In this document: positions 1 through 64,000 of the stretch, piece after piece
Layout: each line of letters starts with the position of its first letter
How positions within the stretch are numbered: position 1 is the stretch's first letter
Assembly (NCBI RefSeq): GCF_018141545.1
Contig: NZ_CP064356.1
Coordinates: 744,001-808,000, forward strand
Source: Miltoncostaea oceani
GTDB taxonomy: Bacteria > Actinomycetota > Thermoleophilia > Miltoncostaeales > Miltoncostaeaceae
DNA: 64,000 nt
Direction: 5' to 3'
Made by a program: the position numbers and the translations under genes
Notes under the pieces: model-generated
Told to the model about the DNA's origin: nothing
Seen by the model: only the letters and a program-made list of their open reading frames with translations
Databases searched by the model: none

Positions 1-313
1 CGAGCGCGAGGCTCTCCCGCCACTCGACGGGCGGGCGGGCCGGGCGCGACGACGGCGCCGGCTCGTCCGGGGCGCGCGCCGGGACCGGGGCGGGCGGGGC
101 GTCGGGGATCACCGGCGACGGCGCCGCGAGGGCCACCGACGCTCCGCCGCCCCCGTCCATCGCCGCCACGGGCACCAGCGCCGCCACGACGGCGAGCAGC
201 CCCAGCCACGCGAACGGCGGGCGCCCGCGGTCACGCCGCCGGCGGCGCCCGAGGGACGCCGCGCAGGCGGGACAGCAGTGGAGCGCCTCACGGCGCCGGT
301 GACGGTTCGCCAT
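1..313 (-). CDS. Putative membrane-anchored or secreted protein, N-terminal part only
   Basis: The gene starts at ATG (313-311) on the minus strand and runs off the left edge, so only about 104 residues are visible. The N-terminus carries a short CCPAC cysteine cluster and an Arg-rich stretch (RRRRRDRGR). One hydrophobic segment follows (AWLGLLAVVAALVPVAAM, about residues 35-52), then a Pro/Ala-rich linker. That layout fits an uncleaved anchor or signal segment leading to an extracytoplasmic domain outside the window. A TACCGT hexamer 10 nt upstream of the ATG could be the -10 box. Function is unknown; the coding call rests on the signal-anchor pattern and the open frame. Confidence 0.55.
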   Translation of the reverse strand, partial: MANRHRRREALHCCPACAASLGRRRRRDRGRPPFAWLGLLAVVAALVPVAAMDGGGGASVALAAPSPVIPDAPPAPVPARAPDEPAPSSRPARPPVEWRESLAL

Positions 314-396
314 ACCGCATCCGACGGTAACACCACGGCGCCGTCCGGCCTGCAACGGGCGTTGTCGATTCGCGCCGCCGCTACCCTCCCCGGGGA

Positions 397-1173
397 GTGT
401 TCCCCGGCATCTTCCCCCGCCCCCTGCGCATCGTCGCGGTCCTCGTCGCCCTCGCGGCCGTCGGCGGCGGGCTGTGGCTGTGGGACCAGGCGGGGACCAG
501 CACCCCCGTCTCCACCGAGGACGCCCTCCGCGACTTCCGGGCGGCCGGCGCCGGGGACGGCGTCCCCGCCACCCCCGGCATCCCGCGGCCCGGCGTCTAC
601 ACCTACGCCCAGAGCGGCTCCGAGCGCGGCGGGGCGGGGCCGGTCGGCATCACCCGCGGCCTCCCCCCGCAGGCGCGCTACGTCGTCACCCTCGTCGAGG
701 GGGGCTACCGCGAGGAGCTCGACATCAGCCGCGAGCACATCGAGGCGACCCGCCTGCGCGTCGGCCCGCGCGTCACCCGCGAGGTGTCGCGCCGCACCGA
801 GGTCACCTTCATCGGCGTCGGACGCGACGACCGCCGCGACCTCGAGCCCCCGCCCGTGCGGCTGCAGCGCCCCCTCACCGTCGGGCGCACCTGGTCGTCC
901 TCGTACCGCGCGGGGACGCTCCCGGTGACGACCCGCTCCGAGGTCGTCCGGGCCGAGGTCGTCGAGATCGCCGGGCGCCGGTACGCCACACGCGTCATCC
1001 GCACCGTCGGCGACACCGGGGGCACCCACCCCGGCCGCCGCACCGACCTGATCTGGTGGTCGCCGTCGCTCGCGCTGCCCCTGCGCTGGCACATCGACAT
1101 GGAGATCCGCGGCCCCGTCACGTTGCGCACGCGGGCGCGGCTCGACCTCGAAGACGTCGCGCCGCGCGTCTAG
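397..1173 (+). CDS. Membrane-anchored protein of unknown function
   Basis: This encodes 258 residues from a GTG start. Residues 10-30 form one hydrophobic segment (IVAVLVALAAVGGGLWLW) after a short basic N-terminus. The rest alternates polar and hydrophobic residues as in beta-rich extracytoplasmic domains, with no cysteines or obvious catalytic motif. A TACCCT hexamer (382-387) lies 9 nt before the GTG and could be a -10 box for a nearly leaderless transcript. It lies just upstream of rpsL on the same strand but about 100 nt away. I do not recognise a family. It is probably a surface-anchored lipoprotein-like or sensor domain, but that is a guess. Confidence 0.7.
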   Translation: MFPGIFPRPLRIVAVLVALAAVGGGLWLWDQAGTSTPVSTEDALRDFRAAGAGDGVPATPGIPRPGVYTYAQSGSERGGAGPVGITRGLPPQARYVVTLVEGGYREELDISREHIEATRLRVGPRVTREVSRRTEVTFIGVGRDDRRDLEPPPVRLQRPLTVGRTWSSSYRAGTLPVTTRSEVVRAEVVEIAGRRYATRVIRTVGDTGGTHPGRRTDLIWWSPSLALPLRWHIDMEIRGPVTLRTRARLDLEDVAPRV

Positions 1174-1275
1174 GATCCCCCGGTGGGGACCCTGTGGAGC
1201 GCCCGGCCGGGGCGTGCTAGGTTTCCCGAGCCGTTCGCCGGCATTTCGTCCTGTCGCGCTCGAAAAAAGGCCCAC

Positions 1276-1647
1276 GTGCCCACGATCAATCAGCTGGTCC
1301 GCAAGGGCCGCAGCCCCAAGGTCAGTCGCAACTCGACGCCCGCCCTGCGCGGCGCGCCGCAGAAGCGCGGCGTCTGCACCCGCGTCTACACGACCACCCC
1401 GAAGAAGCCGAACTCGGCTCTCCGCAAGGTGGCCCGTGTGCGCCTCACCAACGGCATGGAGATCTCCTCCTACATCCCCGGTGAGGGTCACAACCTCCAG
1501 GAGCACTCGGTGGTCCTGGTCCGCGGCGGACGCGTCCGTGACCTCCCGGGCGTGCGGTACAAGGTGATCCGCGCGGCCCTCGACGCGGCCGGTGTGGCCG
1601 ACCGTCGCAAGGGCCGGTCCAAGTACGGCGCGAAGACGCCCAAGTAA
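1276..1647 (+). CDS. rpsL: 30S ribosomal protein S12
   Basis: S12 lies at the decoding centre of the 30S subunit and influences tRNA selection accuracy. The 123-residue product starts [12 protein letters not shown] and keeps the conserved loops [15 protein letters not shown] and [11 protein letters not shown]. The Lys positions linked to streptomycin resistance are the wild-type lysines. The GTG start at 1276 is chosen because it gives the canonical family N-terminus; an AAGG lies just upstream. It is first in the rpsL-rpsG-fusA operon and overlaps rpsG by one base (TAATG). The 100 nt before it lack a convincing -35/-10 pair, so its promoter is unassigned. Confidence 0.98.
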
Positions 1648-2117
1648 TGCCGCGCAGAGCAGTCATCACACGTCGTCCGCTCGACCCGGACCCCGTCTAC
1701 AACAGCGCCCTCGTCACGCAGCTCGTGAACAAGGTGCTGAAGGACGGCAAGAAGTCGACCTCCGAGGGTGTCGTCTACGGGGCGCTCGAGCGCATCCGCG
1801 ACCGCACCGGCCGCGACCCCGTCGCGGTCATGGAGGAGGCGGTCCGCAACGTCACCCCGGCCCTCGAGGTCAAGTCCCGCCGTGTCGGCGGTGCGACCTA
1901 CCAGGTGCCGATCGAGGTGGCGCCGCGGCGCGGCCGCACCCTCGCGATCCGCTGGCTGGTGCGCTTCGCCCGCGAGCGGCGCGAGAAGCAGATGAGCGAG
2001 CGGCTCGCGAACGAGCTCCTCGACGCGCTGGGCTCGCAGGGGGGCGCCTTCAAGCGGAAGGACGACCTCTACCGCATGGCCCAGGCGAACAAGGCGTTCG
2101 CGCACTACCGCTGGTAG
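1647..2117 (+). CDS. rpsG: 30S ribosomal protein S7
   Basis: S7 is the primary assembly protein for the 3' domain of 16S rRNA and contacts the E-site tRNA. The 156-residue product has the typical start [10 protein letters not shown] and the signature [16 protein letters not shown], and ends [15 protein letters not shown]. Its ATG shares a base with the rpsL stop, which implies translational coupling. In other bacteria S7 is the autoregulator of the str operon; no dedicated leader is evident here because the genes abut. Length is normal for the family. Confidence 0.98.
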
Positions 2118-2122
2118 ACCCA

Positions 2123-2143
2123 CCCCCGCCCCCGCGGCGGGGG
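2123..2143 (+). terminator. GC hairpin after rpsG, without T-tract
   Basis: A perfect 8-bp stem (CCCCCGCC / GGCGGGGG) with a 5-nt loop lies 5 nt after the rpsG stop. No run of T follows, so full termination is doubtful. It may attenuate transcription or stabilise the 3' end, setting the ratio between ribosomal proteins and EF-G. Confidence 0.4.
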
Positions 2144-2213
2144 TCAGTAATCACAGGTATTCCCGCGAGCGGCCGGCCGACGGCCGCCGCGGCGACTTGG
2201 ACGAGGTGAGGGC

Positions 2214-4304
<2,091 letters not shown>

Positions 4305-4307
4305 CCC

Positions 4308-4377
4308 GCCGCCCCCCGGGGCGGCGCACGCGGATCGACGGGGGCCCGGCGGCGAGGATCGCGCCGGGCCCCCCGTC
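4308..4377. terminator. Two hairpins between convergent genes
   Basis: A perfect 8-bp hairpin (4308-4325, GCCGCCCC/GGGGCGGC) begins 3 nt after the fusA stop. A longer stem of about 15 bp with one bulge follows (4337-4377, arms near GACGGGGGCCCGGCG). The region lies between fusA and the convergent gene ending at 4380, so it can serve both strands. There is no long T-tract. Confidence 0.6.
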
Positions 4378-4379
4378 GT

Positions 4380-6017
4380 TCAGTCGATCGGGGTAGTCGG
4401 TCCCGACGTCGGGGTGGTCGGGGCGGGCTCGTCCTGGCGGGTGCAGTCGACGCCCTCGCGGCGGGCGTACCCGTCCCACCGCGCCTCCCACCGGTCGAAC
4501 CCGCGGAACGGCGCCTGGACGGCGAGCTTGCCGAGCAGGCGCACGTGGTAGCAGTGGTAGCCCTTGTCGGCCACGTGGGTGCGCCACCTGAAGCCGGGCG
4601 TCAGCAGGCCGTAGATGCTCCACGTGCCGGTGTCGTGCAGCGGCAGGTACCGCTGCAGGCTCGCCTCGCCCCGTGACGCGAGCGCCGCGGCGAACCGGCC
4701 GGCGGTGACCGCGCCCGGCGCCCGGGGACGGCGCCGCTGCTCCCGGGGACCGGTGCGGAGGGGCTCCGGTCGCGAGGTCAGCAGGGGCGCGGTGCCGTGC
4801 AGGTTCAGCAGGGTCACCATGAAGCCGTTGAGCGCCGCGCCCCGCCAGCGGTTGCCGCCGGGGTAGGCCCGCTCGACGTACCAGGGGCGCTTCGCCGGGC
4901 CGAGGGCCACGTCGCTCAGCACGCCCCCCGCGTCGACCGGCACCGCGAAGGCGCCGAGGGCCCCGACGGCGGCGTCGGAGAAGCGCGCCTCGCCGGTGCG
5001 GTGGTAGGCGCGGGCCATGAGCTGGGCGATCCGGCCCTGCGCCATCCCCGACGCGCCCGGCTGGATGACCCCCGGCTGGTCGGGGACGTCGTAGTACTCC
5101 CACACGAGGAAGTCGCGGCCGCCGCCGGAGTGGGGGACCCCGAAGGGCAGCAGCGCCGCCGCCAGGTCGACGGGGCCGACGTCGTCGTTGAGGTCCTGCC
5201 AGCGGCCGGCGGTGGCGACCGGGTTCAGCGCGAAGCCGCGGCGCCCCCAGTAGGTGTGCAGCACGCCCGCGGGGTCGCGGACGATGGCGCGGCGGTCGGG
5301 GGCCCCGCGCCGTGCGTACCACCACGCGTTCACGCGCAGGGTCCGCGAGATCGTGGCCTTGCGGGCCGGGGGCGTGTCGGGGCGGGCGGCGAACTGGGCG
5401 AGGCGGAGCACGTAGTCGATGTCGCGCGCCGTCTGGGAGCCGGGCCGGGCGTAGATCAACGACGTGTAGAGCTGGAACTCGGCCGCGGCGTCGTCGGCGG
5501 GGAGCTGCCCGGGGGCGATCGTGAACCCGGGCCGCGCGGCGGCGGCCGGGCCCGCGACGGCGAGGCACAGGAGCATCATCGCGCCGAGCCGGAAGACGGG
5601 GTGCCGGTGGGCGACCCGGGCGGCCTGGGCGGCGGTCGGCCGCCGGCCGAGCGCGAAGAAGCGCCCCGTCAGCCAGCCGAAGCGGCGGACGTAGGCGGCG
5701 ACCACCTCCGCCTGCTCGTCGCCCGACACCGGCGTCGCGCCGACGCGCTCGACGTGGCGTCCGCGGATCAGCTCGCCCCACCCGGCGGCGTCGAGGTTCA
5801 GCGCCCAGTCCGTCCGGCCGCGGGGGGCGACGAGGTAGCGCCCGCCTCCGCGGCGCAGCACCATCACCGGCGTGGTGCGCAGACGTCCGCTCCGCCGGCC
5901 GTGGACGCGCAGCATCCGCAGCGCCGGGATCGGCAGCCCGAGGCGGCCGACCAGCAGGGCGACGACGCCGTTGAGCATCTGGGCGGGGACCCCCGCGCCG
6001 CGACGCGCGCGGATCAC
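4380..6017 (-). CDS. Fusion: deazaflavin-dependent oxidoreductase-like domain, membrane segment, D-glucuronyl C5-epimerase-like domain
   Basis: A single 545-residue frame begins at GTG (6017), overlapping the upstream gene's stop as GTGA. Residues 1-145 match the deazaflavin (F420)-dependent nitroreductase family: HGRRSGRLRTTPVMVL followed by DWALNLDAAGW. Residues 147-165 (MMLLCLAVAGPAAAA) read as a signal peptide or membrane segment. Residues 165-545 resemble the C-terminal domain of D-glucuronyl C5-epimerases, including HDTGTWSIYGLLTP and GYHCYHVRLLGKL near the end. No stop separates the halves. The ATG pair at 5579 could start a separate secreted epimerase, but it has no clear Shine-Dalgarno and the oxidoreductase half would then lack a stop. 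Role: probably uronic-acid polysaccharide modification outside the membrane (inference). Confidence 0.75.
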   Translation of the reverse strand: MIRARRGAGVPAQMLNGVVALLVGRLGLPIPALRMLRVHGRRSGRLRTTPVMVLRRGGGRYLVAPRGRTDWALNLDAAGWGELIRGRHVERVGATPVSGDEQAEVVAAYVRRFGWLTGRFFALGRRPTAAQAARVAHRHPVFRLGAMMLLCLAVAGPAAAARPGFTIAPGQLPADDAAAEFQLYTSLIYARPGSQTARDIDYVLRLAQFAARPDTPPARKATISRTLRVNAWWYARRGAPDRRAIVRDPAGVLHTYWGRRGFALNPVATAGRWQDLNDDVGPVDLAAALLPFGVPHSGGGRDFLVWEYYDVPDQPGVIQPGASGMAQGRIAQLMARAYHRTGEARFSDAAVGALGAFAVPVDAGGVLSDVALGPAKRPWYVERAYPGGNRWRGAALNGFMVTLLNLHGTAPLLTSRPEPLRTGPREQRRRPRAPGAVTAGRFAAALASRGEASLQRYLPLHDTGTWSIYGLLTPGFRWRTHVADKGYHCYHVRLLGKLAVQAPFRGFDRWEARWDGYARREGVDCTRQDEPAPTTPTSGPTTPID

Positions 6018-8677
6018 GCGAGCCTCGCGGCCATGTGCTCCGCGGGGTGCAGGGCGGGGCGCCCGGTGGTGCGGCGGATCTGCTCGCGGCAGGACGTCCC
6101 GGCGGCGACCGCGAGGTCGGCGCCGCGCACGGCCGGCGCGAGGCGGTCCTCCGCGATCCGGCGCGACAGGTCCGGGTGGGCGTGCCCGAACGTGCCCGCC
6201 ATCCCGCAGCAGCCGGCGCCCGAGTCGCGGCCGCCGGCGCCGGGGACGCCGGCGAGCGCGGCGGCGCCCTCCCGGCCCCCTCCCAGCGCGCGCGTGTGGC
6301 AGTGCTCGTGTACGACGACGTCCTCTCCGGCGGGGCGCAGCGGCGGCCCGCCGAGGTCGGCGACGGCACGCTCGAACGTGACCGCCGCATCGGCCACCCA
6401 CCGGGCCCGGGGGTCGCCGGGCACCAGGCGGGGGAGATCGTCGACAAGCATGGACCAGCAGGACGGTTCGAGCACGACGATCGGTCGCCCCGCGATCGCG
6501 TGGGGGGCGAGGCGCGCGAGGGCGCCCCGCGCACGCGCCCGCGCGGCGCCGACGAGGCCCTGCGACAGGAGCGGCCGCCCGCAGCAGCCCGGGTCGACGA
6601 CGCGCACCCGGGCGCCGCTCGCGCCGAGCACCCGCAGGGCGGCCTCCCCGATGCCGGGGTCGAGGTACCGGGTGAACGTGTCGGCCATCAGCGCCACCTC
6701 GGGGGCGCCGTCGGCGACGTCCACGGCCGGCGAGGGGCGCCAGGCGCGGACGGGCAGCGGGGGGCGGAACCTGAGCACCCGACCGGCGAGCGGCGCCGTG
6801 CGGCGGGCGAGCCACGGGGCGCGGGCACCGAGGGCGAGGAGGTCGTGGGCGTGACCGGCCAGCCGCGCCGCGAGCGGGGTGCCGAGGGCGCGGTGGCGGT
6901 GGGCGAGGGCCTCGACCTTCATCCGCGCCATGTCCACCTGGGCGGGGCACTCGGAGGCGCAGGCCTTGCAGCCGAGGCAGAGGTCGAGGGCGTCATGCAG
7001 GCCCTCATCGGCGAGACCGCCCGCGAGTCGACCCTCGAGCGCGGCGCGGAACAGCACGGCGCGGCCCCGGGTGGCGTGGCGCTCGTCGCCGAGGGCCTGG
7101 TAGCTCGGGCACATGGCCCCGGCCGACCCCCGGCAGGCGCCGTTGCCGTTGCAGGCCTCGGCGGCGCGGGCCAGGCCGCCCGCGTCACCGAACGACACGG
7201 CGGTGCGCCGGGCCCGGCGCGGGGGCGATGCCACGAGCCGCAGGCCCTCGTCGAGGCGGTCGGGGTCGACGAGGACCCCGGGGTTGAGGATCCGGCCCGG
7301 GTCGAGCCGGTCCTTCAGCTCGGCGAACGCGGCGATCGTCCCCGGCGGGAACATGCGGGGCAGCAGCTCGCTGCGGGCGCGCCCGTCCCCGTGCTCGCCC
7401 GACAGGGAGCCGCCGAGCGCGACGACGAGGTCGGCGGTCTCCTCCGCGATCCGGCGCAGCGACGCGACGGCGCCGGGGAGGCGCAGGTCCATCCGCGGCC
7501 GGATGTGCAGGCACCCGACGCTGGCGTGGCCGTACCAGGCGGCGTCGAGGCCCTCGCGCCCGAGGATCGCGCGGACGCCGCGCGCCAGTTCGGGGAGGCG
7601 CGCCGGCGGCACCGCGGGGTCCTCGATGAAGGCCAGGGGCCGCGGGTCGCCCGGCGCGGTCGTCGCGACCCGCAGGGCGCGACCGATCCCCGCCCGCCGG
7701 ACGGCCCAGACGCGCTCCTGGGCGGCGGAGTCGAGCAGGACCTGCGCACCGCGCGTCGCCCGCACCCGGTCGCGCACCTCGCCCGGTTCGCCGCTGAACT
7801 CGACGATCAGCTCCGCCGCGGCGCCGGCGTCGAGGGCGGCGGCGCCCATCAGCTCGACCGCCGACGGCCCGCGCTCCAGCGCGGCGAGGGTCGCCTCGAT
7901 GGCGGCGTCCACCGACGGCAGGGACAGCACCGCCAGGCCGCGGGCCGCGGGCCGCTCCACCAGGCGGAGCTCCGCCCAGCGCGTCACCGCCAGCGTCCCC
8001 TCCGACCCGCACACGACGCGGGGCCAGTCGGGGTCGTCGCCGGACAGGGCCTCGAGGGCGTACCCCGACACGCGGCGCAGGAGGTCCGGTGGGCGGGCCG
8101 CGGCGCCCAGGTGGCGCGCGCCCGCGAGGGCCGGCGGGGCGGGGTCGCCCCGCCGCAGGGTCGCGCGGGTGCCGTCGGCGAGCGTCACCCCGAGGGCGAG
8201 GACGTGGTCGGCGGTGAGCCCGTGGACGATCGAGCGCGCGCCCGCCGAGTTGTTCGCGATCATCCCCCCGAGCGTGGCCCGGCTGGACGACGCGACGTCC
8301 GGCCCGAAGGCCAGCCCGTGGACCGCCGCCGCGGCGTTCAGGCGGTCGAGCACCACCCCCGGCCCGACGCGCGCGACCCGCCGGTCCGCGTCGATCTCGA
8401 TCGCGTCGAGCGCGGAGCAGTCGACCAGCAGCCCGCGGCCCACGGCCTGACCGGCGAGGCTCGTCCCGCCGGCCCGCACCGTGAGGGGGACGCCGTGGGC
8501 CGCGCAGGCCGTCACGGCGGCGTCCAGGTCCTCCTCGTGGAGGGCCCGCAGCGTGGCCGCCGGGAGGCGCCGGTAGAGGCTGGCGTCGCACGCGTACAGC
8601 TCCCGTGACGCGCGGTCGTCGTGCACCGCGCCCCGGGCCGTCCCGCGCAGATCGGCGACCATTCCCGACGCGTCCAC
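6014..8677 (-). CDS. FAD-linked oxidase fused to Fe-S oxidoreductase domains (D-2-hydroxyacid dehydrogenase type)
   Basis: The 887-residue protein joins a GlcD-like flavin dehydrogenase to a GlpC-like Fe-S module, as in E. coli YdiJ and related D-lactate or D-2-hydroxyglutarate dehydrogenases. The FAD-binding domain spans about residues 40-220 ([30 protein letters not shown]). The FAD-oxidase C-terminal domain follows, with [17 protein letters not shown]. Two cysteine clusters, CNGNGACRG and [12 protein letters not shown] (about 515-600), should bind [4Fe-4S] clusters. Two CCG motifs ([18 protein letters not shown]) mark the C-terminal half. It probably oxidises a D-2-hydroxyacid and passes electrons to a membrane carrier; the exact substrate is not visible. 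It is the promoter-proximal gene of a two-gene minus-strand unit inside the str locus. Confidence 0.88.
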
Positions 8678-8739
8678 GAGGGGATGCTACGGTCTCCGAG
8701 GCCGCGCGAGATCACCACCAGTCGCGCGGCGTGACCGCC

Positions 8740-8767
8740 TTGCGGGCCGGGGGCCTTTTGCTAATCT
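8740..8767 (+). promoter_or_regulatory. Putative tuf promoter
   Basis: TTGCGG (8740-8745) and TAATCT (8762-8767) are separated by 16 nt, upstream of tuf and divergent from the minus-strand dehydrogenase gene. It predicts a tuf leader of about 130 nt. Confidence 0.55.
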
Positions 8768-8798
8768 ACCCCGGCTCTGCGGAGCGCCCGGTTTCTCG

Positions 8799-8820
8799 CG
8801 CGCGGCCCTCGGGCCGCGCG
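8799..8820 (+). promoter_or_regulatory. Perfect GC inverted repeat in the tuf leader
   Basis: CGCGCGGCCC and GGGCCGCGCG form 10-bp arms around only two bases, within the predicted tuf 5' leader. It may fold as an mRNA hairpin with a few opened pairs, or act as a DNA palindrome. No T-tract follows, so it is unlikely to be a terminator. Confidence 0.4.
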
Positions 8821-8901
8821 TTCTGCGCCGGGGGGATATTTGGACAGGGAACGCGGCCCATCCGAGCGGTCGCGACGCCGAGTGCCCAGAGGGAGCGATC
8901 G

Positions 8902-10089
<1,188 letters not shown>

Positions 10090-10105
10090 GCACGTAGGAC
10101 CCCGA

Positions 10106-10143
10106 CCCCGCCGTCTCCCCCCGGAGGCGGCGGGGTTTTCTTT
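10106..10143 (+). terminator. Strong intrinsic terminator after tuf
   Basis: A 13-bp stem with one G-U wobble (left arm 10106-10118, right arm 10123-10135) and a 4-nt loop is followed by TTTTCTTT. It begins 16 nt after the tuf stop and ends only about 25 nt before the rpsJ start codon. It is the best Rho-independent terminator in the window. Confidence 0.9.
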
Positions 10144-10167
10144 CCCCACGAACAAGGCGCCGCTCGA

Positions 10168-10476
10168 GTGCAGCAGAACAAGATCAGGATCCGCCTCAAG
10201 GCCTACGATCACGAGCTGATCGACAAGAGCGCGGCTTCGATCGTCGAGACGGCGCAGCGCAGCGGAGCGACGATCTCCGGGCCGGTGCCGCTCCCGACGG
10301 AGCGCAACGTCTACTGCGTGATCCGTGGGCCGTTCAAGGACAAGGACTCGCGGGAGCACTTCGAGATCCGCACGCACAAGCGTCTCATCGACATCTACTC
10401 GCCCACGCCCAAGACGGTCGACTCGCTCATGCGGCTCGACCTGCCCGCCGGCGTCGACATCGAGATCAAGGCGTAA
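10168..10476 (+). CDS. rpsJ: 30S ribosomal protein S10
   Basis: S10 is a 30S head protein; in other bacteria it also pairs with NusB in antitermination. The 102-residue product ([19 protein letters not shown]..., ending [12 protein letters not shown]) is full length, with the conserved [20 protein letters not shown]. It starts at GTG 10168 with only a weak Shine-Dalgarno (AAGG). It opens the S10/spc gene string. The tuf terminator ends about 25 nt upstream, leaving no room for a separate promoter, so transcription must come through that terminator or from inside tuf. Confidence 0.97.
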
Positions 10477-10478
10477 CC

Positions 10479-11099
10479 GTGCCCGCGATCATCGGACGCA
10501 AGGTCGGCATGACCCAGATCTTCGGCGAGGACGGCGCACGCGTGCCGCTCACCGTGATCGAGGCCGGCCCCTGCCACGTCACCCAGGTCAAGACGCCCGA
10601 GACCGACGGCTACGACGCCGTCCAGCTCGGCTTCGGCGCGGGCAAGCCCAAGCACCTCACCAAGGGGCAGCTCGGGCACCTCAAGAAGGCGAGCGCCCCG
10701 CCGCTGCGCCACCTCCACGAGTTCTCCCCCGAGGAGCTCGGCGGCGAGGTGGCCGTGGGCGACGTCGTGACGGTGGCGACCTTCGAGCCCGGCCAGATGG
10801 TCCGCGTGACCGGGACCTCCAAGGGCAAGGGCTACGCCGGCACCATCAAGCGCCACAACTTCAAGCGCGGGCCGAAGAGCCACGGTTCCCACAACATCCG
10901 CCAGCCCGGGTCGATCGGCGCCGCCGCGTATCCGGCGCGCGTCTTCAAGGGCATCCGGATGAGCGGGCACATGGGCTCCGAGACCGTCACCCAGCGTGGC
11001 CTCCAGGTGGTCGACTGCGATCCGGAGCGGAACCTGCTCCTGGTGCGCGGCGCCGTCCCCGGGGGCGTCAACGGCATCGTGATCGTGAGGCCCGAGTAG
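10479..11099 (+). CDS. rplC: 50S ribosomal protein L3
   Basis: L3 is an early-assembly 50S protein whose extension reaches the peptidyl transferase centre. The 206-residue product starts [15 protein letters not shown] and keeps the signature [19 protein letters not shown] and the [14 protein letters not shown] loop, whose Gln is the usual methylation site. It starts at GTG two bases after the rpsJ stop, and its TAG shares a G with the rplD GTG. Length is normal. Confidence 0.97.
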
Positions 11100-12049
11100 T
11101 GACCCCGGTCCCCGTACTGGACGCCGCCGGCCTCGCGGCCGGCGTCGCCGCGCTCGCGCCCTCCGTGGCCGAGACGCCCATCAAGCAGCACCTCATCCAC
11201 GAGACGGTCATCGCCGAGCTCGCGGCCCGCCGCGCCGGCACGCACTCGACGCTGACGCGCGGCAAGGTCCGCGGCGGTGGCGCGAAGCCGTGGCGCCAGA
11301 AGGGCACCGGCCGCGCCCGTCAGGGCTCGAGCCGCGCGCCGCACTGGACCGGCGGTGGCATCGTCTTCGGCCCGTCGCCGCGCTCGTACGGCGGCAAGGT
11401 GAACCGCAAGGTCCGCCAGCAGGCGTTCCGCGCGGCGATCCGCGCCCAGGTCGACCGCGGCTCCGCGGCCGTCATGGACGCGACCGGCTGGGAGACCCCC
11501 TCCACCCGCGCCGCGGTCGAGTACCTGCGCCAGGCCCCCGACGGCCTGCAGGTGCGCCCGCTGCTCGTGGTCGTGCAGGACCTCGACTCGGTCGAGGCCC
11601 GCGCGTTCCGCAACATCCAGGGCGTCTACGTCCTCGCCGGGATCGAGCTCGAGACGGTCGACATCGTCGCCGCTCGGGGCATCCTGGTCGAGCGCGCCGC
11701 CTGGGAGCGCCTGGTCGGCGAGCCCGTCGAGGTCGAGGCCGTCTCGCCCGCCCCGACGGCCAAGCCCGCCGCGAAGAAGACGGCGCCGGTCGCGCCGGCC
11801 AACACCGTCGCCCCCGCCGAGGCCCCGAAGCCGAAGCGCTCGCGGTCGAAGAAGGCCGCCGCCGCCGACGAGGCGCCGGCCGCCGAGGCCGAGGTCGAGG
11901 AGACCACCGCGGAGGCGCCGGAGGCCGAGGCCGCCGAGACCGTCGAGGCCGACGTCGCGGAGGCCCCCGAGGCCACCGCCGACGAGGCACCCGCCGAGGA
12001 CGCGCCCGCCGAGGACGCCGACGCGACCGACGAGGAGAAGAGCTCGTGA
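11099..12049 (+). CDS. rplD: 50S ribosomal protein L4 with long acidic C-terminal tail
   Basis: L4 lines the peptide exit tunnel and in many bacteria represses the S10 operon. The start GTG at 11099 overlaps the rplC stop (TAGTG). The core, about residues 1-212, has the L4 signature RGGGAKPWRQKGTGRARQGS and FGPSPRSY. The protein then continues about 100 residues beyond the family norm of 205-215: first a Lys/Pro/Ala segment (KPKRSRSKK), then an Ala/Glu/Asp-rich tail ending DATDEEKSS. The tail looks disordered and strongly acidic. Its stop overlaps the rplW GTG (GTGA). Confidence 0.95.
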   Translation: MTPVPVLDAAGLAAGVAALAPSVAETPIKQHLIHETVIAELAARRAGTHSTLTRGKVRGGGAKPWRQKGTGRARQGSSRAPHWTGGGIVFGPSPRSYGGKVNRKVRQQAFRAAIRAQVDRGSAAVMDATGWETPSTRAAVEYLRQAPDGLQVRPLLVVVQDLDSVEARAFRNIQGVYVLAGIELETVDIVAARGILVERAAWERLVGEPVEVEAVSPAPTAKPAAKKTAPVAPANTVAPAEAPKPKRSRSKKAAAADEAPAAEAEVEETTAEAPEAEAAETVEADVAEAPEATADEAPAEDAPAEDADATDEEKSS

Positions 12050-12348
12050 GCTCCCTGCGTCAGGACATCCGCAAGGTCATCGTGCGGCCCGTCATCTCGG
12101 AGAAGAGCTTCCAGCTCGTGCAGGCCCACAACCAGTACACGTTCCGCGTGCTGGACGGGGCGCACAAGACCGAGATCCGGCAGGCGATCGAGGACCTCTT
12201 CGACGTCACCGTGACCGACGTCCGCACGTCGGCCGTCAAGAGCAAGCCCAAGCGGCGCGGCGCCTCGCGCGGCCGCCGCCCGGGCTGGAAGAAGGCCATC
12301 GTCGAGCTCCGGCCCGGCGACACCATCGAGCTTTTCGAGGGGGCATAA
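12046..12348 (+). CDS. rplW: 50S ribosomal protein L23
   Basis: L23 sits at the tunnel exit and is the docking site for trigger factor and SRP. The GTG start at 12046 overlaps the rplD stop by four bases and gives a 100-residue protein. It shows VIRPVISEKSF-type sequence (VIVRPVISEKSFQLV) near the N-terminus, the NQYTFRVLDGAHKTEIRQAIE segment split over the typical beta-alpha fold, and the basic loop [20 protein letters not shown]. Size and position between rplD and rplB are canonical. Confidence 0.97.
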   Translation: MSSLRQDIRKVIVRPVISEKSFQLVQAHNQYTFRVLDGAHKTEIRQAIEDLFDVTVTDVRTSAVKSKPKRRGASRGRRPGWKKAIVELRPGDTIELFEGA

Positions 12349-12351
12349 GCC

Positions 12352-13200
12352 GTGGGCATCCGCAAGTACAAGCCCACCTCGCCGAGCCGCCGGTTCATGA
12401 CCGGGTCGGACTTCGAGGAGGTCACATCGACCACACCCGAGAAGTCGCTGCTCGACAAGATCAGCAAGACAGGTGGTCGCAACAACAACGGCCGGGTCAC
12501 CAGCCGGCACATCGGCGGCGGGCACAAGCGCCGGTACCGCATCATCGACTTCAAGCGGCGCAAGGACGAGGTCCCCGCCCGCGTGGCGACGATCGAGTAC
12601 GACCCCAACCGGTCGGCCCGCATCGCGCTGCTCCACTACGCCGACGGCGAGAAGCGCTACATCCTGGCGCCGCTCCGCCTGCGCGTCGGCGACACCGTCA
12701 TGAGCGGCCCGAAGGCCGACATCAAGCCGGGCAACTCGCTCGCGCTGCGTGACATCCCGACGGGTACCACCGTCCACAACATCGAGCTCCAGATCGGTCG
12801 CGGCGGGCAGCTCTGCCGCTCGGCCGGCACCGGCGCACAGCTCATGGCGAAGGACGGCGACTACGCCACCCTCCGACTGCCGTCGAGCGAGATGCGCCTC
12901 GTGCACCTGGACTGCCGCGCCACGGTCGGCCAGATCGGCAACGTGTCGCACGAGAACGTCACCATCGGCAAGGCCGGCCGCAGTCGCTGGAAGGGCAAGC
13001 GCCCCAAGGTGCGTGGCTCCGCCATGAACCCGGTGGACCACCCGCACGGCGGTGGTGAGGGCAAGAGCAACTCCGGTCGCCACCCGGTGACCCCGTGGGG
13101 CAAGCCGACCAACGGCTACCGCACGCGCAAGAAGGGCAAGCCGAGCAGCAAGTACATCGTCCGCGGCCGCAAGCGCGGCAAGCACACCGAGGGGCGCTAG
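12352..13200 (+). CDS. rplB: 50S ribosomal protein L2
   Basis: L2 is required for subunit association and supports the peptidyl transferase centre. The 282-residue product starts [20 protein letters not shown]. It contains the signature [21 protein letters not shown] with the conserved His (near residue 230) and the basic C-terminus [19 protein letters not shown] start three bases after rplW. Length is slightly above the roughly 275-residue norm but without an obvious insert. Confidence 0.97.
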
Positions 13201-13205
13201 AGCAC

Positions 13206-13490
13206 ATGGGTCGAAGCGCGAAGAAGGGACCGTTCGTCGACGAGCGCCTCATGAAGAGGATCGAGGAGATGAACACGGCCAACGAGAAGCGGATCGTCCG
13301 CACCTGGTCGCGTTCGTCCACGGTCTTCCCGGAGATGGTCGGTCACACGATCGCCATCCACGACGGGCGCAAGCACGTGCCCGTGTTCGTGAGTGAGAGC
13401 ATGGTCGGCCACAAGCTGGGCGAATTCGCCCCGACCCGGACCTATCGGGGCCACGCCGGCTCCGACCGGACCTCGACGATGCGCCGATGA
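13206..13490 (+). CDS. rpsS: 30S ribosomal protein S19
   Basis: S19 binds the 30S head with S13 near the A-site finger. The 94-residue product [19 protein letters not shown]... carries [24 protein letters not shown] and [11 protein letters not shown], the family hallmarks. The ATG at 13206 lies five bases after rplB and its TGA overlaps the rplV ATG (ATGA). Confidence 0.97.
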
Positions 13491-13849
13491 GCACCGACGC
13501 CGCCGCCCCCGCCGTGGTCCAGGCCACGGCCCGCTACGTGCGGACCTCCGCCCGCAAGGGCCGCCTCGTGGCGGACCTCGTGCGCGGCAAGTCCGTCGCG
13601 GACGCGCAGGCGATCCTCGCCTACAGCACCCGTGCCGCGGCCGTGCCGCTGCGCAAGGTCCTGCAGTCGGCCGTCGCCAACGCGGACCACAACCACGGCC
13701 TCGACGTCCGCGAGCTGCGCCTCGTGAAGGTGACCGTCGACGAGGGCCCGACGATCAAGCGCTTCCGTCCGCGCGCCCAGGGGCGTGCGACGCCGATCAT
13801 GAAGCGCACGTGCCACATCACCATCGGCCTCGCCGAGACGGGACGCTAG
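13487..13849 (+). CDS. rplV: 50S ribosomal protein L22
   Basis: L22 lines the exit tunnel opposite L4 and can carry macrolide-resistance changes. The 120-residue product has the core [23 protein letters not shown], the beta-hairpin region [21 protein letters not shown] and the C-terminal strand CHITIGL. Its ATG overlaps the rpsS stop, implying coupling. A short Ala-rich N-terminal lead ([12 protein letters not shown]) precedes the core. Confidence 0.97.
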
Positions 13850-13852
13850 ACA

Positions 13853-14647
13853 ATGGGTCAGAAGATCAACCCCACCGGGTTCCGCCTGGGCGTCCTGAAC
13901 GGGTGGCGCTCCAACTGGTTCTCCGAGCGCGACTTCGCGAAGTACCTGGACGAGGACCGGGTGGTGCGCAACCACATCACCCGCAAGCTCAGCCACGCCG
14001 GGCTGTCCTCGATCCACCTCAAGAAGGACCAGACGAAGCTCACCGTCGACATCTTCACGGCCCGCCCGGGCATCGTGATCGGCAAGAGCGGGTCCGAGGT
14101 GGACGCCCTGCGCCGCGAGCTGAACCGGCTCACCGGCAAGCAGATCCAGGTGAACATCAACGAGATCAAGCGCCCCGAGCTCGACGCGAAGCTGGTCGCC
14201 CAGTCGATCGCCGAGCAGCTCGAGAACCGGGTGAGCTTCCGCCGCGCCATGAAGCGCGCGCTGACCTCCGCCATGCGCTCCGGCGCACAGGGCGTGAAGG
14301 TGCAGTGCGGCGGGCGCCTGGGCGGCACCGAGATGTCCCGGTCCGAGCACTACTCGGACGGGCGCGTCCCCCTGCACACGCTGCGCGCGGACATCGACTA
14401 CGGCTTCCACGAGGCCAAGACGACGTTCGGCCGCATCGGCGTGAAGGTGTGGATCAACAAGGGCGAGGTCCTGCCCGAGGGCGTCACCGACAGCCGCGGC
14501 CGCACGGACATGGAGGCGGCTCCGCCTCCGCGCCGTCCGCGTCGCGACCGTCGCCCCGGTGGCGGCGGTGGCGGTGGCGGCGGGGATCGTCGTGGCGGCG
14601 GCGGCGACCGCTCGTCGCAGGGCTCGGGCTCCGGGGAGGGCAGCTGA
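13853..14647 (+). CDS. rpsC: 30S ribosomal protein S3 with Gly/Arg-rich tail
   Basis: S3 forms part of the mRNA entry site and its helicase activity. The 264-residue product begins [13 protein letters not shown], has a KH domain with [11 protein letters not shown], and the C-terminal domain motif [24 protein letters not shown]. After about residue 220 the protein changes to an Arg/Pro stretch and then a run of Gly with Arg and Asp, ending [10 protein letters not shown]. That 45-residue tail is low complexity and probably disordered, resembling RGG-type RNA-binding tails. The gene starts three bases after rplV. Confidence 0.96.
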
Positions 14648-14648
14648 C

Positions 14649-15062
14649 GTGTTGATGCCGAAGCGCACCAAGCACCGCAAGGAGCACCGCGGCCGCCGCC
14701 GCGGGCTCTCGAAGGGCAACCACGTCATCCACTTCGGCGAGTACGGCCTCAAGGCCCTCGAGCCGGCCGCGATCACGAACCGCCAGATCGAGGCGGCCCG
14801 TATCGCCATGACCCGCCGCATCAAGCGTGGCGGCAAGGTCTGGATCAACATCTTCCCCCAGAAGCCCTTCACCAAGAAGCCCGCCGAGACCCGCATGGGT
14901 TCCGGCAAGGGCTCCCCGGAGGGCTGGGTCGCCGTCGTCAAGCCGGGCCGCATCATGTTCGAGCTCGCCGGCGTCCCGGAGCCGCTCGCGCGTGAGGCCA
15001 TGCAGCTCGCCGCGACCAAGCTCCCGATCCGTTGCAAGTTCGTGACCCGTGAGGACGGCTAG
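14649..15062 (+). CDS. rplP: 50S ribosomal protein L16
   Basis: L16 helps position A-site tRNA in the 50S subunit. The GTG at 14649 is preferred over the ATG at 14655 because it gives the standard N-terminus [15 protein letters not shown] and the canonical length of 137 residues. The conserved [20 protein letters not shown] region and the [19 protein letters not shown] loop, with the Arg normally hydroxylated in some bacteria, are present. It follows rpsC by one base. Confidence 0.97.
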
Positions 15063-15065
15063 ACC

Positions 15066-15260
15066 ATGAAGGCCAAGGAGATCAGGGACCTGTCGGACGC
15101 GGAGCTCGCCCGCACCCTCGGCGAGGCTCGCGAGGCGCACTTCAACCTGCGCTTCCAGCACGCGTCCGGGGCGCTCGAGCGGACGTCCGAGCTGTCGTCC
15201 CGCCGACGGGAGATCGCCCGCATCCTCACCATCGCGCACGAGAGGGAGCAGCAGTCATGA
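15066..15260 (+). CDS. rpmC: 50S ribosomal protein L29
   Basis: L29 lies next to L23 at the tunnel exit. The 64-residue, helical product starts [18 protein letters not shown] and has the typical [16 protein letters not shown] and [16 protein letters not shown] segments. The ATG is three bases after rplP; its TGA overlaps the rpsQ ATG (ATGA). Confidence 0.96.
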
Positions 15261-15538
15261 GCCCGGCGACGAAGACGCCGCAGGAGTCGGTCGCCGCACG
15301 CAAGACGCGTACGGGCTACGTCGTCTCCTCCGCGCGCGACAAGACCATCACCGTCCGGCTCGAGACCTCGCGCGCCCACCCGGTCTATGGCAAGACCGTG
15401 CGCCGGTCGACGAAGCTGCACGCCCACGACGAGCGCAACGAGGCGAACACCGGGGACCTGGTCCGCGTGATCGAGTGCCGCCCGCTGTCCCGCCAGAAGC
15501 GCTGGCGCCTGGTCGAGATCATCGAGAAGGCCCGCTAG
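15257..15538 (+). CDS. rpsQ: 30S ribosomal protein S17
   Basis: S17 is an early-binding OB-fold protein of the 30S body. The 93-residue product carries [38 protein letters not shown] and [20 protein letters not shown], all typical. A short N-terminal lead ([16 protein letters not shown]) precedes the core. ATG overlaps the rpmC stop; its TAG shares a G with the rplN GTG. Confidence 0.97.
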
Positions 15539-15906
15539 TGGTCCAGGTCGAGACACGACTCCGCGTCGCCGACAACACCGGCGCCCGCGAGATCCTCTGC
15601 ATCCGCATCATGGGCGGCTCCCGCCGGCGCTCGGCGTCCGTGGGCGACATCATCGTCGGGACGGTCAAGCAGGCCGTTCCGAACGGCGCGATCAAGAAGG
15701 GCGACGTCGTGCGCGCGGTCATCGTGCGCACCAAGAAGGAGCACGGCCGCAACGACGGCACCTTCATCGCCTTCGACGAGAACGCCGCCGTCATCATCGA
15801 CAACGCCCAGAACCCCCGTGGCACCCGCATCTTCGGCCCGGTGGCGCGCGAGCTGCGCGAGAAGAACTTCATGAAGATCATCAGTCTCGCCCCGGAGGTC
15901 CTGTAG
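15538..15906 (+). CDS. rplN: 50S ribosomal protein L14
   Basis: L14 forms inter-subunit bridges and contacts L19; RsfS silences ribosomes by binding it. The GTG at 15538 overlaps the rpsQ stop and gives the canonical 122 residues beginning [19 protein letters not shown]. The signature [26 protein letters not shown] is split over the usual loop, and the C-terminus [19 protein letters not shown] is standard. Confidence 0.97.
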
Positions 15907-15908
15907 GC

Positions 15909-16223
15909 ATGCCGGCCCGTATCCGCAAGGGCGACCGCGTCGTGCTGCTCTCCGGCAAGGACAAGGGCAAGTCGGGGATCGTGCTCGAGGTCCGTCCCAA
16001 GGAGGAGCGCGTCCTCATCGAGGGCGTCAACATCATGAAGCGGCACACCAAGCCGCGTCCGCCGAACGAGGCGGGCGGCGTCATCGAGCGGCCCGCACCC
16101 GTGCACCTCTCGAACGTCGCGCTGATCGACCCGAAGGACAACCGCCCCACCCGGGTGCGCATCCAGGAGATCGACGGCGCGCGCGTCCGCGTGTCCGCGC
16201 GTTCCGGGGAGAAGCTCGACTGA
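15909..16223 (+). CDS. rplX: 50S ribosomal protein L24
   Basis: L24 initiates 50S assembly and sits near the tunnel exit. The 104-residue product has the KOW motif [19 protein letters not shown] near the start, the [12 protein letters not shown] segment and [18 protein letters not shown] follows the rplN stop by two bases, and its TGA shares an A with the rplE ATG. Confidence 0.97.
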
Positions 16224-16891
16224 TGGCCGACGAGACGCAGACCGAGGAGGCCACCGTGGCCACCGACTCCGCCCTCAGCCGGGCGCGCCTGAAGTCCACG
16301 TACGAGGACGAGATCCGACCCAAGCTCCAGGAGGAGTTCGGGTACCGCTCGTCCATGCAGCACCCGCGCCTCGAGAAGATCACGCTCAGCATGGGCGTGG
16401 GCGAGGCGAAGACCAACAGCAAGGCGCTCGACGAGGCCCTGGAGCAGATGGCGATCATCGCCGGCCAGCGCCCCTCCGTCACCCGCGCCCGCAAGTCCAT
16501 CGCCCAGTTCAAGCTGCGCGAGGGCATGGCGATCGGCTGCAAGGTCACCCTCCGCGGCAACCGCATGTGGGAGTTCCTCGACCGGCTCACGTCGGTCGCC
16601 CTCCCGCGGATCCGCGACTTCCGCGGCATCAACCCGGACGGGTTCGACGGCCGCGGCAACTACAACCTGGGCCTGCGCGAGCAGACGATCTTCCCGGAGA
16701 TCGACTACGACAACGTCGACGCCGTCCGCGGCCTCAACGTGACGATCACGACCACGGCGGTCACCGACGAGGAGGGGCGGGCACTCCTGCGCCACCTCGG
16801 GATGCCGTTCCGCGCCGAGGGTTACTCTGCCGAGGAGCGGGCCGCCCGCCGCCGGCGCAAGCAGAAGAAGTTCGGCCGCGGCCGGCGTTAG
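16223..16891 (+). CDS. rplE: 50S ribosomal protein L5
   Basis: L5 binds 5S rRNA in the central protuberance and contacts P-site tRNA. The core has [39 protein letters not shown] and [20 protein letters not shown]. The 222-residue product is longer than the 180-residue norm: it has an acidic N-terminal lead of about 20 residues ([16 protein letters not shown]) and a basic C-terminal tail ([14 protein letters not shown]). The ATG shares a base with the rplX stop. Confidence 0.96.
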
Positions 16892-16900
16892 AGGAGACAC

Positions 16901-17086
16901 GTGGCAAAGACCAGTCTGCGGGTGAAGGCCTCCCGCCCCACGAAGTACCCGACCCAGCAGTACACGCGCTGCCACAGCTGCGGCCGCCCGCGCGCGGTCT
17001 TCCGCAAGTTCGGGCTGTGCCGCATCTGCCTGCGCGAGTCGGCCCACGCCGGCGTGATCCCCGGCATGACCAAGAGCAGTTGGTGA
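16901..17086 (+). CDS. rpsZ: 30S ribosomal protein S14, zinc-binding type
   Basis: S14 is a 30S head protein. This 61-residue version is the short zinc form: CHSC and CRIC supply the four cysteine ligands, followed by the conserved end [11 protein letters not shown]. It starts at GTG 16901 after a GAGGAGA Shine-Dalgarno, 9 nt from rplE. A zinc-free paralogue, common in actinobacteria for zinc limitation, is not in this window. Confidence 0.97.
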
Positions 17087-17093
17087 CCCGCCG

Positions 17094-17489
17094 ATGATGA
17101 CCGACCCGATCGCGGACATGCTCACCCGCATCCGCAACGCGAACACCGCCCTCCACGACGCCGTGGAGATGCCCGGCAGCACCCTCAAGGCCGAGGTGGC
17201 CAAGGTGCTGAAGGAGCAGGGCTACATCACCGACTACGAGCTGCGCGAGGCCCGCGTCGGCACCGAGCTCGTGGTCAAGCTCAAGTACAGCCGCGACCGC
17301 CGCCGCGTCATCAGCGGCATCACGCGGGTGTCCAAGCCCGGACGGCGTGTCTACGTCGACCGCACCTCCATCCCCCGCATCCTGGGTGGCATGGGCGTCG
17401 CGGTCCTGTCGACCTCGCAGGGCGTCATCACCGGGCACGAGGCCCGTCGCCGAGGCATCGGCGGCGAAGTCATCTGCTCGGTCTGGTGA
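17094..17489 (+). CDS. rpsH: 30S ribosomal protein S8
   Basis: S8 is a central-domain primary binder and the translational repressor of the spc operon in E. coli. The 131-residue product starts [17 protein letters not shown] and ends with the signature [23 protein letters not shown]-type region ([19 protein letters not shown]). Two adjacent ATGs (17094, 17097) are possible; the first is given. Seven bases separate it from rpsZ. Confidence 0.97.
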
Positions 17490-17502
17490 GGGAGGAGGGA
17501 CC

Positions 17503-18036
17503 ATGAGCCGAATCGGACGCGCTCCGATCCCGATCCCCGACGGGGTATCGGTCGACATCACCGGTCAGAAGGTCGTCGTGACCGGCCCCAAGGGCGAGCT
17601 GCGCCACACCGTGGTGGAGCCGATCCGCATCGCGCAGGAGGACGGCCAGCTGGTCGTCACCCGGCCGACCGACCGTGGCCCGCACCGGGCGCTGCACGGC
17701 CTGTCCCGGAGCCTCGTCGCCAACATGGTCGAGGGCGTGAGCGCGGGTTTCGCGCGCAACCTCGAGATCGTCGGCGTCGGCTACCGCGCGCAGCTCAAGG
17801 GCCAGTCCCTGGAGATGGCGGTCGGCTACTCGCACCCTGTTACCATCGAGCCCCCCGAGGGCATCGCCTTCGAGGTCCCGGCGCCCACCCAGGTGGTCGT
17901 CCGCGGGATCGACAAGCAGGCGGTCGGCGAGATCGCCGCCCAGATCCGCGCGGTGCGTCCCCCCGAGCCCTACAAGGGCAAGGGGATCCGCTACGCGGGC
18001 GAAGCCGTTCGGCGCAAGGTCGGTAAGCGAGCATGA
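17503..18036 (+). CDS. rplF: 50S ribosomal protein L6
   Basis: L6 lies near the sarcin-ricin loop and the factor-binding site. The 177-residue product starts [19 protein letters not shown], contains both repeated alpha/beta halves, and ends with the signature [20 protein letters not shown]. The ATG at 17503 is preceded by a strong GGAGGAGGGA Shine-Dalgarno. Its TGA overlaps the rplR ATG. Confidence 0.97.
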
Positions 18037-18383
18037 GCCTCTCCACACTCGAAGCGCGCCGTCGGCGCCAGCGCAGGATCCGCGGCGCCGTCACCGGCTC
18101 GGCCGAGCGGCCGCGCCTCGCGGTAGCGCGCTCCAACAAGCGCATCTACGCCCAGATCATCGACGACGACCGGGGCCACACGCTGGCCGCGGCCGGTTCG
18201 CACGAGGCCGCCCTCCGCGGCCTCTCCAAGGGCGACGCCGCGGCCGAGGTGGGCAAGCTGCTCGCCGAGCGGGCGAAGGAGGCGGGCGTCGAGCGCGTCG
18301 TCTTCGACCGCGGCGGCTACAAGTACCACGGGCGCGTCAAGTCGCTCGCCGACGGGGCCCGCGAGGGCGGGCTCGAGTTCTAG
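18033..18383 (+). CDS. rplR: 50S ribosomal protein L18
   Basis: L18 binds 5S rRNA with L5 and L25. The 116-residue product has [21 protein letters not shown], the [21 protein letters not shown] helix, and the C-terminal signature [28 protein letters not shown]. It overlaps rplF by ATGA. Confidence 0.97.
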
Positions 18384-18407
18384 TTCTCCTCGAGAGGGTG
18401 ACGGTTC

Positions 18408-18989
18408 GTGGCTGAGGTACGCAGAGGGGCCAAGATCAATCCGGACGGGCTCGAGCTGAACGAGCGCGTCGTCCAGGTGAACCGCGTCGCGAAGGTCGTC
18501 AAGGGCGGCCGGCGCTTCTCGTTCTCCGCCCTGGTCGTCGTGGGCAACGAGGTCGACACCGTCGGCGTCGGCCACGGCAAGGCCAAGGAGGTCCCCGTGG
18601 CCATCCAGAAGGCGGTCGAGGACGCGAAGAAGAACCTGTTCCGCGTGCCCAAGTACCGGACGACGATCACCCACCAGGTGCTCGGCCGCTCCGGCGCCGG
18701 CAAGGTCTTCATGAAGCCCGCCTCCGAGGGTACCGGCGTGATCGCCGGCGGCGGCGTGCGCGCCGTGCTCGAGTTGGCCGGCATCCGCGACATCCTCACC
18801 AAGTCGCTCGGCACCTCGAACCCGGTGAACCTCGTGGCGGCCACCGTGGCCGGCCTCAAGGACCTGCGCCGGCCCGAGGAGGTCGCGGCCCTGCGCGACA
18901 AGACCGTCGCCCAGGTGCTCGGCATCTCGTCCGGCTCCGGCGCCCCGGCCACCGAGGCCGTCGGCGCGACCGCGGCGGTCTCCGAGTGA
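18408..18989 (+). CDS. rpsE: 30S ribosomal protein S5
   Basis: S5 helps fidelity and mRNA unwinding at the entry channel; mutations cause spectinomycin resistance. The 193-residue product has the N-terminal domain [19 protein letters not shown] and the signature [20 protein letters not shown]. The [13 protein letters not shown] loop implicated in spectinomycin binding looks wild type. GTG start after a GAGAGGGTG motif, 24 nt downstream of rplR. Its TGA overlaps the rpmD GTG. Confidence 0.97.
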
Positions 18990-19171
18990 GCCGCCTCGCG
19001 ATCACCCAGATCAAGTCCGAGATCGGCACGCAGCAGCGCCACCGCGGCACGCTGCGGGCGCTCGGGCTGCGCCGCATCGGCCACACCGTCCAGCACGACG
19101 ACTCCCCGGTGATCCAGGGGATGCTGCGGATGGTCGCCTGGCTCGTCCGAGTGGAGAAGATCGATGGCTGA
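18986..19171 (+). CDS. rpmD: 50S ribosomal protein L30
   Basis: This small 50S protein is 61 residues long: [22 protein letters not shown], then [21 protein letters not shown] and the C-terminal helix [16 protein letters not shown]. The GTG overlaps the rpsE stop by four bases. Its own end overlaps the start of rplO by 8 bases, one of the larger overlaps in the operon. Confidence 0.96.
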
Positions 19172-19700
19172 GAACGAGATCCCCGAGACGCCCGCCGAGG
19201 ACGTCCGGCTCGACCGCCTCGCCCCGCGCCCGGGCGCCAAGCGCCCCCGCAAGCGCGTCGGCCGCGGCATCGGCTCCGGCACCGGCAAGACGTCCGGTCG
19301 CGGCCAGAAGGGCCTCGGCTCGCGTGCCGGCGGCGGCGTCCGCCCCGGTTACCAGGGCGGCCAGATGCCGATCTACATGCAGCAGGGCAAGCTCCGCGGC
19401 TCGAACCGCAAGATGTCGATGCCGATGGGGCCGTTCCGCACCCACTCGGTGCCGGTCAACGTCGGCCGCCTCTCCGTGTTCGACGCCGGCTCGGTCGTCG
19501 ACCCCGACGCGCTCGCCGCGAAGGGGCTCGTGAAGAACAACGCGAACCGCGACTGGCCGGTGAAGATCCTCGCCGAGGGCGAGATCGACCGGGCGCTCAC
19601 GGTGCGGGCGCACGCCGTCTCGGCGGCCGCCCGGGCGAAGATCGAAGCGGCGGGCGGGACCGTCGAGCTCATCGGCGAGGCCGGCACGACCACCGAGTAG
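19164..19700 (+). CDS. rplO: 50S ribosomal protein L15
   Basis: L15 is a late-assembly 50S protein. The 178-residue product has the glycine-rich [18 protein letters not shown] core, the [15 protein letters not shown] segment, and the C-terminal domain ending in the conserved [14 protein letters not shown] roughly 20-residue acidic N-terminal lead ([18 protein letters not shown]) makes it longer than the usual 145-150 residues. ATG 19164 lies inside the end of rpmD. Confidence 0.96.
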
Positions 19701-19707
19701 CGGGGCG

Positions 19708-20970
19708 ATGCTCAAGACCATCCTGACGTCGCTCCGGTCCGCGGACCTCCGCAAGAAGCTCGCCTTCACGGCGTTCATCCTGCTGGTCTACCGGTTCGGC
19801 TCGTTCGTGCCCACGCCGGGCATCGACCTCGAGACCCTGCAGCAGGCGATCGACGAGCGCGGCAGCCGCCTGCTCGACTTCCTCAACCTGTTCGCCGGCG
19901 GCGCGCTGACCCGGTTCGCGGTCTTCGCGCTCGGGATCATGCCGTACATCACCGCGAGCATCATCCTGCAGCTCATGACGGTCGTGATCCCACGGCTCGA
20001 GGCGCTGCAGAAGGAGGGCGAGAGCGGCCAGCAGAAGATCACCCAGTACACGCGGTACTTCACCGTGGTGCTGGCCCTGCTGCAGTCGATGGCCTACGTC
20101 CTGTACTTCCGCTCGCAGGACGCGCTGCCCGACTTCACGATCGGCAAGTTCTACCTGATCGTCATCTCCGTGACGGCGGGCACCGTGCTGCTGATGTGGC
20201 TCGGCGAGCTGATCACCCAGCGCGGCGTCGGCAACGGCATCTCGCTGCTGATCTTCGCGAGCATCGTCGCCTCCGTGCCGGACGCGATCGACGGGTGGCT
20301 GACGCTCGGGCCGGTCTCCCAGGTGCTCATCGCGGCGATCGCCCTCGCGGTGGTCGTCGGCGTGGTCTTCATCAACGAGGGCCAGCGCCGCATCCCGATC
20401 CAGTACGCCAAGCGCGTCGTCGGGCGCCGCATGACCTCGGGTGGCACGACCTACATGCCGTTGCGCGTGAACATGGCGGGCGTGATCCCCGTGATCTTCG
20501 CCTCGTCGGTGGTCATCCTGCCGCCGACCCTGGCGGAGCTCGGTGGGCGCGGGTCGTTCTTCCAGTCCATCTCGGACTTCCTCGCGCCGGGCTCGTGGTA
20601 CTACATCATCTTCGAGGCGCTGCTCATCGTCCTGTTCACGTACTTCTACACCGCGGTGCAGTTCAACCCGGTGGAGCAGGCGGACAACCTCAAGAAGTAC
20701 GGCGGCTTCATCCCGGGCGTCCGCCCGGGCCGGCCGACGGCGGTGTACCTCGACCGCGTGCTCACCCGGCTCACCCTGCCCGGTGCGATCTACCTCGCGA
20801 TCATCGCGGAGCTGCCGAACATCGTCTTCCGCTACCTGCCGGACTCGAACGTGTTCTTCGGCGTCCTCGGGGGCACATCGATCCTGATCGTCGTGGGCGT
20901 CGCCCTCGACACCATGCGCCAGATGGAGGCACAGCTGATGATGCGCTCGTACGAAGGGTTCCTGAAATAG
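19708..20970 (+). CDS. secY: Protein translocase subunit SecY
   Basis: SecY is the channel of the Sec translocon in the cytoplasmic membrane. The 420-residue product has ten predicted membrane segments, from LAFTAFILLVYRFGSFVPTPGID at the start to the last helices near ILIVVGVALDTMRQMEAQL. The conserved cytoplasmic loop VVGRRMTSGGTTYMPLRVN and the plug-proximal region look normal. It ends MMRSYEGFLK with TAG at 20968-20970. That stop overlaps the apparent adk start (ATAG). Confidence 0.97.
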   Translation: MLKTILTSLRSADLRKKLAFTAFILLVYRFGSFVPTPGIDLETLQQAIDERGSRLLDFLNLFAGGALTRFAVFALGIMPYITASIILQLMTVVIPRLEALQKEGESGQQKITQYTRYFTVVLALLQSMAYVLYFRSQDALPDFTIGKFYLIVISVTAGTVLLMWLGELITQRGVGNGISLLIFASIVASVPDAIDGWLTLGPVSQVLIAAIALAVVVGVVFINEGQRRIPIQYAKRVVGRRMTSGGTTYMPLRVNMAGVIPVIFASSVVILPPTLAELGGRGSFFQSISDFLAPGSWYYIIFEALLIVLFTYFYTAVQFNPVEQADNLKKYGGFIPGVRPGRPTAVYLDRVLTRLTLPGAIYLAIIAELPNIVFRYLPDSNVFFGVLGGTSILIVVGVALDTMRQMEAQLMMRSYEGFLK

Positions 20971-21632
20971 CGCGCCTGATCCTCCTCGGCCCCCCCGGGG
21001 CCGGGAAGGGCACGCAGGCCGAGCGCCTGCGCGCCGAGTTCGACCTCGTGCACCTCGCCACCGGCGACCTGCTGCGCGCCGCGGTCGCCGAGGGGACCGA
21101 CCTCGGCCGCGAGGCGAAGCGGTACATGGACGCCGGCGAGCTGGTGCCCGACGCCGTCGTCGTGGGCATGATCCGCGAGCGCCTGTCGGGCGGCGGATCC
21201 GGCCGCTTCCTCCTCGACGGCTTCCCGCGCTCCGTGCCGCAGGCCGACGCGCTCGACCGCACCCTCTCCGACCTCGGCATGCCGCTCGACGCCGTGATCT
21301 CGATCGCCGTGTCGCGCGAGGAGCTGGTGCGCCGCCTCGCCGGCCGCTGGATCTGCCGCCGCTGCGGGCGCTCGTTCCACGAGGTCTTCAACCCGTACCC
21401 GGGCACGCCGTGCCCCTCCGGCGACGGAACCGAGACGTGCGACCTGTACCAGCGCGACGACGACCGCCCCGAGACCGTGTCGCACCGCCTGTCGGTGTAC
21501 GAGGAGCAGACGGCGCCGCTGATCGACTACTACCGTTCCCGCGGCCTCCTGCGCGAGGTCGACGGCGAGCGCACCACCGACGAGGTCCATGACCAGATCG
21601 TCACGCACATCCCGGCGCCGCCGGGCTCCTAG
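20967..21632 (+). CDS. adk: Adenylate kinase, apparent AUA start
   Basis: Adenylate kinase interconverts ATP+AMP and 2 ADP. The product has the P-loop LLGPPGAGKGTQAE, the AMP-site region ATGDLLRAAV, LLDGFPRSVPQAD, and a LID with four cysteines (ICRRC and TPCPSGDGTETC), so probably zinc-binding. No ATG, GTG or TTG exists in frame for about 30 codons before the P-loop strand. The best start is ATA (20967-20969), giving MARLILLG, overlapping the secY TAG as ATAG and preceded by GAAGGG at 8 nt spacing. CTG at 20976 is the alternative but removes the first beta-strand residues. With ATA the product is 221 residues, normal for the long-LID class. Confidence 0.95.
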   Translation: MARLILLGPPGAGKGTQAERLRAEFDLVHLATGDLLRAAVAEGTDLGREAKRYMDAGELVPDAVVVGMIRERLSGGGSGRFLLDGFPRSVPQADALDRTLSDLGMPLDAVISIAVSREELVRRLAGRWICRRCGRSFHEVFNPYPGTPCPSGDGTETCDLYQRDDDRPETVSHRLSVYEEQTAPLIDYYRSRGLLREVDGERTTDEVHDQIVTHIPAPPGS

Positions 21633-21645
21633 GGCGAGCGCGGCC

Positions 21646-22425
21646 GTGGCCACCTCCCGCGCGCGGCGCGGCCCGGTCCCGAAGACCCCGGGGGAGCTCG
21701 ACGCGATGGCCGCCTCCGGCGCGGTCCTCGCCGAGTGCCACGACATGCTCGCGGCGGAGGTCGGCCCCGGCGTCACCACCGCCCACCTGGACGCCCTCGC
21801 CGAGGAGCTCATCCGCGCCCGCGGCGGGGTGCCCGCGTTCAAGGGGTACCCCGGCCCGACGCCGTTCCCGGCGTCGATCTGCGCGTCGGTGAACGACGAG
21901 GTCGTCCACGGGATCCCGAACGGCAACGCGCTGCGCGAGGGCGACGTCCTCGCCATCGACTGCGGCGTCGTGCTCGACGGCTGGGTCTCGGACTCGGCGC
22001 GCACCTACGCCATCGGGACCGTCTCGCCGATCGCCGCACGGCTGATCGAGGCGACGCGCGTCTCCCTTGACCTCGCGATCGACGCCTGCCGCGTCGGGAA
22101 CCACGTCGGCGACATCGGCCACGCCGTCCAGACGGAGATCGAGGCCGCCGGCTTCTCGGTGGTGCAGAGCCTCGTCGGCCACGGGGTGGGGAGGTCCATG
22201 CACGAGGAGCCCCAGGTCCCGAACGTCGGCCGCCCCGGGACCGGCCCCGAGCTCGTCGAGGGCCTCGTCATCGCGATCGAGCCGATGGTCAACATCGGCC
22301 GCCACGAGGTGATCCTCGGCGACGACGGCTGGACCATCACGACACGCGACGGGAGCCTCTCCGCGCACTGGGAGCACACCGTCGCCGTCACCGCGGACGG
22401 GCCGAGGATCCTCACCCTGGCCTGA
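21646..22425 (+). CDS. map: Methionine aminopeptidase, type I
   Basis: This enzyme removes the initiator Met from nascent proteins using a dinuclear metal site. The ligands appear in order: Asp in VLAIDCGVVLDGW, Asp in GWVSDSARTYAIG, His in LVGHGVGRSMHEEP, Glu in VIAIEPMVNIG, and Glu in LSAHWEHTVAV. The GTG at 21646 gives a 259-residue protein starting MATSRARRGPVPKTPGELDA. It follows adk by 13 nt, the usual secY-adk-map order. infA, which normally comes next, is not there. Confidence 0.95.
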   Translation: MATSRARRGPVPKTPGELDAMAASGAVLAECHDMLAAEVGPGVTTAHLDALAEELIRARGGVPAFKGYPGPTPFPASICASVNDEVVHGIPNGNALREGDVLAIDCGVVLDGWVSDSARTYAIGTVSPIAARLIEATRVSLDLAIDACRVGNHVGDIGHAVQTEIEAAGFSVVQSLVGHGVGRSMHEEPQVPNVGRPGTGPELVEGLVIAIEPMVNIGRHEVILGDDGWTITTRDGSLSAHWEHTVAVTADGPRILTLA

Positions 22426-22469
22426 CGGGGGGTGGCGCCGGCGGCTGCGCCGCACATAGGGTCGCCGTC

Positions 22470-24265
22470 ATGTCCGGAGTCCGCAGAATCGCCATCCTCG
22501 GCGCCCTGCTCGCCGCCACTGCCGCGCCGGCCCACGCTGCGACGATCCCGGTCACGACGACCCTGACGTCGTCGCGAACGACGGGGCGTGCTCGCTCCGT
22601 GAGGCGGTGTTCGCCGCCCGGTTCGACGGGGGCACCCCCGCCACGCTGAACTGCGTCGCCGGCACCCCCGGCGAGGACGTCATCCAGCTCGAGGCCGCCG
22701 AGTACCGGCTGGCGGCCGGTGGCGGCGGCGACGACGGGAACGAGAGCGGCGATCTCGACACGGGCCCGTCGAGCCAGGTGCGCATCGTCGGGCGCGGTCT
22801 TGGCGCCACGGTCGTCGCGGGCTCCGGCGACCGCACGTTCGATGTGTTCGCCGGCGCCTCGCTCGCGCTGAGCGATCTCACGGTGCGCGACAGCGCCGCG
22901 CCCTCCGGCAGCCCCGGAGGGGCCATCCGCAGTCGCGGGACGCTGCTCCTCCTGCGTATCGCCTTCATCAACACCGCGGCGGGGAACGGTGTGTCTCCGG
23001 CGTCGGCCGACGGGGAGCGCACCGAGGCGGGTGAGGGTGGCGCGATCTGGAGCGCCGGCAGCCTCACCGCGTCGGACGTGTCCTTCACGGACACGCGCGC
23101 CGGCGATGGCGCGGACGCGCGGGCCTTCACGGTGGGGAACGGCACCACCTCCTTCTCGCCCGGGGATGGCGGGTCCGGGGGCGCGGTCCTTATCGCTGGC
23201 GGTGCCGCGTCGCTCACGAACGTCACCGTCGCCGGCGCCCGCGCAGGCAGCGGCGGGGACAACAACAACGCCAGTGGGTTCTTCGCAGGCGGGAGCGGAG
23301 GAGACGGCGGGGCCATCGCGGTCACGGCCGGCGCCGCCACGATCACCAACAGCACCTTCCAGGGCAATCGGGCCGGCGCCGCGGGAGACGAGCGCTTCGG
23401 TTTTCAGGTCGAGGCCGTGCCGGGCTCCGGCGGGGCGGTGCACGCAGCGGAGCCGGGAGCGGCGACCGTCACCTTCTCGACCTTCTCGGGCAACGCCGCC
23501 GGGGGGAGCCCCTTCGGCGTCACCGGCGTCGGGGCCTCGGTGTCCGGTGCCGGGGTGGCGTCGTCGATCCTGGCGGACGCGCGCGGGGCGTGCGCGAGCC
23601 TGAGCGTCGGTCGGAACGTTGTGTTGCCGGGCGACACCACCTGCCCGGGTGGAATCGCGGGCGACCCGTTGCTCGGACCGCTCGCCGCCGACGGTGGCAG
23701 CGTGCCGACGATGGCGCCTGGGCCGGGGAGCCCGGCGATCGACGCGATCGTCGGTGTCCCATGCCCGGCGACCGATGCGCGCGGTCTGCCGCGCCCGCGG
23801 TTCGCGGGCTGTGACGCGGGTGCCGTCGAGGTCCAGCCCGGTGCGCCGGGGGCGCCCTGCGGCCAAGGGGGACCGGGTGGTGGGGCCGCGGTCCGCGCCG
23901 TGAGTGGGTTGAAGGTCGGGCCGGCGGCGTTCCGGGCCTCGGGTCGCCGGCCGCTGGGGACGACGGTGACCTTCCGCCTGAGCGCGGCGGGGCCCGTGGT
24001 CCTGACGGTCCGCAAGGCGGCGGCGGGCACGCGGTCGGGGCGGCGGTGCGTCGCGCCGACGCGGCGGCTGCGGAACGCGAAGCGGTGCGTACGGCAGGTG
24101 ACCCTCGCGGGGCGGGTGACGCGCCAGGCGCAGGCTGGCCTGAACGCGATCCGCTTCACCGGCAGGCTCCGTGGCCGGGCCCTCCCGGCGGGGGCGTACA
24201 CCCTCGTCGTGACGCTCCCCGACGTGGGTGCGCGCGCCTCCCGGCCCTTCCGCATCCTGCGCTGA
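22470..24265 (+). CDS. CSLREA/parallel beta-helix-type secreted repeat protein, frameshifted near the N-terminus
   Basis: A signal peptide is encoded from ATG 22470 ([20 protein letters not shown], then AHA cleavage site). The frame is lost at about 22560-22565: the signal frame reads TIPVTTT, while the [20 protein letters not shown] motif sits in the other frame, as if one base were missing. After that about 560 residues run to 24265. They hold Gly/Ala/Ser-rich repeats with [10 protein letters not shown] and [10 protein letters not shown] turns typical of right-handed beta-helices, a choice-of-anchor-like [20 protein letters not shown] segment, then a basic C-terminal domain. A TAGGGT box 7 nt before the ATG suggests a leaderless transcript. 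It could be a pseudogene, a sequencing error, or start at GTG 22607 without a signal. Confidence 0.75.
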
Positions 24266-24302
24266 GGGCCTCCGCGGACGGGCGTCCCGGGGCCCGCACG
24301 GC

Positions 24303-24328
24303 CCCCGGCGCGCCCGCCCGCGCCGGGG
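24303..24328 (+). terminator. GC hairpin after the repeat-protein gene
   Basis: A perfect 10-bp stem (CCCCGGCGCG/CGCGCCGGGG) with a 6-nt loop lies 38 nt after the stop of the repeat protein and directly before the -35 box of the next promoter. No T-tract follows. Confidence 0.5.
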
Positions 24329-24329
24329 A

Positions 24330-24358
24330 CTGACGCCGATCCTCCGCCCTGCTAATAT
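24330..24358 (+). promoter_or_regulatory. Promoter of the rpmJ-rpsM-rpsK-rpsD operon
   Basis: CTGACG (24330-24335) and TAATAT (24353-24358) are spaced by 17 nt, with a TG two bases before the -10 (extended -10). It is one of the best sigma-70-type promoters in the window and lies about 90 nt upstream of rpmJ. Confidence 0.8.
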
Positions 24359-24449
24359 CCGCGGTCGCTCGCGGGCCCGACCCGTGAGCGCGCCCGCGCC
24401 CAGCGTCGGACCGGACATCCCGGGCCGACCGGTTCCAGGGGAATCACCG

Positions 24450-24563
24450 ATGAAGGTCCGCGCCTCAGTGAAGCCGATGTGTGAGAAGTGCCGTGTGATC
24501 AAGCGTCACGGCAAGCTCCTCGTCATCTGCCCGAACGCCCGCCACAAGCAGACGCAGGGCTGA
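24450..24563 (+). CDS. rpmJ: 50S ribosomal protein L36
   Basis: L36 is a 37-residue zinc-ribbon protein of the 50S subunit: [20 protein letters not shown]..., with ligands CEKC, a later Cys (VIC) and His (RHK). This is the zinc-type form. ATG at 24450; its TGA shares an A with the rpsM ATG. It is first in the alpha operon here because infA is missing upstream. Confidence 0.97.
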
Positions 24564-24934
24564 TGGCACGCATCGCCGGAGTCAACATCCCCCGCGAGAA
24601 GCGGATCGAGATCGGCCTCACCTACGTGTACGGCATCGGCCGTCCCACGGCGAACAAGGTGCTGGAGCAGACCGGCATCAACCGTGACACGTACGTGCGG
24701 GACCTGACCGAGGACGAGGTCGCGCAGCTGCGCGACGTCATCGAGAAGACGCTCATCGTCGAGGGCGACCTGCGTCGCGAGCGCTCGAACGACATGAAGC
24801 GCCTCATGGAGATCGGCTGCTACCGCGGCCTGCGGCACCGCCGCGGCCTCCCGGTGCGCGGCCAGCGGACCAAGACGAACGCGCGGACGCGCAAGGGTCC
24901 GAAGCGGACCGTCGGCAAGCAGCGCAAGAGCTGA
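24563..24934 (+). CDS. rpsM: 30S ribosomal protein S13
   Basis: S13 bridges the 30S head to the 50S subunit and contacts P-site tRNA. The 123-residue product starts [20 protein letters not shown], has the helix-two-turn-helix region, and the C-terminal signature [20 protein letters not shown]. The ATG overlaps the rpmJ stop. Confidence 0.97.
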
Positions 24935-24968
24935 GGCCGGAGACACCCCAACAGGACCGAGGAGCGCG

Positions 24969-25367
24969 TTGGCACGCCAGAAGGTGACCCGTGGCCGTAC
25001 CCGTCGGCGCACGCGGAAGAACATCCCCGTGGGCAACGCCCACATCAAGACGTCGTTCAACAACACGATCGTCACCCTGACCGACAAGCAGGGGAACGTC
25101 ATCGCGTGGGAGACGGCCGGCTCCGCGGGCTTCAAGGGCTCTCGCAAGAGCACGCCCTTCGCCGCCCAGGTCACGGCCGACTCGGCCGCGCGCAAGGGGA
25201 TGGAGCACGGGCTCCAGAAGGTCGACGTGTACGTCAAGGGCCCCGGCTCCGGGCGTGAGACGGCCATCCGGTCCCTGCAGGCCGCCGGCATCGAGGTCGC
25301 CTCGGTGACCGACGTCTCCCCGGTGCCGCACAACGGCTGCCGTCCCCGCAAGCGGCGGAGGGTCTAG
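24969..25367 (+). CDS. rpsK: 30S ribosomal protein S11, TTG start
   Basis: S11 is a platform protein near the E site. The 132-residue product [20 protein letters not shown]... has [20 protein letters not shown] and the C-terminal signature [21 protein letters not shown]. The start is TTG at 24969, close behind a GAGGAG Shine-Dalgarno; no ATG or GTG nearby gives the conserved N-terminus. A 34-nt gap separates it from rpsM. Confidence 0.97.
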
Positions 25368-25369
25368 CC

Positions 25370-25972
25370 ATGGCGCGCTACACCGGCCCCGCCATCAAGC
25401 AGTCGCGCCGCGAGGGCCTCGCCCTCACGGACAAGGCGCAGAAGTACCTGGACCGCCGTCCCTACCCGCCGGGCGAGCACGGCCGCGGCCGCATCCGCCA
25501 GAGCGAGTACCTGCTCCAGCTCCGCGAGAAGCAGAAGACGCGCCGGTTCTACGGCATGCTCGAGAAGCAGTTCCGCCGCACGTACGAGAAGGCGAACCGC
25601 CAGCCCGGCATCACGGGCGAGAACCTGCTGCGGATGCTCGAGATGCGCCTCGACAACGTCGTCTACCGGCTCGGCTTCGCGGCCACCCGCCGTCAGTCGC
25701 GCCAGCTCGTGAACCACGGCCACTTCCGCGTGAACGGGAAGAAGGTCGACATCCCGAGCTACCAGGTGAAGCCGAACGACGTCATCACCGTGAAGCAGGG
25801 CTCGAACGCCGAGCCCATCATCCGCGCCGCCACCGAGCTCGTGGCGTCCGTCGCCCCGTGGCTCCAGGCCGATTACGACGCGCTGAACGGGAAGATCCTG
25901 AAGGCTCCCGAGCGCTCGGAGATCGACACCCCCGTGAGCGAGCAGCTCATCGTGGAGTACTACTCGAAGTAG
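25370..25972 (+). CDS. rpsD: 30S ribosomal protein S4
   Basis: S4 nucleates assembly of the 30S 5' domain and regulates its own operon in several bacteria. The 200-residue product MARYTGPAIKQSRREGLAL... has the S4 RNA-binding domain (MRLDNVVYRLGFAATRRQSR, GHFRVNGKKVDIPSY). The N-terminal zinc cysteines of some S4 proteins are absent, so this is the C-minus form. It starts two bases after rpsK. Confidence 0.97.
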   Translation: MARYTGPAIKQSRREGLALTDKAQKYLDRRPYPPGEHGRGRIRQSEYLLQLREKQKTRRFYGMLEKQFRRTYEKANRQPGITGENLLRMLEMRLDNVVYRLGFAATRRQSRQLVNHGHFRVNGKKVDIPSYQVKPNDVITVKQGSNAEPIIRAATELVASVAPWLQADYDALNGKILKAPERSEIDTPVSEQLIVEYYSK

Positions 25973-25996
25973 CAGAGGGACCGGGCTGGCTGCGAT

Positions 25997-26024
25997 GGCG
26001 CCCTCCCGTGACGGGGAGGGCGCC
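25997..26024 (+). promoter_or_regulatory. Hairpin in the rpsD-rpoA intergenic leader
   Basis: Arms GGCGCCCTCCC and GGGAGGGCGCC form a perfect 11-bp stem with a 6-nt loop in the 110-nt gap before rpoA. No T-tract follows, so it is more likely a regulatory or processing structure than a full terminator. Confidence 0.5.
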
Positions 26025-26082
26025 GATGCGCGGCCCGGCGTCAACGCGAACGTCCGGCCCGCGCGCCGGAGTGGAGGAACAC

Positions 26083-27024
26083 ATGCTCGACATCCAGTCC
26101 CCCCGCATGACCTACGAGCCCATCAGCGACACGCTGGGCCGGTTCGAGGTCGAGCCGCTCGACCGCGGCTTCGGGCACACCTTCGGCAACAGCCTGCGCC
26201 GTGTGCTCCTGTCGTCCCTCGAGGGCGCCGCCGTCACGTCGGTGCGCATCGAGGGCGTGCAGCACGAGTTCACGACGATCCCGGGCCTCCGGGAGGACAT
26301 CACCGACGTCATCCTCAACCTCCGCGAGCTGGTCTGCCGGCTCCACGGCGAGGTCGGGGAGATCGAGGTCGAGCTGTCCAAGGTGGGCCCCGGCGCCGTC
26401 ACGGCCGCCGACATCTCGGCCCCCGCGGACCTCGAGATCCTCAACCCGGAGCTCGAGATCGGCAACCTCGAGGCCGGCTCGCGCCTCGACATGATCCTCA
26501 TGATCTCGCGCGGCCGCGGCTACGTCCCCGCCGAGCTCAACAAGGGCCCGAGCACGACGATCGGGGTCATCCCGGTCGACTCGAACTTCTCGCCCGTCCT
26601 TCGGGTGCGGTACGAGGTCAGCCCGGCCCGCGTCGGCCAGCGGACCGACTACGACAAGCTCTCCGTCGAGATCCAGACCGACGGCAGCGTCGACCCGCGC
26701 GGCGCGATGTCCGAGGCCGCGGAGACGCTCATCGGGCGCCTCGCGATCTTCGCCGACCCCGACAGCACCAAGCTGCTCGGTGAGCCGGCCATCGAGGACC
26801 CGCCCCCGGGCGGCGGCATGCACGACATCATGATCGAGGAGCTCGAGCTGGGCGTGCGCTCCTACAACTGCCTGAAGCGGGTCGGCGTCGAGACCATCGG
26901 CGACCTGATCTCGAAGACGGAGGGCGAGCTCTCGGCCATCCCGAACTTCGGCAAGAAGAGCATCGAAGAGGTCAAGGAGAACCTCGCCGCGCACGGCCTC
27001 GGCCTGCGCAGCGACGAGGACTAG
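26083..27024 (+). CDS. rpoA: DNA-directed RNA polymerase subunit alpha
   Basis: Alpha dimerises to nucleate RNA polymerase assembly. The 313-residue product has the N-terminal dimerisation domain (RGFGHTFGNSLRRVLLSSL) and, after a Pro/Gly linker near residue 245, the C-terminal domain that binds UP elements and activators (VRSYNCLKRVGVETIGDL, NFGKKSIEEVKENLAAHG). The ATG at 26083 follows GTGGAGG. Longer upstream reading is non-conserved. It lies 110 nt after rpsD across a hairpin. Confidence 0.97.
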   Translation: MLDIQSPRMTYEPISDTLGRFEVEPLDRGFGHTFGNSLRRVLLSSLEGAAVTSVRIEGVQHEFTTIPGLREDITDVILNLRELVCRLHGEVGEIEVELSKVGPGAVTAADISAPADLEILNPELEIGNLEAGSRLDMILMISRGRGYVPAELNKGPSTTIGVIPVDSNFSPVLRVRYEVSPARVGQRTDYDKLSVEIQTDGSVDPRGAMSEAAETLIGRLAIFADPDSTKLLGEPAIEDPPPGGGMHDIMIEELELGVRSYNCLKRVGVETIGDLISKTEGELSAIPNFGKKSIEEVKENLAAHGLGLRSDED

Positions 27025-27051
27025 AGTCCTCACACCGACCGGGAGACAACC

Positions 27052-27429
27052 GTGCGTCACCGCAACAAGGGACCCAAGCTCAACCGCACCTCCGCCCACC
27101 GTTCGTCCATGGCGGCGAACCTGGCGACGGCGCTTCTGACGCACGGGCGCATCCAGACGACCGCCCCCAAGGCCAAGCTGGCCCGGGGCGTCGCGGAGAA
27201 GGCCATCACGCTCGCGAAGGAGAACACCCTCCACTCGCGCCGCCAGGCCATCGCCCTCCTGCGCAACAAGGACATCACCTACCACCTGTTCGACGTGGTG
27301 GGGCCGGCGTTCGCCGACACCCAGGGCGGCTACACCCGCACCATGAAGCTCGGCCCCCGTCAGGGTGACGCCGCGCCGATGGTGCTGCTGGAGCTGTCGA
27401 AGGACGTGGCGGTCCCCGCCGCGCGGTGA
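27052..27429 (+). CDS. rplQ: 50S ribosomal protein L17
   Basis: L17 sits near the tunnel exit. The 125-residue product starts MRHRNKGPKLNRTSAHRSSM and carries LLTHGRIQTTAPKAKLARGVAEK and the C-terminal GGYTRTMKLGPRQGDAAPMVLLEL. It starts at GTG 27052 after a GGGAGA motif. Its TGA overlaps the truA GTG (GTGA). Confidence 0.97.
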   Translation: MRHRNKGPKLNRTSAHRSSMAANLATALLTHGRIQTTAPKAKLARGVAEKAITLAKENTLHSRRQAIALLRNKDITYHLFDVVGPAFADTQGGYTRTMKLGPRQGDAAPMVLLELSKDVAVPAAR

Positions 27430-28178
27430 CCGTCCCGGGCCGGGTCCTCCGGCTCGACTTGGAGTACGACGGGGCGGGGTTCTCCGGCTGGGCGCACCAG
27501 CCGGGGCTCCGCACCGTCGAGGGCGTCCTCCGTGACGCCCTCGCCACGCTGCTGCGCGGCCCCGTGGACGTCACGGTGGCCGGCCGCACCGACGCCGGCG
27601 TGCACGCGTCCGGCCAGGTGGCCAGCGTGCCCACCGCCAGCGACCTCGCGCCCGCCCGGATCCTCCGGGGCCTCGCGGGGCTCCTGCCCGCCGACCTGTC
27701 CGTCCACGGGGTCGCCGACGCCGCGCCCGGGTTCGACGCGCGCCGCGACGCCCGCGCCCGGCGGTACGAGTACCGGGTGCTCCCCGGCCCGCCGTCGGCG
27801 CTGCGCCGCGCGCGGGTGCTGCACCACCCCGTGCCCCTCGACCTCGACGCCCTCGCCGCGGCCGCCGCGACCCTGGAGGGCACCCACGACTTCCGGGCGT
27901 TCACGCCGACCCGCACCGAGCACGTCTTCTTCGACCGCACCCTCCACCGCTGCGCCTGGGAGCGGCGCGACGACGAGCTCGTGCTCGTCGTCGAGGCCGA
28001 CGCCTTCCTGCGCCACATGGTCCGCGTCATCGCCGGCACCACGCTTCTCGTCGGCCGCGGTGCCTGGCCCCTCGCGCGCATCGCGCCGCTCCTCGACGGG
28101 GCGCCCCGCGGGGCCGCCGGTCCGACGGCGCCCGCCCACCCCCTCACGCTCGTCGGGGTCCGGTATGACGACGCCTGA
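27426..28178 (+). CDS. truA: tRNA pseudouridine(38-40) synthase
   Basis: TruA isomerises uridines 38-40 in the tRNA anticodon stem. The 250-residue product has LDLEYDGAGFSGWAHQPGLRT-type start and the catalytic Asp in VAGRTDAGVHASGQV, then the RRYEYRVL and DAFLRHMVRVIAGTTLLVGRG motifs. The GTG start overlaps the rplQ stop, matching the common rplQ-truA order. Length is within the family range. Confidence 0.96.
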   Translation: MTVPGRVLRLDLEYDGAGFSGWAHQPGLRTVEGVLRDALATLLRGPVDVTVAGRTDAGVHASGQVASVPTASDLAPARILRGLAGLLPADLSVHGVADAAPGFDARRDARARRYEYRVLPGPPSALRRARVLHHPVPLDLDALAAAAATLEGTHDFRAFTPTRTEHVFFDRTLHRCAWERRDDELVLVVEADAFLRHMVRVIAGTTLLVGRGAWPLARIAPLLDGAPRGAAGPTAPAHPLTLVGVRYDDA

Positions 28179-28217
28179 CGCTCCCGCGGCCGACCCAGCC
28201 GCTAGCCTTGGAGGCCG

Positions 28218-29035
28218 GTGACCAACATCCTCGTCACGAACGACGACGGCGTCACCTCGCCCGGTCTCCTCGCGCTCGTGCAGGCGCTGCGGCCCCACGG
28301 GCGGGTGAGCGTCATCGCCCCCGACTCCAACCGGAGCGCCATCGGGCGGGGCATCACGATCCACAACCCCCTGCACGTCGAGGAGGTCGAGCTGGAGGAC
28401 GGCTCACCGGCCCTCGCCACCGACGGGACCCCCGTCGACTGCGTCCGGCTCGCCCTGCTCGGGCTGCTCGACGAGCCGCCCGACGTGATCGTCAGCGGCA
28501 TCAACCTCGGGCTCAACCTCGGTGACGACGTCACCTACTCGGGCACCGTCGCCGCAGCCCTGGAGGGCGTGCTGCTCGGCCTGCCGGCGATCGCGGTGTC
28601 CGTGCAGGCCACCGACCCCGAGGCCGGCCAGTGGGACGGGACGGCCTACGACTTCCGGGCCGCCGCCGGCTTCGCGGCCCGGATGGTGCCGCGGGTGCTG
28701 ACCGACGACTTCCCGCCGCGGGTGATCCTCAACGTCAACGCCCCCGGCCTCGCGCCCGAGGCGATCACCGGCGCGCGCCTGAGCCGCCTCGGCCGGCGCG
28801 TCTACAACGACGAGCTCACCCTCGTCTCCACCGACGGCCCGCGCCGCCGGTACACCATCTACGGGGCCGGCGCGTCGCACCTGCGCGAGGAGGGCACGGA
28901 CTTCGCGGCCATCGAGGAGGGCATGATCTCCGTCACACCCATGCACTTCGACCTCACCGACATCGGCGGGATGGACCACCTCGAGCGCGTCTCCCTCGCG
29001 GGGTTGCTCGGCGCGGACGCCACGGGACGCGACGC

Positions 29036-29039
<4 letters not shown>
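28218..29039 (+). CDS. surE: 5'/3'-nucleotidase SurE
   Basis: SurE is a metal-dependent nucleoside monophosphatase linked to stress survival. The 273-residue product has the metal-binding start MTNILVTNDDGVTSPGL, the Ser/Asn region APDSNRSAIGRGIT, and the VSGINLGLNLGDDVTYSGTV core. GTG start at 28218; a GGAGG lies three bases upstream and a TAGCCT box at 28203-28208 could be a -10. Its TGA overlaps the next GTG, so it is coupled to the HAD gene. Confidence 0.94.
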
Positions 29040-31748
<2,709 letters not shown>

Positions 31749-31751
31749 CGG

Positions 31752-33041
31752 TCAGCGGGCCGGTTCGTCCGCCGTGCCCGAGGCGAGCATCACCACGACC
31801 CGCTCCTGGACGGCCCGCGCCGCCGCGATGTCGGCGGTGTTCGCCTCCACCGCGAACGCGTACCGCTGGCCGCCGCGGCTGACGACGCGTCCCGCCATCG
31901 ACGAGACCCCGTCGAGGTACCCGGTCTTCGCGCGGACCCGCTTCGTCGCGACGCCCGTCGTGAACCGCCGGATGAGGGTGCCCTCGCCGCCGCGGGCCAG
32001 GGAGGAGATCAGGGCGGCCCCCCACGTGTCGTCGTCGTCGGCCGCCGCGACGACGCCGACGAGCGTCCGGGCGGACAGGCGGTTCGCGCGGGAGAGGCCC
32101 GACCCGTCGACGAGGCGGTCGCCGGGGGCGAGCATGCCGCGCGACTCCAGCAGCTCCCGGGTTCGGGCGGTCCCCGCGGCGGTGGTGCCGCCCCCGCCGC
32201 CCGCGGCCCCCACGCCCTTCACGAGGGTCTCGGCGATGAAGTTGTCGCTCGCCAGGTTCATCGTCCGCACGATGGTCCGCAGGGGCGGGGACACGGCGGT
32301 GCCGAGCACGCGGGCGCCGCGGGGCGTCCGCCCGGCGCGGAGGGGTCCGACCTGGGCGATGCCGACGCCCCTCAGGGCGGCGCGCACCCGCTGCGCCGCG
32401 GCGAGCGGCGGGTCGGAGACGTACCGCGCCCGGGTGTTGCCGGCGTAGTCCTGGTTCGTCGCCACCGCCGACAGCGGCGCGGAGTAGGCGGAGTAGTACG
32501 ACGGCCAGCCCGGACCGAGGCGCCGCGAGTCGAAGAGGCTCTCGTCGGCGACGATCGCGCCGCGCACGAGGCGCACGCCGCGGGCGCGGAGGGGGAGGGC
32601 GACGTCGGCGAGCGGGGTCGCCCCGGCGGGGAGGTACCCGGCGGCGTACGACCGGGTCGCGAGCAGCGGGTCCCCCGCGCCCTGCAGGTACACCGCGCCG
32701 CGGAGGGTGCGCCCGTCGCGGACGGCGTCCGGGCCGGCGAGGAGGCGGGTGGTGAAGCGGTGGTCGGGGCCGTGGGCGATGAGGGCCCCGGCGCCCGTCA
32801 CGAGCTTCATCGTCGACGCGGGGATCCGCGGGGTGTCGGCCCGGTAGGACGCGACGGGCGTGACGGCGCCGCCGTCGTCGATGCGGGCGACGAGGATCGT
32901 GGAGCGGGGGTTCGCGGCCCCGAAGGTGGAGACCGCGACCTGCACGTCCGCCGGGCGCGCGAGGGCGGCGGAGGAGCCGAGGAGCAGCGCGAGGGCGGCG
33001 ACCGCGAGGGTCGCCGCCCCGCGCGAGGGGCGTGCGGCTAC
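31752..33041 (-). CDS. D-alanyl-D-alanine carboxypeptidase/endopeptidase, PBP4 (S13) family; start codon unclear
   Basis: This penicillin-binding protein trims or cuts peptidoglycan peptides outside the membrane. Counting from the given start, the active-site motifs are SxxK at 76-79 (PASTMKLVTG), SxN at 265-267 (NLASDNFIAETL) and KTG at 372-374 (RAKTGYLDGVSS), with the DGSGLSRANRL segment of the family. The N-terminus reads as a textbook signal peptide (ARPSRGAATLAVAALALLLG, AxA site). No ATG, GTG or TTG lies at or just before it; the only junction is GTA overlapping the preceding TAG (GTAG) at 33041. An internal CTG would leave no basic n-region. Convergent with ligA, 3 nt apart. Confidence 0.9.
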   Translation of the reverse strand, partial: VAARPSRGAATLAVAALALLLGSSAALARPADVQVAVSTFGAANPRSTILVARIDDGGAVTPVASYRADTPRIPASTMKLVTGAGALIAHGPDHRFTTRLLAGPDAVRDGRTLRGAVYLQGAGDPLLATRSYAAGYLPAGATPLADVALPLRARGVRLVRGAIVADESLFDSRRLGPGWPSYYSAYSAPLSAVATNQDYAGNTRARYVSDPPLAAAQRVRAALRGVGIAQVGPLRAGRTPRGARVLGTAVSPPLRTIVRTMNLASDNFIAETLVKGVGAAGGGGGTTAAGTARTRELLESRGMLAPGDRLVDGSGLSRANRLSARTLVGVVAAADDDDTWGAALISSLARGGEGTLIRRFTTGVATKRVRAKTGYLDGVSSMAGRVVSRGGQRYAFAVEANTADIAAARAVQERVVVMLASGTADEPAR

Positions 33042-33238
33042 GCCGTGGCGCTCAGCAGTCGCTCCGCCTGGTCGGCCGGCAGCCGGTGCCCCGCCGCCGT
33101 CACCGATCTGACGAAGAGCGTCTTGTCGATCCGTCCGTTGTAGATCGGGACGGAGGTCTCGACGCACAGGCGCACGACCTGCTTGCGCGCGAGACCCAAT
33201 GCCTCGGACAGCTCGTCCGGGGTCAGGTGATTGGCCAT
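33038..33238 (-). CDS. Small helix-turn-helix-like protein
   Basis: The 66-residue product starts at ATG 33238 behind an excellent Shine-Dalgarno (GAGGAGGA, 7 nt). The sequence MANHLTPDELSEALGLARKQ suggests an excisionase-type or MerR-like helix-turn-helix, followed by VRLCVETSVPIYNGRIDKTL, which resembles a wing. It has no other domain, so it may regulate its own operon with the downstream carboxypeptidase, but that is inference. A longer start at GTG 33310 is possible but would precede the Shine-Dalgarno site. Confidence 0.75.
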   Translation of the reverse strand: MANHLTPDELSEALGLARKQVVRLCVETSVPIYNGRIDKTLFVRSVTAAGHRLPADQAERLLSATA

Positions 33239-33366
33239 CAGGAAGTCCTCCTCGATGGTGTCTCGACCCGTCTCGCTCAGCCGTCGGGATGTGGGCTGGG
33301 GACGGGTCACGGCGAACCTCGGTGTCAGGCCCTGGGGCCTTGGATCCGCTCGTGCATGTACCCGTA

Positions 33367-33395
33367 CTTATCGACCTGTGAGACGACATTGTCAA
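33367..33395 (-). promoter_or_regulatory. Promoter for the HTH-carboxypeptidase operon
   Basis: On the minus strand a perfect TTGACA (33395-33390) and GATAAG (33372-33367) are spaced by 17 nt. A 14-bp inverted repeat (AGGCCC-TG-GGGCCT, 33327-33340) lies about 30 bp downstream of the -10 and could be an operator for the small HTH protein. Confidence 0.7.
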
Positions 33396-33466
33396 CCACG
33401 CTATCCGCTCGGTGCGGACGTCCCGCATGGCACCGGTCCGCCGGGCCCCGGGGAGGGGCGGGGGCG

Positions 33467-34318
33467 CTAGGCCCGGGGGGCGGTGGAGCGCAGCGGGGCC
33501 GGCGCGGGGGCGCGCAGGCTGCCCCGCGCGGCCATCCAGGCCCAGACCCCCACGAAGCCGACGGCGACGACGAGGCCGCCCGCGACGGCGTCGAGCACGT
33601 AGTGGTTCGCGGTCCCCGTGATGGTGATGAACACGGCGACCGGGTAGGCGACGGCGAGCAGCCGCAGCGGCCAGTGCCGCATCAGGACCACGCCGACCAT
33701 GCCGATCATCAGGGCGTAGCCGAAGTGCATCGACGGGACCGCCGCGTGCGGGTTGAACCACCCGGAGAACACGCCGCCGTGGAGGTCGATGTCGCTGATG
33801 TTGTGGAGGGTGTCCACGAAGCCCTCGCGGGCGCCGGCGAGGCGGGGCGGGGCGACGGGGTAGACCATGTAGACGACGAGGGCGATGGCGTTCGTCGCGA
33901 GGAACGCGTTGCGCACGTACGGGTAGACGCGGGCCCGCCGCTTGTAGAGCCAGATGAAGAACAGCGGCGTCACGGTCCAGTGCGCGTACATGTAGAAGTA
34001 GTTCAGTATCTCGGCGAGCTGCACGTGGTTGAGGATCCACTGCTGGATGCTCGTCTCCACGAAGAGGCCCGAGCTCTTCTCCCAGTCGATGATGCCCGCG
34101 GCGTTCTCGAACGCCGTCGACGGGTCGCCGATGACCATGGCGCGGGACGCCTGGTAGACGAGGAGGGCGAACGCGAAGATCGCGACCTCGAACGTCCACG
34201 GGCGGGCGGCGAACGGGCGGCGGATCGCGGCGGCGAGGCGGCGGTCGGCGCGCGGGCGGACGTCCGTCTCGGGGGCGGTCCCGGTGCGCTGCGTCCTGTC
34301 GGGAACCGTCCCGCTCAT
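33467..34318 (-). CDS. PAP2-superfamily membrane phosphatase or phosphotransferase
   Basis: The 283-residue product has about six membrane segments after a basic N-terminus. The PAP2 signature appears as YPVAPPRLAG, then HAAVPSMHFGYALMIG, then TGTANHYVLDAVAGG, supplying the catalytic His residues. This spacing resembles the inositol phosphorylceramide synthase/Aur1-like branch (PAP2_3). The substrate is probably a membrane lipid phosphate or phosphoinositol lipid. ATG at 34318; alone on the minus strand between a tRNA and an intergenic region. Confidence 0.85.
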   Translation of the reverse strand: MSGTVPDRTQRTGTAPETDVRPRADRRLAAAIRRPFAARPWTFEVAIFAFALLVYQASRAMVIGDPSTAFENAAGIIDWEKSSGLFVETSIQQWILNHVQLAEILNYFYMYAHWTVTPLFFIWLYKRRARVYPYVRNAFLATNAIALVVYMVYPVAPPRLAGAREGFVDTLHNISDIDLHGGVFSGWFNPHAAVPSMHFGYALMIGMVGVVLMRHWPLRLLAVAYPVAVFITITGTANHYVLDAVAGGLVVAVGFVGVWAWMAARGSLRAPAPAPLRSTAPRA

Positions 34319-34446
34319 CGTCCTCGGCCCCTCCGTCCTCTGCCCGTCGCGTGGCGACAAACGTATCGTGCGTGACGAAGCTGCAACAACCCCCGCACGG
34401 AGGGGGTTAACCGTTCCTTGGGCGAGTGGGACGCGCCCCGGGACGA

Positions 34447-34476
34447 CCGAGGGCGCCGGTGTCCCGGCGCCCTCGG
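34447..34476 (-). terminator. Hairpin downstream of tRNA-Pro
   Basis: A perfect 13-bp stem (CCGAGGGCGCCGG/CCGGCGCCCTCGG) with a 4-nt loop begins 12 nt past the tRNA 3' end. The T-tract is weak (TCGTCCC). Confidence 0.7.
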
Positions 34477-34488
34477 TGGACCAACCCA

Positions 34489-34562
34489 TCGGGGTGCCCG
34501 GATTTGAACCGGGGACCTCTCCGACCCGAACGGAGCGCGCTACCAAGCTGCGCCACACCCCG
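34489..34562 (-). tRNA. tRNA-Pro (anticodon CGG)
   Basis: On the minus strand a 74-nt cloverleaf folds with a 7-bp acceptor (CGGGGTG/CACCCCG), a D-arm with GCGC/GCGC, an anticodon stem CTCCG/CGGAG with loop TTCGGGT, and a T-arm CCCGG-TTCAAAT-CCGGG. The anticodon CGG reads the CCG proline codon, abundant in this genome style. Discriminator A; the CCA end is not encoded. No introns. Confidence 0.97.
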
Positions 34563-34624
34563 CTGCTCCAGCGGTCCGGGGATCGTACCGGACGCGGGAC
34601 GATCCCGGCGCCCGGCCCCGGCCG

Positions 34625-34858
34625 CTAGACCGTGATGACGCCCTCCACCTCGGGCACGGCGCGCCGCAGCTCCGCCTCGATGCCGAGCGTCAGGGTGGCG
34701 GTCGACATGGGGCAGCCGCCGCACGAACCCATCATCGAGAGGTGCACGAACCCCTCCTCGTCGAACTCGACGAGCTCGACGTCACCGCCGTCCGCGTGGA
34801 GCGCGGGCCGGATCTGATCCAGGACGTCCTCGATCTGCGAGAGAATCTCCGCCGACAT
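34625..34858 (-). CDS. NifU C-terminal domain-like Fe-S scaffold protein
   Basis: The 77-residue product corresponds to the NifU C-terminal (Nfu) domain, which carries Fe-S clusters to target proteins. It has RPALHADGGDVELVEFDEEG and the cluster motif MGSCGGCPMST (CxxC), followed by LTLGIEAELRRAVPEVEGV. The ATG at 34858 has a GGGAGG Shine-Dalgarno four bases upstream. It is transcribed away from the nitrilase-family gene. Confidence 0.93.
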   Translation of the reverse strand: MSAEILSQIEDVLDQIRPALHADGGDVELVEFDEEGFVHLSMMGSCGGCPMSTATLTLGIEAELRRAVPEVEGVITV

Positions 34859-34889
34859 GCCGCCTCCCAGCGTTCGTTCGACCGCCGTC

Positions 34890-34896
34890 CATCGTA
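34890..34896. promoter_or_regulatory. Shared, near-symmetric -10 heptamer (bidirectional promoter)
   Basis: The heptamer CATCGTA reads CATCGT on plus and TACGAT on minus. On plus it is 6 nt before the CTG that starts the nitrilase-family protein; on minus it is about 32 nt before the NifU ATG. Confidence 0.45.
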
Positions 34897-34901
34897 GCGC
34901 C

Positions 34902-35699
34902 CTGAGGGCCGCCGTCGTCCAGATGACGAGCTCCGCCGACCGCGACGCCAACCTGGCGACCGCCGGCCGGCTGGTGCGCGACGCCGCGGCGGCCGGCGCG
35001 CGGCTCGTGGTGCTGCCCGAGAAGTGGCCGTTCATCCACGGTCCGCGGACCCGGGAGGGCGCCGAGCCGCTCGACGGGCCGTCCCTCGGCGCGGCGCGCG
35101 GATGGGCCCGCGAGCTCGGCGTCGCGATCCTGGCGGGCAGCCTGCTCGAGGACGCCGGGGGCGACCGCGCCCACAACACGAGCCCGCTCGTCGCGCCCGA
35201 CGGGTCGGTCGTCGCGGTGTACCGCAAGCTCCACCTGTTCGACGTGGAGGCCGGCGGGGTGACGTACCGCGAGTCGGAGGCGACGGCGCCGGGGTCGGAG
35301 GTCGTCACGGGCGACGTCCTGGGCCGCCGGATCGGGATGTCGGTCTGCTACGACCTGCGCTTCCCCGAGCTGTACCGGCGCCTCGGCGCCGACGGCGCGG
35401 AGATCGTGGCCGTGCCCGCGGCGTTCACCGTCGCGACGGGGCGCGACCACTGGGAGGTCCTGCTCCGCGCCCGCGCGATCGAGAACCAGGTCTTCGTGCT
35501 CGCCGCGGGCCAGTGGGGGACCCACGACGACGGCACCGCCTCCTACGGGCGGAGCATGATCATCGACCCGTGGGGGACGGTGCTGGCGCAGATCCCCGAC
35601 GGCGAGGGCGTCGCCGTCGCCGACCTCGACTTCGACGCGCAGGCCGCGATCCGCCGCCGCCTCCCCGCCCTGCGCCACCGCCGGGACGACGTCTACTAG
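34902..35699 (+). CDS. Carbon-nitrogen hydrolase (nitrilase superfamily), Nit1/omega-amidase-like
   Basis: The catalytic triad Glu-Lys-Cys is visible: VVLPEKWPF, VYRKLHLFDVEAGG and GMSVCYDLRFPELYRRL. The Nit-branch motif YRKLHLFDV and the total of about 265 residues fit deaminated-glutathione amidase or omega-amidase types that hydrolyse small linear amides; the substrate is inferred. The start given is CTG 34902 (MRAAVVQMTSSADRDANL), which matches the family N-terminus and lies 6 nt after a -10-like box. The only upstream ATG (34857) would add 15 unrelated residues and overlap the ATG of nifU on the other strand. The stop shares CTAG with the convergent nagA stop. Confidence 0.88.
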   Translation: MRAAVVQMTSSADRDANLATAGRLVRDAAAAGARLVVLPEKWPFIHGPRTREGAEPLDGPSLGAARGWARELGVAILAGSLLEDAGGDRAHNTSPLVAPDGSVVAVYRKLHLFDVEAGGVTYRESEATAPGSEVVTGDVLGRRIGMSVCYDLRFPELYRRLGADGAEIVAVPAAFTVATGRDHWEVLLRARAIENQVFVLAAGQWGTHDDGTASYGRSMIIDPWGTVLAQIPDGEGVAVADLDFDAQAAIRRRLPALRHRRDDVY

Positions 35700-36838
35700 A
35701 CGGGCCGGCCGGTCGGGGGGACGTCGAAGGGCAGGTCGTGGTCGGCGTGGGCGACGACCCCGCCGACGAGGGTGAGGCGGGGCACGAGGTCGGCGTCGAG
35801 CACCACGAGGTCCGCGGGGCCGTCGGTGGCGAGGCCGGCGGGCAGCCCCAGGAGGCGGCGCGGCGCCTCCGTGGCGGCGGCGAGGGCGCTGGCCACGTCG
35901 ATCCCGGCGGCGACCAGCGTCGCGGGTCCGCGGTCGATCGCGGAGGCGCTCCCCGCGAGCACGGCGCCGGCCAGCACCCGCTCGCCGTCGGAGTCGACCG
36001 GCAGGCGGCCGAGGCGGTACCGGCCGGGGGGCGCCCCCGCGGCGGCGACGGCGTCGCTCACGAGGACCAGCCGCCGCCCCGTGGCGCGGGCGATGACGGC
36101 CGCGACCTCGGGGGCGACGTGGACCCCGTCGCCGATCAGCGAGACGTGGGCGCGGTTGTCGGCGAGGAACGCGACGAGCGCCGACGGCGCGCGGCTCTCG
36201 ATGCCCCGCATCGCGTTCATGGCGTGGGTGAGCAGGCGGGCCCCGGCGGCGATGGCCTCGCGCCCCTGGGCGGCGTCGGCCTCAGTGTGGCCGACCGCGA
36301 CGACGCAGCGCCGCCGCGCCCGGCGGACGGCGTCGAGGCCGCCCGGCAGCTCGGGGGCGAGGGTGAGCACCGCGGGGCGGAAGACGTCGAGCATGCGGTC
36401 GACGTCCTCCGGGACCGCGCGCCGCAGCATCGTCGGGTCGTGCGCGCCCGCCCGGGTCGGCGTGAGGAACGGGCCCTCGAGGTGGGGCGCCAGCATGCGC
36501 GCCGCGGCGGGCGACACGGGGGCGTCGCGCAGCGCGCGCGCCGCGCGGCCGTACCCGGCGTCGGAGCGGCTGATGAGGGTCGGGCAGAAGGCCGTCACCC
36601 CGGCGCGCGGCAGGCCCTCCGCGACGCGGGCGATCTCGTCGGGGTCCTCGCCCACCTGGGCGCCGCCGTAGCCGTTGACCTGCAGGTCGACGAAGCCGGC
36701 GGCGACGATCCAGCCCTCGGGCAGCACCCGCACGGCGCCGGGCGGGCCGTCGTCGGCGACGCGGCCGTCGGTGACGGTCACCGCGCCCGTCGCGATCCGC
36801 CGGCCGCGCAGGACCGCGCCCTGGAGGATGAGGCTCAC
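35696..36838 (-). CDS. nagA: N-acetylglucosamine-6-phosphate deacetylase
   Basis: NagA removes acetate from GlcNAc-6-P in amino-sugar recycling. The 380-residue amidohydrolase has AAGFVDLQVNGYGGAQV, the metal Glu in APHLEGPFLTP, His in VAVGHTEAD, THAMNAMRG, LIGDGVHVAP and the catalytic Asp in LVLVSDAVAAAG. GTG start at 36838 overlaps the upstream gene's TGA. Its TAG is shared, in the palindrome CTAG, with the convergent nitrilase-family gene. Confidence 0.93.
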   Translation of the reverse strand: MSLILQGAVLRGRRIATGAVTVTDGRVADDGPPGAVRVLPEGWIVAAGFVDLQVNGYGGAQVGEDPDEIARVAEGLPRAGVTAFCPTLISRSDAGYGRAARALRDAPVSPAAARMLAPHLEGPFLTPTRAGAHDPTMLRRAVPEDVDRMLDVFRPAVLTLAPELPGGLDAVRRARRRCVVAVGHTEADAAQGREAIAAGARLLTHAMNAMRGIESRAPSALVAFLADNRAHVSLIGDGVHVAPEVAAVIARATGRRLVLVSDAVAAAGAPPGRYRLGRLPVDSDGERVLAGAVLAGSASAIDRGPATLVAAGIDVASALAAATEAPRRLLGLPAGLATDGPADLVVLDADLVPRLTLVGGVVAHADHDLPFDVPPTGRPV

Positions 36839-38136
36839 GCCGGGGCCGCCGCGGCCTCGTGCGCGACGAGCAGGGGGTCGAGGCCGGGGGCGCCGAGCTC
36901 CCGGGCGAGGCCCTCGGGGTCGAGGCGCCCGCCCTCCAGCCACAGCTCGCGCAGCAGGGCGCCGGCGCCGGGCTCGGCGAACCACCGCTCGCCGAAGGTC
37001 TCCCGCAGGTGGGTGCGCAGCGCGGCGGCGAGGGCCCGTGCCCGCAGGTCGTCGAGGGGCGCGAGGCCGGCGAGCGGGTCGGCCAGGGTCAGCTCGTCCG
37101 GCCACGACAACCCGAGGGCGCGGGAGATGCCGTCGGGGTCGGCGGCGCCGAGGGCGACGACGCGGGCGGCCGTCGCGCGGGCCCCGGCGAGGCGGATCGC
37201 GGCGGCGGTGCGGGCGATCGCCTCGGGCTCCGCGGCGCCGACGACGCGCCGGAGCCACTCCGGGTCGGAGACGAGGCCCTCGAACAGGCGCCCGGCGGCG
37301 CCGGCGAGGGCGGGGTCGGCCAGGAGGCGGGCCTCGACGGGCAGGCGCGACGAGGCGCCCGCGCGCGCCAGGGCGGTGCCGGTCTCCCGCAGCAGCGCGG
37401 CGAACGCGGCGAGGCGCTCCCCGCCCGGCGCCGGGATCGCGGCGCCCGACGTCAGGCCGAGCAGGTCGCGGGTGCGGGCGACGGCGGCCGGGGCGGCGGC
37501 GGTCGGCAGGGCGTCGCGCAGGTGGGGGGCGCTCGTGACGCGGGGGAGGTCGGCGGCCGCGAGGTCGCGGGCCCCGGAGCCGAGGGCCTCGCGCGCGGCG
37601 CGGTCGAGCCCGCGGGCCGACAGGTCGTCGGTGGCGTCGAGGAGGCGCGCGGCGCCGTCGGCGGCCGGGCCGGGCTCCGCGGCGGCGGCGCGGACGAGCA
37701 ACGCGGTCGCGTCGGCGGCGCCGACGGCGCGGGCGGCCTCGTCGCGGCGCCCCGCGGCGTCGCCGAGGGGCTCGCGGAGGTGGGCCGAGAGCGCCCGCAG
37801 GCGCGCCGACTGCAGCTCGCGCCGGCGGCCGGCGTCGGGCTCCTCGGCCAGGAGGTCGTCGACGCCGGCGAGGGCCACGCCGTCGCCCGGGTCGCCGACG
37901 AGCGGCTCCCCCAGCAGGCGGTCGACGGTGCGCAGCTCGTCCGCGGAGGCCGCGCGCAGCAGCCCCTCCGCCGCGAACCGGGCGAGGGGACGGACCCCGG
38001 GATCGCGTGAGGCGACGTCCTCGAGGCCGATCAGGACCCCGGCGTCGAAGAGCGTGCCCGGGTCGGATGCGGGCAGGGCGAGCCGCCGCTCGGCGCCGGC
38101 ACGGTACTCGTCGAGGTCCGGTGCGGCGAGGGCCAC
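36835..38136 (-). CDS. Ala-rich helical protein of unknown function
   Basis: The 433-residue product is dominated by Ala, Arg, Leu and acidic residues and appears almost all helical. The C-terminal region HLRETFGERWFAEPGAGALL resembles the tail of some peptidase-like proteins, but no metal-binding HExxH or other catalytic motif is present. It overlaps nagA by GTGA and is probably cotranscribed. Its GTG (38136) is only 17 bp from the divergent methyltransferase start. I do not recognise a family. Confidence 0.7.
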   Translation of the reverse strand: MALAAPDLDEYRAGAERRLALPASDPGTLFDAGVLIGLEDVASRDPGVRPLARFAAEGLLRAASADELRTVDRLLGEPLVGDPGDGVALAGVDDLLAEEPDAGRRRELQSARLRALSAHLREPLGDAAGRRDEAARAVGAADATALLVRAAAAEPGPAADGAARLLDATDDLSARGLDRAAREALGSGARDLAAADLPRVTSAPHLRDALPTAAAPAAVARTRDLLGLTSGAAIPAPGGERLAAFAALLRETGTALARAGASSRLPVEARLLADPALAGAAGRLFEGLVSDPEWLRRVVGAAEPEAIARTAAAIRLAGARATAARVVALGAADPDGISRALGLSWPDELTLADPLAGLAPLDDLRARALAAALRTHLRETFGERWFAEPGAGALLRELWLEGGRLDPEGLARELGAPGLDPLLVAHEAAAAPA

Positions 38137-38141
38137 ACGGA

Positions 38142-38148
38142 CATACTA
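38142..38148. promoter_or_regulatory. Shared, near-symmetric -10 heptamer (bidirectional, leaderless)
   Basis: CATACTA reads CATACT on plus, 6 nt before ATG 38154, and TAGTAT on minus, 6 nt before GTG 38136. Both transcripts would be leaderless. The two start codons are 17 nt apart, so no other space for promoters exists. Confidence 0.6.
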
Positions 38149-38153
38149 GGCCC

Positions 38154-39551
38154 ATGGAGCGCCCCCGCCGTGACGACGTCCTCGACCTGGACGTCGACGA
38201 CCTCGCGTTCGGCGGCGCCGGCGTCGCCCGCCTCGACCGGTTCGTCGTCTTCGCGCGGGACACCGCGCCCGGCGACCACGCCCGCGTCCGGGTCACGAAG
38301 TCGCGCCGCCGGTTCGCCGAGGCCGACCTCGTGGAGGTGCTCCGGCCCGGCCCGGACCGCGTCCCCCCGCCCTGCCCCTACGTGCCGCGCTGCGGCGGGT
38401 GCCGCCTCCAGCACGTCGCGTACGACGCCGCGCTGGCGGCGAAGCGCGACCAGGTCGTCGAGCACCTCGCCCGCATCGGCCACCTCGAGGGGATCGACGT
38501 CCGCGACCCCGACCCCGCGCTCGAGCCGTTCCGCTACCGCAACAAGATGGAGTACTCGGCGTCGCGGGGACCGGGGGGCGAGCTGCTGCTCGGCTTCCAC
38601 GAGCGCGGCCGCTGGGACCGGGTCGTCGACATCGGCGTCTGCCTGCTCGCGACCGAGCTCGGCGACGCCGTCCGCGAGACGGTGCGCGCCTGGGCGGTGG
38701 GCGAGGCGATCGCGCCGTACGACCAGCGCGCCCAGACCGGGACCCTGCGCCACGTCGTGGTGCGGGAGGGGATCGCCACCGGTCAGGTCCTCGTGTCCGT
38801 CGTGACCGCCCCGGGGGCCGAGGAGGTCGTCGACCGCCTCGCGGCGCCGCTGACCGCGGCCCACCCCGAGGTGGTCGGGCTGCTCCACTCCGTCAACGAC
38901 GGCGTCGCCGAGGCGACCGGCGGCCTCCCCACCCGCGTCGTGACGGGACGCGACTGGATCGAGGAGCGCGTCGCCGGGGTGACGTTGCGCCTCTCGGCCG
39001 GCACCTTCTTCCAGACGAACACCCGCATGACCGACCAGCTCTACGCACGCGCGGCCGAGGCCGCCGGCCTCGACGGCACACAGGTGCTGTACGACCTGTT
39101 CTCCGGCGTCGGCAGCATCGGCATCGCCATGGCCGCCGGGGCCCGCGAGGTCGTGGCGATCGAGATCGTGCCGGAGGCGGTGGAGGACGCGGAGCGCAAC
39201 GCCCGCGCCAACGGCGTCGCGAACCACACCGCCCTCTGCGGCGACGTCGGCGTGGTGCTGCGCGAGCGGCGCGGGGAGCTGCCGCCACCGGACGTGGCGA
39301 TCGTCGACCCGCCCCGCGCCGGTCTGTCGGGCCGCGCCGTGCGGCGGATCCTGGAGCTCGCGCCGCCCGTCCTCGTCTACGTCTCGTGCCAGCCGGCGAC
39401 GTTCGCCGACAACGCGGCGAAGTTCGTGGAGGGGGGCTACGTGCTCGAGTGGGTGCGGCCCGTCGACATGTTCCCGCAGACGCCCCACATCGAGGCCGTC
39501 GCGCGCTTCACGCGCGACCCGGCCGCGCCGCCCTACGAGCGTCGCCGCTGA
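38154..39551 (+). CDS. 23S rRNA (uracil-C5)-methyltransferase, RlmD/TrmA family
   Basis: This SAM enzyme makes 5-methyluridine in rRNA or tRNA. The 465-residue product has an N-terminal TRAM domain (LAFGGAGVARLDRFVVFA), a [4Fe-4S] cysteine cluster (CPYVPRCGGC, with a later Cys), the QTNTRMTD region, the SAM-binding YDLFSGVGSIGIAMA, the VDPPRAGL motif and the catalytic Cys in YVSCQPATFADNA. Specificity for U1939/U747 of 23S or U54 of tRNA cannot be set from sequence. It appears leaderless and faces an opposite gene 17 bp away. Confidence 0.92.
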   Translation: MERPRRDDVLDLDVDDLAFGGAGVARLDRFVVFARDTAPGDHARVRVTKSRRRFAEADLVEVLRPGPDRVPPPCPYVPRCGGCRLQHVAYDAALAAKRDQVVEHLARIGHLEGIDVRDPDPALEPFRYRNKMEYSASRGPGGELLLGFHERGRWDRVVDIGVCLLATELGDAVRETVRAWAVGEAIAPYDQRAQTGTLRHVVVREGIATGQVLVSVVTAPGAEEVVDRLAAPLTAAHPEVVGLLHSVNDGVAEATGGLPTRVVTGRDWIEERVAGVTLRLSAGTFFQTNTRMTDQLYARAAEAAGLDGTQVLYDLFSGVGSIGIAMAAGAREVVAIEIVPEAVEDAERNARANGVANHTALCGDVGVVLRERRGELPPPDVAIVDPPRAGLSGRAVRRILELAPPVLVYVSCQPATFADNAAKFVEGGYVLEWVRPVDMFPQTPHIEAVARFTRDPAAPPYERRR

Positions 39552-39552
39552 C

Positions 39553-40230
39553 CTAGTACGGGGGCTGCGCCTGGTGCCAGTCGCCGATCGCCCGGAAGGC
39601 GTCCCAGAAGGCGCGCTTGGCGCCCTGCTCGTCGAGTGACGCGTCGATGTCGGGCACGTAGAGCGCCTCGATCGTCGGCGTCCACCGTTGCACGACGCCG
39701 GGCGTCGCGGACAGCGGCTCGGTGAGGGGGACCTCCAGGGCGGCGAGGGCCTCGACGACGCGCTCGCCCATCGGGACGATTAGGGACGGCTGCACGATGT
39801 GGACCTCACGCGCCAGCCAGGGGAGCGACTGCTCCGCGGCCTCGCGGTCGTCCACGTGGCGGCACTTGACGCAGAGGGTGCCGTAGAGCTGCAGCGGGTC
39901 GATGCCGAGGCGTTGCACGCTCTTCAGGATCGCGGTGCCCGCCCGGCCGAAGAACGCGACGCCCTCCTGGCGCTCCGCGAGGCTCGGGCCCCACTTGACC
40001 ATCATGATCTCGGCCTGCGGGCTGCCGGAGCTCATCACGGGCAGCTCCGCCTCGGCGCGACACGCGTCGCACGCCGTGATCTCGTCGTTCAACGCGGCGA
40101 TCTCGGCGATCGCACGCCGCTGGTACGCGTCCTGGATGTCCTCGGGCGTGCTGCCGGCCAGGCTCGTCGGAGCGGGGCGGCGGGTGCGCGAGGGCCGGCT
40201 GGGGCGCGGCGTGGGGGGCTCGGGGGTCAT
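39553..40230 (-). CDS. Uracil-DNA glycosylase-like protein lacking key catalytic motifs
   Basis: The 225-residue product resembles the UDG family 4 fold. It has ITACDACRAEAELP (start of the cysteine cluster), FFGRAGTAILKSVQRLGID, the TLCVKCRH strand, and VQPSLIVPMGERVVEALA. The first catalytic motif (GEAPG in family 4) reads MMVKWGPS, and the C-terminal HPS motif is missing (VPDIDASLDE). Activity on uracil is therefore doubtful; it may bind DNA or serve another role. A disordered Pro/Arg N-terminus comes first. It is convergent with the methyltransferase gene, and a TACCGT box lies 8 nt before its ATG. Confidence 0.75.
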   Translation of the reverse strand: MTPEPPTPRPSRPSRTRRPAPTSLAGSTPEDIQDAYQRRAIAEIAALNDEITACDACRAEAELPVMSSGSPQAEIMMVKWGPSLAERQEGVAFFGRAGTAILKSVQRLGIDPLQLYGTLCVKCRHVDDREAAEQSLPWLAREVHIVQPSLIVPMGERVVEALAALEVPLTEPLSATPGVVQRWTPTIEALYVPDIDASLDEQGAKRAFWDAFRAIGDWHQAQPPY

Positions 40231-40281
40231 CTGCGGGGACGGTATTTAGCGGTGCCCTCGTTACTCCTGCCCGGGGCCGTT

Positions 40282-42060
40282 TCAGGACTCGTGCGAGCGA
40301 TTGCGGCGTCCCCGTGCACGGGGCTCGCGCAGACGGCGCCCGACGCGCTCGGGCCACCCGATGCGGGCGTCGGTCAGGGCGTCGAGCAGATCCGACGGCC
40401 CCTCGAAGCGGCGGAGCTCGGTGACCGCGGCGCCGACGTCCTCGGGACGGCGTGCCCCGCTCGCGGCGACGACCAGGACGCCGAGGCGCCGCAACGTGCC
40501 CTCGTCGTCGTCCTCCCCGAGCTCGTGGCAGTCGATCTCGCCCTGGATGCGCCGCAGCACCTCCGCCGGCGGCACGTCCTCCGCGCCGGCGCGCGGCAGC
40601 AGCACCAGGCCGCCCTGGTCGCGCACGGCGGCGGCCGCCGACTCGGGCGACAGGCCGGGTGGGACGTCGTGCGACAGGTAGAGCCCGACGAGCACCCCGG
40701 CGGACGTCGCGATCTCCTGCCCGGGGACCACGGTCAGCCCCGCCGGCGCGAGGGCCGCGACGGCGGCGGCGAGGGCGACGCCCTCGGGCGCCGCGACCCC
40801 CACCACGTCGACGCCGCGCTCGACGCAGGCGGCCACGAGGCGCTCGGGCGACAGGTCGCGGCCCGGCCGCACGCGCAGGTCGGCGACGACGCGGCCGGCG
40901 CCGGCGGGGCGGCTGCGGGCGGCGAGCGCGGCCCGGTACGCCGCCTCGAGCTCGGCGGCGGCGTCGCCCCACGTGCGCGCCGCGGCGCGGGCGGCGGCGC
41001 GGCCGAGGACGGCGCGGCGCGGCGCGTCGCCCGCCAGCCCGGTGACCGCGGCGGCCCAGTCCTCGCGGCGGAAGGGGGGCAGCACCAGGCCGTCGCGTCC
41101 GTGCGCGACCAGCTCGTCGGTCGCGTGGCAGCGCGGAGCGATCACCGCGCGCCCGGCGGCGAGCGCCTCGCGCAGGACGGGGCCGTCCGCCTCGTCGGGG
41201 GCCGCGACGACGACGATGCCGGCGGCGGCGAGGATCGCGGCGCGCGCGGCGGGCCCGGGATCCGGCACGACGGTGACGTGGTCGCGGAGCGCCTTCGGGA
41301 CGGCGGCGCGGGTGCGCCACGGGGCGTCGGCCGGGCCGATCAGGGTGACGGGCCCGACGGCGGCGGGGTCGAGGCCCCGCAGCACCGAGAGGCCGAACCG
41401 GGCGGCGACGCGGTCACGGCCGCGCGCCGCGATCACGAGGCCGGGGGCGCCGGGCGGGGGAGCGACGGGGGCGGCGGGCGACGCGCCCGGGGCGATGACG
41501 GCGTAGTCGCCGGGCAGCATCTGCGACAGCGCCCGCCGTCCGCCCGCGGTCGTCGCGATCCGCAGGTGCGCCCGCGCCAGCGCCCGGTCGACCAGGGGCC
41601 GCAGGAACGCGACGCCGACGAGGGGCTCCGCCCGGTGGAACGTGACCGCCGCGACCCCCGGCACGTGCCGCAGCGCCGCGAGCGCCGGGCTCGGGGCGAG
41701 GGGCTCGTGGAGGTGCACCACGTCGAAGACCGGCTGGGCGAGGGCGGTCTCGAGGGCCCCCGCCAGGTCGAAGGGCTCGCCCAGGCGCCTCCCCGCGCCC
41801 GCGGGGAGGGCCCGGCCGACCGCGACCTCCAGGACCTCGCCGGGCGCCGCGAGCAGGGCGTCGTGGTCGCCCGCGCCCGCCGCCGTCAGCCGGGCCCGTC
41901 CCGCGGCGATCCGCTCGCGGCGCGTGGCGGGCGCGAGGAGCGTCACCCGGTGCCCGCGCGCGGCGAGCGCGGCCGCCTCGGCCGCGACGTGGTGCGCGAC
42001 GTCGTCCCGCGGCGGGAGGGCGTGCGGGCAGACCAGCGCGATGCGCAGGGTCGCGGTCAT
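40282..42060 (-). CDS. GT4 glycosyltransferase fused to a degenerate PHP-like domain
   Basis: The 592-residue product has a GT-B glycosyltransferase in residues 1-385, with ALVCPHALPPRDDVAHHVAA at the start, DVVHLHEPLAPSPALAAL, and the EX7E region EADGPVLREALAAGRAVIAP. That pattern is close to PimA-type mannosyltransferases. From about residue 390 the sequence follows a PHP fold (spacing of ADLRVRPGRDLSPERLVAAC, VVPGQEIATSAGVLVGLYLS, GGLVLLPRAG), but the metal-binding His positions of DLHxH and HP are Arg or other residues. It lies just downstream of the CDP-alcohol phosphatidyltransferase, as pimA lies near pgsA in mycobacteria. A phosphatidylinositol mannoside-like role is inferred. Confidence 0.82.
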   Translation of the reverse strand: MTATLRIALVCPHALPPRDDVAHHVAAEAAALAARGHRVTLLAPATRRERIAAGRARLTAAGAGDHDALLAAPGEVLEVAVGRALPAGAGRRLGEPFDLAGALETALAQPVFDVVHLHEPLAPSPALAALRHVPGVAAVTFHRAEPLVGVAFLRPLVDRALARAHLRIATTAGGRRALSQMLPGDYAVIAPGASPAAPVAPPPGAPGLVIAARGRDRVAARFGLSVLRGLDPAAVGPVTLIGPADAPWRTRAAVPKALRDHVTVVPDPGPAARAAILAAAGIVVVAAPDEADGPVLREALAAGRAVIAPRCHATDELVAHGRDGLVLPPFRREDWAAAVTGLAGDAPRRAVLGRAAARAAARTWGDAAAELEAAYRAALAARSRPAGAGRVVADLRVRPGRDLSPERLVAACVERGVDVVGVAAPEGVALAAAVAALAPAGLTVVPGQEIATSAGVLVGLYLSHDVPPGLSPESAAAAVRDQGGLVLLPRAGAEDVPPAEVLRRIQGEIDCHELGEDDDEGTLRRLGVLVVAASGARRPEDVGAAVTELRRFEGPSDLLDALTDARIGWPERVGRRLREPRARGRRNRSHES

Positions 42061-42070
42061 CGCCGGGCGG

Positions 42071-42727
42071 TCACCCGCCGCGTCCGTCGGACGCGCGCCA
42101 CACCAGGGCGATGCGGTGCGCCGCGGTCATCAGGCTGAGGCCGGCGAGGACGACCATCAGCACCGGCATCACGTCGCCGACGCTGCCGAGGAAGAGGGCG
42201 GCGCCGACGATGACGAGCCGCTCCGGCCGGCCCATCAGGCCACCGCTCGACCCGGCGATGCCGAGGCCCTCGGCGCGGGCCCGGGCGTACGAGACGAGGA
42301 ACGACGCCGTCAAGGCGGTGAAGCAGGCGGCGAGGGCCCAGTCGAGGCCGTCCTGCGCGACGGTGATGCCGATCGCGCCGAGGATGACGCCCTCCGCGAG
42401 GCGGTCGAGGGTGGAGTCGAGGAAGGCCCCGAACGCCGTGACCCGCCCCTGGTGGCGGGCGACGAGGCCGTCGAGGGAGTCGACCAGCCCGGACGCGATG
42501 AAGACGAGCGACGCGAGCACCCAGTAGCGCTCCAGCGCGAGCCACGCCGAGGCGCAGATCCCGAGGAATCCGATGATGGTGACGACGTTGGGCGTGATGC
42601 CGCTGCGGTCGACGATGCGCCAGACCGCGTCGGCGGTGCTCCGCCTCCCGGGCGACTCGGGATCGAGCTCGATCTGCGTGCTGATGGCGGTGGCTCCTGG
42701 GGCGGCGTGAGCGGCCGCGTCCCGCAG
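42071..42727 (-). CDS. CDP-alcohol phosphatidyltransferase, probable CUG start
   Basis: This membrane enzyme joins CDP-diacylglycerol to an alcohol such as inositol or inositol phosphate. The family motif D-x2-D-G-x2-A-R-x8-G-x3-D-x3-D reads DSLDGLVARHQGRVTAFGAFLDSTLD. About five membrane segments follow. The start given is CTG 42727 (MRDAAAHAAPGATAISTQIE), 6 nt after a consensus AGGAGGT. The nearest in-frame GTG (42779) lies inside the divergent gene and would translate its promoter into an Arg run. With the downstream GT4 gene it resembles a phosphatidylinositol(-phosphate) synthase and mannosyltransferase pair. The head group is inferred. Confidence 0.88.
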   Translation of the reverse strand: MRDAAAHAAPGATAISTQIELDPESPGRRSTADAVWRIVDRSGITPNVVTIIGFLGICASAWLALERYWVLASLVFIASGLVDSLDGLVARHQGRVTAFGAFLDSTLDRLAEGVILGAIGITVAQDGLDWALAACFTALTASFLVSYARARAEGLGIAGSSGGLMGRPERLVIVGAALFLGSVGDVMPVLMVVLAGLSLMTAAHRIALVWRASDGRGG

Positions 42728-42750
42728 GACGGACCTCCTACGAGCGCGTC

Positions 42751-42757
42751 TAGGATA
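42751..42757. promoter_or_regulatory. Shared, symmetric -10 heptamer between divergent genes
   Basis: TAGGATA reads TAGGAT on plus, 8 nt before ATG 42765, and TATCCT on minus, about 24 nt before the phosphatidyltransferase CTG and just upstream of its AGGAGGT. The plus transcript would be leaderless. Confidence 0.55.
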
Positions 42758-42764
42758 GCGGCGG

Positions 42765-43565
42765 ATGCGCCTCTGCACCTTCCGCGACGCGAACGGCACC
42801 CGCCTCGGCGAGGTGCTCGGCGACGTCGTCCAGCCCCTCGCCGGGGCCGACGTCCGCGACGCCATCGGCGCCGCGGTCCCCGGTCCCGTGGGCGACCCCG
42901 TGCCGCTCGCCGATCTCGACCTCGTCGCCCCCCACCGCCCGGGCAAGGTGATCGGGATCGGCTGGAACTACCCCGACCACGCCCGCGAGATGGGCGGCCG
43001 CACCCTCGACGCGCCGGTCGTGTTCTCGAAGCTCGTCACCGCGATCACCGGGCCCTCCGCGCCCGTCGTGCGGCCCCCCTGGACCCGGGAGCTCGACTAC
43101 GAGGGGGAGCTCGCGGTCGTCATCGGCCGCCGGGCGCGCGACGTCGCCCACGCGGACGCGCTCGACCACGTGTTCGGGTACGCCGTCATGAACGACGTCA
43201 CCGCCCGCGACATGCAACGCGCCGAGCCGCAGTGGGTGCGGGCGAAGGGCGGCGACGGCTTCGGCCCGTTCGGCCCCTGGGTGACGACCCGCGACGAGGT
43301 GCCCGACCCCCAGGCCCTCGGCATCCGCACCTGGGTCAACGGGGAGCTGCGCCAGGACGGCTCCACCGCCGGCATGGCCTTCACCGTCGCGGACCTCGTC
43401 ACCTGGTGCGCCGCCGCGGTGACCCTGGAGCCCGGCGACGTGATCGCCACCGGCACGCCCCCCGGCGTGGGCAAGGGGCGGGTCCCCCCGGTCTTCCTGC
43501 AGCCCGGGGACGTCGTGCGGATCACCGTCGACGGCCTCGGCACGATCGAGAACGCGATCCGATGA
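42765..43565 (+). CDS. Fumarylacetoacetate hydrolase family protein
   Basis: FAH-fold enzymes cleave or isomerise beta-diketo and related acids using a divalent metal. The 266-residue product has a short N-terminal domain, then KVIGIGWNYPDHAREMG, the metal ligand region DYEGELAVVIGRRARDV, GYAVMNDVTARDMQR, and TPPGVGKG near the end. The specific substrate is unclear (acylpyruvase, HpcE or ureidoglycolate lyase-like branches are possible). ATG 42765 is 8 nt after a TAGGAT box. It overlaps the next gene by ATGA. Confidence 0.9.
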   Translation: MRLCTFRDANGTRLGEVLGDVVQPLAGADVRDAIGAAVPGPVGDPVPLADLDLVAPHRPGKVIGIGWNYPDHAREMGGRTLDAPVVFSKLVTAITGPSAPVVRPPWTRELDYEGELAVVIGRRARDVAHADALDHVFGYAVMNDVTARDMQRAEPQWVRAKGGDGFGPFGPWVTTRDEVPDPQALGIRTWVNGELRQDGSTAGMAFTVADLVTWCAAAVTLEPGDVIATGTPPGVGKGRVPPVFLQPGDVVRITVDGLGTIENAIR

Positions 43566-44335
43566 CGCCCGAGGAGGCGCTCGCGCGCGTGCTCGCCGTC
43601 ACCGGCATCAGCCTCCCCCGCGGGGTGCTGGGACCCGAGACCTGGGTGCTCGCCCGGGCGCTCTCGGCGGACGCCGACCCCGCCGCCGACCCGGCGCTGC
43701 TGGCGGGGGCCGCCTCCGCCGCGCACTGGCCCGAGCTGCGTGGTCCCATGGAGGCCGCCCTGCTGCGCGCCGCCGCGAGCGCGGCGCCCGAGGACGCCGA
43801 GGCGTTCGAGATCGTCCTGGAGTGGGCCGCCGACGAGGACCCCGACACGCCGCTCGCCCGGGCCCTCGCCGTGCGGGCCGCGACGGAGCTCGCCCTGGCC
43901 GACGCCCGGGCCCGCGGTCAGCTGCGCGCCGCCGAGCAGGCGGTCCGCGACGGAGGCGCGCCCGCCGCCGTCGCCGCGGCCACCGCCGCCGGCGCGATCG
44001 CCGCCGACCTGCTCGACCTCGACCCCGAGGACTTCGCCGTCGAGATCGCCGAGTACGTCGCCGCGGGGAGTCGGGCGGAGGACATCCCCGAGCTGGCCCG
44101 CACCACCGGCGACCCCGAGATCCGCGCGTGGGCGCGGTCCGCCGTCGCCCGCACCGACGCCCCCGACGCGCCGGAGGCGTCGGCGGGGGTGCGCCACCTC
44201 GCCTCGGGGGACCCGCCGGAGGACCCCGCCGAGGACCTCGTGTGGGTGCCGACCATCCTGGCGCTCACCCAGGAGGCGGTGGAGCGCTCCCTCGCCGAGG
44301 AGGCGTCCGCCGCCGAGGCCGCCGGGGAGGGCTGA
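43562..44335 (+). CDS. Ala/Glu-rich protein of unknown function
   Basis: The 257-residue product is acidic and Ala-rich, with an N-terminal helical part (MTPEEALARVLAVTGISLPR) and a C-terminus VERSLAEEASAAEAAGEG. No known catalytic motif is visible. It overlaps the FAH gene by ATGA, so the two are probably cotranscribed. Its TGA and the convergent GNAT stop form a perfect inverted repeat (TGAGGCG-C-CGCCTCA). Confidence 0.7.
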   Translation: MTPEEALARVLAVTGISLPRGVLGPETWVLARALSADADPAADPALLAGAASAAHWPELRGPMEAALLRAAASAAPEDAEAFEIVLEWAADEDPDTPLARALAVRAATELALADARARGQLRAAEQAVRDGGAPAAVAAATAAGAIAADLLDLDPEDFAVEIAEYVAAGSRAEDIPELARTTGDPEIRAWARSAVARTDAPDAPEASAGVRHLASGDPPEDPAEDLVWVPTILALTQEAVERSLAEEASAAEAAGEG

Positions 44336-44344
44336 GGCGCCGCC

Positions 44345-45169
44345 TCACGCCCGCCCGCCGGGGGAGGGCGCGAGCAGGTTCGGCCTTGGCGCCGCCTCGC
44401 GGAAGCCGGCGCGCAGGATGTTGCGGTAGGAGGGGCCGGCGGGCAGGCCGGTCTCCGTCACGAGGTGACGCACGCCCATCTCCGACGCCCGCGCGGCGCG
44501 GGCGGCGAACAGGGCCCCCTGCGCACCCCGGCCGCGGTGCTCCGGCAGCGTCGCCCCGAGCGTGAGCCACGCCGCGTCGCCATGGACGTACATCGCGGCG
44601 GCGCCGACCGGCACGCGCCCGTCGCGGGCGACCAGGCAGGTCCACCCGGGACGGCCGACGAGCGCGGCGAACCACGCCGACATCTCGGGCGCGAGTCCGA
44701 AGGCGGCGGCGACGACGCCCCCGAACGCCGACGCCTCCCCGTCCTCCGCGTCACCGACGCGGAGGCGCGTGGCGGGGGCGGGCACCGGGCCGGCCTCGCG
44801 GTGGAACGTCATCCACGGGCGGTGCGGCGTGTAGCCCCGGGCGGCCAGCAACGCGCCGAGGCCCTCCGCCGCGCCGGCGACCGCGACCGTGCTGCCCACC
44901 CCGAGGTCCGCGTAGAAGCGCGCCATCTCGTCGATGTCGCGCGCCGTGGCGGGGGCGGCCACCCCGATCCCGATCGCGTGGTTCAGCCAGTGGGTGCCGG
45001 TCACGGCGGCGCACCCCGTGCAGACGCCGTCGCCGAGGTCGAGGGACCGGAGGCCGTGGCGGGCCGCGAGCTCGGCCGGCGCGGCGCGCCACAGGCTGCG
45101 GTACCCCGCGACCTCGGCCCGCTGGCGGTGCGCCGCCGACGGGACCGGTGTGGCCACCGCCGCGGTCAC
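44345..45169 (-). CDS. GNAT-family acetyltransferase
   Basis: The 274-residue product has an N-terminal half (YRSLWRAAPAELAARHGLRS) and a C-terminal GNAT domain. The acetyl-CoA region is LTLGATLPEHRGRGAQGALF (R-G-x-G-A pattern), followed by VTETGLPAGPSYRNILRAGF. The N-terminal half may be a degenerate second GNAT repeat. It starts at GTG 45169 overlapping the cupin gene's stop, so they form one operon. Substrate unknown. Confidence 0.85.
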   Translation of the reverse strand: MTAAVATPVPSAAHRQRAEVAGYRSLWRAAPAELAARHGLRSLDLGDGVCTGCAAVTGTHWLNHAIGIGVAAPATARDIDEMARFYADLGVGSTVAVAGAAEGLGALLAARGYTPHRPWMTFHREAGPVPAPATRLRVGDAEDGEASAFGGVVAAAFGLAPEMSAWFAALVGRPGWTCLVARDGRVPVGAAAMYVHGDAAWLTLGATLPEHRGRGAQGALFAARAARASEMGVRHLVTETGLPAGPSYRNILRAGFREAAPRPNLLAPSPGGRA

Positions 45170-45516
45170 GCCCACTCCATCGGGACGTAGCCGCTGGTGC
45201 GGGGGGCCGACGCGATCAGGACGGTGGCCGGCGCGTCGGCGTCGTTGCGGACCGTGCGCCGCGGGCGGGGGTCGAGCCGCACGAAGGTGCCCGCCGGGGC
45301 CGGGTGGTCGACGCCGTCGATGACCATGACGGCCGCGCCGCCCAGCACGAGGAACACCTCCTCCTGGTCCGAGGCGGTCTCGTCGTGTTCGGGGATGGCG
45401 GTGCCCGGCGCGATCTCGACGAGGTTCACGCCGAAGGACGTCAGCCCGAGCGAGCGGCGCACGAGCGACCACGCGCCGGTCCGCTCGAGGTCGTCGCGGT
45501 GGACGATGGTGAACAC
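45166..45516 (-). CDS. Cupin-domain protein
   Basis: The 116-residue single-domain cupin has the motif 1 region GTAIPEHDETASDQEEVFLVLGG (His and Glu ligands) and motif 2 DHPAPAGTFVRLDPRPRRTVRN, where a second His is not evident. Metal binding is therefore uncertain. GTG start at 45516 follows AGGAGG at 6 nt. It is the first gene of a two-gene operon with the GNAT protein. Confidence 0.85.
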   Translation of the reverse strand: MFTIVHRDDLERTGAWSLVRRSLGLTSFGVNLVEIAPGTAIPEHDETASDQEEVFLVLGGAAVMVIDGVDHPAPAGTFVRLDPRPRRTVRNDADAPATVLIASAPRTSGYVPMEWA

Positions 45517-45614
45517 GGGGTGCCTCCTGTCCGGGGGGGTGGGGTCGGACCGAGCCTCGCCGGCCCCCGTCCCACCTGCGTCTCGGCGGCCGTCGCGTGC
45601 GCGTCCCGGGCGGT

Positions 45615-45620
45615 TACCCT
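45615..45620 (+). promoter_or_regulatory. -10 box for leaderless nth
   Basis: TACCCT lies 6 nt before the ATG at 45627, the spacing expected for a leaderless transcript. No Shine-Dalgarno is present. Confidence 0.5.
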
Positions 45621-45626
45621 CGGGTC

Positions 45627-46325
45627 ATGGCGACCCCCCGCCCCGGCACGCGCGCCCACACCCGGGCGATCGTCGCCGCGCTCGCCGAGGCGTACGGGCC
45701 GCTGCCGTGGGTGCGCCGCCACGACCCCGTCAGCGAGCTGGTCACGACGCTGCTCAGCCACAGCACCACCGACGTCAACCAGGAGCGCGCGTTCGCGACG
45801 CTCCGTGAGCGCCTGCCCACCTGGGACGTCGTGCGCGCGGCCCCCGTCGAGGTGGTCGCCGACGCGGTGCGCGTCGCGGGACTCGCCGCGCAGAAGGCCC
45901 CACGGATCCAGGCGGCGCTCGACGCCGTCGCGGCGGACCCGCGCGGGGACGACCTCGAGTGGCTCGGCGCCGTCCCGCTCGACGAGGCGATGGCGTGGCT
46001 CACCGCCCTCGACGGCGTCGGCCCGAAGACCGCCGCGTGCGTCATGTGCTTCTCCTTCGGCGCGCACGTGGTGCCGGCCGACACCCACGTCCACCGCATC
46101 GCGCTCCGCACGCGCGTCGTCCCGCCCCGCGCCACCGCGACGGCCGCCCAGGAGCGCCTGACGCGGTGGACCCCCCCGGGGGAGGCGTTCGCCACCCACA
46201 TGCGGCTGATCGCCCACGGCAGGACGGTCTGCACCGCCCGCGCGCCCCGCTGCGGCGGCTGTGCGCTGCTGCCGCTGTGCCCCACCGGGCGGCGCTCCGC
46301 GGCGACGGGGGCGACGCCGATCTGA
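45627..46325 (+). CDS. Endonuclease III-family DNA glycosylase
   Basis: These enzymes remove oxidised or mismatched bases. The 232-residue product has the helix-hairpin-helix LTALDGVGPKTAACVMCFSF followed by the catalytic Asp in VPADTHVHRIALR. A C-terminal cysteine cluster (CTARAPRCGGCALLPLC) should bind [4Fe-4S]. The Lys of the classical bifunctional lyase (near the HhH) is not obvious (SHSTTDVNQERA is the start of the substrate pocket), so it may be monofunctional. Its TGA is immediately followed by the HAIR operator of dnaK. Confidence 0.9.
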   Translation: MATPRPGTRAHTRAIVAALAEAYGPLPWVRRHDPVSELVTTLLSHSTTDVNQERAFATLRERLPTWDVVRAAPVEVVADAVRVAGLAAQKAPRIQAALDAVAADPRGDDLEWLGAVPLDEAMAWLTALDGVGPKTAACVMCFSFGAHVVPADTHVHRIALRTRVVPPRATATAAQERLTRWTPPGEAFATHMRLIAHGRTVCTARAPRCGGCALLPLCPTGRRSAATGATPI

Positions 46326-46346
46326 ATTGAGTCTGAACGACTCAAG
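46326..46346. promoter_or_regulatory. HAIR operator (HspR-binding inverted repeat)
   Basis: ATTGAGT-N7-ACTCAAG matches the HAIR consensus CTTGAGT-N7-ACTCAAG at 13 of 14 positions. It abuts the nth stop and lies 6 nt upstream of the dnaK -35 box. HspR itself is encoded downstream in the operon. Confidence 0.92.
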
Positions 46347-46352
46347 TGTGGG

Positions 46353-46380
46353 TTGACATGGACCGACTTAGATCTACACT
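46353..46380 (+). promoter_or_regulatory. dnaK operon promoter
   Basis: TTGACA (46353-46358) and TACACT (46375-46380) are spaced by 16 nt. The HAIR site lies directly upstream, so repressor binding would block RNA polymerase. Confidence 0.8.
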
Positions 46381-46445
46381 GATCACAGCGTCCCGTCCCA
46401 CACACGGCGACCGGGTCCCGCCCGGCGCGAGGAGGCACCAGACAC

Positions 46446-48341
<1,896 letters not shown>

Positions 48342-48379
48342 CCACCACGACGCCACCACACACACGAGAGGAGGACGCC

Positions 48380-48820
48380 ATGCCGGCAGTCGTGCGCTTC
48401 GACCCCTTCCGCGACATCACCAGCCTGCGGGACGAGATGAACCGCCTGTTCAGCAGGACCGTGGGCGACGGGGTGTCGTCGGGGTCCACCTGGACCCCCG
48501 CGGTGGACATCTTCGACACGGAGGACGCCATCGTCCTGAAGGCCGAGCTCCCCGGGCTCGGGACCGAGGACATCGACATCGAGATCGACGACAACGTCCT
48601 CACCCTGAAGGGCGAGCGGCGCTTCACCGACCCGGTCGACGAGGCGCGCTTCCACCGCCTCGAGCGGGCGTACGGGCACTTCCAGCGGAGCGTGACGCTG
48701 CCGCCGGCCGTGAAGGCGGACGAGATCTCCGCCGACATGGAGAACGGCGTGCTCACCGTGCGCGTCCCGAAGGCGGACGAGGTGAGGCCGCGCAAGATCG
48801 CCATCGCGGCGTCGGCGTGA
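48380..48820 (+). CDS. Hsp20/alpha-crystallin small heat-shock protein
   Basis: The 146-residue product starts MPAVVRFDPFRDITSLRDEM. The alpha-crystallin domain (about 40-135) has AVDIFDTEDAIVLKAELPGL and ends with the GVLTVRVPKADEV strand. It holds unfolding proteins for DnaK/ClpB. Position between dnaK and grpE is unusual for the actinobacterial dnaK-grpE-dnaJ-hspR order. ATG follows GAGAGGAGG; its TGA overlaps the grpE GTG. Confidence 0.95.
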   Translation: MPAVVRFDPFRDITSLRDEMNRLFSRTVGDGVSSGSTWTPAVDIFDTEDAIVLKAELPGLGTEDIDIEIDDNVLTLKGERRFTDPVDEARFHRLERAYGHFQRSVTLPPAVKADEISADMENGVLTVRVPKADEVRPRKIAIAASA

Positions 48821-49395
48821 CGGAGGACCCGCAGGGGCGGGAGGGGGCGGCGGCGGAGGACGACCGCGAGGTCGGCACCGCCGCGCCGGCCGGCGCCGCG
48901 ACGGAGGACGACGGGGCCGCCGTGGAGGCGGCCCCCGAGCCCACCGAGCTCGAGCGCGTGTCCGCGGAGCGCGACCAGTACCTCGACGCGCTGCAGCGGC
49001 TGAAGGCCGAGTTCGACAACTTCCGCAAGCGCAACGACCGCGAGCGCCAGACGGTGGCCCTCGGGGCGACCCGGGACGTCGTGCGCGGGCTGCTGCCCGT
49101 CATGGACAACCTGGAGCGCGCCGTGGCGGCCCTCGGCGACCAGGGCGAGGGCATCGTCGCCGGTCTCGAGATGGTGCGCGGCCAGCTGGCCGGGCTCCTC
49201 ACCGGGCACGGCGTCGAGGAGATCCCCGCCCACGGCGAGGCGTTCGACCCGATGGTGCACGAGGCGATCGCGACGGTCCCGTCCCCGGGGCACCCCGAGG
49301 GCACGGTCGTCGAGGTCGTGGAGAAGGGCTACCGCCAGGCGGAGCACGTCCTGCGGCCGACCCGCGTCGTTATCGCGGCCCGGCCCGCCGAGTAG
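48817..49395 (+). CDS. grpE: GrpE nucleotide-exchange factor
   Basis: GrpE releases ADP from DnaK. The 192-residue product has an acidic N-terminal tail, a long coiled coil ([34 protein letters not shown]) and the beta domain signature [17 protein letters not shown] and [20 protein letters not shown] start overlaps hsp20 by four bases. Confidence 0.96.
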
Positions 49396-49402
49396 GAGAC
49401 AG

Positions 49403-50494
49403 GTGCAGGACCACTACGAGACATTGGGCGTCGGTCGCACCGCGACCGCCGACGACATCAAGAAGGCGTACCGGAAGCTGGCGCGCGTCCACCACCCGGA
49501 CGCGAACCCCGGCGACGCCTCGGCGGAGGAGCGCTTCAAGGAGATCTCCCACGCCCACGACGTGCTGTCGGACCCCGCCAAGCGCAAGGAGTACGACGAC
49601 CGCCTGCGCTTCGGCGGGCGCATGCCCAACGGCGCCGGCGGCGCCGCGGGGGGCGCCGACATGGGCGGCTTCGGTGACTTCGCCGACATGTTCTCGAGCA
49701 TCTTCCGCACCGCGAAGGGCGGGCGGACGACGACCGAGCCGCCGGCCGCCCGACGCGGCGCCGACGTCGAAGTCGAGGTGAACCTCTCGTTCGACCAGGC
49801 GATGGCGGGCGCCCAGGTGCCGGTGTCCGTCGAGACGCCCGTCGCCTGCGCCGACTGCTCCGGCACCGGGGCGAAGCCGGGCACCAGCCCGCGCCTCTGC
49901 CCCGAGTGCAAGGGCCGCGGCGTGCGCGGCCGCGACGGCGGGGCGTTCGCGTTCAGCGAGCCGTGCCCGCGGTGCGGCGGCAACGGGACCGTCATCGACG
50001 ACCCGTGCCCGACGTGCGGCGGCTCGGGCAGCACCCACACGCGCACCCAGATCAAGGTGAAGATCCCGCCGGGCGTCAAGGACGGCACCCGTGTGCGGTT
50101 GAAGGGCAAGGGCCAGGCGGGGACCCGCGGCGGCCCCGCGGGCGACCTGCAGGTGCTGACCCGCGTCGCGCCCAGCCGGCTCTACACGCGCAAGGGCGAC
50201 GACCTCGTGCTGAACGTGCCCGTGACGTTCGCCGAGGCGGCGCTCGGGGCGCAGGTCGAGGTCCCGACGCTGGAGGGGCGGGTCAAGCTGACCGTGCCCC
50301 CGGGCAGCCCCGACGGCCGTGCGCTGCGGCTCGCCGGCAAGGGCGCCCCGCGCCTGAAGGGCGGTGGCCGCGGCGACCTGATCGCGACGCTGCGCCTCGA
50401 CGTGCCGCGCGAGCTGTCCGACAAGCAGCGCAAGGCCCTCGAGAAGTACGCCGAGCTGGACGGACGCGACCCACGGGAGACGTTGTTCTCGTGA
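49403..50494 (+). CDS. dnaJ: Chaperone DnaJ (Hsp40), type I
   Basis: DnaJ stimulates DnaK ATPase. The 363-residue product has a J domain with HHPDANPGD (HPD motif), a Gly-rich linker, four zinc repeats ([32 protein letters not shown]) and the C-terminal substrate-binding domains. GTG start at 49403, 7 nt after grpE. Its TGA overlaps the hspR GTG. Confidence 0.97.
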
Positions 50495-50925
50495 GCACCC
50501 GGGGCACCCAGGAGCGGGTCTTCCTGATCGGCATCGCCGCCGAGCTCGCCGGCATGCACCCGCAGACGCTGCGCGTCTACGAGCGCCGCGGCCTGATCAC
50601 GCCACGCCGGACGGCGCGCAACACGCGCGTCTACTCCGAGCGCGACGTGGCGCTGCTGCGGCGGATCCAGGAGCTGTCGGAGGCCGGCCTCAACCTGGCC
50701 GGGGTGGAGCGGGTGCTCGACCTGGAGGGCCGCCTCGCCCGGGCCGAGCGGCGGTGCCGGGACCTGCGGGACGAGATGGACCGGATGCGGGAGGACCACC
50801 GGCGCGACCTCGCCGCCGCGCGCGCCGCGCGCGGGCAGCTCGTGGTCACGGTGCGGGGCGAGACCGCCCTCGCGCCGCGGCACACACCGGTCGTGCGGAC
50901 GAGGACGACGAGGGGGACGATCTGA
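50491..50925 (+). CDS. hspR: MerR-family heat-shock repressor HspR
   Basis: HspR binds HAIR sites and represses chaperone genes. The 144-residue product has the MerR helix-turn-helix [20 protein letters not shown], the wing region [20 protein letters not shown], and a coiled coil of about residues 75-115. The target HAIR at 46326 closes the feedback loop; DnaK acts as co-repressor in Streptomyces. GTG overlaps dnaJ (GTGA) and its TGA shares an A with the clpB ATG. Confidence 0.96.
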
Positions 50926-53522
50926 TGGCCGTTGACAAGCCGACCGAGAAGGCCCAGGAGGCCATCGCCGCCTCCGCATCGATCGCGGGGGACCGGGGCA
51001 ACCCCGTCGTGGAGCCCGACCACCTGCTCCAGGCGCTGCTCGACGCGCGGGAGGGCGTCGTCGAGCCGGTGCTGCAGCGCGCGGGGGCCGACCTGACGGG
51101 CCTCCGGGCCGACACCGGCGCCGCCATGGGCCGCCACCCCCAGGTCAGCGGCTCGCCGACCGGCGCCCAGCTCTCCAACCCGTACCGGGCCGTGCTGCGC
51201 CGCGCCGGCCGCGAGGCGGAGGGGCTCGGCGACGAGTACATCTCGACGGAGCACCTGCTGCTCGCGCTCGTCGAGGAGCCGTCGCCCGCCCGCGAGGCGC
51301 TGCGCGCCAACGGCGTCACCCGCGAGGGGCTGCTGAACGCCCTCCGCGTCGTGCGCGGCTCGGCCCGCGTCACCGACCCGAACCCCGAGGACAAGTACCA
51401 GGCCCTCGAGCAGTACGGCCGCGACCTCACCGAGGCCGCCGAGTCGGGCGCCCTCGACCCCGTCGTCGGCCGCGACGAGGAGATCCGCCGCGTCATCCAG
51501 GTGCTGTCGCGCCGCACGAAGAACAACCCGGTCCTGATCGGGGAGCCGGGCACCGGCAAGACCGCGATCGTCGAGGGGCTCGCCCAGCGCATCGTCGCGG
51601 GCGACATCCCCGAGGGCCTCGCCGGCAAGCGCGTGATCGCGCTCGACGTCGGCGCCCTGCTCGCCGGCGCCAAGTACCGCGGCGAGTTCGAGGACCGGCT
51701 GAAGGCCGTCCTCAAGGAGATCGAGGACGCCGCCGGCGAGGTGATCCTCTTCATCGACGAGCTCCACACCATCGTCGGCGCGGGTGCGGCGGAGGGCGCC
51801 GTCGACGCGGCCAACCTGCTGAAGCCGATGCTCGCCCGCGGCGCCCTGCGCGCCGTCGGCGCGACGACCCTCGACGAGTACCGCAAGTACGTCGAGAAGG
51901 ACGCCGCCCTCGAGCGGCGCTTCCAGCCCGTGAACGTCGGCGAGCCGTCGGTGGAGGCGACCGTCGCGATCCTGCGCGGCCTGAAGGAGCGATACGAGGT
52001 GCACCACGGCGTCCGCATCCAGGACGGCGCCCTCGTGGCCGCCGCCCGGCTGTCGGACCGCTACATCACCTCCCGCTTCCTCCCCGACAAGGCCATCGAC
52101 CTGATGGACGAGGCCGCGAGCCGCCTGCGCATCGAGATCGACTCGGTCCCGGCGGAGCTCGACCAGGTGCAGCGGCGCGTCATGCAGCTCGAGATCGAGC
52201 TGCAGGCCCTCGAGGCCGAGACGGACACCGGCTCGGCCGGGCGCCGCGACGCGATCCGCGAGGAGCTCGCGACCCTGCGCGAGGAGGGCGACGCGATGCG
52301 CGCCCACTGGGACCAGGAGAAGGCCACCATCGGCCGGATCCGCGCGATCAAGGAGCAGATCGAGGCGGCCCGCCAGGAGCTGGAGCGCGCCGAGCGCGAG
52401 GCCGACCTGGAGGGCGCCGCCCGGCTGCGCTACGGCACCCTGCCCGAGCTGGAGAAGGCCCTCGTCACCGCCAACGACGAGCTCGCGGAGCAGCAGGTCA
52501 CGCGCCGGATGCTCAAGGAGGAGGTCGACGAGGAGGACGTCGCCGAGGTCGTCGCCGCGTGGACCGGCGTCCCCGTCAGCCGCCTCCTGGAGGGCGAGGT
52601 CGAGAAGCTCCTCCACATGGAGGAGCGCCTCCACGAGCGCGTCATCGGCCAGGACGAGGCGGTCGCCGCCGTCGCCAACGCGCTGCGCCGCGCCCGGGCG
52701 GGCCTCTCCGACCCGGACCGGCCGATCGGCTCGTTCATCTTCCTCGGGCCGACCGGTGTCGGGAAGACGGAGCTCGCCCGTGCGCTCGCCGAGTTCATGT
52801 TCGACGACGAGCGGGCCATGGTCCGCATCGACATGAGCGAGTACATGGAGCGCCACTCGGTGGCCCGCCTCATCGGCGCGCCCCCCGGCTACGTCGGGTT
52901 CGACGAGGGCGGCCAGCTCACCGAGGCCGTCCGCCGCCGGCCGTACGCGGTGCTGCTGCTCGACGAGATCGAGAAGGCCCACGCCGACGTCTTCAACGTG
53001 TTGCTGCAGCTCCTCGACGACGGCCGCCTCACCGACGGCCAGGGCCGCGTCGTGGACTTCACGAACACCGTCGTGATCATGACGAGCAACATCGGCAGCC
53101 AGTTCCTCACCGACGGCATCGCCGAGGACATCGCCGAGGAGCGGGTGATGGGCGCCCTGCGCGACCACTTCCGCCCCGAGTTCCTCAACCGGGTCGACGA
53201 GATCGTGCTGTTCGGCCGCCTCGGCCGCGAGCAGCTCCACGCGATCGTGCGCCTGCAGGCCGCCCGCCTGCGGGGACGCCTCGCGCTGCGGGGGGTGGAG
53301 CTGGAGATCACCCCCGCCGCCGCCGACCTGCTCGCCCGCGACGGCTACGACCCGGCCTACGGGGCGCGCCCCCTCAAGCGGCTCGTGCAGCGCCGGATCG
53401 AGAACCCGCTCGCGCAGAGGATGCTGGCCGGCGAGATCCGCGACGGCGACCACCTGGTGGTCGACGCCGACGGGGACGAGCTGACCTTCACCGTCGGCGC
53501 CCCCGCGGGCGCCTCGGCCTAG
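50925..53522 (+). CDS. clpB: ATP-dependent disaggregase ClpB
   Basis: ClpB resolubilises aggregates with DnaK. The 865-residue product has the N-terminal Clp repeat domain, AAA1 with [18 protein letters not shown] and [12 protein letters not shown], the coiled-coil M domain near residues 400-525 ([20 protein letters not shown]), and AAA2 with [19 protein letters not shown] and the [17 protein letters not shown] end. It lacks the IGF ClpP loop, as ClpB should. Last gene of the HAIR-controlled operon. The stop shares CTAG with the convergent next gene. Confidence 0.97.
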
Positions 53523-53959
53523 GCGGTCCAGCCCCCCGGGTCCGCGTCGCCGTGGCCGGCGGCGCGGGCCAGGGCGCGCCGCCACGCCCGCTCGTCGTCC
53601 GGCAGCACCGGCTCGGGCGCCGACCAGTGGACGGCGGTCGCCTCCGCCCCGTGCACGACGACGGCGAGGCGCTGGCGCCGCGTCCCGCCCGGGAGGGTGC
53701 GGTCGGGGCGGGTGCGCTCCAGCGCCGGGCGCGCGCCCGCGGCGATCTCGTGGGCCGGCGGGTGCCCGTCGCCCCAGCGCACCAGGTAGGGCCCCGCCTC
53801 CGCCGCCGGCATCACGACCGTCCGGACGATCCGGCCCGCCGACGGGTCGTGCGGCTCCGGCTCGTACGGGTGCGGGTCGGCGGGCCCGGCGAGCGGGGCG
53901 ACCGGCTCGACGCCGTGCGCGCCCGGGGTGACGGGCGCCGGCGGCAGGTGGTACCGCAT
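53519..53959 (-). CDS. Small protein of unknown function
   Basis: The 146-residue product ([20 protein letters not shown]...) is rich in Pro, His, Arg and Ala, with no membrane segment and no recognised motif. A beta-strand pattern [21 protein letters not shown] lies in the middle. Its TAG and the clpB TAG use the same palindromic CTAG. Start at ATG 53959 is plausible; a longer start is possible. Confidence 0.6.
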
Positions 53960-54007
53960 GCCCCTGTCATCGGCCGCGCGCGGCCGGTCCACGACCCCCC
54001 GCGGCGG

Positions 54008-54481
54008 TCAGTCGCGGGTGGCGACCGCCCCGAGCCCGCTGAGCACCCCGCCGATCGCGGCGACGGCGGCGAGGTAGAGGCCGAACTGGCGCGACAGGAA
54101 CTCCGCCGGTTCCGGCATCACCAGGAACCGGTACCCCACCAGTCCCGCCGCGACCGCCGCCGCGACCACCATCGTCCACGCGAGGGCGTCGGCCTGGCGC
54201 TCCGACAGGGCGATGACGCCGCGGTCGTCGAGCAGCGTCGCGGCCGCCGCGCCGGCGAGGACCACACCGAGCACGAGGGTGACCCGGGCCACCGTCGTCG
54301 CGTCCCAGCCGCTCGCGCTCGTCGCGGAGAACGGCGGGCCGAGGTTGGTGGCGTACCACGGCAGCAGCACCCCGACGACCACCGCGAGGCCGCAGACCAG
54401 GCCCACGAAGGCGGGTCCGGCCGAGGTGCCGGCGCGCGGTGCGCGCGCGCTCGGTATGGCGGGGCGTCGGGCCGGGGGCAT
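54008..54481 (-). CDS. Four-helix membrane protein of unknown function
   Basis: The 157-residue product has four predicted membrane helices: FVGLVCGLAVVVGVLLPWYA, VARVTLVLGVVLAGAAAATL, ALAWTMVVAAAVAAGLVGYR and FGLYLAAVAAIGGVLSGLGA. The first two are joined by a short extracytoplasmic loop with ATNLGPPFSATSASGWD. A TACCGT box 8 nt upstream of the ATG suggests a leaderless transcript. No function is apparent. Confidence 0.75.
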   Translation of the reverse strand: MPPARRPAIPSARAPRAGTSAGPAFVGLVCGLAVVVGVLLPWYATNLGPPFSATSASGWDATTVARVTLVLGVVLAGAAAATLLDDRGVIALSERQADALAWTMVVAAAVAAGLVGYRFLVMPEPAEFLSRQFGLYLAAVAAIGGVLSGLGAVATRD

Positions 54482-54529
54482 CGCCGCCCACGGTACCGGG
54501 CCCCGCCACCCCCCGTGCGCCCGCTCGTC

Positions 54530-54535
54530 TAGTCT
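54530..54535 (+). promoter_or_regulatory. -10 box for the sulfotransferase gene
   Basis: TAGTCT ends 8 nt before the GTG at 54544, with no Shine-Dalgarno, as expected for leaderless transcription. Confidence 0.45.
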
Positions 54536-54543
54536 TGCCCGTC

Positions 54544-55455
54544 GTGTCACGCAGACCGGACTTCTTCATCCTCGGCGCCCCCAAGTGCGGCACCACGGCC
54601 CTCAGCGAGTACCTGCGTCAGCACGAGCGGGTGTTCGTGTCCACGCCGAAGGAGCCCCACTACTTCTGCGAGGACTTCGACTACTACTACGCGCCCGGCC
54701 GGCGGTCGCTGTCGCACTACCTGCGCCTCTACGACGGGGCCGGTGACGACCACCTCGCCGTCGGGGAGGCGTCGGTCTGGTACCTCTACTCGCAGACCGC
54801 CGCCCGCGAGATCATGCGGTTCGACCCCCGGGCGCGGGTGATCGTGATGGTGCGCAACCCGGTGGAGCTGGTCCCGTCGCTCCACTCCCAGATGAGCTAC
54901 ATGCTCGACGAGCGCGAACCCGACGTGGAGGCCGCGTGGCGGCTCCAGGCGGCGCGCGCCCGGGGCGAGTCGCTCCCCGCGACGGTCCGCGTGCCGGAGT
55001 TCCTGCAGTACGGGGAGGCCGCGAAGCTCGGCGCCCAGCTGCGCCGCGTGTACGACCACGTGCCGGCCGACCAGGTGAAGGTGCTCGTCTTCGACGACCT
55101 CCGCGCCGACACCGGGGCCGTCTACCGCGACACGCTCGACTTCCTCGGCGTGCCCGACGACGGACGCACCGACTTCCCCCGCGTCAACGAGAACAAGGTC
55201 CACCAGCGCGCCGCGGTCGCCCGCTTCACCCAGCGCCCGCCGTCGGCCCTCGTCGCCGTCGCGAAGGGCGTGAAGCGCGTCGCGCGCGTCGAGCGCCTCG
55301 GCGTCCTCGACCGGGTGCGGCGGTCCAACCGGCAGGTCGCCCGCCGGCCGGAGATCTCGCCGGAGTTCGCCGAGGAGCTGAAGGACCACTTCCGCGACGA
55401 CGTCCGCGACCTCGGCGAGCTCATCGGCCGCGACCTGAGCTCCTGGACCGACTAG
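54544..55455 (+). CDS. Sulfotransferase family protein
   Basis: Sulfotransferases move sulfate from PAPS to a sugar, lipid or peptide. The 303-residue product has the 5'-phosphosulfate loop FILGAPKCGTTALSEYLRQH at the N-terminus and the 3'-phosphate site VIVMVRNPVELVPSLHSQM near residue 100, with the usual length. The C-terminal helices end ELIGRDLSSWTD. The first motif is closest to heparan-type (Sulfotransfer_1) enzymes. Acceptor is unknown; a uronic-acid or other glycan is possible given the nearby polysaccharide genes. Confidence 0.9.
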   Translation: MSRRPDFFILGAPKCGTTALSEYLRQHERVFVSTPKEPHYFCEDFDYYYAPGRRSLSHYLRLYDGAGDDHLAVGEASVWYLYSQTAAREIMRFDPRARVIVMVRNPVELVPSLHSQMSYMLDEREPDVEAAWRLQAARARGESLPATVRVPEFLQYGEAAKLGAQLRRVYDHVPADQVKVLVFDDLRADTGAVYRDTLDFLGVPDDGRTDFPRVNENKVHQRAAVARFTQRPPSALVAVAKGVKRVARVERLGVLDRVRRSNRQVARRPEISPEFAEELKDHFRDDVRDLGELIGRDLSSWTD

Positions 55456-55462
55456 GGGGGCG

Positions 55463-55927
55463 GTGCCCGCGCTGACGAGCGGGGCGGGTGTCGCGGTGCT
55501 GGTCGCCGCGATCCTCGCGTTGGACGCGCTCATCTGGTTCGGCGTCGTGCGGCCCCGGATCCGGGCGCGGAGGGACGCCGCCCGCGCCGACGCGGCCGTG
55601 GCCCTCGGGGGCGAGCCCCCGGTGCGTGAGGGGGACGTCCGCTCGCTCGGAGAGCTGACCCGCGGACGTGCCCAGGTCCGCGGCACCGGCCACCTGGCCG
55701 TCACCGACGACGCCATCGTCTTCACGCTCGCCGTCCCGCGCCGGACGCTGCGGATCCCGCGCGACCACGTCACGGGCGTCGAGGAGGTCCGGACCCACCT
55801 CGGCAAGTGGGTCGGCCGGCCGGTGCTGCGCGTCGACTTCCTGCGGGAGGACGGGCAGCCCGACGCGATCGCGTTCGACGTCGGCCGGGACCGCGAGGGG
55901 TGGCGGTCGGCCCTCACCCCGGGGTGA
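55463..55927 (+). CDS. Membrane-anchored protein with PH-like domain
   Basis: The 154-residue product begins with one membrane helix (VAVLVAAILALDALIWFGVV) and continues with a basic linker (RARRDAARADA). The rest resembles a small beta-barrel PH/GRAM-like domain (GHLAVTDDAIVFTLAVPRRT, WVGRPVLRVDFLREDG). GTG start seven bases after the sulfotransferase, so probably one transcript. Function not known. Confidence 0.7.
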   Translation: MPALTSGAGVAVLVAAILALDALIWFGVVRPRIRARRDAARADAAVALGGEPPVREGDVRSLGELTRGRAQVRGTGHLAVTDDAIVFTLAVPRRTLRIPRDHVTGVEEVRTHLGKWVGRPVLRVDFLREDGQPDAIAFDVGRDREGWRSALTPG

Positions 55928-55988
55928 CCGGGCAGCGGGTGGTACTCTCGGCCCACCCCGGTTCAGCGGCGCCCAAGGAGTCCGGACA

Positions 55989-56273
55989 GTGCCGACCTAC
56001 ATCCTCCTCAGCACCCTCAGCCCGCACGGCGTGGGAACGCTCAAGGCGAACCCGCAGCGCCTCCTCGAGGTCAACGCCGAGGTCGAGCAGATGGGCGCGA
56101 AGGTGGTCCAGCAGTGGGCGGTCCTCGGCCCCTACGACTTCGTGAACATCGTCGAGGCGCCGGACGAGAAGGTCATCGCCCGGGTGTCGGTCGAGCTGGC
56201 GGCGCGCGGGACGGCGCACTTCCAGACGCTCACCGCGATCCCCGTCGATGAGTTCCTCTCCCTCCTGAAGTGA
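55989..56273 (+). CDS. GYD-domain protein
   Basis: The 94-residue product is a single GYD domain: MPTYILLSTLSPHGVGTLKA, then VVQQWAVLGPYDFVNIVEAP with the GPYD motif, and the C-terminal LTAIPVDEFLSLL. The fold is a ferredoxin-like dimer of uncertain role. GTG start with AAGGAG upstream and a TACTCT box about 45 nt earlier. Its TGA overlaps the next small gene. Confidence 0.88.
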   Translation: MPTYILLSTLSPHGVGTLKANPQRLLEVNAEVEQMGAKVVQQWAVLGPYDFVNIVEAPDEKVIARVSVELAARGTAHFQTLTAIPVDEFLSLLK

Positions 56274-56491
56274 GCGCCGCCCGCCGCCGGGGGCGCTGGC
56301 TGCTCGCCGGGGGCGTCATCGGCGTGGCCCTGACGCCCGGCGCCCGCCGGGCCGGGCTCGGCCTGCGGGCACGGGTCACGCGGCTCGGTCGCTCGGCCGG
56401 CGACCCCGTCGCACCGTTCCGCGAGGCCCCCTGCTACGCCCGCGACCGCACCGTGCCGGACGCCCCCCGCACGGAGGAGGCGGCGCGATAG
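56270..56491 (+). CDS. Small membrane protein
   Basis: The 73-residue product has a basic start and one hydrophobic segment (RWLLAGGVIGVALTPGARRA), then a polar tail. GTG overlaps the GYD gene (GTGA), and its stop TAG overlaps the apparent ATA start of the following gene. It is plausible as a coupled small gene rather than a proven protein. Confidence 0.55.
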   Translation: MSAARRRGRWLLAGGVIGVALTPGARRAGLGLRARVTRLGRSAGDPVAPFREAPCYARDRTVPDAPRTEEAAR

Positions 56492-57195
56492 GCGCCACCT
56501 GGCGGGCCGAGGTGCTGGTGCCGACGCACCGCATCGTGTTCGCCCTCCGGGACGGGGAGGTCGTGGAGATGCGCGCCCCCTCGACCGTCGGCACGTTCGG
56601 CGCCTACCGCACGTTGCCGGATGCGGTCCACGGGATGATCGCGTGGCCGAACACCGTCCTGCTGAGCGGCCCGGAGACGGTGGTGGTCGACCCGGGCTAC
56701 GCCACCCAGGGCGACGTGCTCGAGGGGGCCCTCCGCGCCCGCGGCCTCGCCCCCGACGACGTGCGCACGGTCCTGATGACGCACCTGCACTCCGACCACG
56801 TCTCGGCCCTCCCCCAGCTCGGTGAGGTCGACCTGCACGTCCACGAGATCGAGCTGCGGGAGCCCCACGCCCACGCCGGACGCGGCGCCCGCGACCGCGC
56901 CCGCGGGCGGCCCATGACCGGTGAGGCCGGCGAGGTCCTGCCGGGGGTGCGGTGGATCCTGACCCCCGGGCACACCGAGGGGCACGTCGTCTTCCTCGTC
57001 GACACCGACGACGGGGTCACCGCGATCGCCGGTGACACCCTCGGCCCCGACCCCGCCTGGTTCGCCGCGATGGACCTCCCGGAGGGCTTCCCGCGACGCG
57101 ACGACCACCTCGCCGCGTTCCGCGCCATCCGCGCGCAGGACCCGGCGGTCGTGATCCCCGGCCACACGCCGCCCGTGCGGCTCGCCGGCGGGTGA
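56488..57195 (+). CDS. Metallo-beta-lactamase-fold hydrolase, apparent AUA start
   Basis: The fold shows HxHxDH in VLMTHLHSDHVSALPQ, the later His in LTPGHTEGHVVFLV, Asp in AIAGDTLGPDP and His in VIPGHTPPVRL, so two metal ions are likely. It is a general hydrolase (glyoxalase II, lactonase or Zn-dependent); the substrate is not clear. The first in-frame GTG (56512) would cut off the WRAEVLVPTHRIVFAL strand. ATA at 56488 gives MGATWRAEVLV, overlaps the previous TAG (ATAG), and has GGAGGAGG 7 nt upstream. Product 235 residues. Confidence 0.88.
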   Translation: MGATWRAEVLVPTHRIVFALRDGEVVEMRAPSTVGTFGAYRTLPDAVHGMIAWPNTVLLSGPETVVVDPGYATQGDVLEGALRARGLAPDDVRTVLMTHLHSDHVSALPQLGEVDLHVHEIELREPHAHAGRGARDRARGRPMTGEAGEVLPGVRWILTPGHTEGHVVFLVDTDDGVTAIAGDTLGPDPAWFAAMDLPEGFPRRDDHLAAFRAIRAQDPAVVIPGHTPPVRLAGG

Positions 57196-57292
57196 GCGCC
57201 CGGGGGTCGTCCGGCAGGGCTCGGCGCCCGCGACGTCGAATGCCCCCGGCGACCGCGTTCCACCGCCATCGCACCGACCGAGGAGTGTTCAC

Positions 57293-57682
57293 GTGAACTC
57301 GCTCACCCGCGAGCAGAGGATGCTGGGCGCCGCGGGCGCCTGCGTCCTCTTCATCATCAGCCTGTTCTTCTCGTGGTACGGCACCGGTGATCTCACCGTC
57401 AGCGGCCAGGACGTCGTCCCGTCCTGGTGGATCCTGCTGATCTTCGCCGCCTGCGCCGCCGCGCTGCTCGCCGCCGACGCCTTCAACTTCGAGCTCCCGG
57501 CCGTCATCAGCCCCGCTGCCTGGGCGGCGTACCTCACCAGCGTCACGTTCATCGTGACCCTGATGATCTTCCTCGAGGGCGGCAGCGGCTTCGGCCGCAA
57601 GTTCGGCCTCTTCCTGGCCCTGCTGTTCTCCCTCGTCGCCGTCGTGCTCGCCGTCGTCCACTGGCGCGAGGAGGCGAAGTAG
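57293..57682 (+). CDS. Four-helix membrane protein of unknown function
   Basis: The 129-residue product has four membrane helices, for example LGAAGACVLFIISLFFSWYG and KFGLFLALLFSLVAVVLAVV. A short extracytoplasmic loop (GTGDLTVSGQDVVPSWW) follows the first. GTG at 57293 has GAGGAG upstream. It may form a unit with the following coiled-coil gene 40 nt downstream. Similar in style to the protein at 54008-54481. Confidence 0.75.
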   Translation: MNSLTREQRMLGAAGACVLFIISLFFSWYGTGDLTVSGQDVVPSWWILLIFAACAAALLAADAFNFELPAVISPAAWAAYLTSVTFIVTLMIFLEGGSGFGRKFGLFLALLFSLVAVVLAVVHWREEAK

Positions 57683-57722
57683 ACTCGTCCCTCCGCTCCC
57701 CCCGACCAGGAAGGGGAACCCG

Positions 57723-57974
57723 ATGGGACTCGTCGACAAGGCCCGCGACGCCGCGAAGAAGGCGGCGGAAGCCGCCCAGAAGGGCGCCGGCGAGGCGCGC
57801 GACAAGGCGCAGGAGCTCGGTCTCCGCCGCAGGATGAACGCGTTGGCGGAGGACCTCGGTCACGTGGTCGTCCGCCAGCGCGACGGCGAATCCGGCCTCG
57901 ACGCCGAGGTCGACCGCCTGGTCTCCGAGATCCGCGCCGCGCGCGCGGAGATCGAGGCCCTCGAGGAGGAGTAG
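57723..57974 (+). CDS. Small coiled-coil protein
   Basis: The 83-residue product is almost entirely helical. An Ala/Lys-rich amphipathic repeat (DKARDAAKKAAEAAQKGAG) is followed by a coiled coil ending EIRAARAEIEALEEE. No enzyme motif. ATG at 57723 with AAGGGGA upstream. It may be a stress-type or scaffold protein; this is a guess. Confidence 0.75.
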   Translation: MGLVDKARDAAKKAAEAAQKGAGEARDKAQELGLRRRMNALAEDLGHVVVRQRDGESGLDAEVDRLVSEIRAARAEIEALEEE

Positions 57975-57980
57975 CCGGGG

Positions 57981-58004
57981 CCGCCCGCCCCTACGGGCGG
58001 GCGG
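57981..58004. terminator. Bidirectional hairpin terminator with a stop codon in its loop
   Basis: A perfect 10-bp stem (CCGCCCGCCC/GGGCGGGCGG) with loop CTAC separates two convergent genes. The minus-strand gene's TAG (57993-57991) lies in the loop. Confidence 0.65.
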
Positions 58005-59784
58005 GACGCGGCCGCGGCCGCGGCGGCGCCTTCAGCGTCACGGGCCGCACGAGGCCCGACAACCCGAGCCGCCCGCGCGTCTCGACGGTCACCTCGACCG
58101 GCCCGGAGACCACGGCCCCGCGGACGCGCCGGTTCCACCCGATGACGTGGGTGCCGGGGCGCAGCGGGCGGCCGCTGGCGATGGTCGCGATCGGCGCGCC
58201 CGAGGTGGACCGCACCCGCACCGTCACCCGCGCCCGCGCGAGGAGGCGGAAGCGGACGGCGAGGCGCGCCGTCACCCTCCGGCCCGACCGCGTCGCGTTC
58301 GACGAGGCGTTCAGCGAGGACAGCGTCCGGTCGAAGATGATCCGGCGCCGCTGCTCCGTGACGCCGGAGCCGTCGTCGGGGACGTGGCGGGCGACGACCA
58401 CGTAGACGCCGTCGCCGAGGCGCAGGCGCCGCGGGTCGAGGTTCACGGCGGCGGCGCCCGGGCCGACCCGGCCCTCCCACAGCCGGCGCGTCGGCCGGCC
58501 GGACTTCCTCGCCACGGTCACCCGGGCCGTCCCCGGGCGGGTCGCACGCACGACCAGCGTCGTCGCGTCGTCGACGCGGTCCGCGTTGGCGGACAGGCGG
58601 AACGGCGGTGGCTCGACGGTGACGCCGTCGTACGACATGACGACCGCGTTGCTCAGGCTCCGCGGACCCGACCAGGGGATGACGAGCTCGTCGCGCACCG
58701 CGAGCTGGGCGCTGCCGCCGGCGTCCATGGCGACAGCCGTGCGGGCGCCGAGGCCCGCCATGAGCGTCGCCTGCTCCGGGATCGTGACCCCGGGGCTCCC
58801 CTGCGCGGGGCCCTCCGCGGTCACGAACAGCCGCGTGCCGTCGCCGGTCTGCCCGACCGCGGACCGCGAGGTGCGCGCCCCCGTCTGGGCGCTCGTGAAG
58901 CCCTCGCCGGCGCCGGGGATCGGCGAGCCGTTGCGCACGAGCGCCGGGCCCCCGCCGATGGCGTCGAGCGCCCCCGCGGGGAGGGCCGCGATGGCGGCCG
59001 TGACGGTCACGCGGCGGCCGAGCGGGAGGTCGGCCACGAGTGCCGTCCCGGCCGACCCGACGCCGGTCAGCACCATGTGCCCCGCGCCGATCGTCATGCC
59101 GCCGCCCGAGCCGGTCGCGATGACCGTGCCGCTGACCGGCGTGCTCGGCGCGAGGGGCGACGGCGCGTCGAGGCGGATCCGGACCTCGTACCGCGAGCCC
59201 CCGGCGGGGGTCGTCGCCGACCCGAGGGCCGGGGTGTAGACGATGGTCTCGCTGCCGCGCTTCGCCGGGCGGTTCACGCCCTGGAACGTGCGCGGCACGA
59301 ACGTGGTCGCCCCCGCCGGGTCGATCGCCTGGAACCGGCCCTGCATGGCGAGCACGACGGCGTCGAGGCCGCCGCCCGGCAGCATCACGAGGGCCGAGCG
59401 GCTCGCCTCCGGTTCGTGGACGAGGTCGCCGCCGGCGAGGAACACCCCGCTCGGGTCGTTCGTGGTGTAGCTGAAGAAGTCCCCGTTGATGCCGGCGACC
59501 GCCCCCGACCCGAGGCGCGCGCTCATCGCGCCGGTGAGCGATCCGCGCCGCACCGGCGATCCCCCGAGCAGCACCGGCGCGAGGCTGACGCGCGGGCCGA
59601 GGGGCGCCCGCACGACGTGGACCACCTGCCCGCGCCCCTGCACGATCCGCTGGTACCCGACCCCGGGGGCGACCTCCTGGATGGCCGGCGGCTTCGGGGG
59701 CGGCAGCGCCTCGACCGGCGCCGCGGCGGCGGCGCCGGGCACGGCGAGGAGGACGGCGAGCGTGGTGAGGCGGGTCCGTGACAT
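57991..59784 (-). CDS. Secreted phosphodiester glycosidase (NAGPA)-like protein
   Basis: The 597-residue product has a signal peptide (MSRTRLTTLAVLLAVPGAAA). The catalytic-like domain shows AVAGINGDFFSYTTNDPSGV and a C-terminal part of the domain with AVAMDAGGSAQLAVRD, the pattern of N-acetylglucosamine-1-phosphodiester alpha-N-acetylglucosaminidase-like proteins. From about residue 420 the rest resembles beta-rich, Ig-like segments (TVRVRSTSGAPIATIASGRP) that may bind the cell wall. It probably acts on surface glycan phosphodiesters. Convergent with the coiled-coil gene. Confidence 0.85.
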   Translation of the reverse strand: MSRTRLTTLAVLLAVPGAAAAAPVEALPPPKPPAIQEVAPGVGYQRIVQGRGQVVHVVRAPLGPRVSLAPVLLGGSPVRRGSLTGAMSARLGSGAVAGINGDFFSYTTNDPSGVFLAGGDLVHEPEASRSALVMLPGGGLDAVVLAMQGRFQAIDPAGATTFVPRTFQGVNRPAKRGSETIVYTPALGSATTPAGGSRYEVRIRLDAPSPLAPSTPVSGTVIATGSGGGMTIGAGHMVLTGVGSAGTALVADLPLGRRVTVTAAIAALPAGALDAIGGGPALVRNGSPIPGAGEGFTSAQTGARTSRSAVGQTGDGTRLFVTAEGPAQGSPGVTIPEQATLMAGLGARTAVAMDAGGSAQLAVRDELVIPWSGPRSLSNAVVMSYDGVTVEPPPFRLSANADRVDDATTLVVRATRPGTARVTVARKSGRPTRRLWEGRVGPGAAAVNLDPRRLRLGDGVYVVVARHVPDDGSGVTEQRRRIIFDRTLSSLNASSNATRSGRRVTARLAVRFRLLARARVTVRVRSTSGAPIATIASGRPLRPGTHVIGWNRRVRGAVVSGPVEVTVETRGRLGLSGLVRPVTLKAPPRPRPRPARP

Positions 59785-59858
59785 GGCCGCGAACCCAATC
59801 ACGTGACGGCGACGTCACACAGGAGGGCGGGCCCCGCGACGTCTGCGAGACTCGCGCC

Positions 59859-61022
59859 GTGACCATCGCCCTCCTGACGGTCGCCGTCGGCGCGCTCGTC
59901 GTCGCCGCCGTGCTCGGCGTCGCCGCGCGCCGGGCCGCCCGGGAGGCCTCCGCCGCCCGGTCCGAGGCCGCCGCCGCGGTCGCCGCCGCCGCCGTCGCGG
60001 AGGGGCGGCGCCACCAGCTCCTGGAGGGCCTGCCGTTCACGACGCTGCGCGTCGACCGCGACGCGCGGGTGGTCGAGGCGAACCGCGCGGCGCTCGGGCG
60101 GTTCCCCTTCCTCGACCGGGGGATGGGCGTCCTCGAGTCGTTCAGCGAGCACGAGCTGGCCGGCCGGGTGCAGTCCGCCCTCGACGGCATGACCGCCGAG
60201 CGCTTCGAGGTGCGGCTGTTCGCCGACGGCCGGCGCACCTACCGCGTGGCGGTCGAGCCGTACGAGGTGGGGGACACCCGCGAGGCCCTCGTCTTCCTCA
60301 CCGACGCGAGCGAGGCCGCCGACTACCAGGAGCTGCGGTCGCAGTTCGTCGCGAACGTCTCCCACGAGCTGCGGACGCCGTTGACGGGGTTGCGGGCGCT
60401 GCTGGAGGCCCTCGACGACCCCGCGATGGACGAGGGCACCCGCCGCGACTTCGTGGGGCGCGCGTCGCGCGAGACGGCGCGCCTGGAGGCCCTGATCGCC
60501 GACATCCTGTTCCTCTCGGAGCTGGAGGCGACCCAGGGGATGCCCTCCGGCGCGCGCAGCGACCTGGCCGTCGCCGCCGCGGCCACCGCGCAGGAGCTCG
60601 CCCCGGCCGCGGCCGAGCAGCGCGTCCGGCTCGTCGTGGACGGCGACGGCGAGGCGTGGACGCCCCTCACCGAGCGCATGTCCCGCACCGTCGTGCGGAA
60701 CCTCCTCGAGAACGCGGTGAAGTACGCCGGCCACGGCGCGACGGCGCGGGCGACGGTGCGCCGGCGCGGCGACGACGTGGTCCTGACGGTGTCCGACGAC
60801 GGGGCCGGCATCCCCGAGATGCACCTGCCGCACGTCTTCGAGCGCTTCTACCGGGCGGATCCGTCGCGGTCGAAGCGCATGGGCGGCACCGGCCTCGGGA
60901 TGTCGATCGTGAAGCACATCGCCGAGCGCTTCGGGGGGACCGCCGAGGCCACGTCCCGGGAGGGCTTCGGCACCACCGTCACGATCACGATCCCGGCCCC
61001 GGAGGACGCGGACGGCCGCTGA
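59859..61022 (+). CDS. Sensor histidine kinase, PhoR-like
   Basis: The 387-residue product has one N-terminal membrane helix (ALLTVAVGALVVAAVLGVAA), a coiled stretch, a PAS-like domain (LLEGLPFTTLRVDRDARVVE) and a kinase core. H-box is VANVSHELRTPLTGLRALLE, N-box VVRNLLENAVKYAG, G1 VSDDGAGIPE, F-box FERFYRADPSRS and G2 GGTGLGMSIVKHIAE. No response regulator is adjacent, so it is an orphan here. GTG at 59859; a GAGACT box lies 6 nt upstream. The following sugar gene lies 32 nt downstream, so they may be cotranscribed. Confidence 0.92.
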   Translation: MTIALLTVAVGALVVAAVLGVAARRAAREASAARSEAAAAVAAAAVAEGRRHQLLEGLPFTTLRVDRDARVVEANRAALGRFPFLDRGMGVLESFSEHELAGRVQSALDGMTAERFEVRLFADGRRTYRVAVEPYEVGDTREALVFLTDASEAADYQELRSQFVANVSHELRTPLTGLRALLEALDDPAMDEGTRRDFVGRASRETARLEALIADILFLSELEATQGMPSGARSDLAVAAAATAQELAPAAAEQRVRLVVDGDGEAWTPLTERMSRTVVRNLLENAVKYAGHGATARATVRRRGDDVVLTVSDDGAGIPEMHLPHVFERFYRADPSRSKRMGGTGLGMSIVKHIAERFGGTAEATSREGFGTTVTITIPAPEDADGR

Positions 61023-61054
61023 GGGCGGCCCGTGATAGCGTCCCGCGTCGCCGT

Positions 61055-62179
61055 ATGGCCGTGCCCCTCATGGACATCCAGGCCCAGTACGGGCCCCTCC
61101 GCGCCGAGCTCGACGCCGCACTCGCGGGCGTCCTCGACAGCGGTCGCTTCATCCTCGGTCCCGAGGGCCGCGCCCTGGAGGCCACGGTCTCGGAGCGCCT
61201 CGACGGGCGCCCCTGCGCCGGCGTCGCCAACGGCACCGACGCGCTCGTCATCGCGCTGAACGCCCTCGACGTCGGTCCGGGCGACGAGGTCATCACGACC
61301 CCGTACACGTTCTACGCGACCGCCGAGGCCATTGCGCGGGTCGGCGCCACCCCCGTCTTCGCGGACATCGACCCGGTCACGTACTGCCTCGACCCGGCGA
61401 AGGTGCGCGAGCGGATCGGCCCCCGCACGAAGGCGATCCTCCCGGTCCACATCTTCGGCCACCCCGCCGACATGCCGGCGATCATGGAGATCGCGCGGGA
61501 GCACGGCCTCGTCGTCGTCGAGGACTCCGCGCAGGCGTTCGGCGCCCGGACCGCCGAGGGCGAGATCGGGACGTTCGGCGACGCCGCGACCTTCAGCTTC
61601 TTCCCCACGAAGAACTTCCCGGGGATGGGCGACGGCGGCATGGTCGTCTGCCGCGACGAGGCCCTCGCCGACCGGGTGAAGCGGCTGCGCTTCCACGGCT
61701 CGAAGGACAAGGTCGTGTTCGAGGAGGTCGGCTACAACTCGCGGCTCGACGACCTGCAGGCCGCGATCATCCGCGTCTTCTACCCGCACCTCGACGGGTG
61801 GAACGCCGCGCGCGCGCAGGCCGCCGCCTGGTACGCGGAGGAGGGGCTCGGCGACGTCATGGCGCTGCCCGCCACCGCCGAGGGCGCCCGCCACATCTTC
61901 CACCTCTACATGGCCCGCCACCCGCGGCGCGACGACATCCGCGCCGGGCTGGCCGAGGCCGGCGTCGCGAGCGCCGTCTACTACGGCATCCCGATGCACC
62001 TGCAGCCCGTCTTCGCGGGCCTCGGGTACACGGCCGGCGACCTGCCGGTGGCCGAGGAGGCCGCCGCGAGCGCCCTCGCGCTGCCGATGCACCCGAACCT
62101 CACGCGCGACGACGTCGCCGAGGTGGTCGCCGCCGCGAGCCTCGCCCTGGAGCGCGCCGGCGCCGCGTCGTCCCCGTAA
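61055..62179 (+). CDS. DegT/DnrJ/EryC1/StrS-family PLP aminotransferase
   Basis: These PLP enzymes aminate keto-sugars for cell-surface glycans. The 374-residue product has GVANGTDALVIALNALDVGP, EVITTPYTFYATAEAI, VVVEDSAQAFGARTAEGEIG, and the PLP Lys in FFPTKNFPGMGDGGMV. Length and domain order are normal. ATG 61055; a shorter ATG lies at 61070. It opens a polysaccharide segment with the next two genes. Confidence 0.94.
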   Translation: MAVPLMDIQAQYGPLRAELDAALAGVLDSGRFILGPEGRALEATVSERLDGRPCAGVANGTDALVIALNALDVGPGDEVITTPYTFYATAEAIARVGATPVFADIDPVTYCLDPAKVRERIGPRTKAILPVHIFGHPADMPAIMEIAREHGLVVVEDSAQAFGARTAEGEIGTFGDAATFSFFPTKNFPGMGDGGMVVCRDEALADRVKRLRFHGSKDKVVFEEVGYNSRLDDLQAAIIRVFYPHLDGWNAARAQAAAWYAEEGLGDVMALPATAEGARHIFHLYMARHPRRDDIRAGLAEAGVASAVYYGIPMHLQPVFAGLGYTAGDLPVAEEAAASALALPMHPNLTRDDVAEVVAAASLALERAGAASSP

Positions 62180-62203
62180 CCCGCGGCGCGAGGTGACCGG
62201 CCC

Positions 62204-63226
62204 GTGAGGATCTGGGTCGACATCACCAACTCGCCGCACGCGGTCATCTTCCGCCCGCTGATCGCGCGCCTGCGCGACCGAGGTCACGAGGTGACGGTGA
62301 CCGCCCGCGAGTTCGCCCAGACGATCGGGCTGCTCGACCGCTTCGGGATCGCCCACACCAGCATCGGCGCGCACGGCGGGGGCGCGCCGCGCGACAAGGC
62401 CCGCGCGATGGCCGGGCGGTCGTCGGCGCTGGTGCGCTTCGCCCGCCGCGAGCGCTTCGACCTGGCCGTCGCCCACGGCAGCACCGACCAGCCGATCGCG
62501 GCGCGCCTCGCGGGCACCCCCCAGGTCACGATGTTCGACTACGAGTACGCCACCGCGATGCACCACTGGAACGGCCGGTGGGCGACGCGGGTGCTGGTGC
62601 CCGCCGCGATCCCCGAGGAGGCCCTCGCCCGCTACGGCATGCGGCCCCCGAAGCTGGTGCGCTACCCGGGGCTGAAGGAGGAGTACTACCTCGCCGACCA
62701 CGCCGTCGACCCGGGCGTGGTGACCGAGCTGGGGCTCGACCCCGACGGCGTGATCGCGGTCCTGCGCCCGCCGCCCGAGGTCACGCTCTACCACCGCGGC
62801 GCCTCGACCGACCTCTTCGCCGCGACCCTCGCCCGGCTGCTCGACGCGGCCCCCGGCGTGCAGACGGTGGTGCTGCCGCGCACCGCCGAGCAGCGCGCGT
62901 CCCTGGAGGGGACCGCCGCGATCGTGCCGCCCGGGCCGATCGACGGGCCGAGCCTCGTGGCGGCCGCCGACCTCGTCGTCAGCGCCGGCGGGACGATGAA
63001 CCGCGAGGCCGCGGCCCTCGGCGTCCCCGCCTACACGCCGTTCGCCGCCCGCCTCGGCGCCGTCGACCGCGCCCTGATCGCCGACGGCCGCCTGCGGCGC
63101 CTCGAGGCCCCCGGCGACGTCGTGCTCGAGCGCCGCGCCCGCGGGGCGGCGCCGCCGCTGCGCGACCCCGAGATCCTGATCGACCTGATTCTCGGGGCCG
63201 TCCGGGGTAGAGTGGAGCCCTCGTGA
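62204..63226 (+). CDS. DUF354-family glycosyltransferase-like protein
   Basis: The 340-residue product starts MRIWVDITNSPHAVIFRPLI and has the DUF354 features VTVTAREFAQTIGLLDRFGI, VAHGSTDQPIAARLAGTPQV, the LRPPPEVTLYH region, and LVVSAGGTMNREAAALGVPAYT, similar to GT-B enzymes such as UDP-GlcNAc epimerase-like and MurG-like folds. Found in archaeal and actinobacterial glycan clusters. GTG start; its TGA overlaps the next GTG (GTGA). Confidence 0.87.
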   Translation: MRIWVDITNSPHAVIFRPLIARLRDRGHEVTVTAREFAQTIGLLDRFGIAHTSIGAHGGGAPRDKARAMAGRSSALVRFARRERFDLAVAHGSTDQPIAARLAGTPQVTMFDYEYATAMHHWNGRWATRVLVPAAIPEEALARYGMRPPKLVRYPGLKEEYYLADHAVDPGVVTELGLDPDGVIAVLRPPPEVTLYHRGASTDLFAATLARLLDAAPGVQTVVLPRTAEQRASLEGTAAIVPPGPIDGPSLVAAADLVVSAGGTMNREAAALGVPAYTPFAARLGAVDRALIADGRLRRLEAPGDVVLERRARGAAPPLRDPEILIDLILGAVRGRVEPS

Positions 63227-64000
63227 GCCGTGCTCCACTCAACTGGAGCCCCCGGGCGTTCGCTCACCGTGCCGCGCAGATCGCGGTCGATACGGGGCTC
63301 GTCGTGGCCGCCTACTGGCTGGCCTTCTACTTCCGCTTCGACGGCAACGTCCCCGGTCGGTACGAGCGGCTGTTCGCCGCGACCGTCGGCATCGTGGTCG
63401 TCATCAAGCTGGCGACCTTCGTCGCGATGCGCTTCTACACCAAGTGGTGGCGCTTCACGAGCCTCCGCGACCTCCAGGCGATCGTCCTCGCCGCGGCGGT
63501 GTCGAGCCTGCTCGTCACGGCCGTCCTGTCGCAGTGGCGCCCCGGCGACGTCGTCCCGATCCCCCGCGGCGTCCTGCTCTTCGACCTGGTCCTGACGCTC
63601 ACCCTGATCGGCGGCGCCCGGTTCGCGGTGCGCAGCGTCATCGAGCGCCCCCCGCGCACGGAGCTGGTGTCGAGCGGCCGTGAGGTGCTGATCTGCGGCG
63701 CCGGCGACGCCGGCAACACGCTGCTGCGGGAGATGAAGCGCAACCGCGACCTCGGGTACACGCCCGTCGGCCTGATCGACGACGACCCCCGCAAGCGCCG
63801 CCTCCGCGTGCAGGGCACCCGGGTGCGCGGCACCCGCGCCGACCTGCCCCGCGTGCTGCGCGAGGTGCACGTCGACGAGGTCATCATCGCCATGCCGTCG
63901 GCGTCGGGGCGCACCCGCCAGGAGATCGTCGAGGTCTGCCGCCAGGCCGGCGTGAAGTGCACGACCCTGCCGGGCCTGCCGGAGCTGATCACCGGCGAGG
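63223..64000 (+). CDS. CapD/FlaA1-like polysaccharide biosynthesis protein, truncated at window edge
   Basis: The gene starts at GTG 63223, overlapping the previous stop, and stays open to the window end (about 259 residues). The N-terminus has four predicted membrane helices (VDTGLVVAAYWLAFYFRF, LFAATVGIVVVIKLATFVAM, IVLAAAVSSLLVTAVL, LLFDLVLTLTLIGGARFA). A Rossmann-like domain follows (EVLICGAGDAGNTLLREMKR, GLIDDDPRKRRLRVQGTRV, VDEVIIAMPSASG). This is the layout of UDP-GlcNAc 4,6-dehydratase or epimerase-like CapD/FlaA1 proteins; the catalytic domain lies beyond the window. Membrane anchoring is typical of the longer branch. Confidence 0.9.
   Translation, partial: MSRAPLNWSPRAFAHRAAQIAVDTGLVVAAYWLAFYFRFDGNVPGRYERLFAATVGIVVVIKLATFVAMRFYTKWWRFTSLRDLQAIVLAAAVSSLLVTAVLSQWRPGDVVPIPRGVLLFDLVLTLTLIGGARFAVRSVIERPPRTELVSSGREVLICGAGDAGNTLLREMKRNRDLGYTPVGLIDDDPRKRRLRVQGTRVRGTRADLPRVLREVHVDEVIIAMPSASGRTRQEIVEVCRQAGVKCTTLPGLPELITGE

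Follow-up and report, generated by a model that had tools for sequence, protein, structure and literature searches.

Anatomy of the junction

The window, a stretch of 64,000 nucleotides of Miltoncostaea oceani (G000, C1:744001-808000; genome of 4.54 Mb in 3 contigs, rated 100% complete), holds three genes linked through 4-nt overlaps: a GYD-domain gene, a small gene and a metallo-beta-lactamase-fold hydrolase gene. The features at the two junctions are as follows.

55989..56273, + strand: GYD-domain gene, 94 aa, GTG start inferred (Pfam PF08734, E = 3.7e-28)
56270..56491, + strand: conserved small gene, 73 aa, motif W-x-x-A-G-G ... DPV-x-x-F-x-x-APCY, ending GCG CGA TAG
56473..56480, + strand: Shine-Dalgarno (SD) sequence GGAGGAGG, within the small gene, 7 nt 5' of ATA
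56488..56490, + strand: AUA, almost certainly the start codon of the metallo-beta-lactamase-fold gene (sequence, homologues, SD)
56489..56491, + strand: TAG stop of the 73-aa small gene, sharing TA with the AUA (AUAG, -4 nt overlap)
56488..57195, + strand: metallo-beta-lactamase-fold hydrolase, 235 aa (PF00753, E = 5e-21; HxHxDH motif; alignment; structural model)
56512..56514, + strand: GTG, first canonical codon in the hydrolase frame (residue 9), rejected as start

The TGA of the GYD-domain gene overlaps the GTG of the small gene as GTGA. At the second junction, two bases of the same strand belong to both the start and the stop, a -4 nt overlap that reads ATAG (56488-56491) instead of the usual NTGA with its canonical NTG start. 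The overlap of the ATA with the small-gene TAG, and an SD ending 7 nt before it (spacer cggcgcg), had been described in a sequence-only reading of the window and are borne out by the letters. With its AGGAGG core, this SD falls within the 5–9 nt spacing at which a strong SD is expected to compensate for a near-cognate start. The predicted RNA fold of the junction was only mildly more stable than shuffled sequences (z = -1.5), too little to show occlusion of the SD by RNA structure, and this idea was not retained.

From 56488 the hydrolase frame reads I-GATWRAEVLVPTHR, and an ORF listing of that frame contained no ATG, GTG or TTG between the in-frame upstream stop and the GTG at 56512, leaving a conserved N-terminus that no canonical start could yield. 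An in-frame CTG occurs upstream of the ATA, at about 56431, and the extension that it would open is not conserved. The small gene had no Pfam family match; it lies 5' of the hydrolase gene in most of the family genomes examined, with g9 lacking it.

The N-terminus of the hydrolase

Membership of the metallo-beta-lactamase superfamily was clear (PF00753, 75.9 bits against a cut-off of 22.7), with H99, H101, D103 and H104 of the HxHxDH motif conserved in the alignment. Among named subfamilies (AHL lactonase, B3 beta-lactamase, glyoxalase II), none scored above its curated NCBIfam cut-off, the best NCBIfam match being AidB at 50 bits against a cut-off of 360, and no viral relatives of the protein were found. 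The AlphaFold model (mean pLDDT, 91.1) places the first strand at residues 5–11, and within this segment and just beyond it W5, R6, E8, L10 and P12 are conserved well beyond the family.

The relatives of this genome are metagenome-assembled genomes of the Thermoleophilia/Miltoncostaeales, one of them labelled Miltoncostaea, and the hydrolase junction was read in 30 fetched relatives. The residues 5' of 56512 were conserved across the 30. It had been proposed from the sequence that a start at the ATA restores the first strand, WRAEVLV, and that the GTG at 56512 would remove it from a position more than 30 nt away from the SD. Both points stood: the residues are conserved and coincide with the model strand, and the GTG lies 31 nt past the SD at residue 9, inside the strand, so that beginning there would cut it. 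No examined homologue has its start at the position corresponding to 56512; they conserve the upstream residues and start further upstream.

These observations bear on the start called by an automatic gene finder, under which the true start would be GTG 56512 (227 residues) or GTG 56518 (225 residues). GTG is a canonical codon, the ORF listing begins at 56512, and GTG 56518 has a GAGGT 4 nt upstream that could yield a shorter second product; a GTG start would nevertheless delete the conserved W5–E8 and most of the first strand, and is considered very improbable. On the combined evidence of frame, homologues and SD, the hydrolase gene almost certainly starts at AUA.

The junction in related genomes

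Most hydrolase homologues start with ATG, GTG or TTG, the majority of these without an SD. An ATAG with an SD was found at the hydrolase junction in three species of two other genera, G007 (g5) and G016 and G005 (g3). Upstream of the ATA the frame is closed by a TGA at 11 codons in G005 and by a stop at 16 codons in G016, and neither genome has an ATG, GTG or TTG in between. The sister species of the same genus, G003, has ATGA at this junction, and G013 has GTAG, likewise preceded by a strong SD. An SD of 4–7 nt at a spacing of 5–8 nt is present at each of the five NTA-type hydrolase junctions. In the tree of hydrolase proteins, g3 groups with g5 in a single clade (support, 97/95) apart from g1, the branching of which is not fixed; judging from this tree, because the g3 and g5 clade is separate from g1, the history of the ATA at the hydrolase includes two or more origins or at least one loss.

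The ATG of G003 would fit a sequencing or assembly error in the present genome, the real codon being ATG. However, ATA and TAG share position 56490, as third and second base respectively, and with a G there the small gene would lose its stop and grow from 73 codons to 122, which nearly excludes a miscalled ATG. Against such an error also stand the ATAG in three further genomes at the hydrolase and in many at adk, and the quality of the 3-contig assembly, and the explanation is regarded as scarcely credible.

A further alternative is that ribosomes shift to the -1 frame where the small gene ends, producing a fusion of the small protein to the hydrolase with no initiation at the junction. The hydrolase does occupy the -1 frame with respect to the small gene, and this frame is open upstream for 222 nt, but a slippery heptamer is absent from the junction, the relatives in g10 encode separate proteins (the small-gene TAG is followed by a separate ATG, GTG or TTG), and a comparable fusion is implausible at secY-adk. 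A frameshift is therefore judged highly improbable.

ATA was rare as a codon, with 59 occurrences among 600,343 codons (~1 in 10,000) in the genes predicted in C1:1-2,040,000. A bare pattern of GGAGG-N4-10-ATAG is not rare (0.67 expected in the 64-kb window), and the weight of the case consequently rests on conservation. The earlier argument that two cases within the window make chance or sequencing error less likely gained from the comparison, given the ATAG in two other genera at the hydrolase and the recurrence of ATA at adk described below.

AUA at secY-adk and other probable near-cognate starts

The other case in the window lies at the end of secY, and further genes with ATA or without a canonical start were located elsewhere on C1.

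20967..20969, + strand: adk start codon AUA, overlapping the TAG of secY (AAATAG; sequence, family comparison)
C1:484272: GlpA-type dehydrogenase, credible ATA start, SD AAGGAGG at 7 nt (TIGR03377, 653 bits)
C1:19066: phosphatase-like gene, credible ATA start, weak Pfam support
C1:2027378-2027959, - strand: gmk (guanylate kinase), without a canonical start
C1:340161-341048: hemC, apparent GTC start in Miltoncostaea

The adk frame from ATA 20967 reads IARLILLGPPGAGKG. No canonical start was present within 300 nt upstream of this ATA, and downstream the first canonical codon is not reached until GTG 21048, after the P-loop; in adenylate-kinase profiles, residue 3 of the ATA-initiated protein aligns to model position 1 or 2. 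Among the 18 family-level genomes that yielded the adk locus, 17 start adk with an ATA overlapping the secY stop (ATAG in 15, ATAA in two g2 genomes), and the eighteenth, G019, has an ATG just 3' of the secY stop. The ATA overlap was absent from the adk loci read in other families of the class. secY ends on a variable codon whose final A is nonetheless kept, despite the rarity of A-ending codons (AAA, 0.015%; CGA, 0.28% of codons). The hydrolase junction had been described as exactly like that of secY-adk: the ATA/TAG overlap is shared, but the likeness is not exact, as the adk SD (only AAGG/GAAGGG) is weaker than that of the hydrolase. Overall, the secY-adk case for an AUA start is stronger than the hydrolase case.

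Within 2.04 Mb, four ATA starts were credible (adk, the hydrolase, the GlpA-type dehydrogenase and the phosphatase-like gene), and the ATAG with AAGGAGG at the GlpA-type gene is conserved in three Miltoncostaea species (also G001 and G002). The gmk, hemC and glmM genes were chosen for their missing canonical start in this genome, and their loci show the recurrence of near-cognate starts, not their frequency. In nine family genomes gmk overlaps an upstream TAG (GTAG in seven, ATAG in two) with no canonical alternative, and in some other families of the class it begins with ATC, ATT or ATA. For hemC, a canonical start is excluded in G003 by a TAG in the same frame, four codons before the apparent start. 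For glmM, the loci of which were fetched with an approximate probe and then re-aligned using the true protein, family members often have CTG only or nothing canonical, and nearly all outgroup loci have ATG. A census by codon of SD-preceded non-canonical starts, confined to genes with no ATG, GTG or TTG, proved too noisy to be used, owing to mispredicted coding starts, with CTG at CTGA overlaps standing out. CTG overlapping TGA was seen as the apparent start, with a GGAGG-type SD and no canonical alternative, in several genes (e.g., C1:1972712, 1104383 and 69720, the last on the - strand). In the region of guaA (C1:1065605), the interval from an in-frame TAA to the conserved VLVVDFGAQYSQ holds CTG, CTC and GTC and no ATG, GTG or TTG.

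Such starts raise the possibility of codon-blind reinitiation, in which whatever triplet overlaps the stop can act as the start and nothing is particular to AUA. GTAG occurs, without canonical alternatives, at the hydrolase of G013 and in seven family genomes at gmk, which agrees with this, as does the lack of canonical starts for hemC and glmM in several genomes. The distribution of SDs points the other way: in the start-proximal set, 4 of 12 ATAG overlaps (33%) had an SD of ≥5 nt in front of them, comparable to ATGA (66/283, 23%) and GTGA (98/478, 21%), compared to 4 of 96 for CTAG, GTAG and TTAG together (ATAG against these, Fisher p = 0.005), with GTAG and CTAG at only 3.6% and 2.6%. At adk, moreover, all 17 overlapping cases have A as the base preceding the shared stop, in spite of the rarity of AAA and CGA as codons. 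Codon-blind reinitiation is accordingly thought unlikely, if less so than the preceding alternatives.

Proposed mechanism and origin of the AUA

The reading favored here, and held to be very probable, is that AUA 56488 is the hydrolase start; it is likely used through SD-assisted coupled initiation, and the AUA is best accounted for as a by-product of stop-codon replacement. Ordinary fMet-tRNA(CAU) would initiate at the AUA by pairing two of three bases, and the poor third base would be offset by the strong SD and by termination-reinitiation, with a ribosome arriving directly from termination at the UAG. Hydrolase output may thus be modest and coupled to translation of the small protein. In a -4 nt overlap, AUG requires UGA, and UAA or UAG requires NUA; when the UGA of an AUGA overlap is replaced by UAA or UAG, AUG necessarily becomes AUA. 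Two transitions, AUGA to AUAA to AUAG, would suffice, and all three states occur in the family: ATGA at the G003 hydrolase, ATAA at the g2 adk, and ATAG.

A special initiation machinery was considered and set aside. The chromosomal initiator tRNA is ordinary (CAU loop, GGG/CCC stem) and the IF3 gene (C1:2574869-2575123) has a sequence that is ordinary by eye, so that no special machinery appears to be needed.

The genome also contains a second replicon, C2 (815,643 bp), which looks like a megaplasmid. Its tRNA genes, ~39 of them and clustered, amount to an almost complete second complement; among them is another initiator-like tRNA-Met (C2:760216-760289), in which one GC pair of the anticodon stem is altered. 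C2 further carries an additional copy of gmk (C2:273503), genes resembling those for a release factor and for ParB, and one encoding a Replic_Relax protein.

Relation to known systems and implications

Individual AUA starts and NTGA coupling are already known. In Staphylococcus aureus, ccpN, citZ and infC use AUA starts with strong, well-spaced SDs, as at the junction described here; the ccpN AUA is conserved in Bacillus subtilis, non-canonical S. aureus starts have extended SDs, and AUA and AUU reporters reach ~10–30% of AUG expression (PMC13009471). These genes are not described as sharing bases with an upstream stop, whereas here the AUA overlaps UAG and, at adk, does so as a family-conserved feature. 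The GTC start of Streptomyces sigR, which is repressed by IF3, is likewise a near-cognate start with the wrong third base, missed by gene finders in a GC-rich actinobacterium (PMC5472188). It differs in being GUC, in having no described UAG overlap and in its demonstrated control by IF3. The AUU/AUC starts of infC in Escherichia coli and Streptomyces, as cited in PMC5472188, resemble the present cases as near-cognate AUN starts on an important gene; in that cited account IF3, the product of infC, regulates its own gene, and no such loop is evident here. Overlapping gene pairs are translationally coupled, often in an SD-dependent manner (PMC6728339; reviewed in PMC12548453), and the NTGA class of -4 nt overlaps shares with this junction the four-base overlap, the SD within the upstream gene and the co-oriented neighbors. 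That class combines NTG with TGA; the combination of ATA with TAG places the start outside it. An AUA and UAG overlap conserved family-wide, as at adk, was not found in the open papers searched, which take in only a small part of the subscription journals.

A relaxed discrimination of the third start-codon base throughout the Miltoncostaeaceae, with AUA (adk, hydrolase, glpA), GUA (gmk), GUC (hemC) and CUG (glmM, others) as conserved starts, many at stop overlaps and including essential genes, is put forward tentatively, as a possibility that is presently the less probable view. Gene finders that allow only ATG, GTG and TTG would truncate or lose such genes, and the essential gene adk is likely misannotated across the family because its next canonical codon lies past the P-loop. 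The AUAG overlap would amount to a simple evolutionary rule, searchable in any genome, in which the choice of stop dictates the start codon, and these overlaps may offer a natural test bed for whether near-cognate starts are better tolerated by a terminating ribosome than in de novo initiation.
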